Shown: positions 1 to 64,000 of the stretch, in pieces
Position numbering within the stretch: position 1 is the first letter of the stretch
How the letters are laid out: each line of letters opens with the position of its first letter
Assembly (NCBI RefSeq): GCF_003660165.1
Contig: NZ_CP032829.1
Coordinates: forward strand, 1,054,001-1,118,000
Origin: Sphingomonas paeninsulae
Lineage (GTDB): Bacteria; Pseudomonadota; Alphaproteobacteria; Sphingomonadales; Sphingomonadaceae
DNA length: 64,000 nt
Direction: 5' to 3'
Translations under genes and position numbers: made by a program
Notes under the pieces: model-generated
Told to the model about the DNA's origin: nothing
The model's input: the letters and a program-made list of their open reading frames with translations, nothing else
The model's database searches: none

Positions 1-105
1 GAACGGAAAATTCTCGATACTGCGTTGTGTCTGCGCGCCCCAATAGGCCGTGGCGGGGACTTCGATAGGGCCGAAGCTGTCGGTTTCGGTGCGGGTGTTG
101 CTCAT
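1..105 (-). CDS. fumC: Fumarate hydratase class II, N-terminal fragment (cut by window edge)
   Basis: Reading the minus strand from the ATG at 103-105 gives 35 residues starting [18 protein letters not shown] and continuing [15 protein letters not shown], the conserved N terminus of class II (iron-independent) fumarases, TCA-cycle enzymes that interconvert fumarate and L-malate in the cytoplasm. Only the first 35 codons lie in the window. The catalytic signature regions are outside it, so integrity cannot be judged. It lies downstream of sspB on the same strand, with 54 bp between the sspB stop and this start. The assignment rests on N-terminal similarity only, but the YWGAQTQRS block is very characteristic. 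Confidence 0.88.
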
Positions 106-159
106 ATGGAAAGGCTCGTCATGCTGAAGCGAATTCAGGGTAGCTGCCTGTGGGGACGG

Positions 160-639
160 TCACTTCTTCCGCTTGAAGTCCACCGACACGACATTCGATC
201 CATCCTCGACGGGTTCGAACGGGGCATCGTTACCGGCGGCATCATGTTCGGCCGGCCCTTCGCCATCGCCCGCGACCTGAAACTGCAGTGCGAAATTGAC
301 TGCCGGATCGACAAAGCCGGTGATCGACGAAAACGGCACGAACAACCGCGCGGGAATTGCATTGAAACTCAGACCCACCTCAAACGCGGCATCATGAACT
401 TTCAGGTCCCAGAATTTATTCTGGAGCACGATCGTCATTTCATCGGGGAAACGCGCGATCAGGTGCGAAGGAATATCGACTCCCGGAGCGCCAGTCTTGA
501 ATGTGATGTAAAAATGATGCTCGCCGGGCAGCATCCCCTCATGCTGAATGCTTCCCAGCACACGGCCCACGACGGCGCGCAACGCCTCCTGGACGATTTC
601 ATCATAGGGAATCAGGCTGTCGGGCAGAGTGTCGGTCAT
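160..639 (-). CDS. sspB: SspB-like ClpXP proteolysis adaptor
   Basis: The 159-residue protein matches the alphaproteobacterial SspB family: an N-terminal helix (SLIPYDEIVQEALR), a beta-rich substrate-tag-binding core (HHFYITFKTGAPGVDIP, then a conserved FWDLKVHDAAFEVGLSF block) and a flexible acidic linker ending in a short basic tail (VVSVDFKRKK) that corresponds to the ClpX-binding module. The family tethers ssrA-tagged and other substrates to the ClpXP protease. It is divergent from hisB across a 79-bp spacer and precedes fumC on the same strand. Cytoplasmic. No irregularities seen. Confidence 0.9.
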   Translation of the reverse strand: MTDTLPDSLIPYDEIVQEALRAVVGRVLGSIQHEGMLPGEHHFYITFKTGAPGVDIPSHLIARFPDEMTIVLQNKFWDLKVHDAAFEVGLSFNAIPARLFVPFSSITGFVDPAVNFALQFQVAGDGEGPAEHDAAGNDAPFEPVEDGSNVVSVDFKRKK

Positions 640-718
640 ATGCTGCCTAGGTGAACGCGTGACGCGAAAGGGTCAAGATGCGTTGCACAGCGACGCTCAG
701 CGGTTATAGGCACTCGCC

Positions 719-1312
719 ATGCGCACAGGCTCGGTTCATCGCAAGACCAGTGAAACTTCCATCGACGTTGAGTTGAACCTCGACGGCACTGGGATTTACG
801 ACGTCTCCACCGGAATTGGTTTTCTGGATCACATGATGGAGCAGCTATCGCGCCATTCATTGATCGACCTGAACCTGAAAGCGGTCGGCGATCTGCATAT
901 CGATCAGCACCACACGACCGAGGATAGCGGCATCGCGATTGGTGAGGCGTTCTCGCAGGCGATGGGCGACAAAAAGGGCATCACGCGATTCGGCACCGCT
1001 TATGCGCCGATGGACGAGACGCTGACCCGCGTTGCGCTCGATATTTCAGGGCGGCCGTTTTTCGTCTGGAAAGTGAAGCTCGACAGCCCGCGCCTCGGTG
1101 AATGGGATACCGAACTGATCGAACACTGGTTCCATTCGTTTTCGCAGAGTGCAGGCCTGACCCTGCACGTCGAAAACCTATACGGGTCAAATAACCACCA
1201 TATCGTCGAAAGCTGCTTCAAGGGATTGGCGCGGGCGTTGCGGCAGGCGGTCGAGATCGACCCGCGCAAGGCAGACAGCATTCCTTCGACTAAGGGGACG
1301 CTGGGCGGATGA
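719..1312 (+). CDS. hisB: Imidazoleglycerol-phosphate dehydratase
   Basis: The 197-residue monofunctional dehydratase (sixth step of histidine synthesis) converts imidazole glycerol phosphate to imidazole acetol phosphate. The Mn-binding histidine motifs are clear: [27 protein letters not shown] and [17 protein letters not shown]. There is no fused histidinol-phosphatase domain, as is usual outside enterics. It is the first gene of the hisB-hisH-hisA-hisF cluster. Its stop overlaps the hisH start by 4 bp (ATGA), implying translational coupling. Confidence 0.97.
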
Positions 1313-1920
1313 AGTCGGTTGCGCTGATCGATTATGGCGCGGGTAATCTTCATTCGGTCGCCAATGCTTTGAAGGCGGTTGGCGCGGACGTTCTTGTCAC
1401 CGCCGATCCCAAAGATGTTCTGGCCGCGACGCGCATTGTCTTGCCAGGCGTCGGAGCATTTGCGCATTGCATGAGCGCATTGTCCGCAATCCCCGGCATG
1501 ATCGACGCGCTGGGCGACGCGGTTTTGCGGAATGAAACGCCGTTCCTCGGGATATGCGTCGGGATGCAATTGATGGCTGGCGAGGGTCGCGAACATGGCG
1601 TGACTCCCGGCCTTGGCTGGATCGCCGGGAGCGTGGGGCCGGTTGCGCCAGCTCCCGATTTGAAGATTCCGCACATGGGCTGGAACGATGTCGATGTATC
1701 CGGGCTGCATCCCGTCCTGCAAGGCGGGGAGGCGTATTTTCTGCACGGCTATGCTTTTACGGCCGATGACCCGGAACAGGTTCTGGCGCTGACTGATCAT
1801 GGCGGACCGATTGTTGCTGCGATCGGTCGCGACAATATGTTGGGGGTGCAATTTCACCCAGAGAAGAGTCAGGCTTACGGTCTGGCGACGCTGGCGCGTT
1901 TTATGGAGTGGCGGCCTTGA
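1309..1920 (+). CDS. hisH: Imidazole glycerol phosphate synthase, glutamine amidotransferase subunit
   Basis: The 203-residue class I glutamine amidotransferase releases ammonia from glutamine and channels it to HisF. The catalytic triad is visible: Cys83 in [11 protein letters not shown], and His183/Glu185 in GVQFHPEKS. The N terminus ([13 protein letters not shown]) and the oxyanion-region GVGAF are standard for HisH. It overlaps hisB by 4 bp at its start and the hisA start region at its end, so it is an internal gene of the operon. Works as a 1:1 complex with HisF. Confidence 0.97.
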
Positions 1921-2648
1921 GCCTTATCGTATTTCCCGCAATCGACCTGAAGGGTGGGCAAGTCGTCCGTCTGGCTGAAGGTGATATGGATCGCGCAACC
2001 GTTTACGGTGACGATCCGGTCGCGCAGGCAATGATCTTTGCCAATCAGGGCGCGGGTTATCTTCATGTGGTCGATCTCGATGGCGCATTTGCCGGGCATG
2101 GCGTCAACGCCGACGCGGTAGCGCGGATAGTCGCGGCATTTCCGGGCCATGTTCAGGTCGGTGGCGGCATTCGGACGATGGCTTCTATCGAGGCATGGTT
2201 CGCGGCGGGTGTATCGCGGGTGATTATCGGAACCGCCGCGCTGACCAACCCGCAACTGGTGCGCGATGCGGCAAAGGCATTTCCGGGCGGCGTCGTCGTC
2301 GGAGTCGATGCGCGCGACGGATTTATCGCGACGCAGGGTTGGGCCGATGTTTCCGATGTCGAGGTGATCGATATGGCGCGGCGGTTTGAGGATGCGGGGG
2401 TCGCGGCGTTGCTGTTCACCGATGTTGGGCGCGACGGGATGTTGAAGGGGTGCAACGTTCAGGCGACGGTCGATCTGGCGCGGGCGACCAACATTCCGGT
2501 TATCGCGAGCGGCGGTGTCGCGGGGATCGCGGATATCCGGATGCTGGCGATCCACGCGAAGGATGGCATCGAGGGCGTTATCACCGGGCGGGCTCTTTAT
2601 GACGGGCGGCTCGACCTGAAGGTGGCGCTCGAACTGGCTGCGCTTTGA
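1917..2648 (+). CDS. hisA: Phosphoribosylformimino-5-aminoimidazole carboxamide ribotide isomerase
   Basis: A TIM-barrel isomerase of histidine biosynthesis. The N terminus ([18 protein letters not shown]) carries the first catalytic Asp in PAIDL, and a second half-barrel Asp sits in FTDVGRDG. I place the start at the TTG of 1917 rather than the in-frame GTG at 1908. A GGAG sits 8 bases upstream of the TTG, the resulting N terminus begins directly at strand beta-1, and the TTG forms a TTGA overlap with the hisH stop exactly like the hisA/hisF junction. With the GTG start the protein would be three residues longer. About 243 residues. Confidence 0.95.
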
Positions 2649-3418
2649 GCGTTCGGGTCCGCGTTATCCCCTGCCTCGACGTCGCCAATGGGCGGGTCGT
2701 GAAGGGCGTGAACTTTGTCGATCTGCGGGATGCTGGCGATCCGGTCGAGGTTGCGCGCGCCTATGACGCGGCGGGGGCGGACGAGCTTTGCTTTCTGGAT
2801 ATCGGAGCGAGCCATGAAGGGCGCGACACGATCATCGATGTCGTGCGCCGGACCGCCGAAGTTTGCTTCATGCCGCTGACCGTCGGCGGCGGAGTGCGGA
2901 GTGCGGACGATGCGCGGGCGTTGCTGCTGGCGGGGGCGGACAAAGTAGCGGTCAATTCTGCGGCGGTCGCGCGGCCTGAACTGGTGGCCGATATCGCCGA
3001 GCGGTTTGGGAGCCAGTGCGTTGTCGCGTCGGTCGATGCCCGGCGGGTCGGTGACGGCTGGGAAGTCTTCACGCATGGCGGGCGCAAGGCAACGGGGCTG
3101 AATGCTATCGAGCACGCGATCAGGCTGGCCGAACTGGGCGCGGGTGAATTGCTGGTGACTTCGATGGACCGCGACGGGACGCGCGATGGTTATGACCTGG
3201 AACTGACCCGGACGATTGCCGATGCCGTCGCGGTTCCGGTGATTGCCAGCGGTGGCGTCGGGTCGGTGGATCATTTGGTGCAAGGGGTGTCGAGAGGCCA
3301 CGCGAGTGCGGTTCTTGCCGCGTCGATATTTCATTTCGGCGACGTAACGATTGCCGAGGCGCGCCGTGCGCTGGGAAATGCCGGGTTTCCGGTTCGGCAC
3401 TGTCCCGAAACGGCATAG
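2645..3418 (+). CDS. hisF: Imidazole glycerol phosphate synthase, cyclase subunit
   Basis: The 257-residue TIM barrel condenses PRFAR with ammonia from HisH to form imidazole glycerol phosphate and AICAR. The two catalytic aspartates are Asp12 ([15 protein letters not shown]) and Asp131 (VASVDARRV). Phosphate-binding loops ([14 protein letters not shown]) are intact. The start codon is a TTG whose TTGA overlaps the hisA stop, so translation is probably coupled. It follows hisA, and the next gene is a PEP-CTERM microprotein before hisE. Confidence 0.97.
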
Positions 3419-3471
3419 CTTCGCAGATGCAGCAACTGGCGACTCGGGGCGATTCGTGACATGAGCTTTCC

Positions 3472-3627
3472 ATGCTCCGCGCGGTTTCCTTTCTGACAAT
3501 ATTTTGCGTCGCCAGCCCCGCTTTGGCGTTTGGCAGCGTTGAGATCCCCGAACCGGGCGAATTCGGCCTGTTCGCGCTGGGTGTCGTCGGCTTGATAATC
3601 GGCCGTCACGTCAGTCGCCGTCCCTAG
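3472..3627 (+). CDS. PEP-CTERM microprotein (51 aa): signal peptide fused almost directly to the sorting tail
   Basis: This short reading frame encodes 51 residues: a signal peptide (MLRAVSFLTIFCVASPALA), a linker of a few residues (FGSVEI), the PEP motif (PEPGEFGLFALG), a hydrophobic helix (VVGLIIG) and a basic tail (RHVSRRP). That is the canonical layout of exosortase substrates, which are secreted and processed at the inner membrane. What is unusual is that there is essentially no mature domain. It sits between hisF and hisE on the same strand, with gaps of 53 and 40 bp. Function unknown; the tail implies that an exosortase is encoded elsewhere in the genome. Confidence 0.8.
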   Translation: MLRAVSFLTIFCVASPALAFGSVEIPEPGEFGLFALGVVGLIIGRHVSRRP

Positions 3628-3667
3628 CAGGCTTGACGTCGGCACCAGTCCGCCGCTTAACAACCCC

Positions 3668-3985
3668 GTGACCGACACACTGACACTATTATCCCGCACC
3701 ATCGCCGCGCGCCGCGATGCCGATCCGGCGACGTCCTATGTGGCGAAACTTCACGCCGGTGGCCCACCGCTGATCGCACGCAAGCTGGGTGAGGAAGCTG
3801 TCGAAACGGTCGTTGCCGCCCTGACCGGCGATGCGAAGGATCTGACCGGGGAAGCCGCCGACCTGATCTTTCACCTGCTCGTTTTGCTCGATGCCAGGGG
3901 CGTCGCGTTTGCCGACGTCACGGCCGAGCTGGACCGGCGCGAAGGCATGTCGGGAATTGCCGAAAAAGCTGCACGAAAGACCTGA
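3668..3985 (+). CDS. hisE: Phosphoribosyl-ATP pyrophosphatase
   Basis: The 105-residue all-alpha NTP pyrophosphohydrolase (MazG-like fold) carries out the second step of histidine synthesis, hydrolysing PR-ATP to PR-AMP. Typical motifs: SYVAKLHAGGPPLIARKLGEEAVETVVAAL, whose EEAVE and downstream GEAADLIFHLLVLL (EAAD) blocks provide the Mg-binding acidic residues. GTG start. It is a free-standing HisE not fused to HisI. It lies in the his cluster, followed 2 bp later by the HIT-family gene. Confidence 0.95.
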   Translation: MTDTLTLLSRTIAARRDADPATSYVAKLHAGGPPLIARKLGEEAVETVVAALTGDAKDLTGEAADLIFHLLVLLDARGVAFADVTAELDRREGMSGIAEKAARKT

Positions 3986-3987
3986 GT

Positions 3988-4365
3988 ATGCCCGTCGACG
4001 CCACCCTGCCCTATGACGACCAGAACATTTTCGCGAAAATCCTGCGCGGCGAGATTCCTTCGAAAACGGTCTTCGAAAATGAATTCGCACTGGCGTTCAA
4101 CGACATAGCGCCACAGGCTCCGACACACATATTGGTGATCCCAAAGGGAGCCTATGTGTCGTGGGACGATTTTTCCGCCCGCGCGCCCGACGCCGAAATC
4201 CTGGGGTTCGTTCGGGCCGTCGGAGAAGTCGCGCGAGCCGCCGGTCTGGTGACTTCGGGATATCGACTGCTGGCGAACACCGGGCTGGATTCACATCAGG
4301 AAGTTCCCCACCTTCATGTCCATATTTTTGCGGGCCAACCGCTTGGGCCGATGCTCATTCGTTAG
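3988..4365 (+). CDS. hinT: HIT-family (HinT-like) purine nucleotide hydrolase
   Basis: The 125-residue protein carries the histidine-triad signature HLHVHIF near its C terminus and the HIT N-terminal blocks IFAKILRGEIPSKTVFENEFALAF and HILVIPKGAY. HinT-type proteins hydrolyse purine nucleoside phosphoramidates, including aminoacyl-AMP adducts, in the cytoplasm. The start lies 2 bp after the hisE stop, so it is probably the last gene of the his transcript, an arrangement seen in other alphaproteobacteria. No anomalies. Confidence 0.92.
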   Translation: MPVDATLPYDDQNIFAKILRGEIPSKTVFENEFALAFNDIAPQAPTHILVIPKGAYVSWDDFSARAPDAEILGFVRAVGEVARAAGLVTSGYRLLANTGLDSHQEVPHLHVHIFAGQPLGPMLIR

Positions 4366-4453
4366 CGAAAAGCATGGTCCACGCTAAACGCTTGCCTACA
4401 CGCGATTACTGGCTAGGCTCCCGGCCAATAACAAGATTTATGGGGGCTCCCGC

Positions 4454-6058
4454 ATGATTTTCGACCGCGTCAAATCTCTCGACGCCATTCTCGCTACGGC
4501 CGAGAAAAAGGGGCTGCACCGATCATTGGGTGCATTCCAGCTTACGATGCTTGGCATCGGTGCCGTCATCGGAACGGGTATTTTCGTTTTGACATCGGAG
4601 GCCGCGCAAAAGGCGGGGCCGGGGATGTTGTTGAGCTTCATCGTGGCGGGTTTCGTCTGCGGCGTCGCGGCACTTTGCTATTCCGAACTCGCCTCGATGG
4701 TGCCGGTTTCGGGGTCGGCATATACCTACACATACGCAGTCACCGGCGAACTGCTGGCGTGGATGGTCGGCTGGGCGCTGATCCTCGAATATGCGGTCGG
4801 CGCGAGCGCGGTTGCGGTTGGCTGGTCGAACCACGCGGTAGGGCTGTTACGCGGGCTGGGATGGAATTTCCCCGCCGTGTTAAGCAATGGCGACGCCCTG
4901 ATGGCAAAGGTGTCACTGGCTTTCGGAGCAGAGGCAACGCCCGATCTCATCACCGCGACGCAGGTCGGCGGTTATTTCAACTTGCCAGCCGTTATCATCT
5001 CGATCCTCGTCACCGGCCTTCTGATCCTTGGCACGACTGAGAGCGCGCGCGTCAATGCGGTGTTGGTCGCGATCAAGATAGCGGCGCTGACAGCATTTAT
5101 CGCCCTCACCATTCCCGTTCTGAAATCGGAGAATTTCACGCCGTTCCTGCCAACGGGCGGCACCGGCGTATTGGGCGCGGCGGCTTCAATCTTCTTTGCT
5201 TATGTCGGTTTCGATGCGGTTTCGACCGCTGCCGAAGAAACCAAGAACCCACAACGCAACGTGCCGATCGGCCTGATCGCCAGCCTTGGCGTGTGCACAT
5301 TATTCTATCTGCTGGTTGCAAGCGGTGCCATTGGGGCGATTGGCGCGCAACCCGTCATGGATGCAAGCGGAGCGGTTCTTGCACCGGGTTCCGCCGAAAT
5401 GGCCGGACGTTGCGCGGCGATTACCGCAAGTGGGATTCTCGAACCGCTGGTCTGTTCGAAGGAAGCACTCGTCCATGTCCTCGACAGCATCGGCTGGCCG
5501 GTGATGGGTCGTCTCGTCGGCCTCGCCGCCGTGTTAGCACTGCCTTCGGTCGTGTTAATGATGATGTTCGGTCAAACCCGTGTGTTCTTTGTGATGGCCC
5601 GCGATGGTTTGCTTCCCGCAAAGCTCGCCAGCGTCCACCGGAAGTTCAAGACGCCGCATGTCGTGACGGCGGTAACGGGCGTGGTCGTGACGATTGCCGC
5701 CGCCGTCCTGCCGGTCGGAAGGCTTGCCGATTACTCGAACTCAGGAACGTTGTTCGCATTCCTGATGGTCGCGATTGCAGTGCTGGTCCTTCGTCGGAAA
5801 GACCCGACGCGCAAACGTCCGTTCCGCGTTCCCGCAGTCGGCATCATCGCCCCTCTGGCGATTATCGGCTGCGTCGGATTGTATGTGTCGCTGCCGCTGC
5901 TCGCGATTCTGGTTCTGCCGGTCTGGGGCGGGATCGGGCTGATCGTGTATTTCATGTATAGCCGCAAACGCAGCCATGTCGGGTTGGGGCTGGATGATGT
6001 CCATGAGGACGATAGCGATATTCCACCCATGCCGGGGGCTGCTCCGCCGGTTTATTGA
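4454..6058 (+). CDS. APC-superfamily amino-acid permease (cationic amino-acid transporter type)
   Basis: The 534-residue integral membrane protein has about 12 hydrophobic segments. The first segment contains the APC signature GIGAVIGTGIFVLTSEAAQKAGPG, and later blocks (FFAYVGFDAVSTAAEETKNPQRNVPIG) match the CAT/YfnA branch, which imports amino acids by proton symport. An extended loop around residues 295-345 contains several cysteines, and the C-terminal tail is acidic. Monocistronic, convergent with the downstream glycosyltransferase gene. The substrate cannot be deduced from sequence alone. Confidence 0.88.
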   Translation: MIFDRVKSLDAILATAEKKGLHRSLGAFQLTMLGIGAVIGTGIFVLTSEAAQKAGPGMLLSFIVAGFVCGVAALCYSELASMVPVSGSAYTYTYAVTGELLAWMVGWALILEYAVGASAVAVGWSNHAVGLLRGLGWNFPAVLSNGDALMAKVSLAFGAEATPDLITATQVGGYFNLPAVIISILVTGLLILGTTESARVNAVLVAIKIAALTAFIALTIPVLKSENFTPFLPTGGTGVLGAAASIFFAYVGFDAVSTAAEETKNPQRNVPIGLIASLGVCTLFYLLVASGAIGAIGAQPVMDASGAVLAPGSAEMAGRCAAITASGILEPLVCSKEALVHVLDSIGWPVMGRLVGLAAVLALPSVVLMMMFGQTRVFFVMARDGLLPAKLASVHRKFKTPHVVTAVTGVVVTIAAAVLPVGRLADYSNSGTLFAFLMVAIAVLVLRRKDPTRKRPFRVPAVGIIAPLAIIGCVGLYVSLPLLAILVLPVWGGIGLIVYFMYSRKRSHVGLGLDDVHEDDSDIPPMPGAAPPVY

Positions 6059-6088
6059 GGCGGCGGCGGCCCGTTCCGATGGTGTGTC

Positions 6089-6120
6089 GGGGGCGTTCGA
6101 AGGAGATGTCGAACGACCCC
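6089..6120. terminator. Possible bidirectional hairpin between convergent genes
   Basis: A 12-nt arm at 6089-6100 (GGGGGCGTTCGA) pairs with 6109-6120 with one mismatch around an 8-nt loop. It lies between the permease stop and the convergent glycosyltransferase stop. There is no proper T-tract, so its function as an intrinsic terminator is uncertain. Confidence 0.4.
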
Positions 6121-6197
6121 TTGCCCAGAATGCGTCATTCATCCGGCTAGGTTGGCATTCTGACAATAGACAGTGGGTTTCGACCGCTGGGGGACTT

Positions 6198-7658
6198 TCA
6201 GCCCACCGGGCGCGACAATGCCATCGTAGGGTTGGGCGCGAAAAGCCGCCTGCCGATTCGGTCCGGTACGAAGCGCGCGAGCCCGATCATGGTGATCATG
6301 CGGCCCAACGGCGTCGCTGGCGAAGGATAGTGCGCCACCACAACGGCATTTGCCGGGCGCTCCGCCTCCATCGAGAAATAAAGCGCGCCAACCTGCGGAT
6401 TGCCTACGGTGATCCCGGTCAGCCCGTTCCAGCCGATCGGCAGCGATGCTCGGTGCAAGATTTCGGCATTCGTTACGATCGGTTGGCCACGATAATCCCG
6501 CCCGGCTTGCACAAGGGCTTCGGCAGGCCAGCGCGGAAACGCATTCTCGGCGCTCAACATCAACAGGTTGGCTCCGAGCGCGACGATGAGAATCATCGCA
6601 CGCGGGGTCGCGCGCATCCGATCCAGCCAGATCGCCACCGCGATCGAGGCGGCAATTGCCGGGAGCACGAAGTAACGAGGATTGAGCACCAGCTTGGTAT
6701 AAAGTCCGCCAACCAGCAGAAAGGCTGACAGTGCAAGCATGAAGAGGATATGCATCCGGGCGCGGCCCGCAGCATCGAGGCTGTTATGGAAACGCATCGC
6801 CACCGCCGCACCCGCCAGCCAAAACAGCAACGCGAAATCATTATTGACCAGCAGCACCAGCAGCGGATCGATCGCTGGATGGACGAGAAAATTGCCTTCG
6901 AGATTGGCCGCGCGATCGATGTGGCTGTCGTGATGGAAGGCGAGCGTCCAGCGATTGAGCGGATCACCCGTCAGCAGGAATTGAAACAGAGCCTCGCCAG
7001 CGAGCAAAGCAGCGCAGGCCAGCCCCATAAGGATCAGGGAACGGCGCGACACAGGGCGGCCGATCAGAAACAACGGCACAAAACCCAATAGCGCGAGCGA
7101 TGTCGTCTCCCGGCACAGGATCGCCGTGCCGAACGAAAGGCCGGCAACGATAGGCAGCCACTGTTTATCCCTATCTATCGCGGCATCGCCGATTAATCGG
7201 ATGCCGAGGACCAGGAATATGGCCTCGGTGAGATCGCACGACACGGTTGTCGCATTGGTGATCACCACAGGCATCGTGCCGACTAGCATCGCCGCCAGCC
7301 ACCCGGCGCGCACACCACCGATCCGTGTAGCCAGGCTGTGGATAGCGAGCAGGAACATGGCGTACCACAGCAAAGCCGTCATATACATCGCGAGCGCGCC
7401 ATCGCCGATCACGCCGATCATGGCGGCGAGCGTTAACACCAGCGGGAAGCGCGTCGCCCAGTGGTCATGACCGGGAAAGGGCGCGCGATACAGCCATTCG
7501 AGCGCGGCGGCATGATAGGCCGCATCGTCCGACGCCGAATAACCAACCCAGCCAATCGTGAGCGCGACAAGCGCGACAATGAGCAGAAGTGCGGGCCACA
7601 ATAGCCGTGGCGATACAGGAAACCGCGTCGGCGCAATCCGAGATTCTTGGTCGATCAT
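6198..7658 (-). CDS. GT-C-type membrane glycosyltransferase (ArnT/GT39-like)
   Basis: The protein is about 486 residues with roughly a dozen transmembrane helices. An acidic pair follows the first helix (VGYSASDDAAYHAAALEWL), the position of the catalytic/metal-binding acid in GT-C enzymes that use lipid-linked sugars. The start is placed at the ATG of 7656-7658 (MIDQESRIAP), because the longer open frame upstream adds 47 Arg-rich, non-membrane residues and no ribosome site. It probably transfers a sugar from a polyprenyl phosphate at the periplasmic face. Acceptor and donor are unknown. No partner genes for a glycan pathway lie next to it. Confidence 0.75.
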   Translation of the reverse strand: MIDQESRIAPTRFPVSPRLLWPALLLIVALVALTIGWVGYSASDDAAYHAAALEWLYRAPFPGHDHWATRFPLVLTLAAMIGVIGDGALAMYMTALLWYAMFLLAIHSLATRIGGVRAGWLAAMLVGTMPVVITNATTVSCDLTEAIFLVLGIRLIGDAAIDRDKQWLPIVAGLSFGTAILCRETTSLALLGFVPLFLIGRPVSRRSLILMGLACAALLAGEALFQFLLTGDPLNRWTLAFHHDSHIDRAANLEGNFLVHPAIDPLLVLLVNNDFALLFWLAGAAVAMRFHNSLDAAGRARMHILFMLALSAFLLVGGLYTKLVLNPRYFVLPAIAASIAVAIWLDRMRATPRAMILIVALGANLLMLSAENAFPRWPAEALVQAGRDYRGQPIVTNAEILHRASLPIGWNGLTGITVGNPQVGALYFSMEAERPANAVVVAHYPSPATPLGRMITMIGLARFVPDRIGRRLFAPNPTMALSRPVG

Positions 7659-7713
7659 GCTTGCCGCTCTATGCGGACTGCCGTTAACAAAACGTGGGCC
7701 GAACCTCCAAGGA

Positions 7714-7792
7714 CCGTAGCAGCCCGTTTTTCGAGAGCGCTCCTGACGTCTGCTACGGGATAGGCGCCGCCCAAAAGCGGACTGTCGCTTTT
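7714..7792. repeat. Intergenic palindromic pair (two hairpins)
   Basis: The non-coding gap 7659-7817 contains two perfect dyads. CCGTAGCA at 7714-7721 pairs with 7751-7758 (8 bp, 29-nt loop). AAAAGCG at 7773-7779 pairs with CGCTTTT at 7786-7792 (7 bp, 6-nt loop). The second could act as a weak terminator for the lipase gene whose stop is at 7818. Together they resemble a degenerate intergenic repeat. Confidence 0.35.
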
Positions 7793-7817
7793 CCACCAAG
7801 ATCGGACGAAGCCAATG

Positions 7818-8948
7818 TCAGCAACTCGACGCAGCGGGTTTCCCCGCGAACCGATCACCCAGCCAGTTCACCGTCTCGGGCGCCGATCGTTTTGCGACCG
7901 ACACATGATCGCCCCCTTCGATAGAGATGAACCGCACATTGGCCCGCCGAGCGCAAAGTTTATCGACGAGCGCACGCGTGACTGCCGGTGCGACGATAAC
8001 GTCAGCGGAACCCTGAACCACGAGCAGCGGCATCGTGAAGCCAGTCGGGGTTACCGAATTCTGCTGCATTAACGCTCCCGAGCGGGGCGATTCCGCGAGG
8101 TTCACATTGCGCAACTGACGCGCCAGCCGCAGCATCCCGATCTTCGTGCGAAGCGCAAAACCGTCGAGCGACACGCAGTTCCGGGCGATGGCTGTGATGA
8201 GCTTGGCAGTCGCGGGTTTGACGGCGGTCGTCAGCGGCACGTCGTAAACACGCGACCAGCTTTCGGCGGCGTAGGATGTCAGGAAAGCGCGCACGGCGGC
8301 GTTGGTGCCGCCGGTCAAATTGGCCTTTAGATCGGTCGGAGGCGCAGCAGCGGCCACACCGACCAGAGTCAGTTCAGGCGCATAGCGGGCGGCGAGTTTG
8401 CCCGCCCACAGCACGGAAAAGCCGCCCAGCGATTCACCCCATAGCGCGTAACGCGATGATGCCTTCGCACCCGGAAGCGCGCGGGCCGCCCGAACCGAAT
8501 CGAGAACAGTATGCGCGCTTGCGGTGCCGACCAGAAACGGGTGCGGGCCGGTGTTACCCAGCCCCTGATAATCGGGCGCGGCGACGACATAGCCAGCCGC
8601 CAGCAAGCTGTTCAGCCCCGCGATCTGACCGAACAGCCCCGGTTTGTCGGAAAGCCCGCAATTTTCCGCAATACCCGATGCACCATGCGCCCAGACGACG
8701 ACCGGACGTCCGCCTGCCGGCGCCGGACCGGCGGGTACGACCATGGCGCCACTGACGACGATCGGGCGGCCATCCTTGTCGGTCGATCGGTAATGAATGC
8801 GATAAGCTGTGGCACCGTCGGGCGCGCCGGCGATCCGGGTCGATGAGACTATTTCACCGACCGCAGAAGCCGCTGTCGGCAGGCTAACGGCCCCGATTGC
8901 CAACACGCAAAGGGCGCGGCGGATTGCTGGAGGAAACAAGGATGCCAT
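7818..8948 (-). CDS. Secreted alpha/beta hydrolase, secretory-lipase-like
   Basis: The 376-residue protein has an N-terminal signal peptide ending in PTAASA (about residue 29). The alpha/beta-hydrolase core shows the oxyanion-side block VVVWAHGASG, the nucleophile elbow ALWGESLGG (Ser in GxSxG), an acid candidate in LVVQGSADVIV, and His in SIEGGDHVS near the C terminus. The order fits the secretory lipase (LIP) family, which hydrolyses acyl esters outside the cytoplasm. Monocistronic. The real substrate is unknown and could be a lipid or another ester. Confidence 0.78.
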   Translation of the reverse strand: MASLFPPAIRRALCVLAIGAVSLPTAASAVGEIVSSTRIAGAPDGATAYRIHYRSTDKDGRPIVVSGAMVVPAGPAPAGGRPVVVWAHGASGIAENCGLSDKPGLFGQIAGLNSLLAAGYVVAAPDYQGLGNTGPHPFLVGTASAHTVLDSVRAARALPGAKASSRYALWGESLGGFSVLWAGKLAARYAPELTLVGVAAAAPPTDLKANLTGGTNAAVRAFLTSYAAESWSRVYDVPLTTAVKPATAKLITAIARNCVSLDGFALRTKIGMLRLARQLRNVNLAESPRSGALMQQNSVTPTGFTMPLLVVQGSADVIVAPAVTRALVDKLCARRANVRFISIEGGDHVSVAKRSAPETVNWLGDRFAGKPAASSC

Positions 8949-9011
8949 GGCACTTCTCCACTGAACAGCAGTGGAACACCAGTAACGCAGTCACATTCGA
9001 CGAGCAAACTA

Positions 9012-9040
9012 CACCCCATCCCATAGTGTGGGACGGGGTG
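9012..9040 (-). terminator. Intrinsic terminator downstream of the adenosine kinase gene
   Basis: On the minus strand a 12-bp stem (CACCCCGTCCCA pairing with its complement, one G-U wobble, 5-nt loop) begins about 10 nt after the kinase stop at 9050 and is followed by TAGTTTGCT. The wobble pairs only on the minus strand, which supports termination in that direction. Confidence 0.65.
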
Positions 9041-9049
9041 CGCGCGGGA

Positions 9050-10042
9050 TTAGCCCAGTCGTTTTGCGACGAGAGCTTTCAGATCGCCCTCTGGACGCGG
9101 ACCGTAATGCGAGATGACTTCGGCTGCGCAGACTGCACCCATAATCAAACTGTCCTCGAGCGAACGGCCTTGTGCCTGTCCGCTGAGGAAGCCTGACGCG
9201 AAGAGATCGCCTGCGCCGGTGGTGTCTACGACCTGAGCAATGGGTTCGGCGGCGATGCGGGCGTGCTGGCCGCCGCAATGCGCTTCGGCTCCGTTGGCAC
9301 CGTGGGTGACGATGAGGGTGGGAACCTTTGCCGACAGGGCGGTGACGGCGCTGGCGACATCGGCCGTGCCCATCAACGCGTGAACTTCGCCATCATTGGC
9401 AAACAGGATGTCGATATCCCCTGCGTCGATCATCTTGCGGAAATCGGCACCGTGGCGGTCGATCACAAAGGCGTCGGACAGAGTGAAGGCGACTTTGCGG
9501 CCGTTGGCCTTTGCCGTGTCGATCGCGGCGCGCATGGCGGCGCGGGGCTCTTCAGGGTCCCAGAGATAGCCTTCGAGATACAGGATTGCCGAGTCTGCGA
9601 TCAGATCATGGTCGATGGCGGCGGCAGGCAGGAATTGCGATGCACCGAGGAAGGTGTTCATCGTGCGCTGGCCGTCGGCGGTAACGAGGATGAGGCAGCG
9701 GGCCGTGGGTGGCTGTTGCCCGCGCTTTGCAGTGTCGAAACGGACACCAAGCGCGCGGATGTCATGGGCGAACACTTCACCAAGCTGGTCGTCGGCGACT
9801 TGTCCGATGAACGCACATTTCTGACCGAGCGCGGCGAGCCCGGCGATGGTGTTGCCAGCCGATCCGCCGGAAACTTCGCGGCCCGGAGCCATGCGGCTGT
9901 AGAGTTCGGTGGCGCGATCGGCGTCGATCAGCTGCATCGATCCGCGCGTCAGGTTTTCGGACGCGATGAAAGCCTCATCCGCGCTTGCGATCACATCGAC
10001 GATCGCATTGCCGATCGCCACAACATCGTATTTCGCCGTCAT
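9050..10042 (-). CDS. Adenosine kinase (PfkB/ribokinase family)
   Basis: The 330-residue PfkB-family sugar kinase has the N-terminal substrate block GGSAGNTIAGLAALG and the C-terminal anion-hole/catalytic motif DTTGAGDLFASGFLSG (the Asp of GAGD is the general base). Sequence features such as GNAIVDV at the start and the DQLGEVF region match the bacterial adenosine kinase subgroup, which phosphorylates adenosine to AMP in purine salvage. Monocistronic, divergent from a lipoprotein gene across 130 bp. Another nucleoside or sugar substrate is possible but less likely. Confidence 0.83.
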   Translation of the reverse strand: MTAKYDVVAIGNAIVDVIASADEAFIASENLTRGSMQLIDADRATELYSRMAPGREVSGGSAGNTIAGLAALGQKCAFIGQVADDQLGEVFAHDIRALGVRFDTAKRGQQPPTARCLILVTADGQRTMNTFLGASQFLPAAAIDHDLIADSAILYLEGYLWDPEEPRAAMRAAIDTAKANGRKVAFTLSDAFVIDRHGADFRKMIDAGDIDILFANDGEVHALMGTADVASAVTALSAKVPTLIVTHGANGAEAHCGGQHARIAAEPIAQVVDTTGAGDLFASGFLSGQAQGRSLEDSLIMGAVCAAEVISHYGPRPEGDLKALVAKRLG

Positions 10043-10172
10043 AAATGCCTTTGGTATGCGAGCTTGGGTTTTGCACCGTTCGCCCTGAGCCTGTTCAACC
10101 CCTGCCTTTACTTGGCTGGTTCAAAAGGGGAAGGGCAACTCGTTCGACACGGCCAGTTCGACGGAGCCAGTA

Positions 10173-10544
10173 ATGCGTTATTTCCCGGTTTTTCTTTTTC
10201 CACCGCTGATCCTTGCCGGTTGCGTCTCTACACCGACGGCGCGGCCCGTGGTCATCCCGACACGCAGCGCGCCGATGCGGGCGACCGGGCTGGAGCGCGT
10301 GCTGGGCGAAAATGCGCGGGGGCTGGTCGCATTGTTCGGGCCTGCCGATCAGGACGTGCACGAGGAAGGATCGCAACGGTTGCAATTTCGCGGGCCGATC
10401 TGCGTGCTGGATGCGTATCTTTATCCCGAAAGCAGGGGGCGCGATCCCGTCGTGACCTATATCGATGCGCGGCAGCCCGATGGACGCGATATCGACCGGG
10501 CTAGCTGTGTTGCGGCCCTGACGCGGCGGCGAGAGGCGCGGTAA
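10173..10544 (+). CDS. Small outer-membrane/periplasmic lipoprotein of unknown function
   Basis: The 123-residue protein has a lipoprotein signal: MRYFPVFLFPPLILAGCVS, with lipobox LAGC and Cys17 as the expected lipidation site. The mature part contains a conserved-looking LGENARGLVALFGPADQDVHEEGSQRLQF segment and two further cysteines (ICVLDAYLYP and ASCVAAL). I do not recognise a named family. Its last 44 bp overlap the 3' end of queG on the opposite strand, so the C terminus is constrained by both genes. Monocistronic. Confidence 0.7.
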   Translation: MRYFPVFLFPPLILAGCVSTPTARPVVIPTRSAPMRATGLERVLGENARGLVALFGPADQDVHEEGSQRLQFRGPICVLDAYLYPESRGRDPVVTYIDARQPDGRDIDRASCVAALTRRREAR

Positions 10545-11577
10545 GGACACTCAGCGCCCAGTGTGCGGCTTCGGCGACGGTTTCGGATTCGTCGTTCAGC
10601 AGAAGTTTGAGCGGTTCGATCAGCGCCGTCGAGCCACTGTTTCCCGCAGCCACGGCCGCATTTCGGACCATCCGTTCGCGACCGATGCGTTTGATCGGGC
10701 TGCCGGAAAACACCTGTCGAAACCCGGCATCGTCCAGTCCCAGCAGATCGGACAATTCGGGCGCAGCGAGTTCGGGACGACCCAGAAACGCGCGGTTGGC
10801 GTGGGCGGCGTCGGCAAACTTGTTCCAGGGACAGACGGCAAGACAGTCGTCGCACCCGTAGATCCGATTGCCGATGGCCGCGCGAAATTCGTGCGGGATC
10901 GGCCCCTTATGCTCGATCGTCAGATAGGAAATGCAGCGCCGCGCATCGAGACGATAGGGCGCGGGAAAAGCGTTGGTCGGACAGGCGCGCTGACATGCGT
11001 CGCAATTGCCGCAGGTGTCGGCGTGGGGGCTGTCCGCCTCAAGATCGAGTGTCGTCATGATACAGCCGAGGAACAGCCAGCTACCGTGTTCGCGACTGAC
11101 CAGATTGGTGTGTTTGCCCTGCCAGCCGATACCCGCCGACTGACCAAGCGGTTTTTCCATGACGGGCGCAGTATCCACAAAAACCTTGAGCTGGCCGCCG
11201 CCGTTTTCTACGAGCCAGCGGGCAAGCGCCTTCAGGTTGCGCTTTACGACATCGTGGTAGTCCGCGCCCTGTGCGTAGACCGAGATGCGCCCGATGCCGC
11301 CCTCTCCGGCCAGCCGCATGGGATCTTCGGCTGGGGCGTAGCTCATCCCGAGCGCGATCACGCTGAGTGCTTCGGGCCAAAGCGATTGCGGTGCGGCGCG
11401 TTGGTGGGCGCGTTCTTCCATCCAGCCCATCGTGCCGTGTTGCCCAGCCTCGATCCACGCGCCCAATGCTTCGCGCCCGTCGATGGCATCGGCACGCGTG
11501 ACACCGCACGCCGCGAAGCCTAGGCGCGCGGCTTCGTCCTTTAAAGCTTTCGTCAGTCCTGTCTTGCTACGCGGCAT
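10501..11577 (-). CDS. queG: Epoxyqueuosine reductase
   Basis: The 358-residue cobalamin and Fe-S enzyme reduces epoxyqueuosine to queuosine in the tRNA wobble position. Two ferredoxin-like clusters are visible: CGNCDACQRACPTNAF and YGCDDCLAVCPWNKF. The N-terminal LGFAACGVTRADA and the C-terminal HEAT-like PLKLLLNDESETVAEAAHWAL segment match QueG. The 3' end overlaps the lipoprotein gene on the other strand by 44 bp. Upstream it is divergent from the NatA-like ABC gene, with 50 bp between starts. Confidence 0.95.
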   Translation of the reverse strand: MPRSKTGLTKALKDEAARLGFAACGVTRADAIDGREALGAWIEAGQHGTMGWMEERAHQRAAPQSLWPEALSVIALGMSYAPAEDPMRLAGEGGIGRISVYAQGADYHDVVKRNLKALARWLVENGGGQLKVFVDTAPVMEKPLGQSAGIGWQGKHTNLVSREHGSWLFLGCIMTTLDLEADSPHADTCGNCDACQRACPTNAFPAPYRLDARRCISYLTIEHKGPIPHEFRAAIGNRIYGCDDCLAVCPWNKFADAAHANRAFLGRPELAAPELSDLLGLDDAGFRQVFSGSPIKRIGRERMVRNAAVAAGNSGSTALIEPLKLLLNDESETVAEAAHWALSVLTAPLAAASGPQHS

Positions 11578-11627
11578 AGCGTGTCGCTATCACGGCACAG
11601 GTCGCCTTTCGCCAAGGAAATTACCGG

Positions 11628-12572
11628 GTGAGTATCGAATTGGCGGTTTCCGCCCAGGGATTGGTCAAGAATTTCGGCGATATGCGTGCGGTCGATGGCA
11701 TCGACCTCGCCGTCCCGCCGGGAGCGATTTATGGCGTGCTCGGTCCAAATGGGGCGGGCAAGACGACGACGTTGCGGATGCTGCTGGGCATAATCGATCC
11801 CGATGCTGGAACACGCTCTCTGTTGGGATACGACCGCCCGCTGGAGGCCGCGCCGCTGGTCGGGTATCTGCCGGAGGAGCGCGGACTGTATCCAGCGATG
11901 CAGGCGCGGGAGGCGATTGCGTTCATGGGCGCGCTACGTGGGTTGCCGCTGGCCGAGGGACGGCGGCGGGCCGATGCGTTGCTGGAAGAATATGAGCTGG
12001 GCCATGCCGCGAAAAAGACGATCCGAACGCTGTCGAAGGGCATGGCGCAGACGGTGCAACTGCTCGGCACGCTAATCCACAAACCAAGACTGATCGTGCT
12101 GGATGAGCCGTTCTCGGGACTTGATGCGCTCAATCAAGGGCGATTGGAAACGATGATCCGTGCGCAAGCCACAGAGGGCGCGACGGTGCTGTTTTCGACG
12201 CATGTTATCGCCCACGCCGAACGGCTGTGCGAGCGGATTGCGATTATCGCGGGGGGCAAGGTCCGGTTCGAGGGGCGCGTCGATGAAGCGCGCGACCGGC
12301 TGCGTCCACAAGTGCGGCTGCGGACGCGTGCGACAAGTGGGCCGTGGCGGAGTGCAATCCCGGCGGATGCAGTTCAGAACGGCGCGGACTGGAATTTCGA
12401 ATTGCCCGATGACGGTATCGAACCGCTGTTGAACGCGCTGATCCAGGGTCAGGCGGGCATCGAAAGCCTGTCAATCGAGCGCCCCGGCCTCCACGATGCC
12501 TTTGTCGCGATAGCGGGTGCGAAGGCGGCGGCGGATATGGCGGCACCGACTGTTGCGGAGAAAGTGGCATGA
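11628..12572 (+). CDS. ABC transporter ATP-binding protein (NatA-like)
   Basis: The 314-residue ATPase has Walker A GPNGAGKTTTLRMLLG, signature motif LSKGMAQ, Walker B LIVLDEPFSGLDA and the H-loop LFSTHV, plus a C-terminal extension of the NatA/CcmA/DrrA drug-exporter subfamily. GTG start preceded by AAGGAA nine bases upstream. The stop overlaps the start of the membrane subunit by 4 bp (ATGA), so the two are made together. Cytoplasmic face of the inner membrane. Exported substrate unknown (sodium or a drug in characterised relatives). Confidence 0.9.
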   Translation: MSIELAVSAQGLVKNFGDMRAVDGIDLAVPPGAIYGVLGPNGAGKTTTLRMLLGIIDPDAGTRSLLGYDRPLEAAPLVGYLPEERGLYPAMQAREAIAFMGALRGLPLAEGRRRADALLEEYELGHAAKKTIRTLSKGMAQTVQLLGTLIHKPRLIVLDEPFSGLDALNQGRLETMIRAQATEGATVLFSTHVIAHAERLCERIAIIAGGKVRFEGRVDEARDRLRPQVRLRTRATSGPWRSAIPADAVQNGADWNFELPDDGIEPLLNALIQGQAGIESLSIERPGLHDAFVAIAGAKAAADMAAPTVAEKVA

Positions 12573-13819
12573 ACCGGACGCGCTTTCCAATTCTGGCTTC
12601 GATATGGGTGATCGCGCGGCGCGATTTCACCGCCACGGTGTTTTCGCGAACGTTCCTATTGTTTCTGCTGGGGCCGTTGATGGCGTTGGGTTTCGGCGGC
12701 TTGTTCGGCGTGGTGGGTGGTCGTGCAGACGATGCGGCGCTGCGTTCGTCGGTCGCGGTTATCGGAACGGCGCGCGACCTTGGTCCCATTCGTCAGGCCT
12801 ATGATCGACTGAACCCGATAATGAACGGCGCGCTGCCCGACTTGCGCCTGATCGAACCAAAGGGCGATCCAATCGCACAGGCGCGCGGCTTGTTGTCGAT
12901 GCAAAAGAATGGCGCGACGATCGTGATGACGGGTTGGCCGAAAGCGCCTCGGTTGATCGGCCCCAGTCGCCAGATCGACAGTTTGCAGGACGATGTGCGC
13001 CTGATCCTCGACGAAGTGGCAACCGAAAATGCGTTGAAGCTGGCACGGGTGACACGTTCAGAAATCAAGCTGGAGCGGACGGTGATCGACCCGGCGGGCG
13101 GCGGAACGTCGGCGGCGCGGCATATCGTCGCACGCGGGGCGCAATCGCTGCTGTTCATGCTGACGTTGCTGCTGGCCGGGATGTTGTTGTCCAACATGGT
13201 CGAGGAAAAATCGAGCAAGGTGATCGAGGTACTCGCCGCCGCGGTACCGATCGACGCGATTTTCTATGGCAAGCTGATCGCGATGCTCGGCGTATCGCTG
13301 ACTGGCATCATCGTGTGGGGATCGGTCATCGGATTGACCGTGGTTAGCTTCATTCCGGCGGGCATTCCGCTGCCCCTGCCCGCGATGGGCTGGCCGTTGT
13401 TCATCGCGCTTGGCGCGGCTTATTATATCATGAACTATATGTTGCTTGGCGGCGCGTTCATCGGGATCGGAGCGCAGGCGAATAGCGCGCGTGAAGTCCA
13501 GACGCTGTCGATGCCGATCACCATGTCGCAACTTGCAGTGTTCGCGCTGGCGTCTGCGACGGTCAACGATTCCAGCGGGCCGCTGGCGACGTTTGCGGCA
13601 ATATTTCCCTTGTCGTCGCCGCTGGCGATGCTGGGACGGGCGGCGCAGGATGCGACGATCTGGCCGCATCTGGTCGCGCTCGTCTGGCAGGGATTGTGGG
13701 TGGCGATCATCGTGCGCTTTGCCGCCAAACGTTTCCGTAGCGGTGTATTAAAGTCGGGCGGACCGAAACGGAGATGGTTCAAGCGATCCAGGAAGGTTGC
13801 AGAGTCGGGCGGCCTTTAG
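12569..13819 (+). CDS. ABC-2 type exporter permease (NatB-like)
   Basis: The 416-residue membrane subunit has one N-terminal helix (TFLLFLLGPLMALGFGGLFG), a large periplasmic domain of about 150 residues, then five to six C-terminal helices. The conserved MVEEKSSKVIEVLAAAVP segment is typical of NatB/YhaP-type ABC-2 permeases. It is translationally coupled to the ATPase gene, forming a two-gene exporter operon. The C terminus is strongly basic. Substrate not deducible. Confidence 0.88.
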   Translation: MNRTRFPILASIWVIARRDFTATVFSRTFLLFLLGPLMALGFGGLFGVVGGRADDAALRSSVAVIGTARDLGPIRQAYDRLNPIMNGALPDLRLIEPKGDPIAQARGLLSMQKNGATIVMTGWPKAPRLIGPSRQIDSLQDDVRLILDEVATENALKLARVTRSEIKLERTVIDPAGGGTSAARHIVARGAQSLLFMLTLLLAGMLLSNMVEEKSSKVIEVLAAAVPIDAIFYGKLIAMLGVSLTGIIVWGSVIGLTVVSFIPAGIPLPLPAMGWPLFIALGAAYYIMNYMLLGGAFIGIGAQANSAREVQTLSMPITMSQLAVFALASATVNDSSGPLATFAAIFPLSSPLAMLGRAAQDATIWPHLVALVWQGLWVAIIVRFAAKRFRSGVLKSGGPKRRWFKRSRKVAESGGL

Positions 13820-13872
13820 CGCCGTTGACATTCATGTTAATAGGCGCATCCTGATCGCTCAGGAGAGAGATT

Positions 13873-15150
13873 ATGGCGACCATAGCAGCAGGAGTTGGAC
13901 AGTCGGCTGAGCCCAGGGCATTCGACCCGACGGCCATCGACCCACTCGACGTCACGCGCGCCGAGCTGTTTCGCGATCACAGTTGGCCCGAACCCTTTCG
14001 TCGCCTCCGCGCCGAGGCACCGGTCTATTACTGCGAGAACTCGAAGTTCGGCCCCTATTGGTCAGTTTCCACTTACAAGCCGATCGTCCATATCGAGGCT
14101 CTGCCAAAGATATTTTCCTCATCATGGGAATATGGCGGGATTACTGTGGCGGGCGACACCAATTCCGTTCTGGAAGCCGAAGTCCGTATGCCGATGTTCA
14201 TCGCGATGGACCCGCCAAAGCATCAGGCACAGCGGCGCACCGTCGCGCCCGCCTTCACCCCCAGCGAGATCGAGAGGATGCGGATCGAGACTCAGGCGCG
14301 AACCGGTGCAGTGCTGGATTCGCTGCCGATCGGTCAGGCGTTCGATTGGGTCGACAAGGTTTCGATCGAACTGACGACGGGTATGCTCGCCAAGCTGTTC
14401 GATTACCCCTGGGCAACGCGCCATGACCTGACGCGCTGGTCGGACGTGCTTGGCGATGTCGAGCTGTTCTCTACACTGGAAAAGCGCCAGTTCCGGCTCG
14501 GCAATGCTTTCGAAATGGGAACGGCGTTCAAGGCTTTATGGGATGCCAAGGCAAGTCAGCCGCCCGCGAACGACCTCATCTCAGTCATGCTGAATTCCGA
14601 CGCGATGGCGCACATGGACGAAGGCGAGTTCATGGGAAACCTGATCCTGCTGATCGTCGGCGGAAACGACACGACGCGTAATTCAATGACCGGGCTGGCT
14701 TACGGCCTCGACAAATTCCCGGCAGAGCGCGCCAAGCTGGAGAACGACCCGTCGCTGATCGTGAATACGGCAAGTGAGATCATCCGGTGGCAAACCCCGC
14801 TTTCCCATATGCGTCGCACGGCCATGGAAGACGCCGAAGTCGAGGGGCAGATGATCCGCAAGGGCGACAAACTGGCGTTGTGGTATGTGTCGGCAAATCG
14901 CGACGAGAGCGTGTTCGATGACGGCGATGCCATCCGCGTGGACCGTGAGAATGCGCGGCGGCATCTGTCGTTCGGCTATGGCATCCATCGCTGCGTCGGT
15001 GCGCGCGTTGCCGAATTACAGCTTATCGTGTTGATGGAGGAGATGGCGAAACGGCGGCTGCGGGTGAACGTGCTGGCAGAGCCGGAGCGGGTCGCGGCGT
15101 GCTTCGTTAACGAGTATAAATCAATGCAGGTCGAGCTTTCGCGTTATTGA
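13873..15150 (+). CDS. Cytochrome P450, CYP153-type (alkane/fatty-acid terminal hydroxylase)
   Basis: The 425-residue soluble bacterial P450 has the I-helix oxygen-activation motif GGNDTTRNS, the K-helix ExxR in SEIIRWQTPLSHMRR, and the heme-binding loop HLSFGYGIHRCVGARVAE with Cys374 as the proximal ligand. The IIRWQTPLSHMRRTA and WYVSANRDE blocks are those of CYP153, a family that hydroxylates alkanes and fatty acids at the terminal carbon using a ferredoxin and a reductase. A strong ribosome site (AGGAGAGA) precedes the ATG. No ferredoxin gene is adjacent; a ferredoxin-NADP reductase gene lies 29 kb away at 44335. The substrate remains an inference. Confidence 0.87.
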   Translation: MATIAAGVGQSAEPRAFDPTAIDPLDVTRAELFRDHSWPEPFRRLRAEAPVYYCENSKFGPYWSVSTYKPIVHIEALPKIFSSSWEYGGITVAGDTNSVLEAEVRMPMFIAMDPPKHQAQRRTVAPAFTPSEIERMRIETQARTGAVLDSLPIGQAFDWVDKVSIELTTGMLAKLFDYPWATRHDLTRWSDVLGDVELFSTLEKRQFRLGNAFEMGTAFKALWDAKASQPPANDLISVMLNSDAMAHMDEGEFMGNLILLIVGGNDTTRNSMTGLAYGLDKFPAERAKLENDPSLIVNTASEIIRWQTPLSHMRRTAMEDAEVEGQMIRKGDKLALWYVSANRDESVFDDGDAIRVDRENARRHLSFGYGIHRCVGARVAELQLIVLMEEMAKRRLRVNVLAEPERVAACFVNEYKSMQVELSRY

Positions 15151-15226
15151 TCCTCCTCCGCTGGTCACGCGGTGCAACTATCCCGCCTGCCCTGCGTATC
15201 TGATTGGACAGAAGGAGAGTTTTTAG

Positions 15227-15721
15227 ATGACGTTTAGCCGCCGCGCTTTCTTGAGCAGTTCGGGCGTTGCCCTTGCCGGTGCGACACTGGCAACGGGGGC
15301 TTGCGCGAAACCGACGCCGAAGGGCCGGTACGAAATCAACCTGACCGATGCCGAGTGGAAAAAGCGGCTGACGCCCCAGCAATATGCGACGCTGCGTCAG
15401 GACGCGACCGACATTCCGTTCAAGAGTCCGTTCCTGAACGAGCATCGCGCAGGAATTTTTTCCTGTGCGGGCTGCGACCTGCCCGCGTTTTCATCGCGCA
15501 CGAAGTTCGAGAGTGGAACCGGGTGGCCGAGCTTTTACGATTTCCTGCCGAACGCGATCAAAACCGAAACCGATACGACGCTCGGGTTTTCGCGGGTTGA
15601 GGTTCATTGCCGACGATGTGGCGGCCATTTGGGGCACGTCTTTGACGATGGACCCCAGCCCACCGGAAAACGTTATTGTATGAACGGCACCGCGTTAAAG
15701 TTTGCACCCAGCAAGGCTTGA
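15227..15721 (+). CDS. msrB: Peptide-methionine (R)-S-oxide reductase with Tat signal
   Basis: The 164-residue MsrB is preceded by a twin-arginine-type leader (FSRRAFLSSSGVALAGA, with Cys at residue 26, possibly also a lipobox-like GACA). The core has the two zinc-binding CxxC pairs (CAGC and CRRC), GTGWPSF, and the catalytic RYCMNGTAL with the active-site Cys. The enzyme repairs R-methionine sulfoxide; the leader places it in the periplasm, unlike the cytoplasmic MsrB. An AAGGAG ribosome site lies upstream. Monocistronic. Confidence 0.93.
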   Translation: MTFSRRAFLSSSGVALAGATLATGACAKPTPKGRYEINLTDAEWKKRLTPQQYATLRQDATDIPFKSPFLNEHRAGIFSCAGCDLPAFSSRTKFESGTGWPSFYDFLPNAIKTETDTTLGFSRVEVHCRRCGGHLGHVFDDGPQPTGKRYCMNGTALKFAPSKA

Positions 15722-15727
15722 AGTTCT

Positions 15728-15761
15728 CCCTCTCCGCCCCTCGCCCCCTAAGCGGAGAGGG
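15728..15761. terminator. Intergenic hairpin between convergent msrB and SDR genes
   Basis: CCCTCTCCGC at 15728-15737 pairs perfectly with GCGGAGAGGG at 15752-15761 around a 14-nt loop. It is the only structured element in the 55-bp gap between convergent stops, so it may serve both directions. No T-tract follows on either strand. Confidence 0.5.
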
Positions 15762-15776
15762 GGAAACCGCAGCTTA

Positions 15777-16565
15777 TCAGGCGTCAATGCTGTTGCCGAG
15801 TGAAGCGTTGACGATCCCTCCGTCAACGAAAATCGTGGAACCAACCACATAATCTCCCGCTTTGCTGGCGAGGTAGATTGCGGTCGCCGCCATATCTTCG
15901 GGGTTACCGATCCGGCCCGACGGAATCCGTTTTGCAACGTCTTCGCCGTGATCGCGAGCCGCCTTGTTCATGTCAGATGCAAACGCTCCGGGCGCGAGCG
16001 AGGTGACGTTGATATGGTCGGTGACAAGGCGCGCGGCGAGGCGTTTGGTCAGATAGATCAGCGCCGATTTCGACGCGTGGTAGCTATAGGTATCCCAGGG
16101 GTTCAGCCGCTCACCGTCGACCGAAGAAATATTAATGACCTTTGCCGGTTGATCGGAACGCGCAGACGCTTTCAGCAATTCGTGCAGAGCCTGCGTCAGA
16201 AAGAACGGTGATTTCAGGTTCAGGTCCATAACCTTATCCCACCCGCTTTCGGGAAAGGTTTCAAAGGGCGCTCCCCATGCGACCCCGGCATTGTTCACCA
16301 ATATGTCGAGGGATGTTTCGTGTTCAGCGAACTGAGCGGCAAGCGCCTGACAGCCAGTAACGGTAGAGACATCCTGCGGCAAAGCGATGCAGTTGGGACC
16401 GAGTTCTTCAGCCGTTGCAAAGCAGGCATCGGCCTTGCGCGATGAGATATAAACCTTTGCACCCTGAGCGATAAACCCTTCGGCGATCCATTTACCGATG
16501 TTGCGCGAGCCGCCCGTGACAAGAGCAACGCGGCCGTCGAGGCGAAAGAATTTGCTGGTGTCCAT
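15777..16565 (-). CDS. SDR-family oxidoreductase (RhlG-like)
   Basis: The 262-residue short-chain dehydrogenase has the NADP-binding TGGSRNIG, the NNAGVAWG motif, catalytic Ser in NISSVDG and the YxxxK pair in SYHASKSAL. The start is placed at the ATG of 16563-16565 (MDTSKFFRLDGR); the open frame extends 19 residues further but that part does not resemble the fold. The N terminus and the ISSRKADAC block resemble the RhlG branch of 3-oxoacyl reductases. It is the last gene of a minus-strand operon after two acyl-CoA dehydrogenases, which suggests oxidation of a hydroxyacyl-CoA or alcohol intermediate. Confidence 0.85.
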   Translation of the reverse strand: MDTSKFFRLDGRVALVTGGSRNIGKWIAEGFIAQGAKVYISSRKADACFATAEELGPNCIALPQDVSTVTGCQALAAQFAEHETSLDILVNNAGVAWGAPFETFPESGWDKVMDLNLKSPFFLTQALHELLKASARSDQPAKVINISSVDGERLNPWDTYSYHASKSALIYLTKRLAARLVTDHINVTSLAPGAFASDMNKAARDHGEDVAKRIPSGRIGNPEDMAATAIYLASKAGDYVVGSTIFVDGGIVNASLGNSIDA

Positions 16566-16659
16566 TGTGCGTCCTTTAGCAGTCGGTTTTGAAGGAGCGG
16601 CGCACCGCATCGATCGGGGCATCGAAAAGTTCAGAGTCGAGGTGCACGGGCGTGATTTT

Positions 16660-17793
16660 TTAATATCCGTTCAGGCGCGCGACCCGATCGGCATGAAAGC
16701 GCGCGTCGCCGAAGAATTCCTCCAGCGCCCGGTCGCGTTTCATATAAAGTCCGATGTCATATTCATCGGTCATGCCGATGCCGCCATGCATCTGGACGCC
16801 CTCCTGAACCGCGAGCGCGCAGGCGCGGCCAGTCTTTGCCTTTGCCACCGCAACGGCGATTTCGGCGCGGGGGTATTCGGCATCCAGCAGTTGGGCCGCC
16901 TTGAGGACGGTGGCGCGAGCAACCTGCATTTCACCGTACAAATGTGCAGCCCGGTGTTGCAGCGCCTGAAATTCACCGATGAGGCGTCCGAACTGCTTAC
17001 GGGTCTTGAGGTAATCAACCGTCGCGTCGAGTGCCGCACCACCGACGCCGAGCATTTCGGCAGCCGCGCCGACACGACCGGCATCCAGCAATTTGGTCAG
17101 CGGCCCCCAGCCGCCATCGACGTCACCGAGCACTGCGTCGGCATCGACCTGCACACCGTCCAAGCGGACATGCGACGCCAGCGAGGAGTCGGCGAGCAGC
17201 ACCGGGTTGGCGGATAGGCCGGCAGCATCCTTCGGCACCGCAAACAAGGTGATGCCATCGGGTTCGCCAACAGCCCCTGCAGTGCGCGCAGCGACGATCA
17301 GCATGTCGGCAACATGGCCGTTGATGACGAAGTTCTTTGTACCGGTCAGTTTGAAACCATTGCCGGACCGCTCGGCTGTCAGGGCGATGCGGTCGGGGCG
17401 GTGCTTGGCGCTTTCCTCGATTGCCAGCGCGACGATCGCGTTGCCGCTGGCGATCTTTGGGAGCCATTCTGCGCCAAGCGTTGCAGAAGTCTTGAGCGCT
17501 TCGACGGCGGTGACGGCGGTTGTAAGGAACGGCGACGGGGTGAGGTTCCGGCCAATTTCCTCAAGCACGATGCTCGCTTCCACATGACCAAGGCCAAGCC
17601 CCCCTTGCGTTTCGGGGACGAGAATGCCCGTAAAGCCCATCTCTGCAAATTGCTTCCACAGGTCGCGGCTGAAGCCGGTCCTGTCGTGCGTATCGCGAAG
17701 CTGGCGGAGGTGCTTGACGGGCGCAGCGTCGGCAATAAACGAGCGTGCGGTGTCGCGAAGCATCGTCTGATCGTCGGTATGATACAGTGGCAT
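16660..17793 (-). CDS. Acyl-CoA dehydrogenase (first of a pair)
   Basis: The 377-residue FAD-dependent acyl-CoA dehydrogenase has the N-terminal helical domain (RSFIADAAPVKHLRQ), GGLGLGHVEASIVLEEIGR, the substrate/FAD middle domain, and the C-terminal HGGIGMTDEYDIGLYMKR block. The start MPLYHTDDQTMLRDTA at 17791-17793 is preferred to an ATG 13 codons upstream, which would lie inside the preceding gene. It follows the second dehydrogenase gene by only 4 bp, so the two probably form a heteromeric enzyme, as described for paired FadE subunits in steroid catabolism of actinobacteria. The substrate is unknown. Confidence 0.9.
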   Translation of the reverse strand: MPLYHTDDQTMLRDTARSFIADAAPVKHLRQLRDTHDRTGFSRDLWKQFAEMGFTGILVPETQGGLGLGHVEASIVLEEIGRNLTPSPFLTTAVTAVEALKTSATLGAEWLPKIASGNAIVALAIEESAKHRPDRIALTAERSGNGFKLTGTKNFVINGHVADMLIVAARTAGAVGEPDGITLFAVPKDAAGLSANPVLLADSSLASHVRLDGVQVDADAVLGDVDGGWGPLTKLLDAGRVGAAAEMLGVGGAALDATVDYLKTRKQFGRLIGEFQALQHRAAHLYGEMQVARATVLKAAQLLDAEYPRAEIAVAVAKAKTGRACALAVQEGVQMHGGIGMTDEYDIGLYMKRDRALEEFFGDARFHADRVARLNGY

Positions 17794-17797
17794 GGGC

Positions 17798-18970
17798 TCA
17801 GGCTCCGGGCAATTCGAGGATACGTTTGGCAACGACGCCGAGCATGATCTCGCTCGTGCCGCCCTCGATGCTGTTGCCCTTTGTCCGCAACCAGCTACGC
17901 GCTTTCACGCCGCCGCCGGATGCTTCGCTATCCCATTCGAGAGCATCCGAACCGCCAGCCGCCATGATAAGTTCAAAGCGTTTCTTGTTCAGTTCGGTGC
18001 CGATGTATTTCATCATATTGGGTTCGGCCGGGTGGTTCTTACCCGCCTTCATTTCATCGACGAACTTTTCGCTCATCGCGCGGAAAGCCATAACCTCGAC
18101 GTCAAAATTCGCCATTTCCGCCCGCAACACGGGTTCGTCGGCAGCAACGTCTTTGAATTGCGCGCCGATCGACATCATGTCGGTGCCGAGACCACCGCCA
18201 GAGATCATCTCTCGTTCATGGCCGAGCAGATATTTGGCAACGTCCCAGCCACGATTCAGTTCGCCGACAATCTGGTCCTTTGGCACGACGACATTGTCGA
18301 AAAAGGTTTCGCAGAACGGGGAACTACCGCTGATCAACAGGATCGGTTTCGTGCTGACGCCGGGCGTCGTCATGTCGAACAGCAGGAAGCTGATACCCCG
18401 GTATTTGTCCGTCTTGTCGGTACGGACGAGGCAGAAAATCCAGTCGGCCTTGTCGGCATAGCTGGTCCAGATCTTTTGGCCGTTGACGACCCAATGATCG
18501 CCCTTGTCCTCTCCAAATGTGGCGAGCGAGACGAGATCGGACCCTGATCCGGGTTCGGAATAGCCCTGGCACCAGCGGATTTCGCCACGGGCGATCTGGT
18601 TGAGGTAATGGACCTTCTGTTCCTCGGTGCCGAATTTCAGCAGCGCCGGTCCGAGCATCCAGATACCAAAGCTGGACAGTGGCGCGCGACAGTGAAGCGT
18701 CGCCATTTCCTGACGCAATATCTTTGTCTGTTCGGGCGTCAGTCCGCCGCCGCCATATTGTTTCGGCCAGTCGGGCACGGTCCAGCCCCTTCCCGCCATT
18801 ATATCGAGCCACTGTTTTTGCGCAGGCGATTTGAACACAAAATTGCGGCCGCCCCAACATGCATCGGTTTCGTCACGCACCGGCTCGCGCATTTCGGCAG
18901 GGCAGTTCGCCTCAAGCCAAGCACGCGTCTCAATACGGAAAGTTTCAAGCGCTTCTTGTGTCTCCGGCAT
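17798..18970 (-). CDS. Acyl-CoA dehydrogenase (second of a pair)
   Basis: The 390-residue acyl-CoA dehydrogenase includes WPKQYGGGGLTPEQ, the FAD-binding QGYSEPGSGSDL and the conserved VNGQKIWTSYADKADWIFCLVRTD region. The C-terminal GNSIEGGTSEIMLGVVAKRIL is typical of FadE paralogues. It is the first gene of the minus-strand operon and divergent from another acyl-CoA dehydrogenase at 19133 across a 162-bp control region. With its 4-bp-spaced neighbour it may form an alpha2beta2-type enzyme acting on a bulky acyl-CoA. Confidence 0.9.
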   Translation of the reverse strand: MPETQEALETFRIETRAWLEANCPAEMREPVRDETDACWGGRNFVFKSPAQKQWLDIMAGRGWTVPDWPKQYGGGGLTPEQTKILRQEMATLHCRAPLSSFGIWMLGPALLKFGTEEQKVHYLNQIARGEIRWCQGYSEPGSGSDLVSLATFGEDKGDHWVVNGQKIWTSYADKADWIFCLVRTDKTDKYRGISFLLFDMTTPGVSTKPILLISGSSPFCETFFDNVVVPKDQIVGELNRGWDVAKYLLGHEREMISGGGLGTDMMSIGAQFKDVAADEPVLRAEMANFDVEVMAFRAMSEKFVDEMKAGKNHPAEPNMMKYIGTELNKKRFELIMAAGGSDALEWDSEASGGGVKARSWLRTKGNSIEGGTSEIMLGVVAKRILELPGA

Positions 18971-19132
18971 CGTCTCTCTCCAAAGTCGATTCTGAAGGCA
19001 AAGCTATGACGGCTTTACGTGCCCGGCAAGCGCGCTCGCAGGAGTGCCGCTTTCCGTAGCGGCAAAGTTTTGCCGGTTGACCGCTCCCGAATCGCTGACC
19101 TAGCAAGCTGCAAAATAATGAGGAGAGCGACG

Positions 19133-20416
19133 ATGGATTTCGACCTGACGGAACGCCAGAGTTACTGGCGCGACCGCGTTCGCAGCCACATGGCTTCCCA
19201 CGTTTTTCCGCGCGCGCAGGACTATTACGATCAGCAGGCAAAGGGCGAGCGCTGGAAGGTCTTGCCCGTGGTCGAAGAGGAAAAGGCACGCGCCAAAGCA
19301 GCGGGCATCTGGAACCTGTTCATGCCGCCGACCGCCGGTCGCGCGCACGTCGACGACAGCTTTGAATTCGAAGGGCCGGGACTGACCAACCTCGAATACG
19401 CGCTGTGTGCCGAGGAGATGGGCCGGATCGGCTGGGGAGCGGAAGTTTTCAACTGTTCGGCTCCCGACACTGGCAACATGGAAGTGCTGCACCGCTATGG
19501 CTCGCGCGGGCAGAAGGACCGCTGGCTGAAACCGCTGATGAATGGCGAAATCCGGTCGGCATTCCTGATGACCGAACCCGATGTCGCATCGTCGGACGCC
19601 ACCAATATCGAGACTTCGATCAGGCGTGAGGGCGACGAATATGTCCTGAACGGCGTCAAATGGTGGTCATCGGGCGCGGGTGATCCACGCTGCAAGATCG
19701 CCATCGTGATGGGCAAAACCGATTTCGAAGCGCAGCGCCATTCGCAACAGTCGATGGTGTTGATGGAGCTGGACGCGCCGGGCGTGAACATCCTGCGCCA
19801 CCTGCCGGTATTCGGGTTCGATGACGCCCCGCATGGTCATATGGAAATCGAACTGAAGGACGTCCGCATCCCGGCGACCAACATGTTGCTGGGCGAGGGT
19901 CGCGGGTTCGAAATCGCGCAGGGACGCCTTGGGCCGGGCCGTATCCATCACTGTATGCGCACCATCGGAACCGCCGAAGTTGCGTTGGAAAAAATGACCA
20001 AGCGCCTGCTTAGCCGTGTCGCCTTCGGCAAACGGATTGCCGATCACAGCGTCTGGGAACAACGCGTTGCCGCCGCCCGCATCGACATCGAATTGAACCG
20101 GCTGCTTTGCCTGAAAGCTGCCGACATGATGGACAAGGTCGGCAATAAATCAGCACAGGCCGAAATTGCGATGATCAAAGTTTCGGCCCCCAACATGGCG
20201 CTGCGGATTCTGGACGATGCCATTCAGGCGTTCGGTGGGGCCGGTGTGTCGAGCGATGCTGGACTGGCCGAGGCCTATGCCCATCAACGCACGCTGCGCA
20301 TCGCGGACGGCCCGGACGAGGTTCACGCGAGGTCGATCGCGCGGATCGAATTCGGGAAATATGGCGAAAAGGCCACGCGTCCGCTTTCGAGCGGGGACAT
20401 GGGGGCCACCCGATGA
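19133..20416 (+). CDS. ACAD10/11-like acyl-CoA dehydrogenase
   Basis: The 427-residue protein starts at the ATG of 19133 ([16 protein letters not shown]) after a good AGGAG site; the open frame upstream is not conserved-looking. Blocks [48 protein letters not shown] and [12 protein letters not shown] are those of the dehydrogenase domain of mammalian ACAD10/ACAD11. In that group the enzyme acts after an APH-type kinase domain during 4-hydroxyacid breakdown. Here the kinase-like gene is two genes downstream (21498). The stop overlaps the ADH start by 4 bp. First gene of a six-gene operon. Confidence 0.9.
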
Positions 20417-21501
20417 AAGCGGCAGTCCTTTATAACGCAAAGACCCCGCTGACGATCGAGGATCTGCGCGTCGATAATCCGCAGCCGCGTGAGGTGTTGA
20501 TCCGCACCGCAGCCTGTGGGGTTTGCCGGTCCGATCTGCACTTCATCGATGGATTTTATCCGCACGAGATGCCGTGTGTTCCGGGGCATGAGGCAGCAGG
20601 CATCGTCGAAGCGGTCGGGAGCGAAGTCCGCACGGTCAGGGTGGGCGATGCCGTCGTCACATGCCTTTCCGCCTATTGCGGACATTGCGAATTTTGCGTG
20701 ACTGGGCGGCTGTCGCTGTGCCTTGGCGGAGACACGCGGCGTCAAAAGGGTGCATCACCGCGGATTGTCCGTAGCAGCGACGATACTCCGGTGGCCCAGA
20801 TGTTTAACCTGTCGGCCTATGCCGAAATGATGCTGGTCCACGAACATGCGTGCGTCCGCATCAACCCCGAGATGCCGCTCGACCGCGCGGCCATTCTGGG
20901 CTGCGCTGTCGTGACGGGTGCAGGTGCAGTGTTTCATGCCGCCGATATTACGCCCGGCGATATCGTGGCGGTTATCGGTTGTGGTGGCGTTGGGCTGGCT
21001 GCGGTCAATGCAGCGAAGATTGCCGGGGCCGGGCGGATTATCGCCTGTGATCCGGTTGCCGACAAGCGCGAGCTGGCCCTGAAGCTGGGTGCGACCGATA
21101 CCGTCGATGCCGGAGTAGAGGATGCGGCCAGGCAGATCGTGGAAATGACAAAGGGCGGCGTCGATCATGCGATCGAGGCGGTCGGACGACCTGCTTCGAG
21201 CAAGCTTGCGGTCGACATACTGAAACGCGGGGGCATGGCGACAATCCTCGGCATGATGCCGCTGAACGAGAAAGTCGGCCTCAGCGCGATGGATTTGCTG
21301 TCGGGCAAAAAACTACAGGGTGCTTTGATGGGGGCGAACCGGTTTCCCGTCGACATTCCAAAGCTAGTCGATTTCTATATGCGCGGGCGGCTCGACCTCG
21401 ACACGATCATCGCCGAGCGTATCCCGCTCGACCGGATCAACGAAGCCTTCGATACTTTGCGCACTGGTGACAGCGCCCGCAGCGTGGTGGTGTTCGGATG
21501 A
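20413..21501 (+). CDS. Zinc-dependent alcohol dehydrogenase (MDR family)
   Basis: The 362-residue class III-like Zn alcohol dehydrogenase has catalytic zinc ligands in [10 protein letters not shown] and PGHEAAGIV, four structural-zinc cysteines in [15 protein letters not shown], and the NAD-binding [18 protein letters not shown]. It oxidises an alcohol (or reduces an aldehyde) and is embedded between an ACAD10/11-like dehydrogenase and an APH-like kinase, with 4-bp overlaps at both ends. It most likely handles a hydroxylated lipid intermediate of the same pathway. Confidence 0.9.
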
Positions 21502-22565
21502 GCATCGATGCTTCTGTCGATATGGTCGGAACCGTTGCGGTTCCCGAACGCGACCGGCTCGACGAAGGACGGCTGACCGCGTGGATGAACGCCTGTGTCG
21601 AAGGCTTTAAAGGGCCACTGACGCTGTCGAAGTTCGCCGGCGGGCAATCTAACCCGACATACCGTATCGACTGTCCCTCGGGGCCTTATGTGCTCCGTCG
21701 CAAGCCGTTCGGCGTCCTGTTGCCGAGCGCTCATGCGGTGGATCGTGAATATGCGGTCATATCGGGACTGTATTCGGCGGGTTTCCCAGTGCCGCGCCCT
21801 TATGGCCTGTGCACCGACGACGCGGTGATCGGGTCGATGTTCTATGTGATGGGTCTGGTCGTCGGACGGACGATCTGGGATGGCGCTCTACCCGATGTCG
21901 CGCACGATCAGCGGCGACCGACGTATGAGGCAATGATCGACACGCTCGCGGCGTTGCACTCGGTCGATTACGAAGCGGCGGGTCTGGGCAACTATGGCAA
22001 GCCCGGCAATTATTTCGAGCGCCAGGTCGGGCGCTGGACCAAGCAATATCGTGCGTCGGAAACCGAACACGTGCCCGATATGGAGCGGCTGATCGAGTAT
22101 CTGCCGCAAACCATCCCGCCGCAAACGCGAACCAGCATCGTGCATGGCGATTTCCGTATCGACAACATGATCTTCGACGCTGCTGAACCAAAAGTGCTGG
22201 CGGTGCTGGACTGGGAATTGTCCACGCTCGGCGATCCGCTTGCCGATGTCGCCTATCTGTTGATGAACTGGGTGACTCAGCCAGAGGGGCGTTCGGGATT
22301 GCTGGGTTTGGATCTGGTTGCGCTGAACATCCCGACGCTGGATCAAGCCGCAGCGCGTTATTGCGAAAAGACCGGGCGCGACGGGATTCCCGATCTGAAC
22401 TGGTATTTCGCCTATAACATGTTTCGGTTGGCCGGGATCGTTCAAGGCATCAAGAAGCGCGTGGTCGATGGCACAGCGTCGTCGGCATTTGCTGCCCAAA
22501 CCGCCAAACGCGTTCCTGCATTGGCGGCGACGGCATGGGGCTTCGCACAAAAGGCAGGTAAATGA
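21498..22565 (+). CDS. APH-family kinase, ACAD10/11 N-domain type
   Basis: The 355-residue aminoglycoside phosphotransferase-fold protein has an N-lobe [23 protein letters not shown], the catalytic loop [13 protein letters not shown] (Asp base, Asn) and the metal-binding [22 protein letters not shown]. These blocks match the APH domain of ACAD10/11 and LvaA-type kinases, which phosphorylate a 4-hydroxyacyl-CoA. It is co-encoded with an ACAD10/11-like dehydrogenase, overlapping its neighbours by 4 bp on each side. An antibiotic-resistance role is unlikely from context. Confidence 0.86.
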
Positions 22566-23371
22566 TGAACGGACGACTGACAGGCAAGACTGCGATTATC
22601 ACCGGCGCGGGGTCGGGAATCGGCCGTGCGACAGCGATTCTGTTCGCCAGTGAGGGCGCGAACGTGGTGATCGGTGACTTGTCCGACGGCGTACACGCCA
22701 CGGCACGCGCGATCGAAGCGGCGGGCGGAACGGTGGCGGCGGCCCAGATGGATGCAGGGTCCGAAAATGACGTGGCAGCGCTGGTCGCCGCCGCGATATC
22801 CAGACATGGCGCGGTCAATGTCGCCTATGCCAACGCCGGAATTTCGGGCGGGATGCCGGGGATATTCGACCTTACCGTCGAAGATTGGACAGAGATTTTG
22901 CGGGTGAACCTGATCGGCCCCTGGCTGATGGTGAAACACGCTGGCCGTGCCATGATGGACGCGGGGAACGGCGGGTCGATCATCTGCACCGCCAGTGTAG
23001 CCGGGCTGCGTTCGGGCGCGGGCAGCCCTGCTTATTCGGCATCGAAGGCGGCCGTAATCAATCTGGTACAGACCAGCGCACAACAGCTTTCGGGCACCAA
23101 CGTTCGCGTCAACGCAATCTGTCCGGGTCTGGTCGAAAGCGGCATGACCGAACGGGCCTTTATCTATGCGCGCGAAAAGGGCGTGATGGAAAAAGTCGGT
23201 CGCCTCAATCCCTTGCGCCGCGCGGGTCAACCGGTCGAGATCGCCCAGACGGCACTGTTTCTGGCATCCGATGCGTCGAGCTACGTCAATGGACAGGCGA
23301 TCGTCGTGGATGGCGGACTGTCCTCGTCGCACCCTGTCACACGGCAGGAAACGGGGAAGAGCGCAGCATGA
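22562..23371 (+). CDS. SDR-family oxidoreductase
   Basis: The 269-residue classical SDR has [15 protein letters not shown] (cofactor), the YANAGISGG variant of the NNAG motif, Ser in CTASVAG and YSASKAAV for the YxxxK pair. The C terminus GQAIVDGG-like block ([15 protein letters not shown]) is typical. It is translationally coupled to the APH-kinase upstream and the serine hydrolase downstream, in the same lipid-catabolism operon. Two ATG codons (22562 and 22565) are equally plausible starts. Confidence 0.9.
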
Positions 23372-24591
23372 TGCCGACCGTTTCGGACCCTGAAGAGCTT
23401 GGTTTCGATGCAAGTCGCCTTGCGCGGATCGATGATCTGTTGCGAAGCAAATATATAGAAGGCGGACGGTTTCCCCATGCCGCTTTGTTGATCGGGCGCG
23501 GCGATGAGGTCGCGCATCTGTCCGTAATGGGCGATGCGCGTGCTGGCGAACCCTTGCAGGCGGATGCGATATTCCGCATCGCGTCGATGACCAAGCCGAT
23601 CACGACGATCGCGTTCATGCAACTGGTCGAACAGGGAAAGATCGCCCTGTCAGATCCCGTGACAAAGGTGCTGCCCGAATTCGCAGACATCGGGGTTTTC
23701 GTGTCGGGTGGCGGCAACACACCCTTCGTCACGCGTCCCCCCGCCAACCCGATGAGGATGGTCGATCTGCTGCGCCACACGTCCGGACTGACGTATAGTT
23801 TTCAGGACCGCTCGAACATCGACGCCGCTTATCGCAAGGCCGGATTCGAACGGTTCGACGGGGGATCGTTGGAAGAATTCGTGCTAGCTGTGGCAAAGCT
23901 GCCGCTAGAGTTCGACCCCGGTTCTGCATGGAATTATTCTGTTTCGACCGACATTGTGGGGGCAATCGTTCAGCGCGTGTCGGGACAGTCGCTCGATGCC
24001 TATTTTGCCGAACATATCACCGGCCCGCTCGGAATGGTGGATACGCATTTCCAGATACCCGCCGAAAAACTGGCGCGCGTTCCCGACTGTTACGTCTGGA
24101 CCCCGGTCAAGCCGATGAAGATGTACGATCCCGGCGAAGGCACAGCCTGGGGGCGGGCACCCAAGCTGCTGTCCGGTGGTGGTGGACTGGCCTCGACACT
24201 GGCGGACTATCACCGGTTTGCGCGGATGTTACTCAACGGTGGTGAGTTGGACGGTGCGCGCATCGTATCGCCGCACACCATACGGATGATGACGGCGAAC
24301 CATCTGCCGGGCGGTCGCGACCTGACGCAAATGTCCAAATCGATGTTCAGCGAGGCCGAAAATGCAGGCGCGGGTTTCGGACTCGGTTTCGGCGTCGTGA
24401 CCGATCCAACCGCCACGATGTTACCGGGCAATGCCGGTAATTTTTATTGGGGCGGAATGTTTTCCACAGGGTTTTTCGTCGATCCGGTCGATGACATCAT
24501 CATGGTTTTCATGACGCAATTGATGCCGTCGAACGCCTACCCGGTCCGCGGCGAACTCAAAACAATGGTTTACTCGGCCCTGATCGGCTGA
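23368..24591 (+). CDS. Serine hydrolase of the class C beta-lactamase/esterase family
   Basis: The protein is about 407 residues long and starts at the ATG of 23368, which overlaps the SDR stop by 4 bp (ATGA). The open frame extends 161 codons further upstream but only as a shadow of the SDR gene. Motifs: SxxK in [16 protein letters not shown] and YxN-type YSVSTD in [13 protein letters not shown], with a conserved [12 protein letters not shown] block, all of the EstB/AmpC-like esterase family. No signal peptide, so it is a cytoplasmic esterase rather than a resistance enzyme. It could cleave a lactone or ester intermediate of the operon's substrate. Confidence 0.88.
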
Positions 24592-24609
24592 TTTTCGGAG
24601 AGTTTAACA

Positions 24610-26637
24610 ATGACTTCCCCCGTCACAACCGAGCGCCATGACGATGTTCTCGTCATCATTTCCAATAATCCACCGGTCAACGCGCTAGGCGCGAACGTCC
24701 GCATCGGGCTGGACGCTGGCATCAGGGAAGCGTTGGCCGATGAAAGCATAAAGGCTGTCGTCATTCGCTGCGACGGACGCACTTTCTTCGCTGGCGCAGA
24801 CATTACCGAATTTACCAAGCCTCCGGTCGAACCCGGCCTGCCTGATGTCGTGAACACGATCGAGGCATCGACCAAACCGGTAATCGCGGCGATCCACGGT
24901 ACGGCACTCGGTGGAGGCTGCGAAGTTACACTGGGCTGCCATTACCGGATTGCCGTGCCTTCGGCGAAAATGGGCACCCCCGAGGTGAAGCTGGGATTGT
25001 TACCGGGCGCGGGTGGCACCCAACGTCTGCCGCGCGTTGCTGGCATCGAGGCTGCGGTTGAGATGTGCGCAACGGGAACGCCGGTCGGCGCAAAGAAGGC
25101 ACTTGAGATCGGGTTGATCGATCGGCTGGCAGGTGAAGACAGCCTTGCGAAGGACGCCATTGCATTCGCGCGTGAAATGATCGCCAAGGGACCACGTCCG
25201 TCGCGCAATCTTCCGGTAAAGGGCGATGTTGCCGCCATTGCTGCTTTTGCAAAGGTCAATGCGCGCAAGTTTCGCGGTTTCGAAGCACCCGCCGCCAACA
25301 TCACCTGCGTCGAAGCGGCGACGCGTCTGCCGTTCGAAGAAGGTCTTGCGTTCGAACGCGAACAGTTTTTCAAACTGATAATGGGCGTTCAATCAGCCGC
25401 TCAACGTCACATTTTCTTCGCCGAACGTCAGGCACAAAAGATCGATGGCATCGCGCCGGACGTGAAACCACGAACCATCAACCGCGTCGGTGTGATCGGG
25501 GCGGGCACGATGGGTGGCGGAATTTCGATGAACTTCCTGAGCGCAGGCGTTGCGGTGACAATCGTCGAGATGAAGCAGGATGCGCTCGACAAGGGCACCG
25601 GCATCATGCGCAAGAATTACGAGGCGAGCGCGGCCAAGGGTCGCATGAAGCCCGAGCAGGTCGAAGCTGCAATGGGCCTGTTGAAGCCGACACTCGCGTT
25701 GGAAGAACTGGCCGATTGCGACCTTATTATCGAGGCGGTTTATGAAAACATGGACGTCAAAAAGGAAATTTTCGGCAAGCTCGACAAGATCTGCAAGCCC
25801 GGTGCCATCTTGGCCTCGAACACCAGCTACCTCAATATCGACGAGATCGCCGCCAGCACGAGCCGCCCGCAGGATGTGCTGGGAATGCACTTTTTCTCGC
25901 CCGCCAATGTCATGAAACTGCTTGAAGTCGTGCGGGGGGCAAAGACTGCACCGGACGCGCTGATGACCGCGATGGGACTTGCCAAAAAGATCGGCAAGGT
26001 CGCCGTTGTTGCCGGCGTATGCCACGGCTTCATCGGCAATCGTATGCTCGAGCCGCGTCAAATGGAAGCGATGAAACTGTTGATGGAGGGCGCAACGCCC
26101 GCCCAGGTCGATCGGGTCCACGTCGAGTTCGGAATGCCGATGGGACCGTTTCAGATGGCCGATCTGGCCGGCGTCGATATCGGCTGGCACCGCGACCCGA
26201 CCCGGATTGAAAATATCCGCGATGCGCTCGCCGCAGTGGGGCGCTGGGGTCAGAAAACCGGCAAGGGATTCTATGACTATGATGAAAAGCGTAACCCGAC
26301 CCCGTCGGTCGAAACACAGCAGATTATCGACGACTTCTCGGCAAAGGCTGGCCTGACCAAGCGCGAAATCAGCGATCAGGAGATCATCGAACGGACGCTA
26401 TACACGATGGTCAACGAAGGCGCGCGGATACTGGAAGAAGGCATGGCGCAACGGGCTTCGGACATCGATGTTGTGTGGATCTATGGCTATGGCTGGCCGG
26501 TCTATCGCGGCGGACCGATGTTTTGGGCCGATACCGAAGGCAATGACAAGATCGTCGCCGGTCTGGAAAAGCATGGCTTCGCAATCGCCCCGCTTCTCAA
26601 AAGGCTGGCGGAGACCAAGGGGCGGTTCAATCGATAG
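24610..26637 (+). CDS. Bifunctional enoyl-CoA hydratase / 3-hydroxyacyl-CoA dehydrogenase (FadB/FadJ type)
   Basis: The 675-residue fusion has an N-terminal crotonase domain (about residues 1-190: [49 protein letters not shown]), then a Rossmann NAD domain ([21 protein letters not shown], around residue 295) and two 3HCDH C-terminal domains ([37 protein letters not shown]). It performs hydration and dehydrogenation of beta-oxidation. No thiolase gene is adjacent. Last gene of the plus-strand catabolic operon, 18 bp after the serine hydrolase. Length fits the alphaproteobacterial FadJ-like group (E. coli FadB is about 730). Confidence 0.95.
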
Positions 26638-26651
26638 AGCGGCACACTAAA

Positions 26652-26675
26652 GGACGCGCTTTGATAAGCGCGTCC
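26652..26675. terminator. Strong bidirectional terminator hairpin
   Basis: GGACGCGCTT (26652-26661) pairs perfectly with AAGCGCGTCC (26666-26675) around a 4-nt loop. It sits in the 53-bp gap between the beta-oxidation gene and the convergent histidine kinase gene, so it can end both transcripts. Confidence 0.75.
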
Positions 26676-26690
26676 GCTATATTGTAACCA

Positions 26691-27881
26691 TTAAAGTTCG
26701 ACGCCCTCTCCGGCTGGCATTCTGAATGTAAACCGCGTGGCGGCGTCGGTGGATGTTACGGTTATCGCGCCGCCATGTGCGCTCGCGACCTCGGATGCGA
26801 TATACAGACCTAGTCCCAGCCCCTGTTGGTTGGACCTGATATCGCCACGCGCAAAAGGTGCGAACAGACGATCCATCGCTTGGGGTGAGATAGGGTCGCC
26901 GGCATTTTCAACGGAGAATTCGAAACTATCGTCGATCGTTACCGCGCGAACATGGACCGGGGATTCAGGACTGCCATGTGTAATGGCGTTGGCCATCAGG
27001 TTCGAGAAGAGTTGTGCCAGTCGCGCCGGATCGCACAGCAATTTTTCCATTGGCAAGAACTCTTCCGTGATGATCTTGTCCGGAAAAGCGGCGCGCAATT
27101 CGGCGGCAACGTGTTGGACCACCTGGCCGATAACAACCGGTTTTCGCTGCACGATGATTCCATCACCCATGCGCGTGCGAGCGAAGTCGAGAACATCATC
27201 GATCAGTTTGGACATACGCCGCACCGCGCCCTTGGTGAGATCTATCACGCTTAAGCCACGGGGGCTCAATGAATCACGTCCAAGTGTCTGAATACCTGCG
27301 TCGATCGCAGCCAGTGGATTGCGCAGATCGTGACCCAGCACCGCAATGAACTGCTCACGCAACGCCGACATTTCGCGTTCGTTACTAAGGCTCGCCTCGC
27401 TAACGGCCACCCGGTCGATCGCATCGAGGTGAAAGGCGATCAGTTCGGCAAAGAGTTTGAACATCGCAACGATTTCGGGATTTTCCAACTGCGCCGGGCG
27501 TGGGTCGATGGCGCATAACGTTCCGAAAAAGCGTCCGTCGGGCAGGACGATCGGCATCGAGATATAGCTTTTGAAGCCATAAAGCGCGGGCGTCGGATGT
27601 GTGAGAAAGGAGGATTTGTCGACATCGTTAATGATGACAGGTTCGCGATGTTCACGGATCTCATTGCAAATCGTTGTTTCGATTTTAAGCTCGCCGCCGG
27701 GTGCCAGCCCAAAAGCGATATCGTCCTTTACGCTGCAGGCGACCCAGCGATCTTCGGTTACGCGAGCAACGGCGGCGAAACCCATGCCAGTCGTGCGACA
27801 AATGACGTCAAGGATCGATGGCACTGCGGGTATTCGAGCGATTGCGGCAACGTCGCGCGCAATCCAGTCATCCGCCATCAT
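26691..27881 (-). CDS. Soluble GAF-domain sensor histidine kinase
   Basis: The protein is about 396 residues with no transmembrane segment. A GAF domain spans roughly residues 20-160, with the block SYISMPIVLPDGRFFGTLCAID. A HisKA dimerisation helix has phospho-acceptor His184 in LGHDLRNPLAAID. The HATPase_c domain shows NLMANAITHG (N box), FSVENAGDPI and GLGLGLYIASEVA (G boxes). It probably senses a cytoplasmic small molecule, possibly redox or light via a bilin-like ligand, but the ligand is unknown. No response regulator gene is adjacent, so it is an orphan kinase. Confidence 0.88.
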   Translation of the reverse strand: MMADDWIARDVAAIARIPAVPSILDVICRTTGMGFAAVARVTEDRWVACSVKDDIAFGLAPGGELKIETTICNEIREHREPVIINDVDKSSFLTHPTPALYGFKSYISMPIVLPDGRFFGTLCAIDPRPAQLENPEIVAMFKLFAELIAFHLDAIDRVAVSEASLSNEREMSALREQFIAVLGHDLRNPLAAIDAGIQTLGRDSLSPRGLSVIDLTKGAVRRMSKLIDDVLDFARTRMGDGIIVQRKPVVIGQVVQHVAAELRAAFPDKIITEEFLPMEKLLCDPARLAQLFSNLMANAITHGSPESPVHVRAVTIDDSFEFSVENAGDPISPQAMDRLFAPFARGDIRSNQQGLGLGLYIASEVASAHGGAITVTSTDAATRFTFRMPAGEGVEL

Positions 27882-28116
27882 TCTTCAGCCCCCTGTCGGC
27901 TCCAACTCGCTTAAAAGGCCAGCCATAATTACCTAGTGCAGCGTCGCATGATCGTAAATATCCGAAACAAGCAGGATATTCCCGCAGTTTGTCAGGCTGA
28001 AAATCGCTTCGTCCTGCTCGTCGCGCGGCTCATCGCGGGCGAGCCCTCCCATCTATTTCCTCTTAACCAATTGCCCGCCACTAAGGTTCCAGAGAACGCA
28101 AAAGGGGTTTGCAACA

Positions 28117-28662
28117 GTGCGGTTTTTGGCACCGATTTTCGGATTGAGCGTATTTATGCTCTCGATATTGACCCCCGCACCTGCTCACGCTCAGTTTTAT
28201 CAGTGCGTTGCTTATGCGCGCGAAGTCACCGGCGTCGAAATTCGTGGCAATGCCAACACCTGGTGGGGACAGGCCGAGGGCCGCTACCAGCGCGGCAAGG
28301 CTCCCAAAGCGGGTGCGATACTCGCCTTCAAATCAATGCATGGTATGCCTGCGGGCCATGTTGCCGTCGTTGCGAAAGTCTTGAACGATCGCGAAGTGCT
28401 GCTGGACCACGCCAACTGGTCGAGCCGTGGCCGTGTCGAACACGGGGTACGCGCTGTCGATGTTTCGCCCGAGGGCGACTGGAGCCAGGTTCGCGTATGG
28501 TACGCTGGAATTGGCGATCTAGGCACTCGGACCAATCCGACCTTCGGGTTCATTTACCCCGACAGCCGCCCTGCCCCGGTTTATGCCGACGCCGCGCCGC
28601 ATAAGGCTCGCGGATCACTGGTGAGCCAGGATGTTATTCAACTGGCGATGCTAGAGCGCTGA
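28117..28662 (+). CDS. Secreted CHAP-domain amidase/peptidase
   Basis: The 181-residue protein has a signal peptide ending in APAHA (cleavage near residue 25). The mature part is a compact CHAP domain: catalytic Cys30 in FYQCVAYAREVTG, GNANTWW, His81 in PAGHVAVV and the acidic/Asn block LLDHANW. CHAP enzymes cleave peptidoglycan amides or peptide crosslinks, here in the periplasm or outside. GTG start supported by AAAGGGG 9 bases upstream. A C-terminal tail of about 40 residues lacks known motifs. Monocistronic with its own terminator. Confidence 0.85.
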   Translation: MRFLAPIFGLSVFMLSILTPAPAHAQFYQCVAYAREVTGVEIRGNANTWWGQAEGRYQRGKAPKAGAILAFKSMHGMPAGHVAVVAKVLNDREVLLDHANWSSRGRVEHGVRAVDVSPEGDWSQVRVWYAGIGDLGTRTNPTFGFIYPDSRPAPVYADAAPHKARGSLVSQDVIQLAMLER

Positions 28663-28684
28663 ACCAGCGACTTTACTGTCAAGA

Positions 28685-28705
28685 CGGGTTCGATCAACGA
28701 ACCCG
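28685..28705 (+). terminator. Intrinsic terminator after the CHAP gene
   Basis: An 8-bp perfect stem (CGGGTTCG/CGAACCCG, 5-nt loop) lies 23 nt after the stop and is followed by a T-containing stretch (CTTAATCTCATTTATT). Confidence 0.6.
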
Positions 28706-28721
28706 CTCAACTTAATCTCAT

Positions 28722-29036
28722 TTATTCCGAAGCGTTAGTCTGTTCGGCAGGAGCCTCGGCGTCCCCGGCATCGGCAGACTTATCAGTGCCTGACTTGTCG
28801 GCATCCAGATACCAGACCTCGATCGGCCCGGTCAGCTTGATCGTCAGCGGATTGCCCTTGCGGTCGACCTTTTTGCCGAGCGAAACGCGGATCCAGCCTT
28901 CGCTGATGCAATATTCGTCGACATCGGTGCGCTCTGTTCCCTTAAAACGCACGCCGATACCACGGCTGAGCAAATCAGCATCGTGGAATGCGCTGGAGGG
29001 ATTGATGGCGAGGCGATCTGGCGGTGTATCTGTCAT
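28722..29036 (-). CDS. DUF3297 family protein
   Basis: The 104-residue cytoplasmic protein starts at the ATG of 29034-29036 (MTDTPPDRLAINPSSAFHDA). The body (LLSRGIGVRFKGTERTDVDEY and ISEGWIRVSLGKKVDRKGNPLTIKL) matches DUF3297, a conserved glutathione-peroxidase-neighbour or stress-associated small protein family without assigned chemistry. The C terminus is an Ala/Asp-rich acidic tail of about 25 residues. It lies downstream of the PHB-depolymerase-like operon region on the same strand, with a 40-bp gap. Function unknown. Confidence 0.82.
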   Translation of the reverse strand: MTDTPPDRLAINPSSAFHDADLLSRGIGVRFKGTERTDVDEYCISEGWIRVSLGKKVDRKGNPLTIKLTGPIEVWYLDADKSGTDKSADAGDAEAPAEQTNASE

Positions 29037-29076
29037 GATACGCGCCATGCCCGCGAATGGCGCTTATTTCAACCGA

Positions 29077-30207
29077 TCAGCGCAATAGGCCCGCTGCACG
29101 CAGGGCGTCGTCGATGACCTTGTTCACGCTTGTCGCAACGGGCGTGTTCGACCGGGCCATCTTGACGGGCGGCATCTTAGTTTTCGCTGGCACATCGGCA
29201 CCAGCTTTTGGCCGAGCGCGCTTTGCTGAAGTTTTAGAAGCGGTCGTCAAACCCCAGAACGCCGCAATGTGCCGTGTCGATGCGATACCCGCGTTGAGCA
29301 TGTAAGGGCCAGCTACACCACCGCCAGCCGCTGCCCCGGCCACGGGATCGAGCGGTGTGCCATGTCCCATCCCGGCGATCCGGTAATCCTCGATAACCGC
29401 ACGTCCTGCGGCGTCGATCCATGTCCTGCGCGGTTGCCCATCGACAATCTCGGCGTGCGTTGGTTCGGGAGGCAGGTCGTGCAATGCGCGCCATTGATCG
29501 ACCAACAGCGCGGCATTCGAATGATCGACCGTATTATCGGCATCGCCATGCCAGACGGACAATGTAGGCCAAGGCCCCTTATGCTCAGAAGCGTTTCGCA
29601 CCAACGAACCAAGCGCCGCAGCATCCGGCCCACGGCTGCCCCGCATACGATCGAACGCTCCCGACATTGTCGTCGCCGTGCCATAGGGTATTCCCGCAAT
29701 TACTGCACCGCCGGCAAAAACATCGGGGTAAGTTGCGAGCATGACCGCCGTCATCGCCCCACCGGCGGACAGGCCGGTGACATAGATGCGCGCAGGGTCG
29801 AGACCATAAGCGTCGATCATGCCGGCGACCATCTGGCGGATCGATAAGGCCTCGCCACTATCGCGCCGAATGTCCTCGGAAACGAACCAATTGAAGCAGA
29901 CATTGGGATTATTCGCGCGCCGCTGTTCGGGATACAGGACGGCGAACCCGTGCGCATCGGCCAGTTCAGACCAACCGGAACCAAGATCATAAGCCGCACT
30001 GTTCTGCGTACAGCCGTGCAGGACCACAACGAGCGGAGCCGACGCGGGCAAGCCTTCAGGAACATAGGTACGCGCGACCAATGCCCCGGGGTTCGATCCG
30101 AAGTCGGTCAGTTTTCCAAGGCGGCCTGTCCCACTTGCCACCGACCCGAAGGAATCAAGGCCGCGAAAGGCCGAAAGTCGGGCAATGGTGTCCGACAGAT
30201 TACGCAT
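29077..30207 (-). CDS. PHB-depolymerase-family esterase
   Basis: The protein is about 376 residues, starting at the ATG of 30205-30207 (MRNLSDTIARLSAFRGL). It carries the family blocks LVVVLHGCTQNSAAYD (oxyanion hole), VLYPEQRRANNPNVCFNWF, the nucleophile elbow VTGLSAGGAMTAVMLATYPDVFAG and a DADNTVDH acid region. Members cleave polyhydroxyalkanoate oligomers, feruloyl or other esters. No clear signal peptide, so it may be intracellular. The C-terminal approximately 70 residues (GAADVPAKTKMPPVKMARS region) are low-complexity and Lys/Ala/Pro-rich. Substrate uncertain. Confidence 0.82.
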   Translation of the reverse strand: MRNLSDTIARLSAFRGLDSFGSVASGTGRLGKLTDFGSNPGALVARTYVPEGLPASAPLVVVLHGCTQNSAAYDLGSGWSELADAHGFAVLYPEQRRANNPNVCFNWFVSEDIRRDSGEALSIRQMVAGMIDAYGLDPARIYVTGLSAGGAMTAVMLATYPDVFAGGAVIAGIPYGTATTMSGAFDRMRGSRGPDAAALGSLVRNASEHKGPWPTLSVWHGDADNTVDHSNAALLVDQWRALHDLPPEPTHAEIVDGQPRRTWIDAAGRAVIEDYRIAGMGHGTPLDPVAGAAAGGGVAGPYMLNAGIASTRHIAAFWGLTTASKTSAKRARPKAGADVPAKTKMPPVKMARSNTPVATSVNKVIDDALRAAGLLR

Positions 30208-30303
30208 GAACGGTCTCCGGCGGCGCTGCACCAAGCGGCAGCGAACGCTGTTCAACGATCACTCTAGCTCATCTATTGCTGCGCTGCACAATAAATATGC
30301 AGT

Positions 30304-31101
30304 CTAATGAACGAATCTTGCCACCACGTCGCGATATGAGCGACTGACTTTTACCTGCGCTCCCGAATCCAGCACCAGAAAGCATTCGCCATTGGTGTGC
30401 GGCTTCACCTGTTTGACAAGGTCGAGATTGACGATCGTCGAGCGGTGGATACGCTGGAATCGACGCGGATCGAGGCGTCTTTCGAGATCCTTCATCGTCT
30501 CTCGAAGGATCAGCGTGTTATCACCGGTGTAAATGCACATGTAATCACCGGCAGCGTCTATCCGCTCGATCGTGTCCACATCGACACGGAAAATCTGACC
30601 GCGATCCTTGATATTAATCAGCTTTTCGAAACGGTTGGCGGCCGGTCCTTCGCTGTCGGCCATTTCCTCGGCCGCATCGGGAGCGTGCTCGGTCAGAGCT
30701 TCCATCAGGCGGCCCGCTTCCTCGACACCCTTTTTCTCGGCAAGGCGCTGGCGCACCCGGTCCAGAGTATCGGCAAGACGCGCTTCCTCGACCGGCTTCA
30801 TCAGATAATCGGTTGCCTGTGCCTCGAACGCGCGGATGGCGTGGTCGGAATAGGCCGTCACGAACACGAACAGCGGCGGCTCGACTTCCATCAGGCCAGA
30901 CACGACCGAAAATCCGTCGAACCCAGGCATCTGAATGTCGAGAAACACCAGATCAGGCTTATTCGTCTTGATCGAACGGATCGCCTCTCTCCCGTTCATG
31001 CACGTATCGACGATTTCCACGTCGGGATGATTGGCGAGCCTAAGCTCCAGACCCTGGATAGCCAGTTTCTCGTCATCGACCAATATTGCTCTGATTGTCA
31101 T
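30304..31101 (-). CDS. LytTR-family response regulator
   Basis: The 265-residue regulator has an N-terminal receiver domain (VDDEKLAIQGLELRL; phospho-acceptor Asp55 in LVFLDIQMPG; conserved Thr in FVTAYSDH and Lys in MKPVEEARL). A C-terminal LytTR DNA-binding domain covers about residues 160-265 (FRVDVDTIERIDAAGDYMCIY and RIHRSTIVNLDLVKQVKP). It is the partner of the LytS-type kinase immediately upstream, whose stop overlaps its start by 4 bp. Targets are unknown. Confidence 0.93.
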   Translation of the reverse strand: MTIRAILVDDEKLAIQGLELRLANHPDVEIVDTCMNGREAIRSIKTNKPDLVFLDIQMPGFDGFSVVSGLMEVEPPLFVFVTAYSDHAIRAFEAQATDYLMKPVEEARLADTLDRVRQRLAEKKGVEEAGRLMEALTEHAPDAAEEMADSEGPAANRFEKLINIKDRGQIFRVDVDTIERIDAAGDYMCIYTGDNTLILRETMKDLERRLDPRRFQRIHRSTIVNLDLVKQVKPHTNGECFLVLDSGAQVKVSRSYRDVVARFVH

Positions 31102-32192
31102 GCGACCTCTTGGCTTGCGTCTTCGACCAGGAACGGAATTTCCACCGTCACGACAAACCCGCTTTCGGGATTATTGCGAGCATCGAAACGGTGATCCGGT
31201 CCATAAGCCTGCGCCAGCCTGTCCCGAATATTGGCAAGGCCGACGCCGGTTGAATAGCTGGGGCGGACGCTGCCGTCGTTCAACCCCGGACCGGTGTCGG
31301 ACACGGTGATCTGCACTCGTTCGCCGACCAGTCGCGCCGCAACGGCGATTTCGGCACCTTCTTCCATCGGCGTCACCGCGTATTTGATGCTGTTTTCGAC
31401 GAGCGGCTGAAGCAACAAAGACGGAATGCGCGCGCGCGCGGCCAACGGATCAAGATCGAAAGTCGCGCGCAATCGTTCCTCGAACCGCATCTTTTCGATG
31501 TCCAGATACAGTTTCAGCGTTTCGAATTCCTGATCCAGCGTCACCTGAAACTGCGGCTCGTTGACCAAAGTGTAGCGCAGGAACGACGACAGCCGACTGA
31601 GCATCGCATTCGCGCGGTCAGTTTGCTTCAACAGGACCAGCGTCGAGATGCTGTTGAGCGTGTTGAACAGAAAGTGCGGGTTGAGCTGATAGCGAAGCAT
31701 GGCGAGTTGTGCCGACGAAGCCGCACCTTCCAGCTTGAAAAGCTGGACGCGCTGATCCTCGGCAATCAGGAAAAAGTTGATACCGTAATAAAGCGCCGAC
31801 CACGCACCCAGCAGCAGACCATCGATCAGCACCGACGCTAGCAGCAGCGCCCCTTCGAAAGCACCACCGCGATTGACCATCGAAAACACAAAGGCATCGA
31901 TCACCGAATAGGCAGCGACCGCCAGCACGACCGCAGTCAACGACCCGGTCCAGATGATGATCGGAGGTTTACGGATCAGCAAACGGAACGCCGCAGCAAT
32001 GACGAGCGTCAGCGAATAGCCGGTGGCGGTCGAGACCAGCACCGGGATGAAGAACGAAATGCTCATCCCGTTGGCAACGCCCTGTGCCGCACGCAGCAGG
32101 AGATAACCGGCCCATCCGGCACCCTGAAGCATCCAGAAAGCACGGTTTTTGTCGTCGAAGAATGTCTGGGGTCGAGGTTGAACGGTGGCCAT
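31098..32192 (-). CDS. LytS/YehU-type sensor histidine kinase
   Basis: The 364-residue kinase has about four N-terminal transmembrane helices (residues 20-150). A His_kinase domain has the phosphorylated His in RYQLNPHFLFNTLNSIS. The HATPase module shows PLVENSIKYAV (N box) and GVGLANIRDRL (G box). It is coupled to the LytTR response regulator downstream, forming a complete two-component system that senses an envelope signal. The starts of this gene and the HD-domain gene are divergent. Confidence 0.92.
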   Translation of the reverse strand: MATVQPRPQTFFDDKNRAFWMLQGAGWAGYLLLRAAQGVANGMSISFFIPVLVSTATGYSLTLVIAAAFRLLIRKPPIIIWTGSLTAVVLAVAAYSVIDAFVFSMVNRGGAFEGALLLASVLIDGLLLGAWSALYYGINFFLIAEDQRVQLFKLEGAASSAQLAMLRYQLNPHFLFNTLNSISTLVLLKQTDRANAMLSRLSSFLRYTLVNEPQFQVTLDQEFETLKLYLDIEKMRFEERLRATFDLDPLAARARIPSLLLQPLVENSIKYAVTPMEEGAEIAVAARLVGERVQITVSDTGPGLNDGSVRPSYSTGVGLANIRDRLAQAYGPDHRFDARNNPESGFVVTVEIPFLVEDASQEVA

Positions 32193-32310
32193 CGCGCCGA
32201 CGCTAGCGTTTTCAGGAGGCTGGGAACAGTCGGAGCCGCGGAAACGCGATCTATCAGTGACAAAACTGTCGATCGCGCGTTATCTTGCCAAGAGAGAGAG
32301 GAGAGCCAAA

Positions 32311-32907
32311 TTGGCCGATACTGAAACTCCGGGCCGGGCCGGGTTCCGCAATTTCAATGAGAGCACGCAGGAAGACTGGTCGATAATCGCGCGCCATTTC
32401 CGCGCGTTCGCCGGCGGACTTGCCGATCGGGTGTTGGCCCATCTGAAATTACTCGACGGAGATTACGGCGGCTTTCCGATCGATCGACTGCAACATAGCC
32501 TCCAAACCGCAACACGCGCGCACCGTGATGGACGGGGCGAAACTTATGTCGTGATGGCTCTTCTCCACGACATAGGGGACACGCTGGGCGCGTATAATCA
32601 CCCCGATATAGCAGCCGCTATCGTGCGACCGTTCGTGACTGAGGAGGAACACTGGATCTGTGCCCGACACGGCGAGTTTCAGGGATATTATTATTTCCAC
32701 TTCCTCGGCGCCGATCGCAACGCACGCGAGGCGTATCGCGGCAATCCATATTTCGAGGCGTGTGAGGAGTTTTGCCAGAAATACGATCAGGCAGCGTTCG
32801 ATCCCGACTATAATACCGAACCGCTGGGCTTTTTCGAACCCATGCTCCGCCGCGTTTTGTCACGCCCGGTAAATGGCATGATGGCGCGGGCGATCGCCGA
32901 GGAATAG
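32311..32907 (+). CDS. HD-domain protein, possibly a PhnZ/MIOX-like mixed-valent di-iron oxygenase
   Basis: The protein is about 198 residues. I place the start at the TTG of 32311 (ADTETPGRAGF) because an AGGAGAG site lies 5-10 bases before it; the open frame continues 42 codons upstream into the divergent kinase's control region. HD-superfamily metal ligands are visible: RLQHSLQTATRA, LLHDIGDTLG and RHGEFQGYYYFHFLG. The HSLQTA plus HDIGD pairing resembles PhnZ-like oxygenases more than typical phosphohydrolases, but this is an inference. No phosphonate genes are adjacent. Phosphohydrolase activity remains possible. Confidence 0.7.
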   Translation: MADTETPGRAGFRNFNESTQEDWSIIARHFRAFAGGLADRVLAHLKLLDGDYGGFPIDRLQHSLQTATRAHRDGRGETYVVMALLHDIGDTLGAYNHPDIAAAIVRPFVTEEEHWICARHGEFQGYYYFHFLGADRNAREAYRGNPYFEACEEFCQKYDQAAFDPDYNTEPLGFFEPMLRRVLSRPVNGMMARAIAEE

Positions 32908-32910
32908 CTC

Positions 32911-32947
32911 AAACGAAAACCGCCGCCCCTTGGGTAAAGGACGGCGG
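32911..32947 (-). terminator. Intrinsic terminator of the TonB-dependent receptor gene
   Basis: On the minus strand a GC-rich 12-bp stem (CCGCCGTCCTTT with two G-U wobbles to the 3' arm, short loop) is followed directly by TTTTCGTTTG at 32919-32911. It starts about 20 nt after the receptor stop at 32968. Structure and T-tract orientation both fit minus-strand termination. Confidence 0.75.
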
Positions 32948-32967
32948 CCTATCGTCGCGATTGTATT

Positions 32968-35900
32968 TTAGAAGCTGATGCGAGCGCCGATGCGGATCGC
33001 GTAAAGCGACGATCCGTTGGCCGTTACCAGCTGGTCAGCCAGAAGGTTGGCCGGGGTCGGTGAAGAATACTGATATTGCGCGCAGGTATTCGCTCCTGCG
33101 GCAACACACGTCACACGCACCACGGATTTGTTGTAGTTGAAGGTCGCACGAAGCTGCTGACCCCATTTGTGATTAAGCAGGTTAGTGAAGTTTTCGATAT
33201 CCCCGAACACCGTGAACTTGCTGCCCAAAGGTAATGGAAGCTCCTGCTCAAGATGCAGATCGATCTTTGTGAACGCCTTCGAACGGAAGGCATTGCGAGG
33301 TGCGATCTGGCCCCGATATCCTGCAAGGCCGCTGCCCGTGATGATCGCTTCGACAGCAGCCTGTGTAGCAACGCTGTCATAAGTAACCCGTGGATCGTTT
33401 ACCGTGGGTACATAAAACAGATAACGCGAGTTGCTTCCGGTCGTGCCAAAGACGCTGCTGCGATTGCCGGTCGCATCCTGGAACGTGTAGCTGAACGGCG
33501 ATCCGGCACGCGTTTCACCGAACAGGTTGAGCCGCGTGTGATTGTCGCCAAAGAGCTTCCGATCAAAGCCGACGCCATATTTGAATGACCACTTCACCTG
33601 ATCGTTGGACGGGCCATAAGCCACGACGTTCGGATCGAGATAGGCGCCATTGCTGTAATTCGACAACGCGACAGACGACGTGGCAGGGTTCTGATCCTTT
33701 ACGTCCTGCCTCGTATAGCTGCCAAAGAAGTTGACGCCGAAGTCGAAGGTTTTCTCAAACCTGACGACACCGACATAGCTCCGACCCAGCTTGGAATTCG
33801 TCAGCAAAATATCGTTGTTACCGTCGGTATTGGACACACCGGGAATGGCGTTCTGATAGCGCTGACGACCATCAGGGGTAAACGATCCGGCCACCGGAAT
33901 CGACCGAATATCGGTGAAGAGGACCTGATTGCGAACCTTCGAATAGAAGAAGTCAGCTCCAAAGTTCCACCCGTCGCCCAACGGGCCGAGATTCGCACGA
34001 TAGTCGGCCGACAAGGTTGCCCTGAACTGGGAGGGAGCCTTGAAATTCGGATCGAGCGCCGCAGTGCTGGTGCGGTTGTTCAATACGGTCTGTACACCGG
34101 CAGAAGGCGATATCTGCGAGATGTTGACGTTGTTCAGGATCGACTGGCCATTTGCTGTCGTCGTGTTCGCGCCATTGACCTGATAAGTACCGCCATTGGT
34201 GAGAACTGCACTCAGGCTATTTTGCAGCACGCCGCTGTTGGCAAAGCTGTTCGACACATAGACGTCGGGAGTACCGCCGCCGAAAATACCGCCGCCGCCG
34301 CGAATGCTAATCCGTGAAATCGGGTGGAAGTCGAACCCGACGCGCGGCTGAAACAAGCCAAGACCGTTGATGTAACTGGTATTGGTGAACCCATAGCGTG
34401 ACTGGAAGAACGGGTTAGTGGCAGGCCGACTGGAAAAACCGAACAGATCATAGCGCGCGCCATAAGATACATTAAGCATGTCGTTTACACGCCAGTCGTC
34501 CTGAATACCGAACGTGTACGTCTGGTATCGGAAGCTCGCTGCCGCGTCCTGCTGGTTCAGCGAAGCCGCATTGCTGTAGTTAAAGCTTTGCGCATTACCT
34601 GCCTGATAGTCGGCAATTGAATCGAAATAATAGGTGCCGTTCCCGGGACTCACGAACAGGTTGAACGTATCGACGTTTTGATAGTCCGCCAGTAACCGCA
34701 GATTATGGTCGTTGAGCGAAAGACGCGTGACCAGCGAACCGCCCCATGTCTTTGTGCGCAACACGTTGAACTGGCTCGGACCGCCAGGGCCGATCAGTAC
34801 GCTGGGCGTTCCAACCGGACAAACTGTAGACAGGTTGGTTTGGGCAGGAAGGCCTGCAGGGTCCGACCGATCGGAGGTCGGCGCAGTGCAGATCGTAAAC
34901 TGCGCACCGTTGGCGAGCAGGGGTATCTGGCCGCTCTTGTAATCCTTGTACAGAACGCGTGCTTCGGTCGAAAATGACGACGACCATTGCGAGTTTAGCT
35001 GGAAAATACCGGCATGAACCCGGTTCGGCTTGGTATAGGCATTGGATTCGAGGCCAAGGGACGTGTTGCTGTTGGTCGTTGCCGTGATCAACGAATCCTT
35101 GGTGTAGATATAAGTCAGCGACGCACGCTGCGTGTCAGAAATGTTCGCATCCAGCTTTGCGACCAGGCGGTCGTCCTTATCGCCGTTGCTCCGTAACACG
35201 CCGCCAGCATCATAGCCGTATTTCGTTTTGGCGATGCCGACGATCTGGCTGACAATGGCGTCGGTTACGCCAGGAACGGGCGATCCCGCATTGGTTTCAA
35301 CCGTGCCCGAATTGATCGGCTTGCTGGCGCGGACCCGTTCGCCCGCAACCATGAAGAACAATTTATCGGCGATAATTGGGCCGGAAAGTTCAGCACCAAA
35401 GTCGCGATCTTTGTACTTCGGTGAATTGATGATTCCGGTCGTGTTCGTGATGTACGGCTTTGTGCGCGACCCGATCAAACCATCGGAACTGTATGTGTAA
35501 AACGCCGTGCCGTGGAAATTGTTCGTACCCGACTTCAGGATCGCATTGACCGTACCGCCCTGGAAAAACCCGTCACGGACGTCATATGGCGCGATCTTCG
35601 TCTGGAACTGTTCGATAGCATCGAGTGGCACGGGGCCACGACGCGAGGGAAGTCCATCGGGGTTAAGACCGAAACCGTCCGTGATCGGAACACCGTCGAT
35701 CGTGAAACGATTGTAGCGCGCATTCTGGCCCGCAAAGCTGACGTTCCTGCCACTGGTGCTGCTGGTGTCGAGCGTTGCAAATGGATCGCGCCGCATCAGA
35801 TCGCGGATATCGCGGTTGATGCTGGCGATCTGGGAAATCTGCTCACTGCCAAGAACCGTTGCAGGCCCCTTAGAGACCGTTCCGGCATTCGTCACTTTCG

Positions 35901-36290
35901 AAGCGGTAACGATGATGTCCGCACCACCGGTGGCGATATTGATAGGCAGATTGAACGACTGCCCGGCGACTGTGTACACATCGGTAACCGACGTTCCATT
36001 GACCGTAACGGTGAATGGACCGTAACGGTGAATGGACCGCCGACCCGCAGTCCGCTGACGCTGAAATTGCCGTCTGCACCCGTTTTCGCCGTCGAGCGCG
36101 TGCCCGATGGAACGTGGGTGACAACGACCTCAGCGCCAGACACTGCGGCGTCACCTTCCGTCACCGAACCCTGTATCGATGACGTCGTTTCCTGCGCACT
36201 GGCCGTGTTCGGTGCAACCAGCGTAACGATCGCAAAACCAGGAATCGCGAGCGCAAACAGCGCCGCGCTCGATAAAAGCTGCTTCTTCAT
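32968..36290 (-). pseudogene. Oar-like TonB-dependent receptor disrupted by a 17-bp tandem duplication
   Basis: The gene begins at the ATG of 36288-36290 with a signal peptide (MKKQLLSSAALFALAIPG, cleaved after TASA) and a carboxypeptidase-regulatory-like beta-sandwich (SIQGSVTEGDAAVSGAEVVV). At 36001-36034 the 17-mer GACCGTAACGGTGAATG occurs twice in tandem. This shifts the frame right after GGPFTVTV, and the N-terminal frame then reads into missense and stops near 35892. The remaining 1,000-residue frame encodes an intact plug (VTASKV, RDLMRRDPF) and barrel ending IRIGARISF. Removing one copy restores a 1,101-residue Oar-type receptor. As it stands the signal peptide is separated from the barrel. 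It may be a real mutation, a reversible slippage switch or an assembly error. Confidence 0.85.
36001..36038. repeat. 17-bp tandem duplication inside the TonB-dependent receptor gene
   Basis: GACCGTAACGGTGAATG occupies 36001-36017 and again 36018-36034, followed by the first four bases of a third copy (GACC). The unit is not a multiple of three. The offset between the two open frames is 350 bp (2 modulo 3); subtracting 17 gives 333, exactly in frame. Confidence 0.95.
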
Positions 36291-36455
36291 AAATATGGTA
36301 CCCCCAAGTGGACAATGATGCCCCTGCACAACGCCGCCCTGCGTTATGTCATCGCCCTTGGGATCATTCTGTTGCGGTTCAATGACAGCCGCAACACTTT
36401 GGTAGAATGAAGTAAAAGACTCTTTTGCTGCGTTGCAAAAAAGCCACGTTTTTGA

Positions 36456-37985
36456 CTAATGGCCGACAGCAGGCGCTCCACCTTTCACACTGGGTGCCAT
36501 CCACACGACCATTGCGGCAATCAGGAATATCGATGACGCGATCAGGAATACGTTGAGCATACCGAGGGTCGATGCCTGGATATCCACCAGGTGATCCAGC
36601 GATGCCCGTGCCTGTTCATAAGTGAGCCCACTCTGCTGCATTGCGCTAACCGTAGCTGCCGGATCGTTCAGTGAAGCAACAGCTTCGGACCGGGACACAC
36701 GACTCGCATTATCCCATGCTGTCGTCGCCAGAGCCGTCCCGACCGCGCCCGACAATGTCCGCATGAAGCTCATCAATCCCGCAGCCGACACGGTTTCGCT
36801 GGGTTTCACACTTCCAAGCGTCAACGCCGTAAGCCCGATGAAAAAGAAAGGCATACCTGCGCCCTGCAAAAGCTGCGGTAACGATAGCGTCCAATAGTCG
36901 GCACCCGAGGTCCACCCGGCCCGCAATGCGGAGGTTGCCCCCAAATACAATATTCCTGCGCTGACCATATAGCGCAGGTCGATTTTACCGATCATTCTGG
37001 CGGCAAGGGGAGAGAGAAGTACCGCAAACAAGCCGCCCCATGCCACCGTATATCCGGAATCGGTCGCGGTATAACCAACCACCTGCTGGAGCCAGAGAGG
37101 AGTCAAAACCACGGTTGCGAAATAGGCGCCGAACCCGAGCGAGATCGCAACAGTGCCCGCCAGAAAACCGCGATGCCGAAAGATGCGGATATCCACGATC
37201 GGTTCGTCGGTAGTCAGCTCCCAGATAATGAACGCCACAAATCCGACCAGCGCGATAAGGCCGAGCGTGACGATATAGGCCGAATTAAACCAATCGTTCT
37301 CGCGCCCTGTATCGAGCATGATCTGGAACGCGCCGACGAACAGTACGAGCAATGCCAGTCCGCCCAGATCGATACGACGTTTCACCACCGTCGTTTCATA
37401 TGGAGTGACCAGCCGCGTTACACCGAAAATACAAATGGCGACGACGGGCAAATTGATAAAGAATATCCACGGCCACGACCAGTTATCACTGATCAGACCG
37501 CCGAGAATTGGCCCAAGGATCGGAGCGCACGTCGTTGTCATCGCCCATATACCGAGTCCCACCCCGCTTTTATTCTTGGGAAATATCCGCAGCAGCAATG
37601 TCTGCGATAATGGCATCAAGGGACCACCGGACAGTCCCTGCAGAATACGGAATGTGATGAGCATCCCAAGCGTACCCGAAACGCCGCACAGGAATGAAAA
37701 CACGGCAAAGCCGCACAACGATATAATGAACCAGCGCACACTGCCGAACCGCGCGGACAGCCACCCGGTCAGTGGAACGCTGATCGCATCGGCGACGGCA
37801 TAACTGGTGATGACCCAGGTGCCCTGCGTCGGCGAGACCGCAAGGCCGCCCGCGATGTGAGGCACCGATACGTTGGCAATCGTCGTGTCGAGCACGACGA
37901 CGAAATTGGCGAGCGCGAGCGCAAATGCGGCAAGCAACAGCTTTGCCCCGGTAAGCGGTTCCGGCTCGGCAGGCGCACTTGCCAT
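36456..37985 (-). CDS. emrB: DHA2-family MFS drug exporter (EmrB/QacA-like)
   Basis: The 509-residue transporter is predicted to have 14 transmembrane helices. The N-terminal helix carries the DHA2 motif FVVVLDTTIANVSVPHIAGGL; motif A-like GWLSARFGSVR and a motif C-like block GPILGGLISDNWSWPWIFFINLP follow. It is the inner-membrane component of a tripartite efflux pump with the HlyD-type adaptor (2 bp upstream) and the NodT-type outer-membrane factor. Extrudes hydrophobic toxins or acids by proton antiport. Regulated with the operon by the divergent TetR. Confidence 0.92.
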   Translation of the reverse strand: MASAPAEPEPLTGAKLLLAAFALALANFVVVLDTTIANVSVPHIAGGLAVSPTQGTWVITSYAVADAISVPLTGWLSARFGSVRWFIISLCGFAVFSFLCGVSGTLGMLITFRILQGLSGGPLMPLSQTLLLRIFPKNKSGVGLGIWAMTTTCAPILGPILGGLISDNWSWPWIFFINLPVVAICIFGVTRLVTPYETTVVKRRIDLGGLALLVLFVGAFQIMLDTGRENDWFNSAYIVTLGLIALVGFVAFIIWELTTDEPIVDIRIFRHRGFLAGTVAISLGFGAYFATVVLTPLWLQQVVGYTATDSGYTVAWGGLFAVLLSPLAARMIGKIDLRYMVSAGILYLGATSALRAGWTSGADYWTLSLPQLLQGAGMPFFFIGLTALTLGSVKPSETVSAAGLMSFMRTLSGAVGTALATTAWDNASRVSRSEAVASLNDPAATVSAMQQSGLTYEQARASLDHLVDIQASTLGMLNVFLIASSIFLIAAMVVWMAPSVKGGAPAVGH

Positions 37986-37987
37986 GA

Positions 37988-39184
37988 TTATTCGCGCCCT
38001 GTGTCGCCGCGCGTATCGATTATTGCATCCATCGACAGGCCGACGCGCAATGGATGATCCCGAAGCTCACGCGCATCGAGCGTGACGCGAACCGGTAAAC
38101 GCTGGACAACCTTGATCCAGTTACCCGTCGCGTTCTGCGCGGGAATCAACGAAAACGCCGCGCCGGTCCCGCCCGCATATCCGGTTACGCGACCATGATA
38201 GACCACGCCGCTGCCATAGAAATCCGACGTCAGTTCGACCGGCTGGCCGATCTTTATCCGCCTGAACTGGCTTTCCTTGAAATTGGCATCGACATAAACC
38301 GATGCCAGCGGGACCAGCGTCATGATCGGGGTACCCGCCGCAACCCGCTGTCCGACCTGGACCTGACGGTTCGTCACGACACCATCGATCGGCGCACGGA
38401 TGATCGTGCGTGACAAGTCGAGTTGCGCCTTGTCCAGACGCGCGCGGGCCGATGCCACGTCAGGCGTAGTCGAAACGTTCGTGCCGCGCGTCAAAGCTTC
38501 AGTGGCAGCAACATCGCTCAGCGCCGACGTGCGTGTCGCCTGAGCCGTCGCAATGCCCGCCGCTGCAAGATCGCGATCGGCCTTGGCCGCAGAGTAAGCC
38601 GCACGGGCCGATGAAAGCTCTTCGCCCGATACGGCACCGCTACCCACCAAGGCTTCCCGGCGTGACAAATCCACGCGTGCCCGCTCCAGCTGGGCCACAG
38701 AATCGGCAGCTTTGGCGCGCGCCTGCGCTATGTCGGCGACGCGAGCATCGACTTTGGCGCGGGCCGCACCGACGTTGGCATCTGCCTGTCCGTATCGCTG
38801 CTGCGCTGCGAACAACGCTGCCTGTGCGGTCGCAACATCGACCTTTGCGTCGGCATCGTCGATCACGACCAATATGTCGCCCTTGTGAACGACCTGCGTT
38901 CCTCCGACGCGCACTTCCTTGACGGCCCCGGCAACCAACGGCGTGACCTGCGCCGTGTCTGCACCGACATAGGCGTTATCGGTGTGAACGCGGCCCGCCT
39001 GCGTTACGAAATACCAGATGCCCCAAAGGATCGCGATTACCGCGACCACGATCGCAAGGATCAGAAACAGCTTTTTCCGTTTTGCGTTGTTTTCCCTTGG
39101 GGGAGCCTTGTTCTCCGCCTGATCGTTGGCGGAGGGGCTTTCCTCTTGAGCAGCGGTCATTTCGGATGGGTTTGCGTCGGCCAT
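37988..39184 (-). CDS. emrA: HlyD/EmrA-type membrane-fusion protein
   Basis: The 398-residue periplasmic adaptor has an N-terminal cytoplasmic tail, a single transmembrane anchor (KLFLILAIVVAVIAILWGIWYF) and a lipoyl-like half motif (VHTDNAYVGADTAQVTPLVAGAV). A long alpha-helical hairpin rich in Ala and Arg follows (about residues 115-225), then the second lipoyl half (IRAPIDGVVTNRQVQVGQRV) and a beta-barrel domain. It bridges EmrB and the outer-membrane factor. The start overlaps the nodT stop by one base (TAATG), and the stop lies 2 bp before emrB. Confidence 0.92.
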   Translation of the reverse strand: MADANPSEMTAAQEESPSANDQAENKAPPRENNAKRKKLFLILAIVVAVIAILWGIWYFVTQAGRVHTDNAYVGADTAQVTPLVAGAVKEVRVGGTQVVHKGDILVVIDDADAKVDVATAQAALFAAQQRYGQADANVGAARAKVDARVADIAQARAKAADSVAQLERARVDLSRREALVGSGAVSGEELSSARAAYSAAKADRDLAAAGIATAQATRTSALSDVAATEALTRGTNVSTTPDVASARARLDKAQLDLSRTIIRAPIDGVVTNRQVQVGQRVAAGTPIMTLVPLASVYVDANFKESQFRRIKIGQPVELTSDFYGSGVVYHGRVTGYAGGTGAAFSLIPAQNATGNWIKVVQRLPVRVTLDARELRDHPLRVGLSMDAIIDTRGDTGRE

Positions 39185-40610
39185 TATCTGGCTCCTGATG
39201 AAATTCGGGTGTCACGGTAACCACCGCCAAGGGCACGGATGAGGGCGATGTCGAGCGAAAGGCGACGCGCTTCCAGATCGGCGACGGCGCGTCTGCTGAT
39301 CAACACCGTGTCATCGCCGTTCAGCACCGGCAACTGGTTGGAAAGTCCGCCGCGATATCGAAGTGCTGCGATCTTGCGCGCTTCTTCCGCAGCGGCAAGT
39401 GCCTGACGCTGATCGTTCAGGCGCACATCTGCCGCTTGCCGGCTCGACAAGGCATCGGCGGTTTCCCGTAACGCCGCGATCAACGTCGAATCGTACCGCG
39501 CAACGGCTTCGTCATATTCCCCGCGAGCTCCGCGATAGCGCCCGGCAATCCGGCCACCGTCGAATATCGGCAAGCTGAATGCCGCACCGCCAGTGCCATA
39601 GCTGGAACCGCTGTTGAACAATTGACCCAGGCCCAGCGACTGCAAGCCCACAACTGCCGACAAGCTGATGTTTGGGTAGAAATCGGCCTTCGCGACTTTG
39701 ATCCGCTTGGCCGCGGCTTCTGCACGGAGCCGTGCAGCAACGATGTCCGGACGTCGCCCAATAAGATCGACTCCGGCATTCATTGGCACCCCGGTGGGAG
39801 CATCGCGCAGCACGGGCCGTGCAATCTGCAATCCCCGATCCGGCCCCGCACCAAGCAGCGCGGCGAGGCGGTGTTGGGTCAGTACGATCGCCTCGTCCAG
39901 CGCGGCGATGTCGGCGCGGGCCGAAGGAACGCGTGACTCCGCCTGCCGCAAGCTACCGCGCGTATCGACGCCCACGGCGACACGCTGCGATGTCAGGTCG
40001 ACAGTGGACTGACGAACTTTAAGCGCATCGACCGCAACATCACGCTGGACGTAATATTGCGACAGATCGGCATAGGCCGACGCGATGCCAGTGCTGAGCA
40101 TCAGGCGGGCCTGTTCGAAATCGACGCGTGCGGCTTCGGTTTCTGATGTGGCGGCCGCAAGCGCCGCACGGTCCCTGCCCCACAGATCGAGGTTGAACGA
40201 GAACGTGCCGGTCACACGTCCGGTGTCCTGAATGCCTTTCGGAACGAATGCGGGGGGATGCCCAGATTGTAACTCTGCTTGGTTCCGCCAGCCATACCAT
40301 CGAGCGTTGCACTGGGCAGCAATGCGGCACCGGCCTGCTGTGATAATGCTTCGGCTTGCCGGATGCGAGCGGTAGCTGCGGCGACATCGGGGGAATCCTT
40401 CATGCCCTCGTCGATCAGACCGCTTAACGCAGGATCTCCATAAGCGGTCCACCATTCGGTGGTCGGCCAGTCCGAATGCGTGTGCGGCAGGCTGGTCGCC
40501 GATGCCAAAGTTTCAGGCGCGCGAATCTGCGGCGTTGCACCGAGGTGCGACACTGTTGCGCACCCGCCAAGGCAGACGAGAATTGAAAGGGCAGAAAACG
40601 ACAAACGCAT
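39184..40610 (-). pseudogene. NodT-family outer-membrane efflux lipoprotein with a homopolymer frameshift
   Basis: The start ATG at 40608-40610 gives a lipoprotein signal (MRLSFSALSILVCLGGCATV, lipobox LGGC). The first frame runs through TEWWTAYGDPALSGLI and RIRQAEALSQQAGAALLPS and then breaks at a run of six G (six C on the coding strand) at 40252-40257. The downstream frame continues FVPKGIQDTG, FSFNLDLWGRDRAALAAA and SRRAVADLEARRLSLDIALIRALGGGY to the stop. Adding one C to the run restores the sequence IPPAFVPKG and one continuous protein of about 475 residues. It may be a real loss, a phase-variable tract or a sequencing error. Confidence 0.82.
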
Positions 40611-40621
40611 AGAGAAATGGA

Positions 40622-40637
40622 CCGTACTATCTGGTAC
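40622..40637. promoter_or_regulatory. Putative TetR operator, nodT-proximal
   Basis: CCGTACTATC at 40622-40631 extends to the palindromic GTACTATCTGGTAC (40624-40637), 12 nt upstream of the nodT start on the minus strand. Its 10-base core recurs as the exact reverse complement near the tetR start (40698-40707). Confidence 0.55.
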
Positions 40638-40690
40638 AAAAATTTGATTGCGGCCCACTCGCGCGATTCCGACCAGTTGTCAATTGCAAT

Positions 40691-40707
40691 GATACTCGAT
40701 AGTACGG
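40691..40707. promoter_or_regulatory. Putative TetR operator, tetR-proximal
   Basis: GATACTCGATAGTAC (40691-40705) is an imperfect palindrome; its reverse complement shares GTACTATC with the other site. The core GATAGTACGG (40698-40707) is the exact inverse of CCGTACTATC at 40622-40631. It ends 4 nt before the tetR start, in a position to block its own translation start or promoter. Confidence 0.55.
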
Positions 40708-40711
40708 AAAT

Positions 40712-41344
40712 ATGGTTATGACAGCTTCGCCAATCGAATGTGCGCAAGACGCTCGCCGCAGTGCTTTTGTTACAGCAGCCCGCAACGCGTTCTTTCAGAA
40801 CGGTTATGCCGGAACCACTATGTCAGCGATCTCGGCGCAGGTCGGTGGATCGAAAACAACTTTGTGGACCTATTTTCCCTCGAAGGAGGATTTGTTCACG
40901 GCGGTCGTAGATGATGTCGTCGAGCAATATGGTTGTGCACTATCAGTAGTTTTATCGCCCGAACGCCCGGTTGCAGAGGTGCTCGAACACTTTGCAGCCG
41001 CGATGCTTTCGACGATGTTGTCGCCACCGATTATCAATCTGCATCGCGTCGTAACGGGAGAAGTTGGCCGTTTTCCCGAACTTGGCCGCCTGTTCTTTGA
41101 ACGCGGTCCAAAGCGGGGCAAAGCGCGTCTCGCCGAATATCTCGCTGCAATGATGGACGATGGCCGGCTTCGTAAAGGCGACCCCGCGCTGGCATCGCGG
41201 CAGTTTTCGTCGATGTGCCAGTCGAACTCGTTTCAGCACGCGCTTTTCGGCATCGAAGCCCCCGCCCCCGATGCCGTAGCACGCGATATTACGGCTGCCG
41301 TCGATAGCTTCCTTCGGGCCTGGGGACCAGAGACTAAGGCCTAA
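40712..41344 (+). CDS. TetR/AcrR-family transcriptional regulator of the efflux operon
   Basis: The 210-residue protein has an N-terminal TetR helix-turn-helix (AARNAFFQNGYAGTTMSAISAQVGGSKTTLWTYFPSKEDLFTAVV) and a C-terminal ligand domain of the AcrR C-terminal type (ELGRLFFERGPKRGKARLAEYL). It is divergent from nodT-emrA-emrB across a 101-bp region with two inverted copies of a 10-base core, so it most likely represses the pump and itself. Two ATGs (40712, 40718) are possible starts. It ends 3 bp from the convergent lepA stop. Confidence 0.9.
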   Translation: MVMTASPIECAQDARRSAFVTAARNAFFQNGYAGTTMSAISAQVGGSKTTLWTYFPSKEDLFTAVVDDVVEQYGCALSVVLSPERPVAEVLEHFAAAMLSTMLSPPIINLHRVVTGEVGRFPELGRLFFERGPKRGKARLAEYLAAMMDDGRLRKGDPALASRQFSSMCQSNSFQHALFGIEAPAPDAVARDITAAVDSFLRAWGPETKA

Positions 41345-41347
41345 ACC

Positions 41348-43141
41348 CTATGTGTCGTCGCCCATGCGCAGGGCTGCGATAAAGGCCTCCTGCGGGATGC
41401 TGACGCTGCCATATTCGCGCATCCGCTTTTTGCCCTCTTTCTGCTTATCCAACAGCTTCTTCTTGCGGCTGATGTCGCCGCCATAACATTTCGCGGTCAC
41501 GTCCTTGCGCATCGCGGCAATCGTTTCGCGCGCAATCACCTTGCCACCGATTGCAGCTTGAATCGGAATCTTGAACAAATGACGCGGGATCAGATCTTTC
41601 AATCGCTCGCACATCCCTCGCCCGCGCGCTTCCGCCGTGCCGCGGTGAACGATCATGCTCAACGCATCGACAGGCTCGGCATTGACCATGATATTCATCT
41701 TCACGAGATCACCTTCACGGTGGCCGATCTGATGATAATCAAAGCTGGCATAGCCGCGTGAAATCGACTTCAGCCGGTCATAGAAATCGAATACCACTTC
41801 GTTAAGCGGCAGTTCGTAAGTCACCTGCGCACGGCCACCGACATAGGTCAGGTTCTTCTGTATACCACGACGGTCCTGACACAGCTTCAGGATAGACCCG
41901 AGATATTCGTCCGGCACATAGATCACAGCCTCGATCCACGGCTCCTCGATAAAGTCGATCCGGCTGGCATCGGGCATATCGGCCGGATTGTGCAGTTCGA
42001 TCGTTGCCGCACCATGATTCATATGGATTTCATAGATCACGCTGGGTGCGGTCGTAATCAGGTCGAGATCATATTCCCGAGTCAGGCGCTCCTGAATAAT
42101 CTCCAGATGTAGCAGCCCTAGGAACCCGCAACGGAAACCAAAGCCCAATGCCGCGCTGCTCTCGGTTTCAAAACTGAAGCTGGCATCGTTCAGACGCAGC
42201 TTGCTGATGCTTTCCCGCAGTTTCTCAAAATCGTTCGCATCGACCGGGAACAGGCCGCAGAACACGACTGGCTGAACTTCCTTGAAGCCCGGCAGGGCCT
42301 CGAGTGCAGGCCGCTTCGAATCAGTAATCGTATCGCCGACTCGGGTCTGTGCGACTTCCTTGATTTGCGCGGTGATAAACCCGATTTCGCCTGCAGCCAG
42401 TTCGGGCAAAATCTCCATCTTGGGCCGCATACAGCCGACGCGGTCCACCAAATGCTTGGTGCCGGCCGCCATGAACTGGATTTCCTGCCCTTTGCGCAAG
42501 ACGCCGTCGATCACGCGAATCAGGATAACGACACCCAGATACGGATCGTACCAGCTATCGACGAGCATCGCCTTTAGCGGCGCCTCTCGATCGCCCTTCG
42601 GCGGCGGAATACGCTCGACGATCGCGTCCAGCACTTCCTCGATACCGATGCCCGATTTAGCCGAGGTCATGACCGCGCGCGACGCGTCCAGACCGATGAC
42701 TTCCTCGATCTCCTTGCGAACCATTTCGGGTTCCGCTGCGGGCAAATCGATCTTGTTGATGACAGGCACGATCTCGTGATCATGCTCAATCGACTGATAA
42801 ACGTTGGCAAGCGTCTGCGCCTCGACGCCCTGCGCGGCATCGACCACCAGCAGCGCCCCCTCGCACGCGGCAAGGCTACGGCTGACCTCATAGGCGAAAT
42901 CGACATGGCCCGGCGTGTCCATCAGGTTGAGCTCATAGCCCTTCCATTCCAACCGCACGGTCTGCGCCTTGATCGTGATCCCGCGCTCTTTCTCAATATC
43001 CATGTTGTCGAGAACCTGAGCCGACATCTCACGCGCGGTCAGGCCGCCCGTGGTCTGGATCAGCCGGTCCGCCAAAGTGGACTTACCGTGATCGATATGG
43101 GCGATGATCGAAAAATTACGGATCTTGTCGAGAGGTGTCAT
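41348..43141 (-). CDS. lepA: Elongation factor 4 (LepA back-translocase)
   Basis: The 597-residue translational GTPase has G1 [15 protein letters not shown]2/switch region [14 protein letters not shown]3 DTPGHVDF and G4 NKIDLP. The LepA-specific C-terminal domain ([23 protein letters not shown], with the conserved [14 protein letters not shown] end) is present, distinguishing it from EF-G. It acts on stalled ribosomes to back-translocate tRNAs. Full family length, monocistronic; convergent with tetR with a 3-bp gap and divergent from the CsgG-like gene. Confidence 0.98.
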
Positions 43142-43269
43142 TCGTCAGCGCCTAGCAGGGCATTACGCGCAAGTCAGCCTCTGTACGCGAAGGGTCGCTT
43201 TTCCGAATAATTGGCGGCATAGCGAATCGCAAAGGGCGCAACAGATTCACATTCAGGACGGGGAATAAA

Positions 43270-44232
43270 ATGATTAGAAATGCAATGCTTGCCGGAGCGG
43301 CGTTCTCGCTCGTGGCAACCTCACCTGCATTCGCGGGCCCAGCCAGACCGTCTGGCACACAACGCACGCAGGAAGCGGCCCTGACCGATGTTCCGCACTG
43401 CACACGCAAGCTCGGCACAGTTTCTGTCATGGATGGCGATGATCCATCGGGTTGGACGCAGTTTCAACTGACCGGTCCGCAGAAACTCATCAAAGTTCTG
43501 GTTCAGCGCTCGGGTTGTTTCAATCTCGTCGACCGTGGCTCGGGCCTTAGCGCCGCACAACGTGAGCGTGACATCGGTGGCGACCTTGGCCTCCAGCGCC
43601 GGTCCAACGTCGGACAGGGCCAGATCAAGGCGGCCGACTATGTTCTCGTTGCCGAAGTTCAGGCTTCGAATCGCAATTCAAGCGGCAGCGGTATTGGCGC
43701 TGGCATCGGCGGCCTCGTTGGCGGACGCTTTGGCGGACTGGTCGGCGGAATCGGCAGCAAGAAAATGGAGGCCAACACCGTCCTCTCGCTCACCAACGTT
43801 CGCACGACCGAAACGATTGCGGTGCAGGATGGCTATGCCGTCAAGAATAGCCTCAGCTTCGGCGGCGGCGGCGGAATGGGCTTTTTCGGCGGCGGCGCTG
43901 CTGCCGTTGGTGGCGGATACGACAATACCGACATTGGTCGCATCGTGACGCTCGCCTTCATTCAGGCCTATTCGAAAATGGTAATGGATCTGGGTCTGGT
44001 TCGTCCCGGCAGCGTCGGCACTGCCGAAGCAACCCCGACCAAAACCTATACGGCGATGGGTGCCGTGGCGATGCGCGCAACGGCCGCCCCCGGTGGCCGC
44101 GTCGTCCGAACAGCGCCTGCGGGAACGATCCTTTATCCGACAGGTCGCAAAGAAGGCCTGTGGTGGGAAGTCACTGACGAAAACGACAATACGGGTTGGG
44201 TTATCAACACGCGATTGACGCCTTCTCAGTAA
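43270..44232 (+). CDS. CsgG/HfaB-like secreted protein with C-terminal SH3 domain
   Basis: The 320-residue protein has a signal peptide (MIRNAMLAGAAFSLVATSPAFA). Residues about 40-240 are a CsgG-type domain (VLVQRSGCFNLVDRG, IKAADYVLVAEVQ, TVLSLTNVRTTETIAVQDG). Two Gly-rich stretches follow (GIGAGIGGLVGG and FGGGGGMGFFGGG). Residues about 255-320 are a bacterial SH3-like domain (YTAMGAVAMRATAAPGGRVV and WWEVTDENDNTGWVINTRL). It lacks the CsgG lipobox. It probably acts in the periplasm or at the cell surface; the pairing of pore-like and SH3 domains is unusual. Ribosome site GGGGAA upstream. Confidence 0.8.
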   Translation: MIRNAMLAGAAFSLVATSPAFAGPARPSGTQRTQEAALTDVPHCTRKLGTVSVMDGDDPSGWTQFQLTGPQKLIKVLVQRSGCFNLVDRGSGLSAAQRERDIGGDLGLQRRSNVGQGQIKAADYVLVAEVQASNRNSSGSGIGAGIGGLVGGRFGGLVGGIGSKKMEANTVLSLTNVRTTETIAVQDGYAVKNSLSFGGGGGMGFFGGGAAAVGGGYDNTDIGRIVTLAFIQAYSKMVMDLGLVRPGSVGTAEATPTKTYTAMGAVAMRATAAPGGRVVRTAPAGTILYPTGRKEGLWWEVTDENDNTGWVINTRLTPSQ

Positions 44233-44334
44233 GTTCAATTTGGCCCCTTCGGTATCATATCGAAGGGGCTGCCTTGCACACCGCCGCAATTGCCTTAGCA
44301 TCACCTCCGACAATGACGTCGGGAGAGCAAAACA

Positions 44335-45642
44335 TTGCGCCACATTGCCATCATCGGGTCCGGTCCGGCCGGATATTACACCGCAGAAGCCTGTCAGAAG
44401 GCGTTCGGCGATGACGTCCGGATCGATATCATCGACAGGATGCCGGTTCCCTATGGCCTGATCCGCACCGGCGTCGCGCCCGATCACCAGTCCATCAAGG
44501 CCGTTGCCAATCGTTTCGAAAGCGTGTCGCTCAGCGATAACGTGCGCTTTGTCGGCAATGTCTCCGTTGGCAGCGATATCAGCATTTCCGAACTTCAATC
44601 TCTCTATGATGCAGTTGTGCTTGCCACCGGCGCACCTGCCGACCTGACACTTGGGATCCCCGGCGACGACCTGCCCGGCGTCACCGGATCGGCGGCATTT
44701 GTCGGTTGGTATAACGGCCACCCTGATTTCGCCGACCTCGATCCACCGCTCGCTGGTCCCGGTGCGGTGGTCGTGGGCAACGGCAATGTCGCTCTCGACG
44801 TGGCGCGCATATTGGCCAAGACACGCGGCGAATTCGATGGATCGGATATCGCCGCCCATGCGCTCGATGCTCTCGATCATTCGGCGATATCGCGCGTGAC
44901 GTTGCTCGGGCGACGCGGGCCACACCAGATTGCCATGACGCCGAAAGAACTTGGCGAACTCGGCCGTCTCGAGCGCGCCCAACCCTTTGTGGCGTCTCAT
45001 CATTTGCCCCATCCTGACAGCGACGCGCAGTTGGAACCCGGTGTACGCAAATCGGTGGGCCATCTCCGCAACTTCGCGATCATAGAGCCTGCGGGAAAAC
45101 CCATCGGCATCGACTTCGATTTCTTTGCGCGGCCAATCGCGATCGAGGGCGATGGCAAGGTCGAACGCGTGATCGTCGAACGCACGCGACTGGACGAGGA
45201 TAACCGATCGGTAGGCACCGGCGAAACCTATGTCGTGCCCGCCAGCCTAGTCGTTGCCTGTATCGGATATCGCACACCACCAATCGACGGCGTGCCCTAT
45301 GACAAAGCCCGTGGACGCTTTGCCAATGACGATGGCCGCATTCTCCCCGGTCTTTACTGCGTGGGCTGGGCACGGCGAGGTCCAAGCGGAACGATCGGTA
45401 CCAACCGCCCCGACGGCTATATGATTGCCGATCACATCGTTGCTGATATCGGTGATGGAGCAGGCAAAGACGGACGCGCCGCCCTCGACGTGTTGCTGGA
45501 CACACGCAAAGTCGAGGTTGTTACATTCCGCGACTGGCAAAAAATCGAAACCGCCGAAGCCGCCCGCGCCCGCGCTGGCGCACCGCGTGAAAAGTTCGTC
45601 GATGTCGCCGAAATGCTTGCCGCCGGCCATTCGGAGCAGTGA
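44335..45642 (+). CDS. Ferredoxin/adrenodoxin-NADP reductase (FprA type)
   Basis: The 435-residue flavoprotein has FAD-binding IAIIGSGPAGYYTAEA, NADP-binding VVGNGNVALDVARIL and GRRGPHQIAMTPKELGEL, and the adrenodoxin-reductase-like block PYGLIRTGVAPDHQSIK. It transfers electrons from NADPH to ferredoxins, which may serve P450s such as the CYP153 in this window, although the two genes are 29 kb apart. TTG start with GGGAGA upstream. Monocistronic, followed by the tRNA-Pro gene. Confidence 0.92.
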   Translation: MRHIAIIGSGPAGYYTAEACQKAFGDDVRIDIIDRMPVPYGLIRTGVAPDHQSIKAVANRFESVSLSDNVRFVGNVSVGSDISISELQSLYDAVVLATGAPADLTLGIPGDDLPGVTGSAAFVGWYNGHPDFADLDPPLAGPGAVVVGNGNVALDVARILAKTRGEFDGSDIAAHALDALDHSAISRVTLLGRRGPHQIAMTPKELGELGRLERAQPFVASHHLPHPDSDAQLEPGVRKSVGHLRNFAIIEPAGKPIGIDFDFFARPIAIEGDGKVERVIVERTRLDEDNRSVGTGETYVVPASLVVACIGYRTPPIDGVPYDKARGRFANDDGRILPGLYCVGWARRGPSGTIGTNRPDGYMIADHIVADIGDGAGKDGRAALDVLLDTRKVEVVTFRDWQKIETAEAARARAGAPREKFVDVAEMLAAGHSEQ

Positions 45643-45717
45643 TGATTTGTCAGGCTTGATGGGCCGCAACCGCTCCGCTAAAGCCGCTGCCTTGCCGCGC
45701 TTGGCGCGACGATCGGT

Positions 45718-45794
45718 CGGGGAATAGCTCAGCCCGGTAGAGCACTGCCTTCGGGAGGCAGGGGCCGGAGGTTCGAATCCTCTTTCCCCGACCA
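45718..45794 (+). tRNA. tRNA-Pro(CGG)
   Basis: The 77-nt cloverleaf has acceptor stem CGGGGAA/TTCCCCG, an anticodon loop TTCGGGA giving anticodon CGG, a T-arm with GGTTCGAATCC and an encoded 3' CCA at 45792-45794. The IS1595-family transposon is inserted immediately downstream: the 8-bp target duplication starts at the second C of CCA, so the mature tRNA is intact. Confidence 0.96.
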
Positions 45795-45800
45795 GTTTTC
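45793..45800. repeat. Left target-site duplication of the transposon
   Basis: CAGTTTTC here is identical to 55176-55183. The first two bases are the last two of the tRNA-Pro CCA. Eight-base duplications are characteristic of the IS1595 family. Confidence 0.9.
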
Positions 45801-45824
45801 CGGTATAGTGTAGCAGACTAACCA
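45801..45824. repeat. Left terminal inverted repeat
   Basis: Begins CGGTATAGTGTAGCAG, then AC, then TAACCA. It matches the reverse complement of 55152-55175 at 22 of 24 positions (mismatches at positions 17 and 18). Confidence 0.92.
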
Positions 45825-45888
45825 AGCTACATTTACCGCCTGGTATGATCCAGCTGCTATGGTCCCACGCACACTACGGTAGGGAATC

Positions 45889-46371
45889 ATGGGCGCGAGC
45901 AATCTCCGGGAATCTCTCGAAACCAAGATGGGGCACTGGGCCGCGGAAGCCCGTGAGCATGCGGAAGAGATAGCGCGCATCGAATCGCTGTTTCAGCGCC
46001 TCGATGGATTGCGTGACCGGGAAGGTCGTCTTCGACACGTGCTGCAATGCGCGGATGTGGTGATGCAGGAGATCAACCCCGAATGGGTGGCTGGCGCGGT
46101 CAAGCCGATCAAGCAGCATGTTCACAAGTCATCGGTGCGTCCAGGTCAGACGACGAGGCTAACGCTCGATATCCTACGGGAGGCGGCGGCTCCGATACCT
46201 ACTCGCAAGATCGCCTTGGAGGTGTTGAGGCGCAACGGCGACGAAACGCCCGACAAGGCCCAGATACGCAGCACCGTCAATGCCGTAGACTCAACCCTGC
46301 GGGCCAAGGAGAAGGACGGCATCGTCAAGCACACAGACGACTACGGTCGAAGCTGGTTCATCGCGGTGTAG
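45889..46371 (+). CDS. Transposon-borne coiled-coil/winged-helix-like protein, function unknown
   Basis: The 160-residue protein starts at the ATG of 45889, with AGGGA 4-8 bases upstream. The N-terminal half is strongly charged and helical (KMGHWAAEAREHAEEIARIESLFQRLD), probably a coiled coil. The C-terminal half (about 85-160) looks like a winged helix (TLDILREAAAPIPTRKIALEVL, then RSTVNAVDSTLRAKEKDGIVKH and a WFIAV end). It lies just inside the left terminal repeat and is convergent with the mcrC gene. It could be a transposon-regulatory or DNA-binding factor; no named family recognised. Confidence 0.72.
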   Translation: MGASNLRESLETKMGHWAAEAREHAEEIARIESLFQRLDGLRDREGRLRHVLQCADVVMQEINPEWVAGAVKPIKQHVHKSSVRPGQTTRLTLDILREAAAPIPTRKIALEVLRRNGDETPDKAQIRSTVNAVDSTLRAKEKDGIVKHTDDYGRSWFIAV

Positions 46372-46447
46372 CCTCGTGCTGGCGCGCTGACCAGCCGTGC
46401 AGAGGCAGGCACCGCGGTTTCAGGTACGGCGATCGGGGCGATCGTCG

Positions 46448-47749
46448 TTAGGTGGTCGCGATGACGTGGCTTGAAAGGGCGATCACTTCGTTCAGACGCG
46501 ACCGAAGTCTGGTCATTCCCTGCGGGTGCGACAGGCCCGACACGCCGATTGCGACCGCGCTTAGATTGCCAGTCGGAAGCTCCTCGCGCTGCACGATCTG
46601 CACGGGTTCATCGACAGACACACCATCGATGCTCGGATACAATAGGATGGCGTCCTCGGCACCGGTCGCCATCATGAAGGCCATCGCTTCATACCGGTCT
46701 GCAGCGGAAATCGGCTCGTAACCGCGTCCATCAGACCTCCATCGGCCTTTATACTTGGCATCGACCACCAATGGTCGACCGACGTCGACAATGGCGTCCG
46801 GAATCACCGTAACCGTCGAGATGCGACCGTTCCTGTCTAGCCTACCGAGGCTTGTCTCCTTCTGTAACTCGACACGCGCCGCGCCCAATGCGGCAACAAG
46901 CCCGCGCTCGATCAGCGTCTCCCAAGCCCGCCACATGTCCAAGGTGAACTCGAACGTCGCCTGATGGCCGGCACCAGGGCTCATGCTGGCCCCCTGCGCG
47001 AGTTCGAAGCACAAATCGTATGGCGATTGCCATACGGACAACCGGGGCGGCAGCAGCCTATGGAACCGACTGGGTGGCGTCGTTGGTCGCCCCCAACGCG
47101 TTACCGTATCGCTCAGTCTGGCGGCGATCTCGGCGTTGCGAACGTGAGGCAGCAGAACGAGCGCGCCGCGATGAATGGTTGCCCAATATTCGTTGTCCCG
47201 GCTCATGGCGTAGGAATGCTGACGCCATCCTTCCTCACCCGGATTGAGCAACACGTCGGGGTCCATTTCCCCCTCGGGTTCGAAACTCTCGATCGTCCTC
47301 GCGCGTCGCGTTCGCAGCGGTGCTCGCTGATTGCGTTCGATCGACAGGATGACGACGCGGGCGACCAGGTCAGCCAGACTGTTCGCCTCGGAAACAAGGG
47401 ACGATATGGAGGAGGCGGTATCGATGTGTCCATGTCTGGTGATGACGGCAAGAAACACCAGATCAGCGTGCCAATCAGATCCGGGCGCGGCGAACTTCGG
47501 CCTGATCTCGAGCTCAATACGCGGGGACAATGCAATCACACCCGCGATGCCTTTAGCGGTCACGCCGTCGCTGCGGATCTCGATCGGGTTTTCCTTAAGC
47601 CCGTGGCGACGCTGCAGTCGCTCGCCATGGCGCCTGAGTAGCGCCTCGGCTTCCGATGCTGTTGACCGTGCCGCTGCTGCGATCTCCGCGATTACCGGTT
47701 CCGGCGTGCCGTATTCGGCGATGGTGATCCTGACGACGGGGCTACGCAC
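46448..47749 (-). CDS. mcrC: McrC-like PD-(D/E)XK nuclease subunit
   Basis: The 433-residue protein has an N-terminal beta-rich McrC domain (RIELEIRPKFAAPG, FLAVITRHGHID) and a C-terminal nuclease core with Pro317-Asp318 (VIPDAIVD) and Asp330-Ala-Lys332 (LVVDAKYKGRW), the classical PD...DxK of McrC. Helical residues before it (MWRAWETLIERGL) supply the usual acidic residue. McrC stimulates the GTPase of McrB and cuts DNA. It is the last gene of the operon, overlapping mcrB by 8 bp. Both catalytic residues are intact, so the nuclease is expected to be active. Confidence 0.9.
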   Translation of the reverse strand: MRSPVVRITIAEYGTPEPVIAEIAAAARSTASEAEALLRRHGERLQRRHGLKENPIEIRSDGVTAKGIAGVIALSPRIELEIRPKFAAPGSDWHADLVFLAVITRHGHIDTASSISSLVSEANSLADLVARVVILSIERNQRAPLRTRRARTIESFEPEGEMDPDVLLNPGEEGWRQHSYAMSRDNEYWATIHRGALVLLPHVRNAEIAARLSDTVTRWGRPTTPPSRFHRLLPPRLSVWQSPYDLCFELAQGASMSPGAGHQATFEFTLDMWRAWETLIERGLVAALGAARVELQKETSLGRLDRNGRISTVTVIPDAIVDVGRPLVVDAKYKGRWRSDGRGYEPISAADRYEAMAFMMATGAEDAILLYPSIDGVSVDEPVQIVQREELPTGNLSAVAIGVSGLSHPQGMTRLRSRLNEVIALSSHVIATT

Positions 47750-48881
47750 CGGAAACGCGCTTCAGCACGCCGTAGATCGTTGACGGGTCGATGGTTGGCT
47801 CCACGATCCGCTGACGCTCGTCCTGACCATATGGGGCGTTGAGCAGCTGATATCCCGCAGGATCGGTTCCGGCGTTCAAAGCCACTCCAACGCCGAGCAC
47901 GTCGCCGTAGAAGACCTCGCGCACGTGGGTGTGGATCTTGCGCCACCAGCCTGTAGCGAGCTCGAGCGCTTCCTGGATGGTCGCTGGAGCGTTCGGTTGC
48001 CCGAGGAAGATGCCGTGCCCAAGTTGGTAGTCGGCGGAACGGCCGATGGTGATCCGCTCGTTCACATGTTCCCATGCGCGGACGGCGGCCTCCGTCACGT
48101 GTGCCGGCCCGACTGGAGCTGGCGGCAGCGCAACTCCGACCCCGGCGGCAGCGAGATGAACTCTCGCCAGTGCCGGATCCGGCATGACCGGTATCGTCTC
48201 GAAACGGCGAAGGAATGCGACGTCCAGCGGCTCGATCGACGTGTCGGCCATATTGATCGAGGACAGGATGTAGAGATGCCGTGACAGGTAGACCGGCACC
48301 GTCGTGCCGCTCTTGTCGAGGACGCGCATAGGCCAGCTGTTCAGCGTCGTCTGATCATTGTGGTCGAGTCGCTTGTCGGTTTCGATCGAGACGATGGCAT
48401 CGCCGAAAAGCTGAACAGCGGGCCCTCTGTTCAGTTCATCGATCACCAGCAGCGCTGCGCCCCCTGACAACGCCTGATCGTTGGCACGGATCAGAGCGCC
48501 AGTCTCGACCATAAAGCCGATCGACGCGCTACCCGACGCGCCCACCATAGGCACGAACGCGCTAGTGAAATCGCGTGCCTTGGTGTTCGCGGAGAAAGCG
48601 ATGCGCTCGACATGCCTCCCAGACCGTCCCGGACTCGGCATTGTCGGGATCGGCCCCTGTGGGGTGGGTGTGTTCGCCGGGATCGCGATGCGTGCCGAAG
48701 CGGAACGAGGGCCGCTGGACGGCGCCACAGGCGCCCAAATTGAGAATGCGTTCGCGACCGCCTGCATCAAGTGCGTTTTGCCACTCGACGGAGGTCCTGA
48801 CAAAAGGACGTTCTGTCTTTCCGACAAGGCGCGAAGCACCGCATCGATGGTCGGTGTCGCGCTCACGGCTCCTTGGTCCAC
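47742..48881 (-). CDS. mcrB: McrB-like AAA+ GTPase without an N-terminal recognition domain
   Basis: The 379-residue AAA+ motor has Walker A GPPSSGKT (29-36), Walker B LLVIDELN (144-151), the McrB-type signature NMADTS (210-215, matching the NTAD motif of McrB GTPases) and arginine finger LRRFE (224-228). The AAA+ fold begins almost at residue 10, so there is no N-terminal DNA-recognition domain such as in EcoKI McrB or R1.LlaJI. The preceding 206-aa protein, overlapping by 19 bp, may provide it. Forms hexamers that translocate with McrC. Confidence 0.88.
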   Translation of the reverse strand: MDQGAVSATPTIDAVLRALSERQNVLLSGPPSSGKTHLMQAVANAFSIWAPVAPSSGPRSASARIAIPANTPTPQGPIPTMPSPGRSGRHVERIAFSANTKARDFTSAFVPMVGASGSASIGFMVETGALIRANDQALSGGAALLVIDELNRGPAVQLFGDAIVSIETDKRLDHNDQTTLNSWPMRVLDKSGTTVPVYLSRHLYILSSINMADTSIEPLDVAFLRRFETIPVMPDPALARVHLAAAGVGVALPPAPVGPAHVTEAAVRAWEHVNERITIGRSADYQLGHGIFLGQPNAPATIQEALELATGWWRKIHTHVREVFYGDVLGVGVALNAGTDPAGYQLLNAPYGQDERQRIVEPTIDPSTIYGVLKRVSGA

Positions 48882-49483
48882 GACGTCTTGTTCACGAAAT
48901 CCTTGTATCCCATCACGGCGTTTGTGGTCGCGGGCGTCTCCAACAGCTTCTCGAAGAAGTCGTTGATGCTCTTCTCCCAGCTCTTGGCCTTCACGTCGTG
49001 TTCGGTCACGAACGCTATTCGCGGGGTGAGCGCCGTATCGTCCTCGAAGATCAACAGAAAGACTCTGCCCTTGTCGGAAGGCGGGGCAAGGTCGAGCTTG
49101 CTCACTTCGCCAAGACGACCCTCGTTGGCGCGGACCTCGGTAGGAGGCCAGTATCTCAATGTCTGGACCAGGTAAGGCTGATTTTCGTGCTGCATCTCCT
49201 TGGAAGGATTGGTCCGGTGCGTATCATCGGCGTGGACAGCGATGGGCGAAACGTAGACCGTCAACTGTTCGGTCGTGCCGTCCTTCTTCTTTCTGTTCCT
49301 GTGTTCCGGCTTGCCCTTGAACATGGCGTTAAACACGTCGTCGAATTTGTCGTACGGGCTGAACCTCTGGTCACGCGCTCCACCACCGCTTGTGCTGTCG
49401 GCGGAGGTCGCGCTGAACTTGCGCAGATCACCAGATTTCAACTCCTTAAAGACGAACCGCTTGACCGCACCGCTACCTGACAT
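48863..49483 (-). CDS. Unknown protein in the McrBC/methylase operon (candidate recognition subunit)
   Basis: The 206-residue soluble protein has no recognised family. The sequence is basic in the first 90 residues (KRFVFKELKSGDLRKFSA, HRNRKKKDGTTEQLTVYVSP) and then alternates beta-like strands (YLVQTLRYWPPTEVRANEG, RVFLLIFEDDTALTPRIAFV) before a C-terminal helix (SWEKSINDFFEKLLE). It sits exactly between the methylase and the McrB motor, overlapping mcrB by 19 bp and starting 18 bp after the large methylase stop. The position and the missing DNA-binding domain of McrB make it a candidate target-recognition or coupling subunit; this is inference. Confidence 0.75.
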   Translation of the reverse strand: MSGSGAVKRFVFKELKSGDLRKFSATSADSTSGGGARDQRFSPYDKFDDVFNAMFKGKPEHRNRKKKDGTTEQLTVYVSPIAVHADDTHRTNPSKEMQHENQPYLVQTLRYWPPTEVRANEGRLGEVSKLDLAPPSDKGRVFLLIFEDDTALTPRIAFVTEHDVKAKSWEKSINDFFEKLLETPATTNAVMGYKDFVNKTSWTKEP

Positions 49484-49501
49484 TTCAATCCGCTCCCCGT
49501 C

Positions 49502-51709
49502 TTACGATTGCGCGGTATGGTTGGCGGAAGAAGCCTCGCGGTCAAGTTCCACCTGCGATGGAACATAGGCCACAGCGCCGATGCGTTCGGCTTCGGCATT
49601 ACGCTGCCCCGCTCGAACGCGCTGCCTGCCGGGCAGGGCTGCCAACAGGAAGTCGACCGTAACCGTCGAGCGCCGTTCACCCGGAAGCGCTGGCTGGCTG
49701 CGATCGATGCTCGGGAAATCGCGGGCGATCAACTCCAGATCGTTGCCGTCGAGACCATAGGCCCGAAGGCAGATCAGGTCGATGTCGCGCCGTGCCGTTG
49801 CGATGATCGACGGGGCGTCAGCGCTGCCGGACACGTCGGCAGCGACGATACGCTTTGCGGCGTCGATAATGCGCCGTGCGGGAAGCGACCCGGGCGTGAT
49901 CGGTGGCAGCGGAACGCTCTGCAGAAGGAAATAGTTGACCGTCGTCGTGAGCACCCGGCGCAACAGCCAGTCGAATGCCATGCTGTTGACCATTCCGCAC
50001 CACAGGTGCAGCGCATCCTCGCCGGGGCTATTCGGAAACAGGACCGTGGGAACCTTGTTGCCGCAGGCCGCTCCCGCTGGCACGACCGCGGCGAGCATGG
50101 AGCGCTCGTTAGTCTGGCCGGCGATATCGCAGAAGGCGGCGCGAACGGTTCTGGCCCGCGTGCGGCTCGCACCGGACAGATGGACTGGATCGATCCAGAA
50201 CTGCGGACGAACCGAAGCGGAACCGAGCGGCGCGGCGTCCCAGATCGCCTTGCGGCCCGTCCCGTGGACGTAGCTCTTCGCCCCGAAACGATGCTGATGA
50301 ACCATCCGCCCTTCGACTAGCGGGAGGGTGTTCTTTGCGCGCTGTTCGAGGAAGTGGCGGCGTTCACGCGTCATATCCACTTCGCGGCAGAACTCCGGAT
50401 ACCACACGTCGCCAGGTGTCTGCCAATCGACGCCCCGCTTGGCCATCTTTAGATAAAGGCGCCATTCTGCCGCATCCTTCACCTCGGGTACGGTCATATC
50501 CGGACGCAGGCCACGCAACGTCGTGACTGGAACCTCGGTCGTTTCGCCGACGCTGCAACGGTCATCTAGACCAATTCCATGTTCCAGGGCGATGCGACCT
50601 GCGACCCGACGTCCGGTTCGGGCCTCTCCTGTCACGGCCAGAAACTTGAAGCGCGTATCGATCGCGAAGAATCGGGCGCGGTTGTCGAAGATCGTGATGC
50701 CGACGCGGTCGTATCGGTCGAGAAGCCGACGACGCAGTTCCTCGGTCCCACGCGATCGGATAAGGCCGGCCGGAAGCAGGGCGGCCATGCCGCCCCCCTC
50801 CGCAAGCTCCATCATCAGCTGGGTGAAGCCTGCGAAAAGATCCACCTCGCCGCCGCCGACCTGCATTCTGCCAGCAACCGAACGGGCGTATTCCCTGACT
50901 TCGTCCTGCCGGCGGAAGAGGTCGGGCGTTTCGCCAACGGTGTGGGCGGCGCCGTAATGCCTGACCTGCCCGTTCGCCAACGCCTCCTCATGCCGATGGA
51001 CCTTGAGCTTTTCCCAAGGCGGGTTGCCGATGACTGAGCCAAACCCGGTCGGCGCGCCAGCCAGCCATTCGTCCGCAGGCCGAAGAAGGCTGTCCCCGAC
51101 ATACCATGCGCTGGTCATCGACCGCACGGCGCCGAGATCGCCGGTGAGGGATGCCAGAGAGAGACGCGCACCGCGCAGAGCTTCAGCCGACAGGTCTGCG
51201 GCGACGACGCGATCCGCAAGGAAACGCGCCGTTTCCTTGCGATCAGAACCGCAGGTGGCGACGGCCGTAGCGACGAGCAGGATTCCGGATCCTGCCGCCG
51301 GATCGATGACCGGGCGACGATCACGGTTAAGGGCCGCGACCTTGCCACCGAGGAACGCGGCCAGCCGAAAATCGGTGTAGTGTGCGCCCGCCTTGCGCTG
51401 GTCCTGCGTGGAAAGACGTTCCCGGGCAAGCGCCGCGAGGGCGAGCGACGGATGCATCGGCGCATTCTTTATGAGGTCGAGGATGGCCCCTGCCGTGTCG
51501 TCCAGTGCCTCCCACGGCTCGATCGTGTCGATACCGAATGCGGCGTGGTATTCCAGAAGGTCGAAACCTCCGAGGCGGGCGGCTACGGCCTCGATCGCCT
51601 GTATGCGTCGTTCCGCGACACCACCCATGCGACGCGTCTGGACGAACGCCTCGAGACGGCGCTCGGCCGGCAGGAGCAACTGCTGTTCAAGCGGCAATGG
51701 TGCGCTCAT
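49502..51709 (-). CDS. Eco57I/TaqI-type adenine-specific DNA methyltransferase
   Basis: The 735-residue gamma-type N6-adenine methyltransferase has HYTDFRLAAFL (cofactor-approach helix), motif I VIDPAAGSGILLVA (Asp136 to Gly142) and catalytic motif IV GNPPWEKL (229-232). The C-terminal half (from about 430) resembles a TaqI-like target-recognition domain. No PD-(D/E)XK nuclease motif is visible at the N terminus, so it is a methylase rather than a complete type IIG enzyme. It overlaps the D12-type methylase gene by 4 bp (ATGA). It would methylate one strand or site of the recognition sequence to protect the host. Confidence 0.88.
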   Translation of the reverse strand: MSAPLPLEQQLLLPAERRLEAFVQTRRMGGVAERRIQAIEAVAARLGGFDLLEYHAAFGIDTIEPWEALDDTAGAILDLIKNAPMHPSLALAALARERLSTQDQRKAGAHYTDFRLAAFLGGKVAALNRDRRPVIDPAAGSGILLVATAVATCGSDRKETARFLADRVVAADLSAEALRGARLSLASLTGDLGAVRSMTSAWYVGDSLLRPADEWLAGAPTGFGSVIGNPPWEKLKVHRHEEALANGQVRHYGAAHTVGETPDLFRRQDEVREYARSVAGRMQVGGGEVDLFAGFTQLMMELAEGGGMAALLPAGLIRSRGTEELRRRLLDRYDRVGITIFDNRARFFAIDTRFKFLAVTGEARTGRRVAGRIALEHGIGLDDRCSVGETTEVPVTTLRGLRPDMTVPEVKDAAEWRLYLKMAKRGVDWQTPGDVWYPEFCREVDMTRERRHFLEQRAKNTLPLVEGRMVHQHRFGAKSYVHGTGRKAIWDAAPLGSASVRPQFWIDPVHLSGASRTRARTVRAAFCDIAGQTNERSMLAAVVPAGAACGNKVPTVLFPNSPGEDALHLWCGMVNSMAFDWLLRRVLTTTVNYFLLQSVPLPPITPGSLPARRIIDAAKRIVAADVSGSADAPSIIATARRDIDLICLRAYGLDGNDLELIARDFPSIDRSQPALPGERRSTVTVDFLLAALPGRQRVRAGQRNAEAERIGAVAYVPSQVELDREASSANHTAQS

Positions 51710-52797
51710 GCCCTCAACTCCTGCATGGTCGTGGTGGCGTCCTGGCGAGTGGCCCGCGCCGCGGCCCGGTGGGCGCGATAGGTGATCACGTATTCCGTAA
51801 CCGTGTCACCGCGGCTGCTTGCCGTTCTGTTCGGACGATACCGTCCGATCCCATCGATGTCGGTGCACGCCACATCGCCGGTAAGATCGAGTGCGGTAAG
51901 CAGATCGTCCAGGTCAACGTGACCTTCGGAACTGTAGGACAGGATTACCTGCCCGCAGGTGTAGCCAGTCACGGTGTCGATCAGAGCCTGCAACGCCTTA
52001 CGCTTGTAGCAGAAGACGGAAGCCTTGGCATGCCAAGGCCTCAAGCCACTGACGCCCTGCACCTCCGGCTTGTCGTCCAGCACGATGCTCTCAAGGATGT
52101 GGTAGTATGACGCATACTGCCGCTTCGTGTATGGCGGGTCGAGATAGACCAGATCGTCTTTCCCCACCTTCAGCCCCTCTGCATTACCGGTAGTCGCCTT
52201 CCAATCCACCGGTTGCGTTCTCAGCAGACGCGGCGTCATGGCGAGATCACGAAGAGCGTTGGGCTGCCAGCGCGACATGAAGCAGCCATAGGTTCCGGCA
52301 ATGTTTGCAACCCTGTTAACCGCGCCGATGAGGTCGCCGAGCAGCAGCGCCTCCTCGTTTTGGTCGATCATCCCCGCAAGGCGCCAATCTGCAATGCGAT
52401 CCCTGATAGCATCGAGCCGACATGCGTTCGGCTCCGAAAGATACATGCGGGCAATACCACCCCCCTCGGACCGACTGGACGCAGGGCTATAGGTGGCGTG
52501 AAAATAGCCGTCCACCGGTGCGAGGCCGTTAAGATCCTCCACGGCGGCCTCGTAACCACCCAATGGCTTGAATTGCGTTTCCGAAGCCGAGAGGAGTCGG
52601 GCGTGAGACATGACCATCGCGCTGGTCAGGGCATCGTTGACCCACACTGGCCAGCCTTCATCCGCTGCGGCCGACGCGACGGACCCTGTTCCGGCGAATG
52701 CATCGACGAAACGCCCGCCATCCTTCAGGAACGGCCTGATCGCGACTGAGAGTGGCTGGGTCAGCCTCGCCTTCGAGCCGATGTATCGAAAGGTCAT
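51706..52797 (-). CDS. D12-class DNA adenine methyltransferase (Dam-like)
   Basis: The 363-residue alpha-type N6-adenine methyltransferase has the N-terminal RYIGSKARL (typical of the D12 class), motif I DAFAGTGS (32-39) and catalytic motif IV LDPPYTKRQY (DPPY 220-223). Residues 100-200 hold a helical insert that is likely its target-recognition part. It is coupled to the small 60-aa gene upstream (ATGA overlap) and to the large methylase downstream (ATGA overlap). Together the two methylases could modify the two strands of an asymmetric site, as two methylases do in LlaJI. Confidence 0.9.
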   Translation of the reverse strand: MTFRYIGSKARLTQPLSVAIRPFLKDGGRFVDAFAGTGSVASAAADEGWPVWVNDALTSAMVMSHARLLSASETQFKPLGGYEAAVEDLNGLAPVDGYFHATYSPASSRSEGGGIARMYLSEPNACRLDAIRDRIADWRLAGMIDQNEEALLLGDLIGAVNRVANIAGTYGCFMSRWQPNALRDLAMTPRLLRTQPVDWKATTGNAEGLKVGKDDLVYLDPPYTKRQYASYYHILESIVLDDKPEVQGVSGLRPWHAKASVFCYKRKALQALIDTVTGYTCGQVILSYSSEGHVDLDDLLTALDLTGDVACTDIDGIGRYRPNRTASSRGDTVTEYVITYRAHRAAARATRQDATTTMQELRA

Positions 52798-52976
52798 GGT
52801 CGCTCGTCCTCAATCTGAATGCCTGTTCCGTCGCCGGGAACGACCGTGTGTTGTTCTAGGATGGCATCGCGGCATCCGCAAACGAGCTCGCGGCCCATCA
52901 ACAAAGAAAACCCCGAGGTCGCAGAGCCACGGTGGGTGCCGTTTTCAATTTCCCGAGATGAACCGCGCACACTCAT
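52794..52976 (-). CDS. 60-aa microprotein in the methylase operon
   Basis: The 60-residue product begins MSVRGSSREIENG and ends DGTGIQIEDERP, with two cysteines in LVCGCRDAI. It has no recognisable domain. Its reality is supported by position: both ends form ATGA overlaps (52973-52976 with the HTH gene stop, 52794-52797 with the D12 methylase start), which is unlikely by chance. It may bind a metal ion or be a small accessory or antitoxin-like factor. Function unknown. Confidence 0.6.
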   Translation of the reverse strand: MSVRGSSREIENGTHRGSATSGFSLLMGRELVCGCRDAILEQHTVVPGDGTGIQIEDERP

Positions 52977-53479
52977 CGGGACAGATCCATGGTGGTCCGG
53001 CCCAGTGACGAATGCGGACTACCGGGCCGTCTGATCTGCTGGGCACGGCGCAACACCGCTATCTGCTCGACGATGAGGCGGGCGTCGTAACCATCGGCGA
53101 GATACATGTGAATACCGTTCACCGCTTCGCTGGCGTAATCGCCGACGACTTCCTGGTCCGCTCGCTCCTCGATAGTGGAACGGGCGCGTGGGTCGGATGT
53201 GCTGGCCTTGTTGGCATCCTTGGCGCCCCGCCACCTATCACCTGCCTCACTCGCGTGGTGAGCCACGCGCTCAGCGCGGACTCGCATAACTGCATACCTC
53301 CGGAGATGCGTGACGCGATCCGTTATGCGGATCAGGCGTCTGTTGGCAGCCCTTGATACGAATGGCTGATCGCACCCGACCTCACGTGCAATCACCTCCT
53401 GGACCGGAAGAAACGGACTTTCGAGAAGCAAAGCCAATCGCTTGAGGATCATCCAGGATTTTTTAGGACGAGTCGTCAT
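52973..53479 (-). CDS. HTH-type protein, probable controller of the restriction-modification operon
   Basis: The 168-residue protein has an N-terminal helix-turn-helix-like segment (ALLLESPFLPVQEVIAREVGC then DQPFVSRAANRRLIR) followed by an Arg-rich region and a C-terminal helical block (VNGIHMYLADGYDARLIVEQI). It is the first gene of the seven-gene operon. Upstream (53489-53533) lies a near-perfect dyad, as expected of an autoregulated operon. Such C proteins time restriction after methylation in many R-M systems. The function is inferred from position and helix pattern. Confidence 0.68.
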   Translation of the reverse strand: MTTRPKKSWMILKRLALLLESPFLPVQEVIAREVGCDQPFVSRAANRRLIRITDRVTHLRRYAVMRVRAERVAHHASEAGDRWRGAKDANKASTSDPRARSTIEERADQEVVGDYASEAVNGIHMYLADGYDARLIVEQIAVLRRAQQIRRPGSPHSSLGRTTMDLSR

Positions 53480-53488
53480 GATACGAAG

Positions 53489-53533
53489 AATACCACATAA
53501 TCCGTATAAAGACTATGCGAATTATGCGGTATT
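53489..53533. promoter_or_regulatory. Dyad operator-like element upstream of the R-M operon
   Basis: A 20-nt arm (53489-53508, AATACCACATAATCCGTATA) and the arm 53514-53533 are inverted copies with 17 of 20 matching bases and a 5-nt centre. It lies 10 bp upstream of the HTH gene start, in the 95-bp gap behind the transposase stop. The region is much more AT-rich than its surroundings, as expected of a promoter. Confidence 0.6.
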
Positions 53534-53574
53534 ATGGTTTTAACTTCATTTGCGAGAGATAGAGACGCGATGCA

Positions 53575-54618
53575 TCACTGGACCCAGCCCGCGAAAGGAT
53601 TGTCGTCGGTGCCACGCCACAAGTTGGCGGCACCGAACTGGTAATAGCCGCCGAACGTGCGCGAAGGTGGGGCCTGCATGATGCATCCCAACGCGCGCTC
53701 CAGCTTGGCGCGATCGTCGAGCTCGCGGTTGTTCTCGCGCCAGACGCCGTCGCACGCGTAATAGGCGAGATACTTGCCCGAGATGTGGTGGTGGGTGCCG
53801 ACCTCGAACCGACGGAGACGGGAGAACAGGCTCTCCATCTGGTTCGTGTTGATGAAGCCGTCCTTCTGGTATTCCTCGGAGTGGTTGACCTGCAGCAGCT
53901 TGTGCGAGGCGAGCAGATTGTCCCACTGGCCTTCGTCCGAATAGACGGTCGAACTCCGATCGAGGTGTTCACGCAGCCAGGGAATGGATTGCCATTCCTG
54001 TTCGAACACGCGTGCGATCGCACGGCCATGGCGCCCGCGTTCACGAGCACCGACGACGACCAGGCGCTTACCGTTGAGGTTCTCCTTCAACCGGCGGTCC
54101 ACGCGGTTGATCTTGCGGTTCTCGGGCTTGATGTATCCACCGAACCAGGCGCCATCGATCTCGACCTCGCCTTCCAGCGTAATCTCGTCGATGCAGTGCT
54201 TCAGGCCGTCACGGAATTTCTGCTGGAGCAGGAACGCCGTCTTATACTGGATCCCGACGTCCTTCATCAGGGTGCTAGTTGCGTTGCCCTTCGACCCGAG
54301 GATGAAGGTGCGCAGCGCTTTGAGCAGCGTCGGCAACGGCAGCTTGGTATGGTGGAAACCGGACCCGCTGGTGATACTGAACTGCTTGTGGCAGCCCTTG
54401 CACTTCCAGCGCTGTTGGTTCTCGAGCCACCAATGATCGAGGCCCTTGCATTCCTTGTTGGGACAGACCGGCTCACCGTCGGTTTCTGGCCAGCGCATGC
54501 GGCGGAAGAGGCGTTCGTAATCCTCCTCCTTCATCGCATACAGGTCGTCGAGCGTGAACGTACGGTTCCGCTTCGCCTGTGTGTGATGTTGTGGCCGTTG
54601 CCGGCCCCCGCTTGCCAT
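53575..54618 (-). CDS. tnpA: IS1595-family (ISXO2-like) DDE transposase
   Basis: The 347-residue transposase has an N-terminal zinc ribbon (Cys52, Cys57, Cys73, Cys76: CPNKECKG...WKCKGCHKQF), the FSITSGSGFHHTKLPL block and DDE catalytic residues: Asp155 in VEIDGAWFGG, Asp228 in VYSDEGQW and Glu262 in NTNQMESLFSRLRR. These motifs define the IS1595 superfamily, whose members make 8-bp target duplications, as found here. It is complete, with no stop or frameshift, and divergent from the DUF6471 gene. Its ends of action are the TIRs at 45801 and 55175. Confidence 0.95.
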   Translation of the reverse strand: MASGGRQRPQHHTQAKRNRTFTLDDLYAMKEEDYERLFRRMRWPETDGEPVCPNKECKGLDHWWLENQQRWKCKGCHKQFSITSGSGFHHTKLPLPTLLKALRTFILGSKGNATSTLMKDVGIQYKTAFLLQQKFRDGLKHCIDEITLEGEVEIDGAWFGGYIKPENRKINRVDRRLKENLNGKRLVVVGARERGRHGRAIARVFEQEWQSIPWLREHLDRSSTVYSDEGQWDNLLASHKLLQVNHSEEYQKDGFINTNQMESLFSRLRRFEVGTHHHISGKYLAYYACDGVWRENNRELDDRAKLERALGCIMQAPPSRTFGGYYQFGAANLWRGTDDNPFAGWVQ

Positions 54619-54724
54619 TGGAGACGTGTTTCCGCTACTGAACGTCGCACATATGCTACTTCAACGCGGCTAAGGCAAGCAGAAAGACGCATATCCGCTA
54701 CCTTTGGCATCGGAAACGCGACGA

Positions 54725-55051
54725 ATGGCTGACGAATCTGGGATCACTGACGCTGACTGGGAATCGGTCGCGAAGAATCTGCTGCGAGGTCAGCTGATGA
54801 CCAAAGGGCTATCCTACGCCAAGCTGGCAGAGGCGATGGCTGGCATCGGCGTCGAGGAGACAGAGGTCAGCATCAAGAACAAGGTGGGGCGTGGGCGCTT
54901 CACCTTCATGTTCTTCCTGCAGGCGATGACGGCGATCGGCACGAGCAGGATCCTACTGCCGACATTGGCCGAACTGGAGCAAGGTCATGGCGTCGGCCGA
55001 GGCGGTGCCCAGACGTTCGCAAAAAAAGTAAGTCTCTCGGATACCGACTGA
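54725..55051 (+). CDS. DUF6471 protein (HTH-like), transposon-borne
   Basis: The protein is about 108 residues, starting at the ATG of 54725 (MADESGITDADWESV); a TTG seven codons upstream is a weaker alternative. The block GLSYAKLAEAMAGIGVEETE followed by SIKNKVGRGRFTFMFFLQAMTAIG matches DUF6471, whose pattern suggests an XRE-like helix-turn-helix. It is divergent from the transposase across a 106-bp gap, so it may regulate transposition. No phage repressor partner nearby. Confidence 0.82.
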   Translation: MADESGITDADWESVAKNLLRGQLMTKGLSYAKLAEAMAGIGVEETEVSIKNKVGRGRFTFMFFLQAMTAIGTSRILLPTLAELEQGHGVGRGGAQTFAKKVSLSDTD

Positions 55052-55151
55052 CCGAACGTCGGCCTATAACCACGCGCGTCCCCCTTGACGCGTTACGACA
55101 TGGTCCGCGCTGGGTCTGGCTTCGCCAGCCCTCAGCTTCAACCATGCCGAC

Positions 55152-55175
55152 TGGTTAAGCTGCTACACTATACCG
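55152..55175. repeat. Right terminal inverted repeat
   Basis: The reverse complement begins CGGTATAGTGTAGCAG, then CT, then TAACCA. It matches the left end (45801-45824) at 22 of 24 positions. Confidence 0.92.
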
Positions 55176-55183
55176 CAGTTTTC
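55176..55183. repeat. Right target-site duplication of the transposon
   Basis: CAGTTTTC, identical to 45793-45800 at the left end. Confidence 0.9.
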
Positions 55184-55325
55184 AGATTGTTGTGACGACC
55201 GTCATTCACGGCGTAATGATCATGCTCGCTCTACAAGCGGACATTGATGAATGACCCTGTCGCCGGTTGAATGGTCAAGCTTGAAACCCCGGCAATGTGC
55301 GTTTTTTAGTGCGTTTTCCGCGTAA

Positions 55326-57896
<2,571 letters not shown>

Positions 57897-57908
57897 GAAT
57901 TCAGAAAA

Positions 57909-57944
57909 CCACGCATCCTCGGCCAACTGGCAGATGATGCGTGG
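57909..57944. terminator. Hairpin between gyrB and the convergent MFS gene
   Basis: CCACGCATC (57909-57917) pairs perfectly with GATGCGTGG (57936-57944) around an 18-nt loop, just after the gyrB stop and before the convergent transporter stop. It could terminate both transcripts. Confidence 0.55.
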
Positions 57945-57979
57945 CATTCTCGCTACGGCTCATCCCCGTCGCATCGGCA

Positions 57980-59149
57980 CTAGGCCGTAAGTTCTATCGC
58001 GGTCCTGCTATCCCGCCGGCGCAGCATCAGAACCAGCGCAAGCCCGCTTCCCGCCATTAACGCACCGGCCAACGAAACTGCCGGATAGCCAAGCCCGGCG
58101 CTTATAACGGCCCCGCCGAGCGCTGCACCGATCGCATTTCCCAGATTAAACGCCCCGATGTTCATCGCTGAGGCAAGATTGGGCGCTTCCGCCGCCTCCG
58201 TCATCACGCGCATCTGAAGTGGCGGGACCAGCGCGAAACTCGCCACCCCCCACAGGAAAATCAGCACCACCGCGACTGCGGGCCAGTTCATTCCAAAGGC
58301 GAACAGGATCAACAGCCCCATCAGGCTCGCCAGCGTCACGATCAAAGTGCCATCGACCGAACGATCGGCATAACGCCCGCCCAGCCAATTCCCCACCGTC
58401 AGTCCGATGCCATAGATGAACAGCATCGCCGCAACGAACGCGGTCGAGGCATGTGCCTGCGTCTGAAGAATCGGTGCGATATATGTGAAGACCGTAAACA
58501 TCGCGCTCGATCCGATTACGGTCAAAGCCAACGCCACCAACACAGGCCCCCGCGCAAGCACGCGCAGTTCGGCCCGCATATCGCTGCCGCTATCTGCCGG
58601 GATCACTGGTAACGCGAAGCGCAATGACGCCATCGCTATCAGACCAAGGCCAGTAACTCCCCAGAACACTGTCCGCCAACCGAATTGTTCGGCGGCCCAG
58701 GCAGCGAAGGGCACGCCACCGACATTGGCGATCGTCAGTCCCATGAACATCGCGGCGACGGCACCGGCGCGCTTGTTCGGCGGTACCAGACCCGCTGCAA
58801 CCACCGATCCCACGCCGAAAAATGCGCCGTGGTTAAACGATGTAAAAACGCGCGCGAACATCAACGTCGCATAGCTTTCCGAAAGCGCCGCCAGCAGATT
58901 TCCGACGGTGAAAATACCCATCAAGGCGATCAGCAATGTCCGCCGAGGTACCCGCGCGGTCGTCAACGTCATCAACGGCGCGCCGATCAGCACACCGATC
59001 GCATAGGCACTGACCAACAGCCCCGCGGTCGGGATCGAAACGCCCAAATCGGTCGCTACGATTGGCAGCATTCCCATTGGTGCAAATTCGGTGACACCGA
59101 TGCCAAACGCTCCAACCGCAAGGGCCAGAATGGCGGGATTAAATTTCAT
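57980..59149 (-). CDS. MFS exporter of the AraJ/DHA1 type
   Basis: The 389-residue transporter is predicted to have 12 transmembrane helices. The N-terminal FGIGVTEFAPMGMLPIVATDLG and GLLVSAYAIGVLIGAPLMTL motifs and the motif A variant LTTARVPRRTLLIAL are those of the AraJ/YdhP-type DHA1 efflux family, which exports sugars, purines or drugs. It is divergent from a LysR-type regulator (97-bp gap), which probably controls it. Substrate unknown. Confidence 0.88.
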   Translation of the reverse strand: MKFNPAILALAVGAFGIGVTEFAPMGMLPIVATDLGVSIPTAGLLVSAYAIGVLIGAPLMTLTTARVPRRTLLIALMGIFTVGNLLAALSESYATLMFARVFTSFNHGAFFGVGSVVAAGLVPPNKRAGAVAAMFMGLTIANVGGVPFAAWAAEQFGWRTVFWGVTGLGLIAMASLRFALPVIPADSGSDMRAELRVLARGPVLVALALTVIGSSAMFTVFTYIAPILQTQAHASTAFVAAMLFIYGIGLTVGNWLGGRYADRSVDGTLIVTLASLMGLLILFAFGMNWPAVAVVLIFLWGVASFALVPPLQMRVMTEAAEAPNLASAMNIGAFNLGNAIGAALGGAVISAGLGYPAVSLAGALMAGSGLALVLMLRRRDSRTAIELTA

Positions 59150-59246
59150 GGCAATTTCCGTAAATGTTCACGCAGCACAGATGGTCGTTCCGTCCACAAC
59201 GCGGTAGATCGATTAACGGACCAACAGTTTTGCTGGGAAATCACAA

Positions 59247-60152
59247 ATGAGCCGATCAATGGTGGATCGAGCGGGCGAAATGGAAGCGTTCGACGCGGTC
59301 GCTCGCACTGGGAGCTTGTCGGCGGCGGGTCGTTTACTTGGGCTTACCCCATCGGCGCTCAGCCGGATCATATCGCGCATTGAATCCCGGCTGGGTGTGC
59401 GCCTGATGATTCGCACAACCCGCACATTGTCGCTCACCCCCGAAGGCGAAGCTTATCGTTTGGCTGCGCGCCGGATTCTGGCGGATATGACGGAGTCCGA
59501 AGGCGCGATCTCGTATCAGGCGTCGCCACGCGGGCGACTGCGCGTCAGTGCATCGCTTGCCTATGGTCGGCTTACAATCGTGCCTCTGCTGGGTGAGTTC
59601 GTGGCCCTCTATCCCGAGATATTGGTCGATCTCAGTCTTGGGGATGAATTGACCGATGTGCTCGGCGGAAAGGCCGACGTCGCCATCCGGTTCGGTCCGC
59701 TGTCCGACAGCCCGCTTACCGCGCGGCGGCTCGGTTCGAACGGTCGCACGATCATTGCGTCTCCTGAGTATCTGAAGCGAGCGGGGACGCCGACCGTGCC
59801 AGAAGACTTGCTCGATCATAACTGCCTCAACTTCAACTTCAGGCGCGCGGACCCCGGCTGGCCGTTCATGCGCGATGGTCATCAGATCGCCCTGAACGTC
59901 GGCGGAAATATCGAAGCGAACAACGGGGAAACGCTGGTTCAACTGGCGCAACGGGGCGTCGGCATCGCTCGCGTCGGCAGTTTTCATGTCGAGGCTGATA
60001 TTGCCGCAGGCAATCTCATCGCATTACTGCAACTCTATAATCCCGGTGACACCGAAGACCTGAATGCTTTGTTCGTCGGGGGTGCCAGCACGCCCCGCCG
60101 CGTGCGCGTATTCGTGGATTTTCTGGTCGAACGATTGGCCGAGCAACGTTGA
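59247..60152 (+). CDS. LysR-family transcriptional regulator
   Basis: The 301-residue regulator has an N-terminal winged helix-turn-helix (MEAFDAVARTGSLSAAGRLLGLTPSALSRIISRIESRLGVRL). The C-terminal effector domain is of the LysR substrate-binding type (LRVSASLAYGRLTIVPLLGEF and GKADVAIRFGPLSDSPL). Divergent from the MFS exporter, so it is a probable local regulator. The intergenic 97 bp contains no unmistakable LysR box by eye. Confidence 0.9.
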   Translation: MSRSMVDRAGEMEAFDAVARTGSLSAAGRLLGLTPSALSRIISRIESRLGVRLMIRTTRTLSLTPEGEAYRLAARRILADMTESEGAISYQASPRGRLRVSASLAYGRLTIVPLLGEFVALYPEILVDLSLGDELTDVLGGKADVAIRFGPLSDSPLTARRLGSNGRTIIASPEYLKRAGTPTVPEDLLDHNCLNFNFRRADPGWPFMRDGHQIALNVGGNIEANNGETLVQLAQRGVGIARVGSFHVEADIAAGNLIALLQLYNPGDTEDLNALFVGGASTPRRVRVFVDFLVERLAEQR

Positions 60153-60173
60153 CCCGGCCGACGTGCTGCAAAA

Positions 60174-60842
60174 TCAGCTGATCCGCTGATGCATCACAGC
60201 CAGTTTCAATTCCGGATACCAGGCCCGTGCACCCTCCGGTTCGACTTCGCTTGCGACGACGGCCAACTGGCGATTAACCTTCGAACGGTGATGCATCCGC
60301 GCGGTGTTTTCCTGACCGATGTAACAGCCTTTGGTAAAGCTCACCCCGTTCAACTCGCGCGCGTTGGCTTCCAGCCACAGCGTCTTGTCCTGCCCCAGTT
60401 CGTCTGCTCCTTCGGCCACGCCCAATGCCAGTCGATGCTCATGCCAGCCGGTCGCAACTCCATCCGGCGCGGAGATCCAGCGATACCCGAGCGCAGAGTT
60501 GCGCGGATCCGGCGTCGTTCCCTCGGTCAACGACCAATGCACCGCCAGCCCCGGATCCTTCGCAATCGTAATCGGTCGGCGCAATCGATAGATCGACAGT
60601 CGGCGGACCAGCGCATCGGCCTGCGCCGCCTCGCAGTCGATCAGCAGATCGGCACCATCCGACCAGACAATAAAATCGAACAGCGCCTTACCCTGCGGTG
60701 TCAGTAGCCCTGCCCAAACCGGCAACGGCCCCGCGACATCGTTCGTCACCAACCCTTGCAGAAACTCGCGGACGTCCTCGCCGGAGAGTCGGATAATGGC
60801 GCGGTCTGCCAAAGTCGTGGCGGGTGATGTTGTTTCAGTCAT
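60174..60842 (-). CDS. ygfZ: YgfZ-type folate-binding Fe-S/tRNA-modification helper
   Basis: The 222-residue protein carries the family motif KGCYIGQENTARMHHRSKVNRQL, in which the Cys of KGCYIGQE is the folate-adjacent residue, after a GcvT-like N-terminal domain (RAIIRLSGEDVREFLQGLVTNDV). YgfZ/IBA57 proteins support Fe-S cluster enzymes using tetrahydrofolate. It is shorter than the E. coli protein (about 326 residues), as usual in alphaproteobacteria. Divergent from pyrC, 47 bp between starts. Confidence 0.9.
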   Translation of the reverse strand: MTETTSPATTLADRAIIRLSGEDVREFLQGLVTNDVAGPLPVWAGLLTPQGKALFDFIVWSDGADLLIDCEAAQADALVRRLSIYRLRRPITIAKDPGLAVHWSLTEGTTPDPRNSALGYRWISAPDGVATGWHEHRLALGVAEGADELGQDKTLWLEANARELNGVSFTKGCYIGQENTARMHHRSKVNRQLAVVASEVEPEGARAWYPELKLAVMHQRIS

Positions 60843-60889
60843 GCCGCTAATCTAGGGACTGGCCAGCGGAAACCCAAACCGGAGCCCCG

Positions 60890-61939
60890 ATGACTGCTCA
60901 GCCCGTAACCAATCTGACGATTCGCCGACCCGATGACTGGCACGTCCACCTCCGCGATGGCGCAATGCTCGGCGGGGTTGCGGGCTATACGGCGCGCCAA
61001 TTCGCACGGGCGATCGTGATGCCGAACCTTGCTCCACCTGTGACCACAGCAGCAGCCGCCGCCGCGTATCGCGCGCGCATTATCGACGCGTTGCCACCGG
61101 GCACCGACTTCACACCGTTGATGACCTGTTACCTCACCGATGCCGCCGACCCGGACGAGATTGCGCGCGGGTGGGAAAGGGGCGTCTTCACGGCCGCCAA
61201 ACTCTACCCCGCTCATGCGACGACCAATTCCGCGCATGGTGTAACCGACATCGGCAACCTGACCAGCACATTGGAGCGTATGCAGCGGATCGGAATGCCT
61301 CTGCTGGTTCATGGCGAAGTTACCGATCGCGCGACCGATATCTTTGACCGCGAATCCGTTTTCATCGATCGGACACTCGTCAAACTCATCCGCGATTTTC
61401 CCGCGTTGAAGGTCGTTTTCGAACATATCACGACAGCCGAAGCGGTCGCTTTCGTGGACGCTGCCGGCCCACAGGTCGCCGCGACGATCACTCCGCATCA
61501 TCTGATGCTGAACCGCAATGCGATGTTCGACGGCGGCATTCGCCCTCATGCCTATTGCTTGCCCGTCATCAAGCGTGAGCGTCACCGTCTCGCCCTGCGG
61601 AATGCGGCGACTTCGGGTTCGTCCAAATATTTCCTCGGCACCGACAGCGCGCCGCACGCGGTTTCAGCAAAGGAAACGGCCTGCGGCTGCGCAGGTATTT
61701 TCAACGCGCCCTATGCACTCGAAAGCTATGCGACCGTGTTCGACGAAGAAAACGCTCTCAACCGGCTTGAAGGATTTGCCTCCGAACACGGCCCACGTTT
61801 CTACGGCCTGCCACTAAACGCGGGCACAATTACTCTGGAGCGCGCGCCTGTTGCCATTCCCGCAAGTCTGCGCTGTGGTGAAACCGATGTTTCCCCGTTT
61901 CACGCCGGGGAAACGATCGGTTGGCGCTTTATAGCTTAG
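60890..61939 (+). CDS. pyrC: Dihydroorotase (class II, PyrC type)
   Basis: The 349-residue amidohydrolase has zinc ligands in [13 protein letters not shown] (HxH), the carboxylated Lys in [17 protein letters not shown] and further metal ligands ([28 protein letters not shown]). The catalytic Asp lies in [15 protein letters not shown]. It cyclises N-carbamoyl-L-aspartate to dihydroorotate in pyrimidine synthesis. Length equals the E. coli enzyme. The last 4 bp overlap the stop of the convergent DUF1134 gene. Confidence 0.96.
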
Positions 61940-62736
61940 AACGGCAACCAGCGGCTCTTTTCGGTGAACTTCATATAACCGATATTGGCACCCAACCTCA
62001 TCCCGACGCCGAGCCTGACCGGGATCAACACGATATTGCCGCGCCGCAGATAGGTCGCAGAGAATCCGCCTACGAAATAAGCCCGTCCTTCGACTTGTGG
62101 ATATCGGCGGAACAGATCCTGACTGTCATACAGGTTGTAGACGAGCGTAAAGACTTTGGTCGCATCACCGCCGACATCGAAACCGACCGAGGGGCCGGTC
62201 CAATACGCCGGTCGCTGGCCTTCGACCTTGTGGCTGAGCGTACCCGAACCGTAGCGCAAGCCGACGACGAACGCTCCTGATGCTTCCCGGCCTGCGATAT
62301 AGGCGTTCGGTTCGCCCTGATCCTTCAGGATTTTTTCGAGCAGTCCCGCAAGCCCCGCTGCGCCCTTGCCAAACACACCCTCTGCCGCACCGATCAGATC
62401 GTCCTTGTGATAGGTTGGCGTGGCCTGTGTCGCGAGCGAACTGGCAGGAGCAGTCCCTGCCGCCCCTGTCGTCTCAACAGGCACCGTCGTTGTGTCCGCA
62501 GGCGGAGGTGTTTCGTATTGTGGCCTGTCGTACTGTGGCCTGTCATTCTGTGGCTTATCATATTGCGCCTGGGGTGGCGGCGCTTGTGTCGCATAGCCAC
62601 GTTCGCCCGGAACAGGTTGAGAAACATCGGCCTGGGCGGCGGCGTTGGGATCGACCGTCCGAACCTGGGCCAGAACGGGTGTTGCTACCAACGCAAATGC
62701 GGCGGCGATTAGTGAAAATACAGGCTTGCGTAACAT
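61936..62736 (-). CDS. eipA: EipA-like envelope protein (DUF1134)
   Basis: The 266-residue secreted protein has signal peptide [24 protein letters not shown] linker of about 70 residues follows, rich in Pro, Gln and Tyr, containing degenerate five-residue repeats ([15 protein letters not shown]). A DUF1134 domain (about 115-266: [62 protein letters not shown]) completes it. In Brucella and Caulobacter this family maintains envelope integrity in the periplasm. Convergent overlap of 4 bp with pyrC. Confidence 0.88.
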
Positions 62737-62901
62737 GATCGATCCCCGGGACGCGCTCTTGGTCAGACGGTTAACCGCGTTCGCCCTGTCCGTGCAATGA
62801 ACGACGCGCTGGTGCGAGTCGATTTTGCGCCAGCTTGCTTATGCCGATGGACGGTTGAATGCTCAGCAAGCCCCCGCTATAGGCGCAGTTCGCTACCAGC
62901 C

Positions 62902-62993
62902 GGAGACGTGGGTGAGTGGCTGAAACCAACGGTTTGCTAAACCGTCGTAGCGAGTAATCGCTACCGCGAGTTCGAATCTCGCCGTCTCCGCCA
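62902..62993 (+). tRNA. tRNA-Ser(GCT)
   Basis: The 92-nt class II tRNA has acceptor stem GGAGACG/CGTCTCC, an anticodon loop TTGCTAA giving anticodon GCT, a long variable arm (TAGCGAGTAATCGCTA), a T-arm GAGTTCGAATCTC and an encoded CCA (62991-62993). GC content of the DNA drops sharply just after its 3' end, the usual position for island integration. Confidence 0.96.
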
Positions 62994-63290
62994 ATAACCA
63001 TAGTATGCAGATTCGCGCCCGGTGCGGCGGGTGTTCACTTGGTAATGGTGGCCAATCCGAGACCAGCTCAATCGTTATCGATAGTTTTGATCGAAACTTT
63101 TGCTATCTTTCACGGAAATAAGCGGCACACTCATCAACAGAGCCAACCAGCCGCAGCTATGGACATATACGACGTGTAGCTGATTTTTGGGCCGCTTTAT
63201 CGACAACATATTGAAACGGCCGGTCGAAGTCGCAAATGCTCAAGCTTGAGGGGGTGCTGATCACTGAAAGAGTAGGTCAGGGACACTTGC
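62994..63290. other. Low-GC non-coding stretch downstream of tRNA-Ser
   Basis: No convincing gene, tRNA or terminator is visible. Local GC is about 47-55% in the 60-base lines I counted, against about 60-70% in typical coding lines of the window. It leads into the FkbM methyltransferase gene and probably holds its promoter. Confidence 0.5.
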
Positions 63291-64000
63291 ATGAGCTTAG
63301 CGCGTAAAGTCGGCGGCAGGATTTTCAAAACATTGCGGGGCGTTCGATCGCCCGTGCCGGATATCATAGGTCATACCGAATACAGGTCTTTGCTGAAGAT
63401 GCCGCCATTCACCCACGGCAGCGGAATGCTCTTCGATCGGCCCATCGCATTCGCTGACATCACCGGATATCTGCATTCAGTCGCCGAAATCTTTGCCGAA
63501 GAGGTGTATCGGTTTAATTGCGAGACAGCCGCACCGCACATCATCGACGCCGGCGCGAACATTGGTCTGAGCGTAATATATTTCAAGCAACTGTTTCCTG
63601 GTGCCACCATTGTTGCTTACGAACCCGATCCTGAAATGTTCAGGCTGCTGGCTCAAAACATCAGCAGCTATTCAGGGATATCGCTTCGACAGGCTGCTGC
63701 GTGGGTCGAGGATACGGAACTCACTTTTTACACCGAAGGATCGCTTGCTGGGTCGAGCGAGGTAGACTTTCTGAACACTGGGGCCAGCACGACGGTGGCC
63801 GCTGTCCGGCTGAAGGACGAGTTGCGTAAAAAGCACGTAGATTTCTTGAAGATCGACATCGAAGGAGCGGAAAATAGCGTCTTGTTCGACATTGAGGACG
63901 AGTTGGATAACGTCGGCCTGCTGTTTTTCGAATATCACAGTCCACATACAAAGCCGCAACTTCTTGGTGAGATGCTAAAGATGGTCGCGTCAAAGGGTTT
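63291..64000 (+). CDS. FkbM-family methyltransferase (partial, runs off the window)
   Basis: At least 236 residues from the ATG of 63291 (MSLARKVGGRIFKTLRG). The SAM-binding core shows APHIIDAGANIGLSVIYFKQ (motif I), IVAYEPDPEMFRLLAQNI (motif II acidic residue) and VDFLKIDIEGAENSVLFDIE, the FkbM-type signature. Such enzymes O-methylate sugars of polysaccharides or secondary metabolites. The GC content of about 45-47% in places and the position after tRNA-Ser suggest horizontal acquisition, possibly as the start of a surface-glycan cluster. Confidence 0.85.
   Translation, partial: MSLARKVGGRIFKTLRGVRSPVPDIIGHTEYRSLLKMPPFTHGSGMLFDRPIAFADITGYLHSVAEIFAEEVYRFNCETAAPHIIDAGANIGLSVIYFKQLFPGATIVAYEPDPEMFRLLAQNISSYSGISLRQAAAWVEDTELTFYTEGSLAGSSEVDFLNTGASTTVAAVRLKDELRKKHVDFLKIDIEGAENSVLFDIEDELDNVGLLFFEYHSPHTKPQLLGEMLKMVASKG

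Follow-up and report, generated by a model that had tools for sequence, protein, structure and literature searches.

The interval between hisF and hisE

In the window, by which we mean the whole 64,000-nucleotide stretch of Sphingomonas paeninsulae DNA analysed here, a small gene lies between hisF and hisE, and a HIT-family gene follows hisE (Table 1). Its open reading frame runs from ATG to TAG and encodes 51 aa plus the stop, in the order MLRAVSFLTIFCVASPALA-FGSVEI-PEP-GEFGLFALGVVGLIIGR-HVSRRP, which bears out the layout proposed in the initial annotation, namely a signal peptide, then six residues leading to PEP, followed by a helix and a basic tail. The ALA-type signal-peptidase site and the hydrophobic stretch were called by eye and by regular expression, and the signal-peptide columns A-x-P-A-x-A are kept across the family alignment. 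The PEP motif, helix and C-terminal basic cluster follow one another in PEP-CTERM order; the protein scores just over the cut-off of NCBIfam TIGR02595 (PEP-CTERM; 16.5 bits, cut-off 16) and just under that of Pfam PF07589 (18.9 bits, cut-off 20.7). The missed Pfam cut-off, along with the drift of the PEP box described below, would suit a small membrane protein unrelated to sorting in which a PEP-like turn arose by chance, but the association with long exosortases and the PEP-CTERM-type promoters of relatives make this highly improbable.

Table 1. Features of the hisF-hisE region, in window coordinates
Feature	Position	Strand	Basis or remark
hisF	2645..3418	+	TTG start as listed; profile 332.5 bits, cut-off 294.55
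Degenerate class II palindrome	3402..3417	+	GTCCCGAAACGGCATA against GTYCCRNNNYGGGACR; overlaps the hisF end, 54 nt before ATG
Small PEP-CTERM-like gene	3472..3627	+	Sequence, profile scores, conservation between hisF and hisE, purifying selection
Signal peptide, residues 1-19 (..ASPALA)	3472..3528	+	Cleavage site predicted by motif only
Six-residue linker FGSVEI, the whole "mature domain" before PEP	3529..3546	+	Sequence
PEP box, P26 E27 P28	3547..3555	+	Sequence
Hydrophobic helix, residues 29-44; its end is the GxxGxxxG portion of the hallmark	3556..3603	+	Sequence
GxxGxxxGR motif (G37 to R45), where family conservation peaks	3580..3606	+	Family alignment
Basic tail RHVSRRP	3604..3624	+	Sequence
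hisE	3668..3985	+	Profile 137.5 bits, cut-off 120
HIT-family (histidine triad) gene	3988..4365	+	Next neighbour, kept in relatives too

To avoid query bias, relatives were sampled through hisE, which was found in 146 of 149 evenly drawn family genomes, and all frames of the DNA upstream of hisE were searched with a 20-seed profile in which several seeds share genomes. Across the 146 loci, hisE was recovered in 145, hisF adjoined it in 128 and the small gene lay upstream in 64, with hisF confirmed adjacent in 60 of these 64, all falling among the 128. In 58 of the 60 loci with the gene, hisF and hisE stand 185 to 656 nt apart, as against -17 to 108 nt for 53 of the 68 without it; a few of these values are wrong because some alignments overran the hisF stop. 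A conserved tiny PEP-CTERM-like gene between hisF and hisE is thereby confirmed: the same small gene occurs in sphingomonad relatives, and the placement that had seemed unexpected is itself conserved.

Searches with the window protein gave matches at E<=1 in six of seven genomes of the genus, the best match being his-linked in all six, and at E<=0.01 in 155 of 397 genomes of the family, a list that also includes ordinary longer PEP-CTERM proteins. A search of 387 genomes of the class gave strong full-length matches in family f1 only (three genomes, with 85.2, 79.2 and 71.2 bits), the best match besides these reaching 42.5 bits in a 288-aa frame; the class-wide loci (L233-L261) are his-linked in only two cases, both from the family. 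Among 80 named loci, the gene stands beside hisF in 15, with hisE also seen in 14 of these, and the 15 belong to Altererythrobacter, Pontixanthobacter, Pelagerythrobacter, Parerythrobacter, Allopontixanthobacter and Sphingomonadaceae/Sphingomonadales MAGs. A literature search found no paper pairing "PEP-CTERM" with "hisF".

Judged by its substitution pattern, the small gene is a protein gene under purifying selection: pN/pS is below 1 in 41 of 41 close pairs, and dN/dS (NG86), where defined, ranges from 0.16 to 0.57, the value between the window copy and G006 being 0.17. A spurious open reading frame was considered as well and ruled out by conservation together with pN/pS.

Exosortases and their co-occurrence with the gene

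The search for an exosortase gene suggested in the initial annotation found two in the same genome, XrtA and XrtV. Neither of the findings named there as refuting, a gene not conserved in relatives or a genome devoid of exosortases, was thus obtained. The XrtA (335 bits) carries a fused EpsI and adjoins the XrtA-associated femAB, glycosyltransferase and amidotransferase, while XrtV lies elsewhere, beside PEPxxWA substrates. Nine PEP-CTERM matches exceed the cut-off in this genome; eight are PEPxxWA-like, and the sole exception is the gene described here. Its product has the tripartite tail in common with the PEPxxWA-CTERM/XrtV system of the same genome (NF035944, NF035943) but lacks the W after PEP and hence the PEPxxWA signature (PEPGEFGLF), and NF035944 is not among its NCBIfam matches. 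This missing motif and the co-occurrence pattern led us to drop an XrtV substrate as the leading idea.

Among the matches listed, an exosortase is present in at least 128 of the 149 family genomes. Co-occurrence was tabulated for the 128 genomes in which hisF adjoins hisE, an open frame of >=440 aa ("long") serving as a proxy for the XrtA-like type, with XrtA and XrtV typed as such in the genome of the window only. On that basis, and again among the matches listed, the gene is present in 57 of 85 genomes with a long exosortase, in just 2 of 27 with short-only exosortases and in 1 of 16 with none (Fisher test, kinship not removed: long versus short, p=2.6e-8; any versus none, p=3.4e-4). The gene thus appears to track the long, XrtA-like exosortase type rather than short-only or none. 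Among independent pairs on a HisF tree, only six supported ones differ in exosortase type, a number too small to give a test any power, and the gene differs in 0.9 of them on average. It is absent from 28 of the 85 long-exosortase genomes with hisF adjacent, and therefore is not needed for XrtA. One genome carries the gene with no exosortase among the matches listed (G072, locus L085; 200 contigs, 97% complete).

To call the protein the only XrtA substrate in its genome would be too strong, as another likely one is encoded there (L050; VPAP tail, 14.1 bits, below the cut-off). A Ser/Gly-rich protein of this kind, starting MSVxMALAKL or similar, recurs in XrtA-type genomes (L050, L222, L229-L231, L369), with a VPAP tail where the end is seen and scores below or near the profile cut-offs; it is likely another XrtA substrate. 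In two of 30 genomes searched at E<=0.2 (G005, G062), the his-linked gene is the only PEP-CTERM match. A literature search found nothing joining PEP-CTERM, exosortase and Sphingomonas, and in the available portions of the literature linking exosortase with Sphingomonadales the term "PEP-CTERM" was absent.

Helix, PEP box and linker across the family

Across 64 aligned copies, the glycines of profile columns 36, 39 and 43 are held in 58, 63 and 62 copies, and the arginine of column 44 in 61; exact GxxxGR occurs in 59 copies, as against exact PEP in 38. The PEP box is replaced by PEG in eight copies, by AEP in four and by DAP, PQP and TEP in two each, and further rows have no box, including three copies without a recognisable PEP (L063, L069, L156). 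GxxxGR was found in none of 29 other PEP-CTERM-like tails (nine from the same genome and 20 from 20 other genomes). In this alignment, the hallmark of the family is the helix motif more than PEP.

All 26 genomes whose copies have lost the exact PEP contain an exosortase match, and this loss in exosortase-keeping lineages makes a decoy or regulator possible, in which the helix of the stub would occupy XrtA without normal cutting and tune sorting or exopolysaccharide output. The retention of GxxxGR over PEP, the PEG substitutions and the copies without a recognisable box would all agree with such a role, as would the fact that five PEG genomes (G013, G018, G068, G102, G103) keep PEP in another substrate. 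Against it, VPAP tails occur widely in those genomes, which suggests that XrtA might recognise its substrates without a strict need for PEP, and PEP is intact in the window copy; we regard a decoy or regulator as possible but doubtful.

The spacer between the motif-predicted signal-peptidase site and the PEP box has a median of six residues and is <=10 residues long in 43 of 59 copies, in agreement with the claim of the initial annotation that almost no cargo is present. Its companion statement, that known exosortase substrates have substantial mature domains, was too strong. Exosortase substrates are described as usually longer and diverse in the available part of PMC1569441; two very short PEP-CTERM proteins away from hisF, L210 (G066) and L247 (G660), likewise consist of a signal peptide and a tail with little between them, their tails lacking GxxxGR. 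Certain same-locus relatives, moreover, do have linkers of 47-71 residues: G077, G015, G150 and G027, which are Ser/Gly-rich, and G090, which differs. These five copies would be expected if the gene were a shrunken, decaying remnant of a longer PEP-CTERM gene with no function of its own, and the 25 changes in gene presence that parsimony counts on a quickly built HisF tree (128 rows, of which 12 are truncated) point the same way; such a remnant is nevertheless unlikely in view of the purifying selection noted above and the conserved promoter boxes of relatives.

The short linker would also suit a released signal, in which cuts at both ends free a signalling peptide of 6-10 residues. This we consider quite improbable, because the linker is poorly conserved (columns 19-23, at 1.3-1.9 bits, rank near the bottom for conservation within the protein) and family members differ in its length, from 1 to 71 residues. 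The drift of PEP beside a near-invariant GxxxGR fits a role of the membrane tail better than that of a released peptide; since selection seems to act on the tail and not on the linker, a mini-substrate or ligand is favoured over a released signal.

Upstream elements and the proposed role

Sigma-54 boxes scoring >=9 of 11 lie upstream of 22 of the 64 copies, against 4.8 in shuffles and 2 on the reverse strand, and boxes scoring >=10 of 11 upstream of 15, against 0.52 and 0. Under a strict count, restricted to the intergenic stretch where known and to boxes that have both GG and GC at their positions, 21 of 64 relatives have a box, and in 19 of these 21 a PrsR-type GTCG..TTACA motif stands 64-66 nt upstream. 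This spacing matches the arrangement given in the available part of PMC1569441, where motif 1 ends in TTTACA, the spacer to the sigma-54 motif is 62.8 nt (s.d. 10.6), and the sigma-54 motif precedes 99 of 167 proteobacterial PEP-CTERM genes. The genome of the window encodes PrsR (670.6 bits, cut-off 502.6). In six relatives (L058, L064, L073, L086, L100, L116), 10-13 nt separate the end of the sigma-54 box from the ATG of the his-linked gene; the transcripts would presumably start at or beside the start codon, by a start-site rule that we take to hold, and are apparently leaderless.

A second class of upstream element, the palindrome GTYCCRNNNYGGGAC, was found in 13 of 55 intergenic stretches, where shuffles give 0.002. 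The 55 divide into 13 with the palindrome, 20 with sigma-54 only and 22 with neither, the palindrome never occurring together with sigma-54. It is not described in the available part of PMC1569441. When TTG was also required 15 nt further on, a search of 12 genomes yielded 11 sites, of which 10 belong to the his locus. Upstream of the window copy, the search shows no sigma-54 box and thus no PrsR/sigma-54 motif pair, and neither a sigma-70 promoter nor an intrinsic terminator was found for the gene; a half-palindrome is present, its left arm GTCCCGAAACGG surviving at 3402-3413, and similar left arms occur in relatives of the genus. For the window gene, the argument for regulation is one of kinship only. 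The palindrome was also considered as an RNA hairpin, for which folding gave no support (z=0.22 in the window, z=-1.07 in L083).

Where the gene lies, its conservation, the selection on it, its helix hallmark, its co-occurrence with long exosortases and the XrtA-regulon promoters of relatives are all read from sequence. On these grounds we consider the gene to encode probably a cargo-poor protein of the XrtA system, a mini-substrate of XrtA whose tail is the working part. In the full explanation, which we hold to be somewhat likely, the gene would belong to the XrtA/PEP-CTERM exopolysaccharide system, would have come to rest between hisF and hisE, and would be inherited vertically and regulated separately. 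From what is known of the family, its product would be exported by Sec and lose its signal peptide, leaving a membrane-anchored stub of ~30 residues whose GxxGxxxGR helix may dock within XrtA or close to it; where a lineage has kept PEP, XrtA would probably cut this mini-substrate and leave a peptide of ~6-10 residues. The selected part would be the tail and not the cargo, and its most likely role would be to serve the exosortase or the exopolysaccharide machinery as a ligand or priming substrate. Counting against this explanation are the lack of a sigma-54 box and the presence of only half a palindrome at the window copy, the 26 of 64 copies in which the exact PEP is gone, the absence of the gene from the 28 long-exosortase genomes and its occurrence in G072. 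A wider notion, which we put forward tentatively, is that of cargo-free exosortase partners, in which the tail would be the whole functional protein and act as a dedicated XrtA modulator that sphingomonads keep among their his genes, PEP being shed in some lineages while the helix that would touch XrtA is held, and expression being turned on along with the exopolysaccharide operon under sigma-54/PrsR or palindrome control.

The closest known system is PEP-CTERM/EpsH-XrtA (Haft et al. 2006), with which, as far as the available part of PMC1569441 describes it, the family shares a motif-predicted signal peptide, PEP, helix and basic tail and an exosortase in the genome and, in about a third of relatives, the sigma-54 box and upstream motif at the published spacing. 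The his-linked family differs in having almost no mature domain, a fixed place in the his cluster, GxxGxxxGR in the helix and an exact PEP in only 38 of 64 copies. PepA of Aquincola tertiaricarbonis is likewise the product of a PEP-CTERM gene that is RpoN-dependent, its transcription depending on RpoN1 according to the available part of PMC9850573; pepA, however, belongs to another genus and lies upstream of prsT, and the window copy lacks a sigma-54 box. The available part of PMC12188702, on cyanoexosortase B, contains nothing on substrate size.

A place-conserved, near-pure sorting tail of 50-60 residues would offer a minimal substrate or ligand with which to test XrtA recognition, and so tiny a protein would allow the need for the PEP box to be tested. 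To our knowledge, substrate recognition by exosortases is largely untested.

With a looser box and overlapping palindromic matches merged, 35 distinct palindrome sites were found in 11 of 12 genomes, with none in the genome of the window. As the raw genome-wide count of 46 in the 12 genomes is little above the 38 of a reversed-pattern control, only the locations are telling. By coordinate comparison, seven sites lie before the his-linked gene, eight near xrtA and 12 elsewhere; the other eight precede PEP-CTERM or Ser/Gly-rich genes, four of these being assigned from frame lengths only. The sites near xrtA stand before the exopolysaccharide operon of the XrtA system. The linked palindrome suggests that, in these bacteria, this operon has a second regulatory input. 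These eight sites (L353-L360, from Erythrobacter-type genomes and present in 8 of the 11 site-bearing genomes) are 9.5-9.6 kb away from xrtA, at the beginning of the exopolysaccharide export gene, whose identity was profile-checked for one of them (L358), and five of the eight, L358 included, have a neighbouring chain-length/decarboxylase open reading frame recognised by eye.

Follow-up and report, generated by a model that had tools for sequence, protein, structure and literature searches.

In the Sphingomonas paeninsulae assembly, a gene predicted to encode an Oar-like TonB-dependent receptor is put out of frame by an exact 17-bp tandem duplication, which is probably a real and recent loss-of-function mutation, made by slippage, in a gene that appears to be dispensable. 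The gene lies at 32968-36290 on the minus strand of the 64-kb stretch of DNA that was analysed (the window) and is split between two frames (Table 1). Within it the unit GACCGTAACGGTGAATG is present twice, head to tail and with 0 mismatches, at 36001-36034, after which GACCG extends the match to 36039; on the coding strand the microhomology at the junction reads CGGTC...CGGTC. Tandem Repeats Finder reported 36001-36039 as a repeat of period 17 with 2.3 copies and 100% matches, at a score of 78 that was the maximum for the window. The exact, slippage-type duplication proposed in a preliminary description of this DNA was thereby recovered, as it was by a pattern search, from the start position given there, whereas its end, set at 36038, fell one base short. 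The 17-mer was not found elsewhere in the window with up to 2 mismatches allowed, nor in 100 shuffles. A 15-bp tandem repeat of about 2.8 copies (88% matches) was also seen at 62513-62561 of the window, where there is little coding signal.

Table 1. Features at and beside the receptor gene, numbered from the first base of the window.
Feature	Position	Strand	Details
Exact 17-bp tandem duplication	36001..36039	-	Copies 36001-36017 and 36018-36034, plus 5 bp GACCG at 36035-36039; Tandem Repeats Finder, pattern search
Quasi-palindrome over the site	35991..36023		Arms 35991-36006 and 36008-36023, 88% complementary, 1-nt spacer; inverted-repeat search
Receptor N-terminal fragment	35892..36290	-	PF13620, E 6e-10; 132 aa from ATG at 36290
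Plug and beta-barrel fragment	32968..35979	-	PF25183, E 5e-38; PF07715, E 4e-5
Drug-efflux cluster	36456..40658	-	MFS pump 36456-37985, HlyD-type adaptor 37988-39184, OEP/NodT-type outer-membrane factor 39184-40658

Oar-like proteins are built from a CarboxypepD_reg domain, a Plug domain and a large barrel. These were detected here as PF13620 (39.7 bits, cut-off 32.3), PF07715 (24.4 bits, cut-off 23.9) and PF25183 (OMP_b-brl_4; 131.5 bits, cut-off 30), and on these Pfam domains the earlier assignment of the gene to the Oar-like TonB-dependent receptors is retained; a sequence search of the barrel against solved structures gave no match. The N-terminal fragment starts with the signal-peptide-like MKKQLLSSAALFALA, continues through the CarboxypepD_reg domain and ends, after about 40 out-of-frame residues, at a stop, while the Plug and barrel fragment is open over 1003 aa and has no signal peptide. 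A single exported polypeptide with all domains is thus not encoded in this assembly, where the frame is broken at 36016, but is encoded in 49 relatives. The two open reading frames start at 36329 and 35979, 350 bases apart, and subtraction of one 17-bp copy leaves 333, or 3 x 111; the one-copy reading, made for comparison only, is a single 1101-aa frame that includes FTVTVNGTSVTDVYTVAG. Both this arithmetic and the continuous peptide on removal of one copy agree with what had been described beforehand. The frame is open with one copy and broken with two, and a codon-usage hidden Markov model that was trained on the 64-kb window and was blind to the duplication placed the frame change at 36015/36016.

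The comparison with close relatives called for in the preliminary description was carried out on receptor loci drawn from 118 related genomes and from GTDB species contigs, the search within the genus covering seven genomes, none of them another strain of S. paeninsulae. In 49 out of 49 relatives whose loci extend across the junction, a single open reading frame matched both the N-terminus and the barrel; one genome is represented in this set by at least two loci. Only one copy is present at the corresponding place in the closest ortholog (L032/L003, from genome G003 of the same genus), which is 89% identical in protein and 79% in DNA. As the frame is unbroken in the 49 relatives and the closest ortholog has a single copy, the duplication is derived on the branch leading to the window. 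A tandem duplication at the site was not found in any relative compared, a comparison in which rows L011, L013 and L037 were not valid and L039 was truncated, the first three being covered by the test for one open reading frame. In L032 the match at an offset of 17 is only 3 bp, which is at chance level, and the 5-bp seed is missing.

The anatomy of the site suggests how the duplication could have arisen. In the single-copy reading the unit is flanked by a short direct repeat, a run of 5 at offset 17, and by our own arithmetic, done without a tool, a randomly placed duplication would show a match of at least 5 bp in about 0.5% of cases. The site also sits in a quasi-palindrome, the core of which is present in the single-copy ortholog L032 as well. 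Compared with shuffled sequences, the DNA folded with a z of -3.7 in the single-copy and -4.3 in the two-copy form and with a z of -2.5 in L032, and it is plausible that the hairpin-capable quasi-palindrome is a slippage-prone element. During replication the new strand would slip between the two GACCG repeats 17 bases apart inside the quasi-palindrome so that 17 bases are copied twice. The frame would then be left after about residue 92 and translation would end at residue 132, limiting the product to the signal peptide and the CarboxypepD_reg domain, and the plug and barrel would not be exported as they lack a signal peptide of their own. The same slippage could in principle revert the duplication. 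We infer slippage from the anatomy of the site, and infer likewise the null phenotype and the presence of the duplication in the cell, not merely in the assembly.

Apart from the break, the gene has the appearance of one that was maintained. Against L032 the barrel has a dN of 0.064 and a dS of 1.39, with 463, 90 and 54 differences at codon positions 3, 1 and 2, and the amino-acid changes, polarised by four outgroups, divide into 6 on the branch of the window and 8 on that of L032. This shows strong purifying selection on the barrel until recently. No long relaxation is evident, so the break is either recent or not real. G003 and G001, both of the same genus, have kept the gene order of outer-membrane factor, adaptor, pump, receptor, LytS-type kinase and LytTR regulator, the receptor of G001 being a few remnant blocks (L143:6033-7016) between the pump and the LytS-type kinase, apparently as a result of independent loss. 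G002 and G004 also have the efflux cluster, and the 18-20 kb taken around it yielded no receptor. The receptor is therefore judged from these comparisons to be dispensable and its loss to be common in the genus, and with loss this common no switch is needed as an explanation.

A switch had nevertheless been suggested, the preliminary description having stated that the duplication silences or switches the receptor. As a phase-variation-like contingency locus, the receptor would be turned off whenever the 17-bp repeat is gained and on again once it is lost. Surface receptors, to which this one belongs, are common targets of phase variation, and two exact copies could be reverted by slippage. There is also precedent in the pneumococcal genes cap3A, cap8E and tts, for which passages in PMC4243769 and PMC4022640, citing Waite et al. 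(2001, 2003), describe spontaneous tandem duplications. As described in those passages, a tandem duplication within an open reading frame inactivates the gene for a surface structure and can revert by the loss of one copy, which is the likeness to the present case; reversible variants were observed there, whereas here there is one allele in one assembly, of a dispensable receptor in a sphingomonad relative. The passage in PMC4022640, a study of invasive isolates that cites Waite, gives, for insertions no longer than nine bases, an expected reversion of at most about 1e-5. A contingency locus is improbable here, as the repeat has no more than 2.3 copies, relatives show neither a conserved repeat or seed nor a variable copy number at the site, the match in L032 is confined to the 3 bp noted above and sister species lose the gene outright. 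A functional switch, conceivable in principle, is without positive support in the sequences compared. Silencing stands as likely if the sequence is right, while switching is unsupported, given a single observed allele, the lack of a conserved repeat in relatives, no sign that a switch has been selected for and the loss of the gene elsewhere in the genus. We likewise give little credence to a metastable off-allele, recurrently formed by slippage at the conserved hairpin-forming quasi-palindrome, through which the population would always hold receptor-negative cells.

Other small or tandem changes that break frames offer further comparison. In Mycobacterium tuberculosis, frameshift indels have been described as a form of reversible silencing (Gupta and Alland 2021, PMC8339072) and resemble the present case in being small, frame-breaking and in principle undoable; restored frames were seen there in population data from 5977 isolates, in contrast to the single isolate here. 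The 410-bp tandem duplication in hmgA of Vibrio anguillarum (PMC6787238) similarly shifts the frame of one gene and brings on an early stop, but it is far longer and both variants occurred in a mixed strain. As for the receptor itself, Oar of Myxococcus xanthus has the same domain architecture, compared by description and not by sequence, and is required for secretion of the protease PopC (PMC6434023), whereas the putative receptor described here is known from its sequence.

The receptor might still be made if ribosomes shifted by -1, or transcription slipped, across the duplication. A shift of -1 would bring the two frames together again, neither of them meets a stop over 238 bases, and the RNA with two copies folds well (z -3.2). 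This fold, however, stems from the quasi-palindrome, the N-terminal frame contains no canonical X XXY YYZ heptamer, the region open in both frames has no homopolymer of at least 6, and all relatives manage without frameshifting. Recoding is accordingly considered very improbable.

The more serious rival to a null mutation is an artefact, in which case the receptor would be intact in the cell with a single copy, and the second would have arisen when the consensus was misjoined or mis-stitched in an assembly that was poorly polished and apparently made from long reads. The assembly consists of 3 contigs for 4 Mb, and the genome was sampled as stretches totalling 1.264 Mb. Both rplB (G000:C3:743961, L070) and guaA (C3:727066, L069) are one base short compared with 5 and 6 sister genomes, respectively. 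These are essential genes, so their breaks are very probably consensus errors. The phosphoenolpyruvate carboxylase gene (ppc) is broken at two places, G000:C3:1038317 and 1039826. Pfam domains running across the junction were used to test twenty candidate frame breaks, of which roughly half were clear breaks of single genes, namely those in a TPP enzyme, otsB, bamB, a TPR_21 protein, an S9 peptidase, rplB, a TonB receptor barrel, a ClC channel and, twice, ppc; the break in guaA was confirmed by DNA comparison. Several candidates were merely adjacent genes (PAP2/cation efflux, GGT/AMP-binding and methyltransferase/laccase). The first 464 kb holds the breaks in the TPP enzyme, otsB, bamB, the S9 peptidase, rplB, guaA, the ClC channel and ppc (both), together with one in another TonB receptor.

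Strict breaks numbered 56 in the 1.264 Mb, and a run of at least 5 lay no more than 30 bp away from 43% of them, compared with 12% of random positions. Their density was 3.7-6.0 per 100 kb against 1.75 by the same method in the control genome G004, and at homopolymers of at least 5 it was about 1.9 against 0.25 per 100 kb, or about seven times denser, although the G+C content of 65% in the control and 59% here may affect the break-finding method somewhat. This density of breaks in so few contigs, the missing bases in rplB and guaA, a similar break in the neighbouring outer-membrane factor and a receptor that is otherwise undamaged and not under relaxed selection are all in line with an artefact. 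As the assembly cannot be trusted for indels, the artefact is a serious rival. Errors in long-read consensus are, however, mostly errors of homopolymer length, the usual residue of long-read-only assemblies (PMC8812927), while this is an exact insertion of 17 bp within 30 bp of which no run is longer than 2. The 5-bp microhomology is also more readily explained by polymerase slippage than by random stitching. No other exact tandem duplication with a period of at least 10 was found on a frame break in the 1.264 Mb, and none of those checked with periods of 10-19 falls on one, which indicates that gene-breaking duplication is not a recurrent class of error in this assembly.

A real and recent null mutation is favoured over an artefact on account of the lack of a homopolymer, the slippage-type microhomology and the standing of this duplication as the only one of period at least 10 on a sampled frame break. 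Against this, the assembly is wrong in places and a rarer kind of error could have occurred here; we regard an artefact as possible, albeit rather unlikely. The three outcomes listed in the preliminary description, a phase-variation-like event, a null mutation and a consensus error, were a fair choice, except that consensus error deserves more weight than the letters alone had shown, since the assembly carries many indel errors, including those in rplB and guaA.

A variant of the null mutation, and not exclusive of it, is decay of the whole efflux-receptor cluster with the duplication as one step. The outer-membrane factor, 4 kb away, is likewise frame-broken, while its frame is open where sister genomes of the genus carry it. 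Its break, however, is one base missing near 40250 beside a C run, and being of the same type as those in the essential rplB and guaA it is more likely a consensus error, while the MFS pump and the HlyD-type adaptor are intact. Such decay has a slim chance of being correct.

By itself the finding is a minor one, amounting either to a further gene disrupted by a short tandem duplication or to an assembly error. It also carries a caution, in that the genome holds many false-looking frameshifts and claims of pseudogenes or phase variation drawn from it need the support of reads. Were the off-allele metastable, receptor-negative cells would, for example, withstand phages or bacteriocins that rely on the receptor, and if both alleles occurred in a culture, this would be a clean case of a receptor turned on and off in a sphingomonad.
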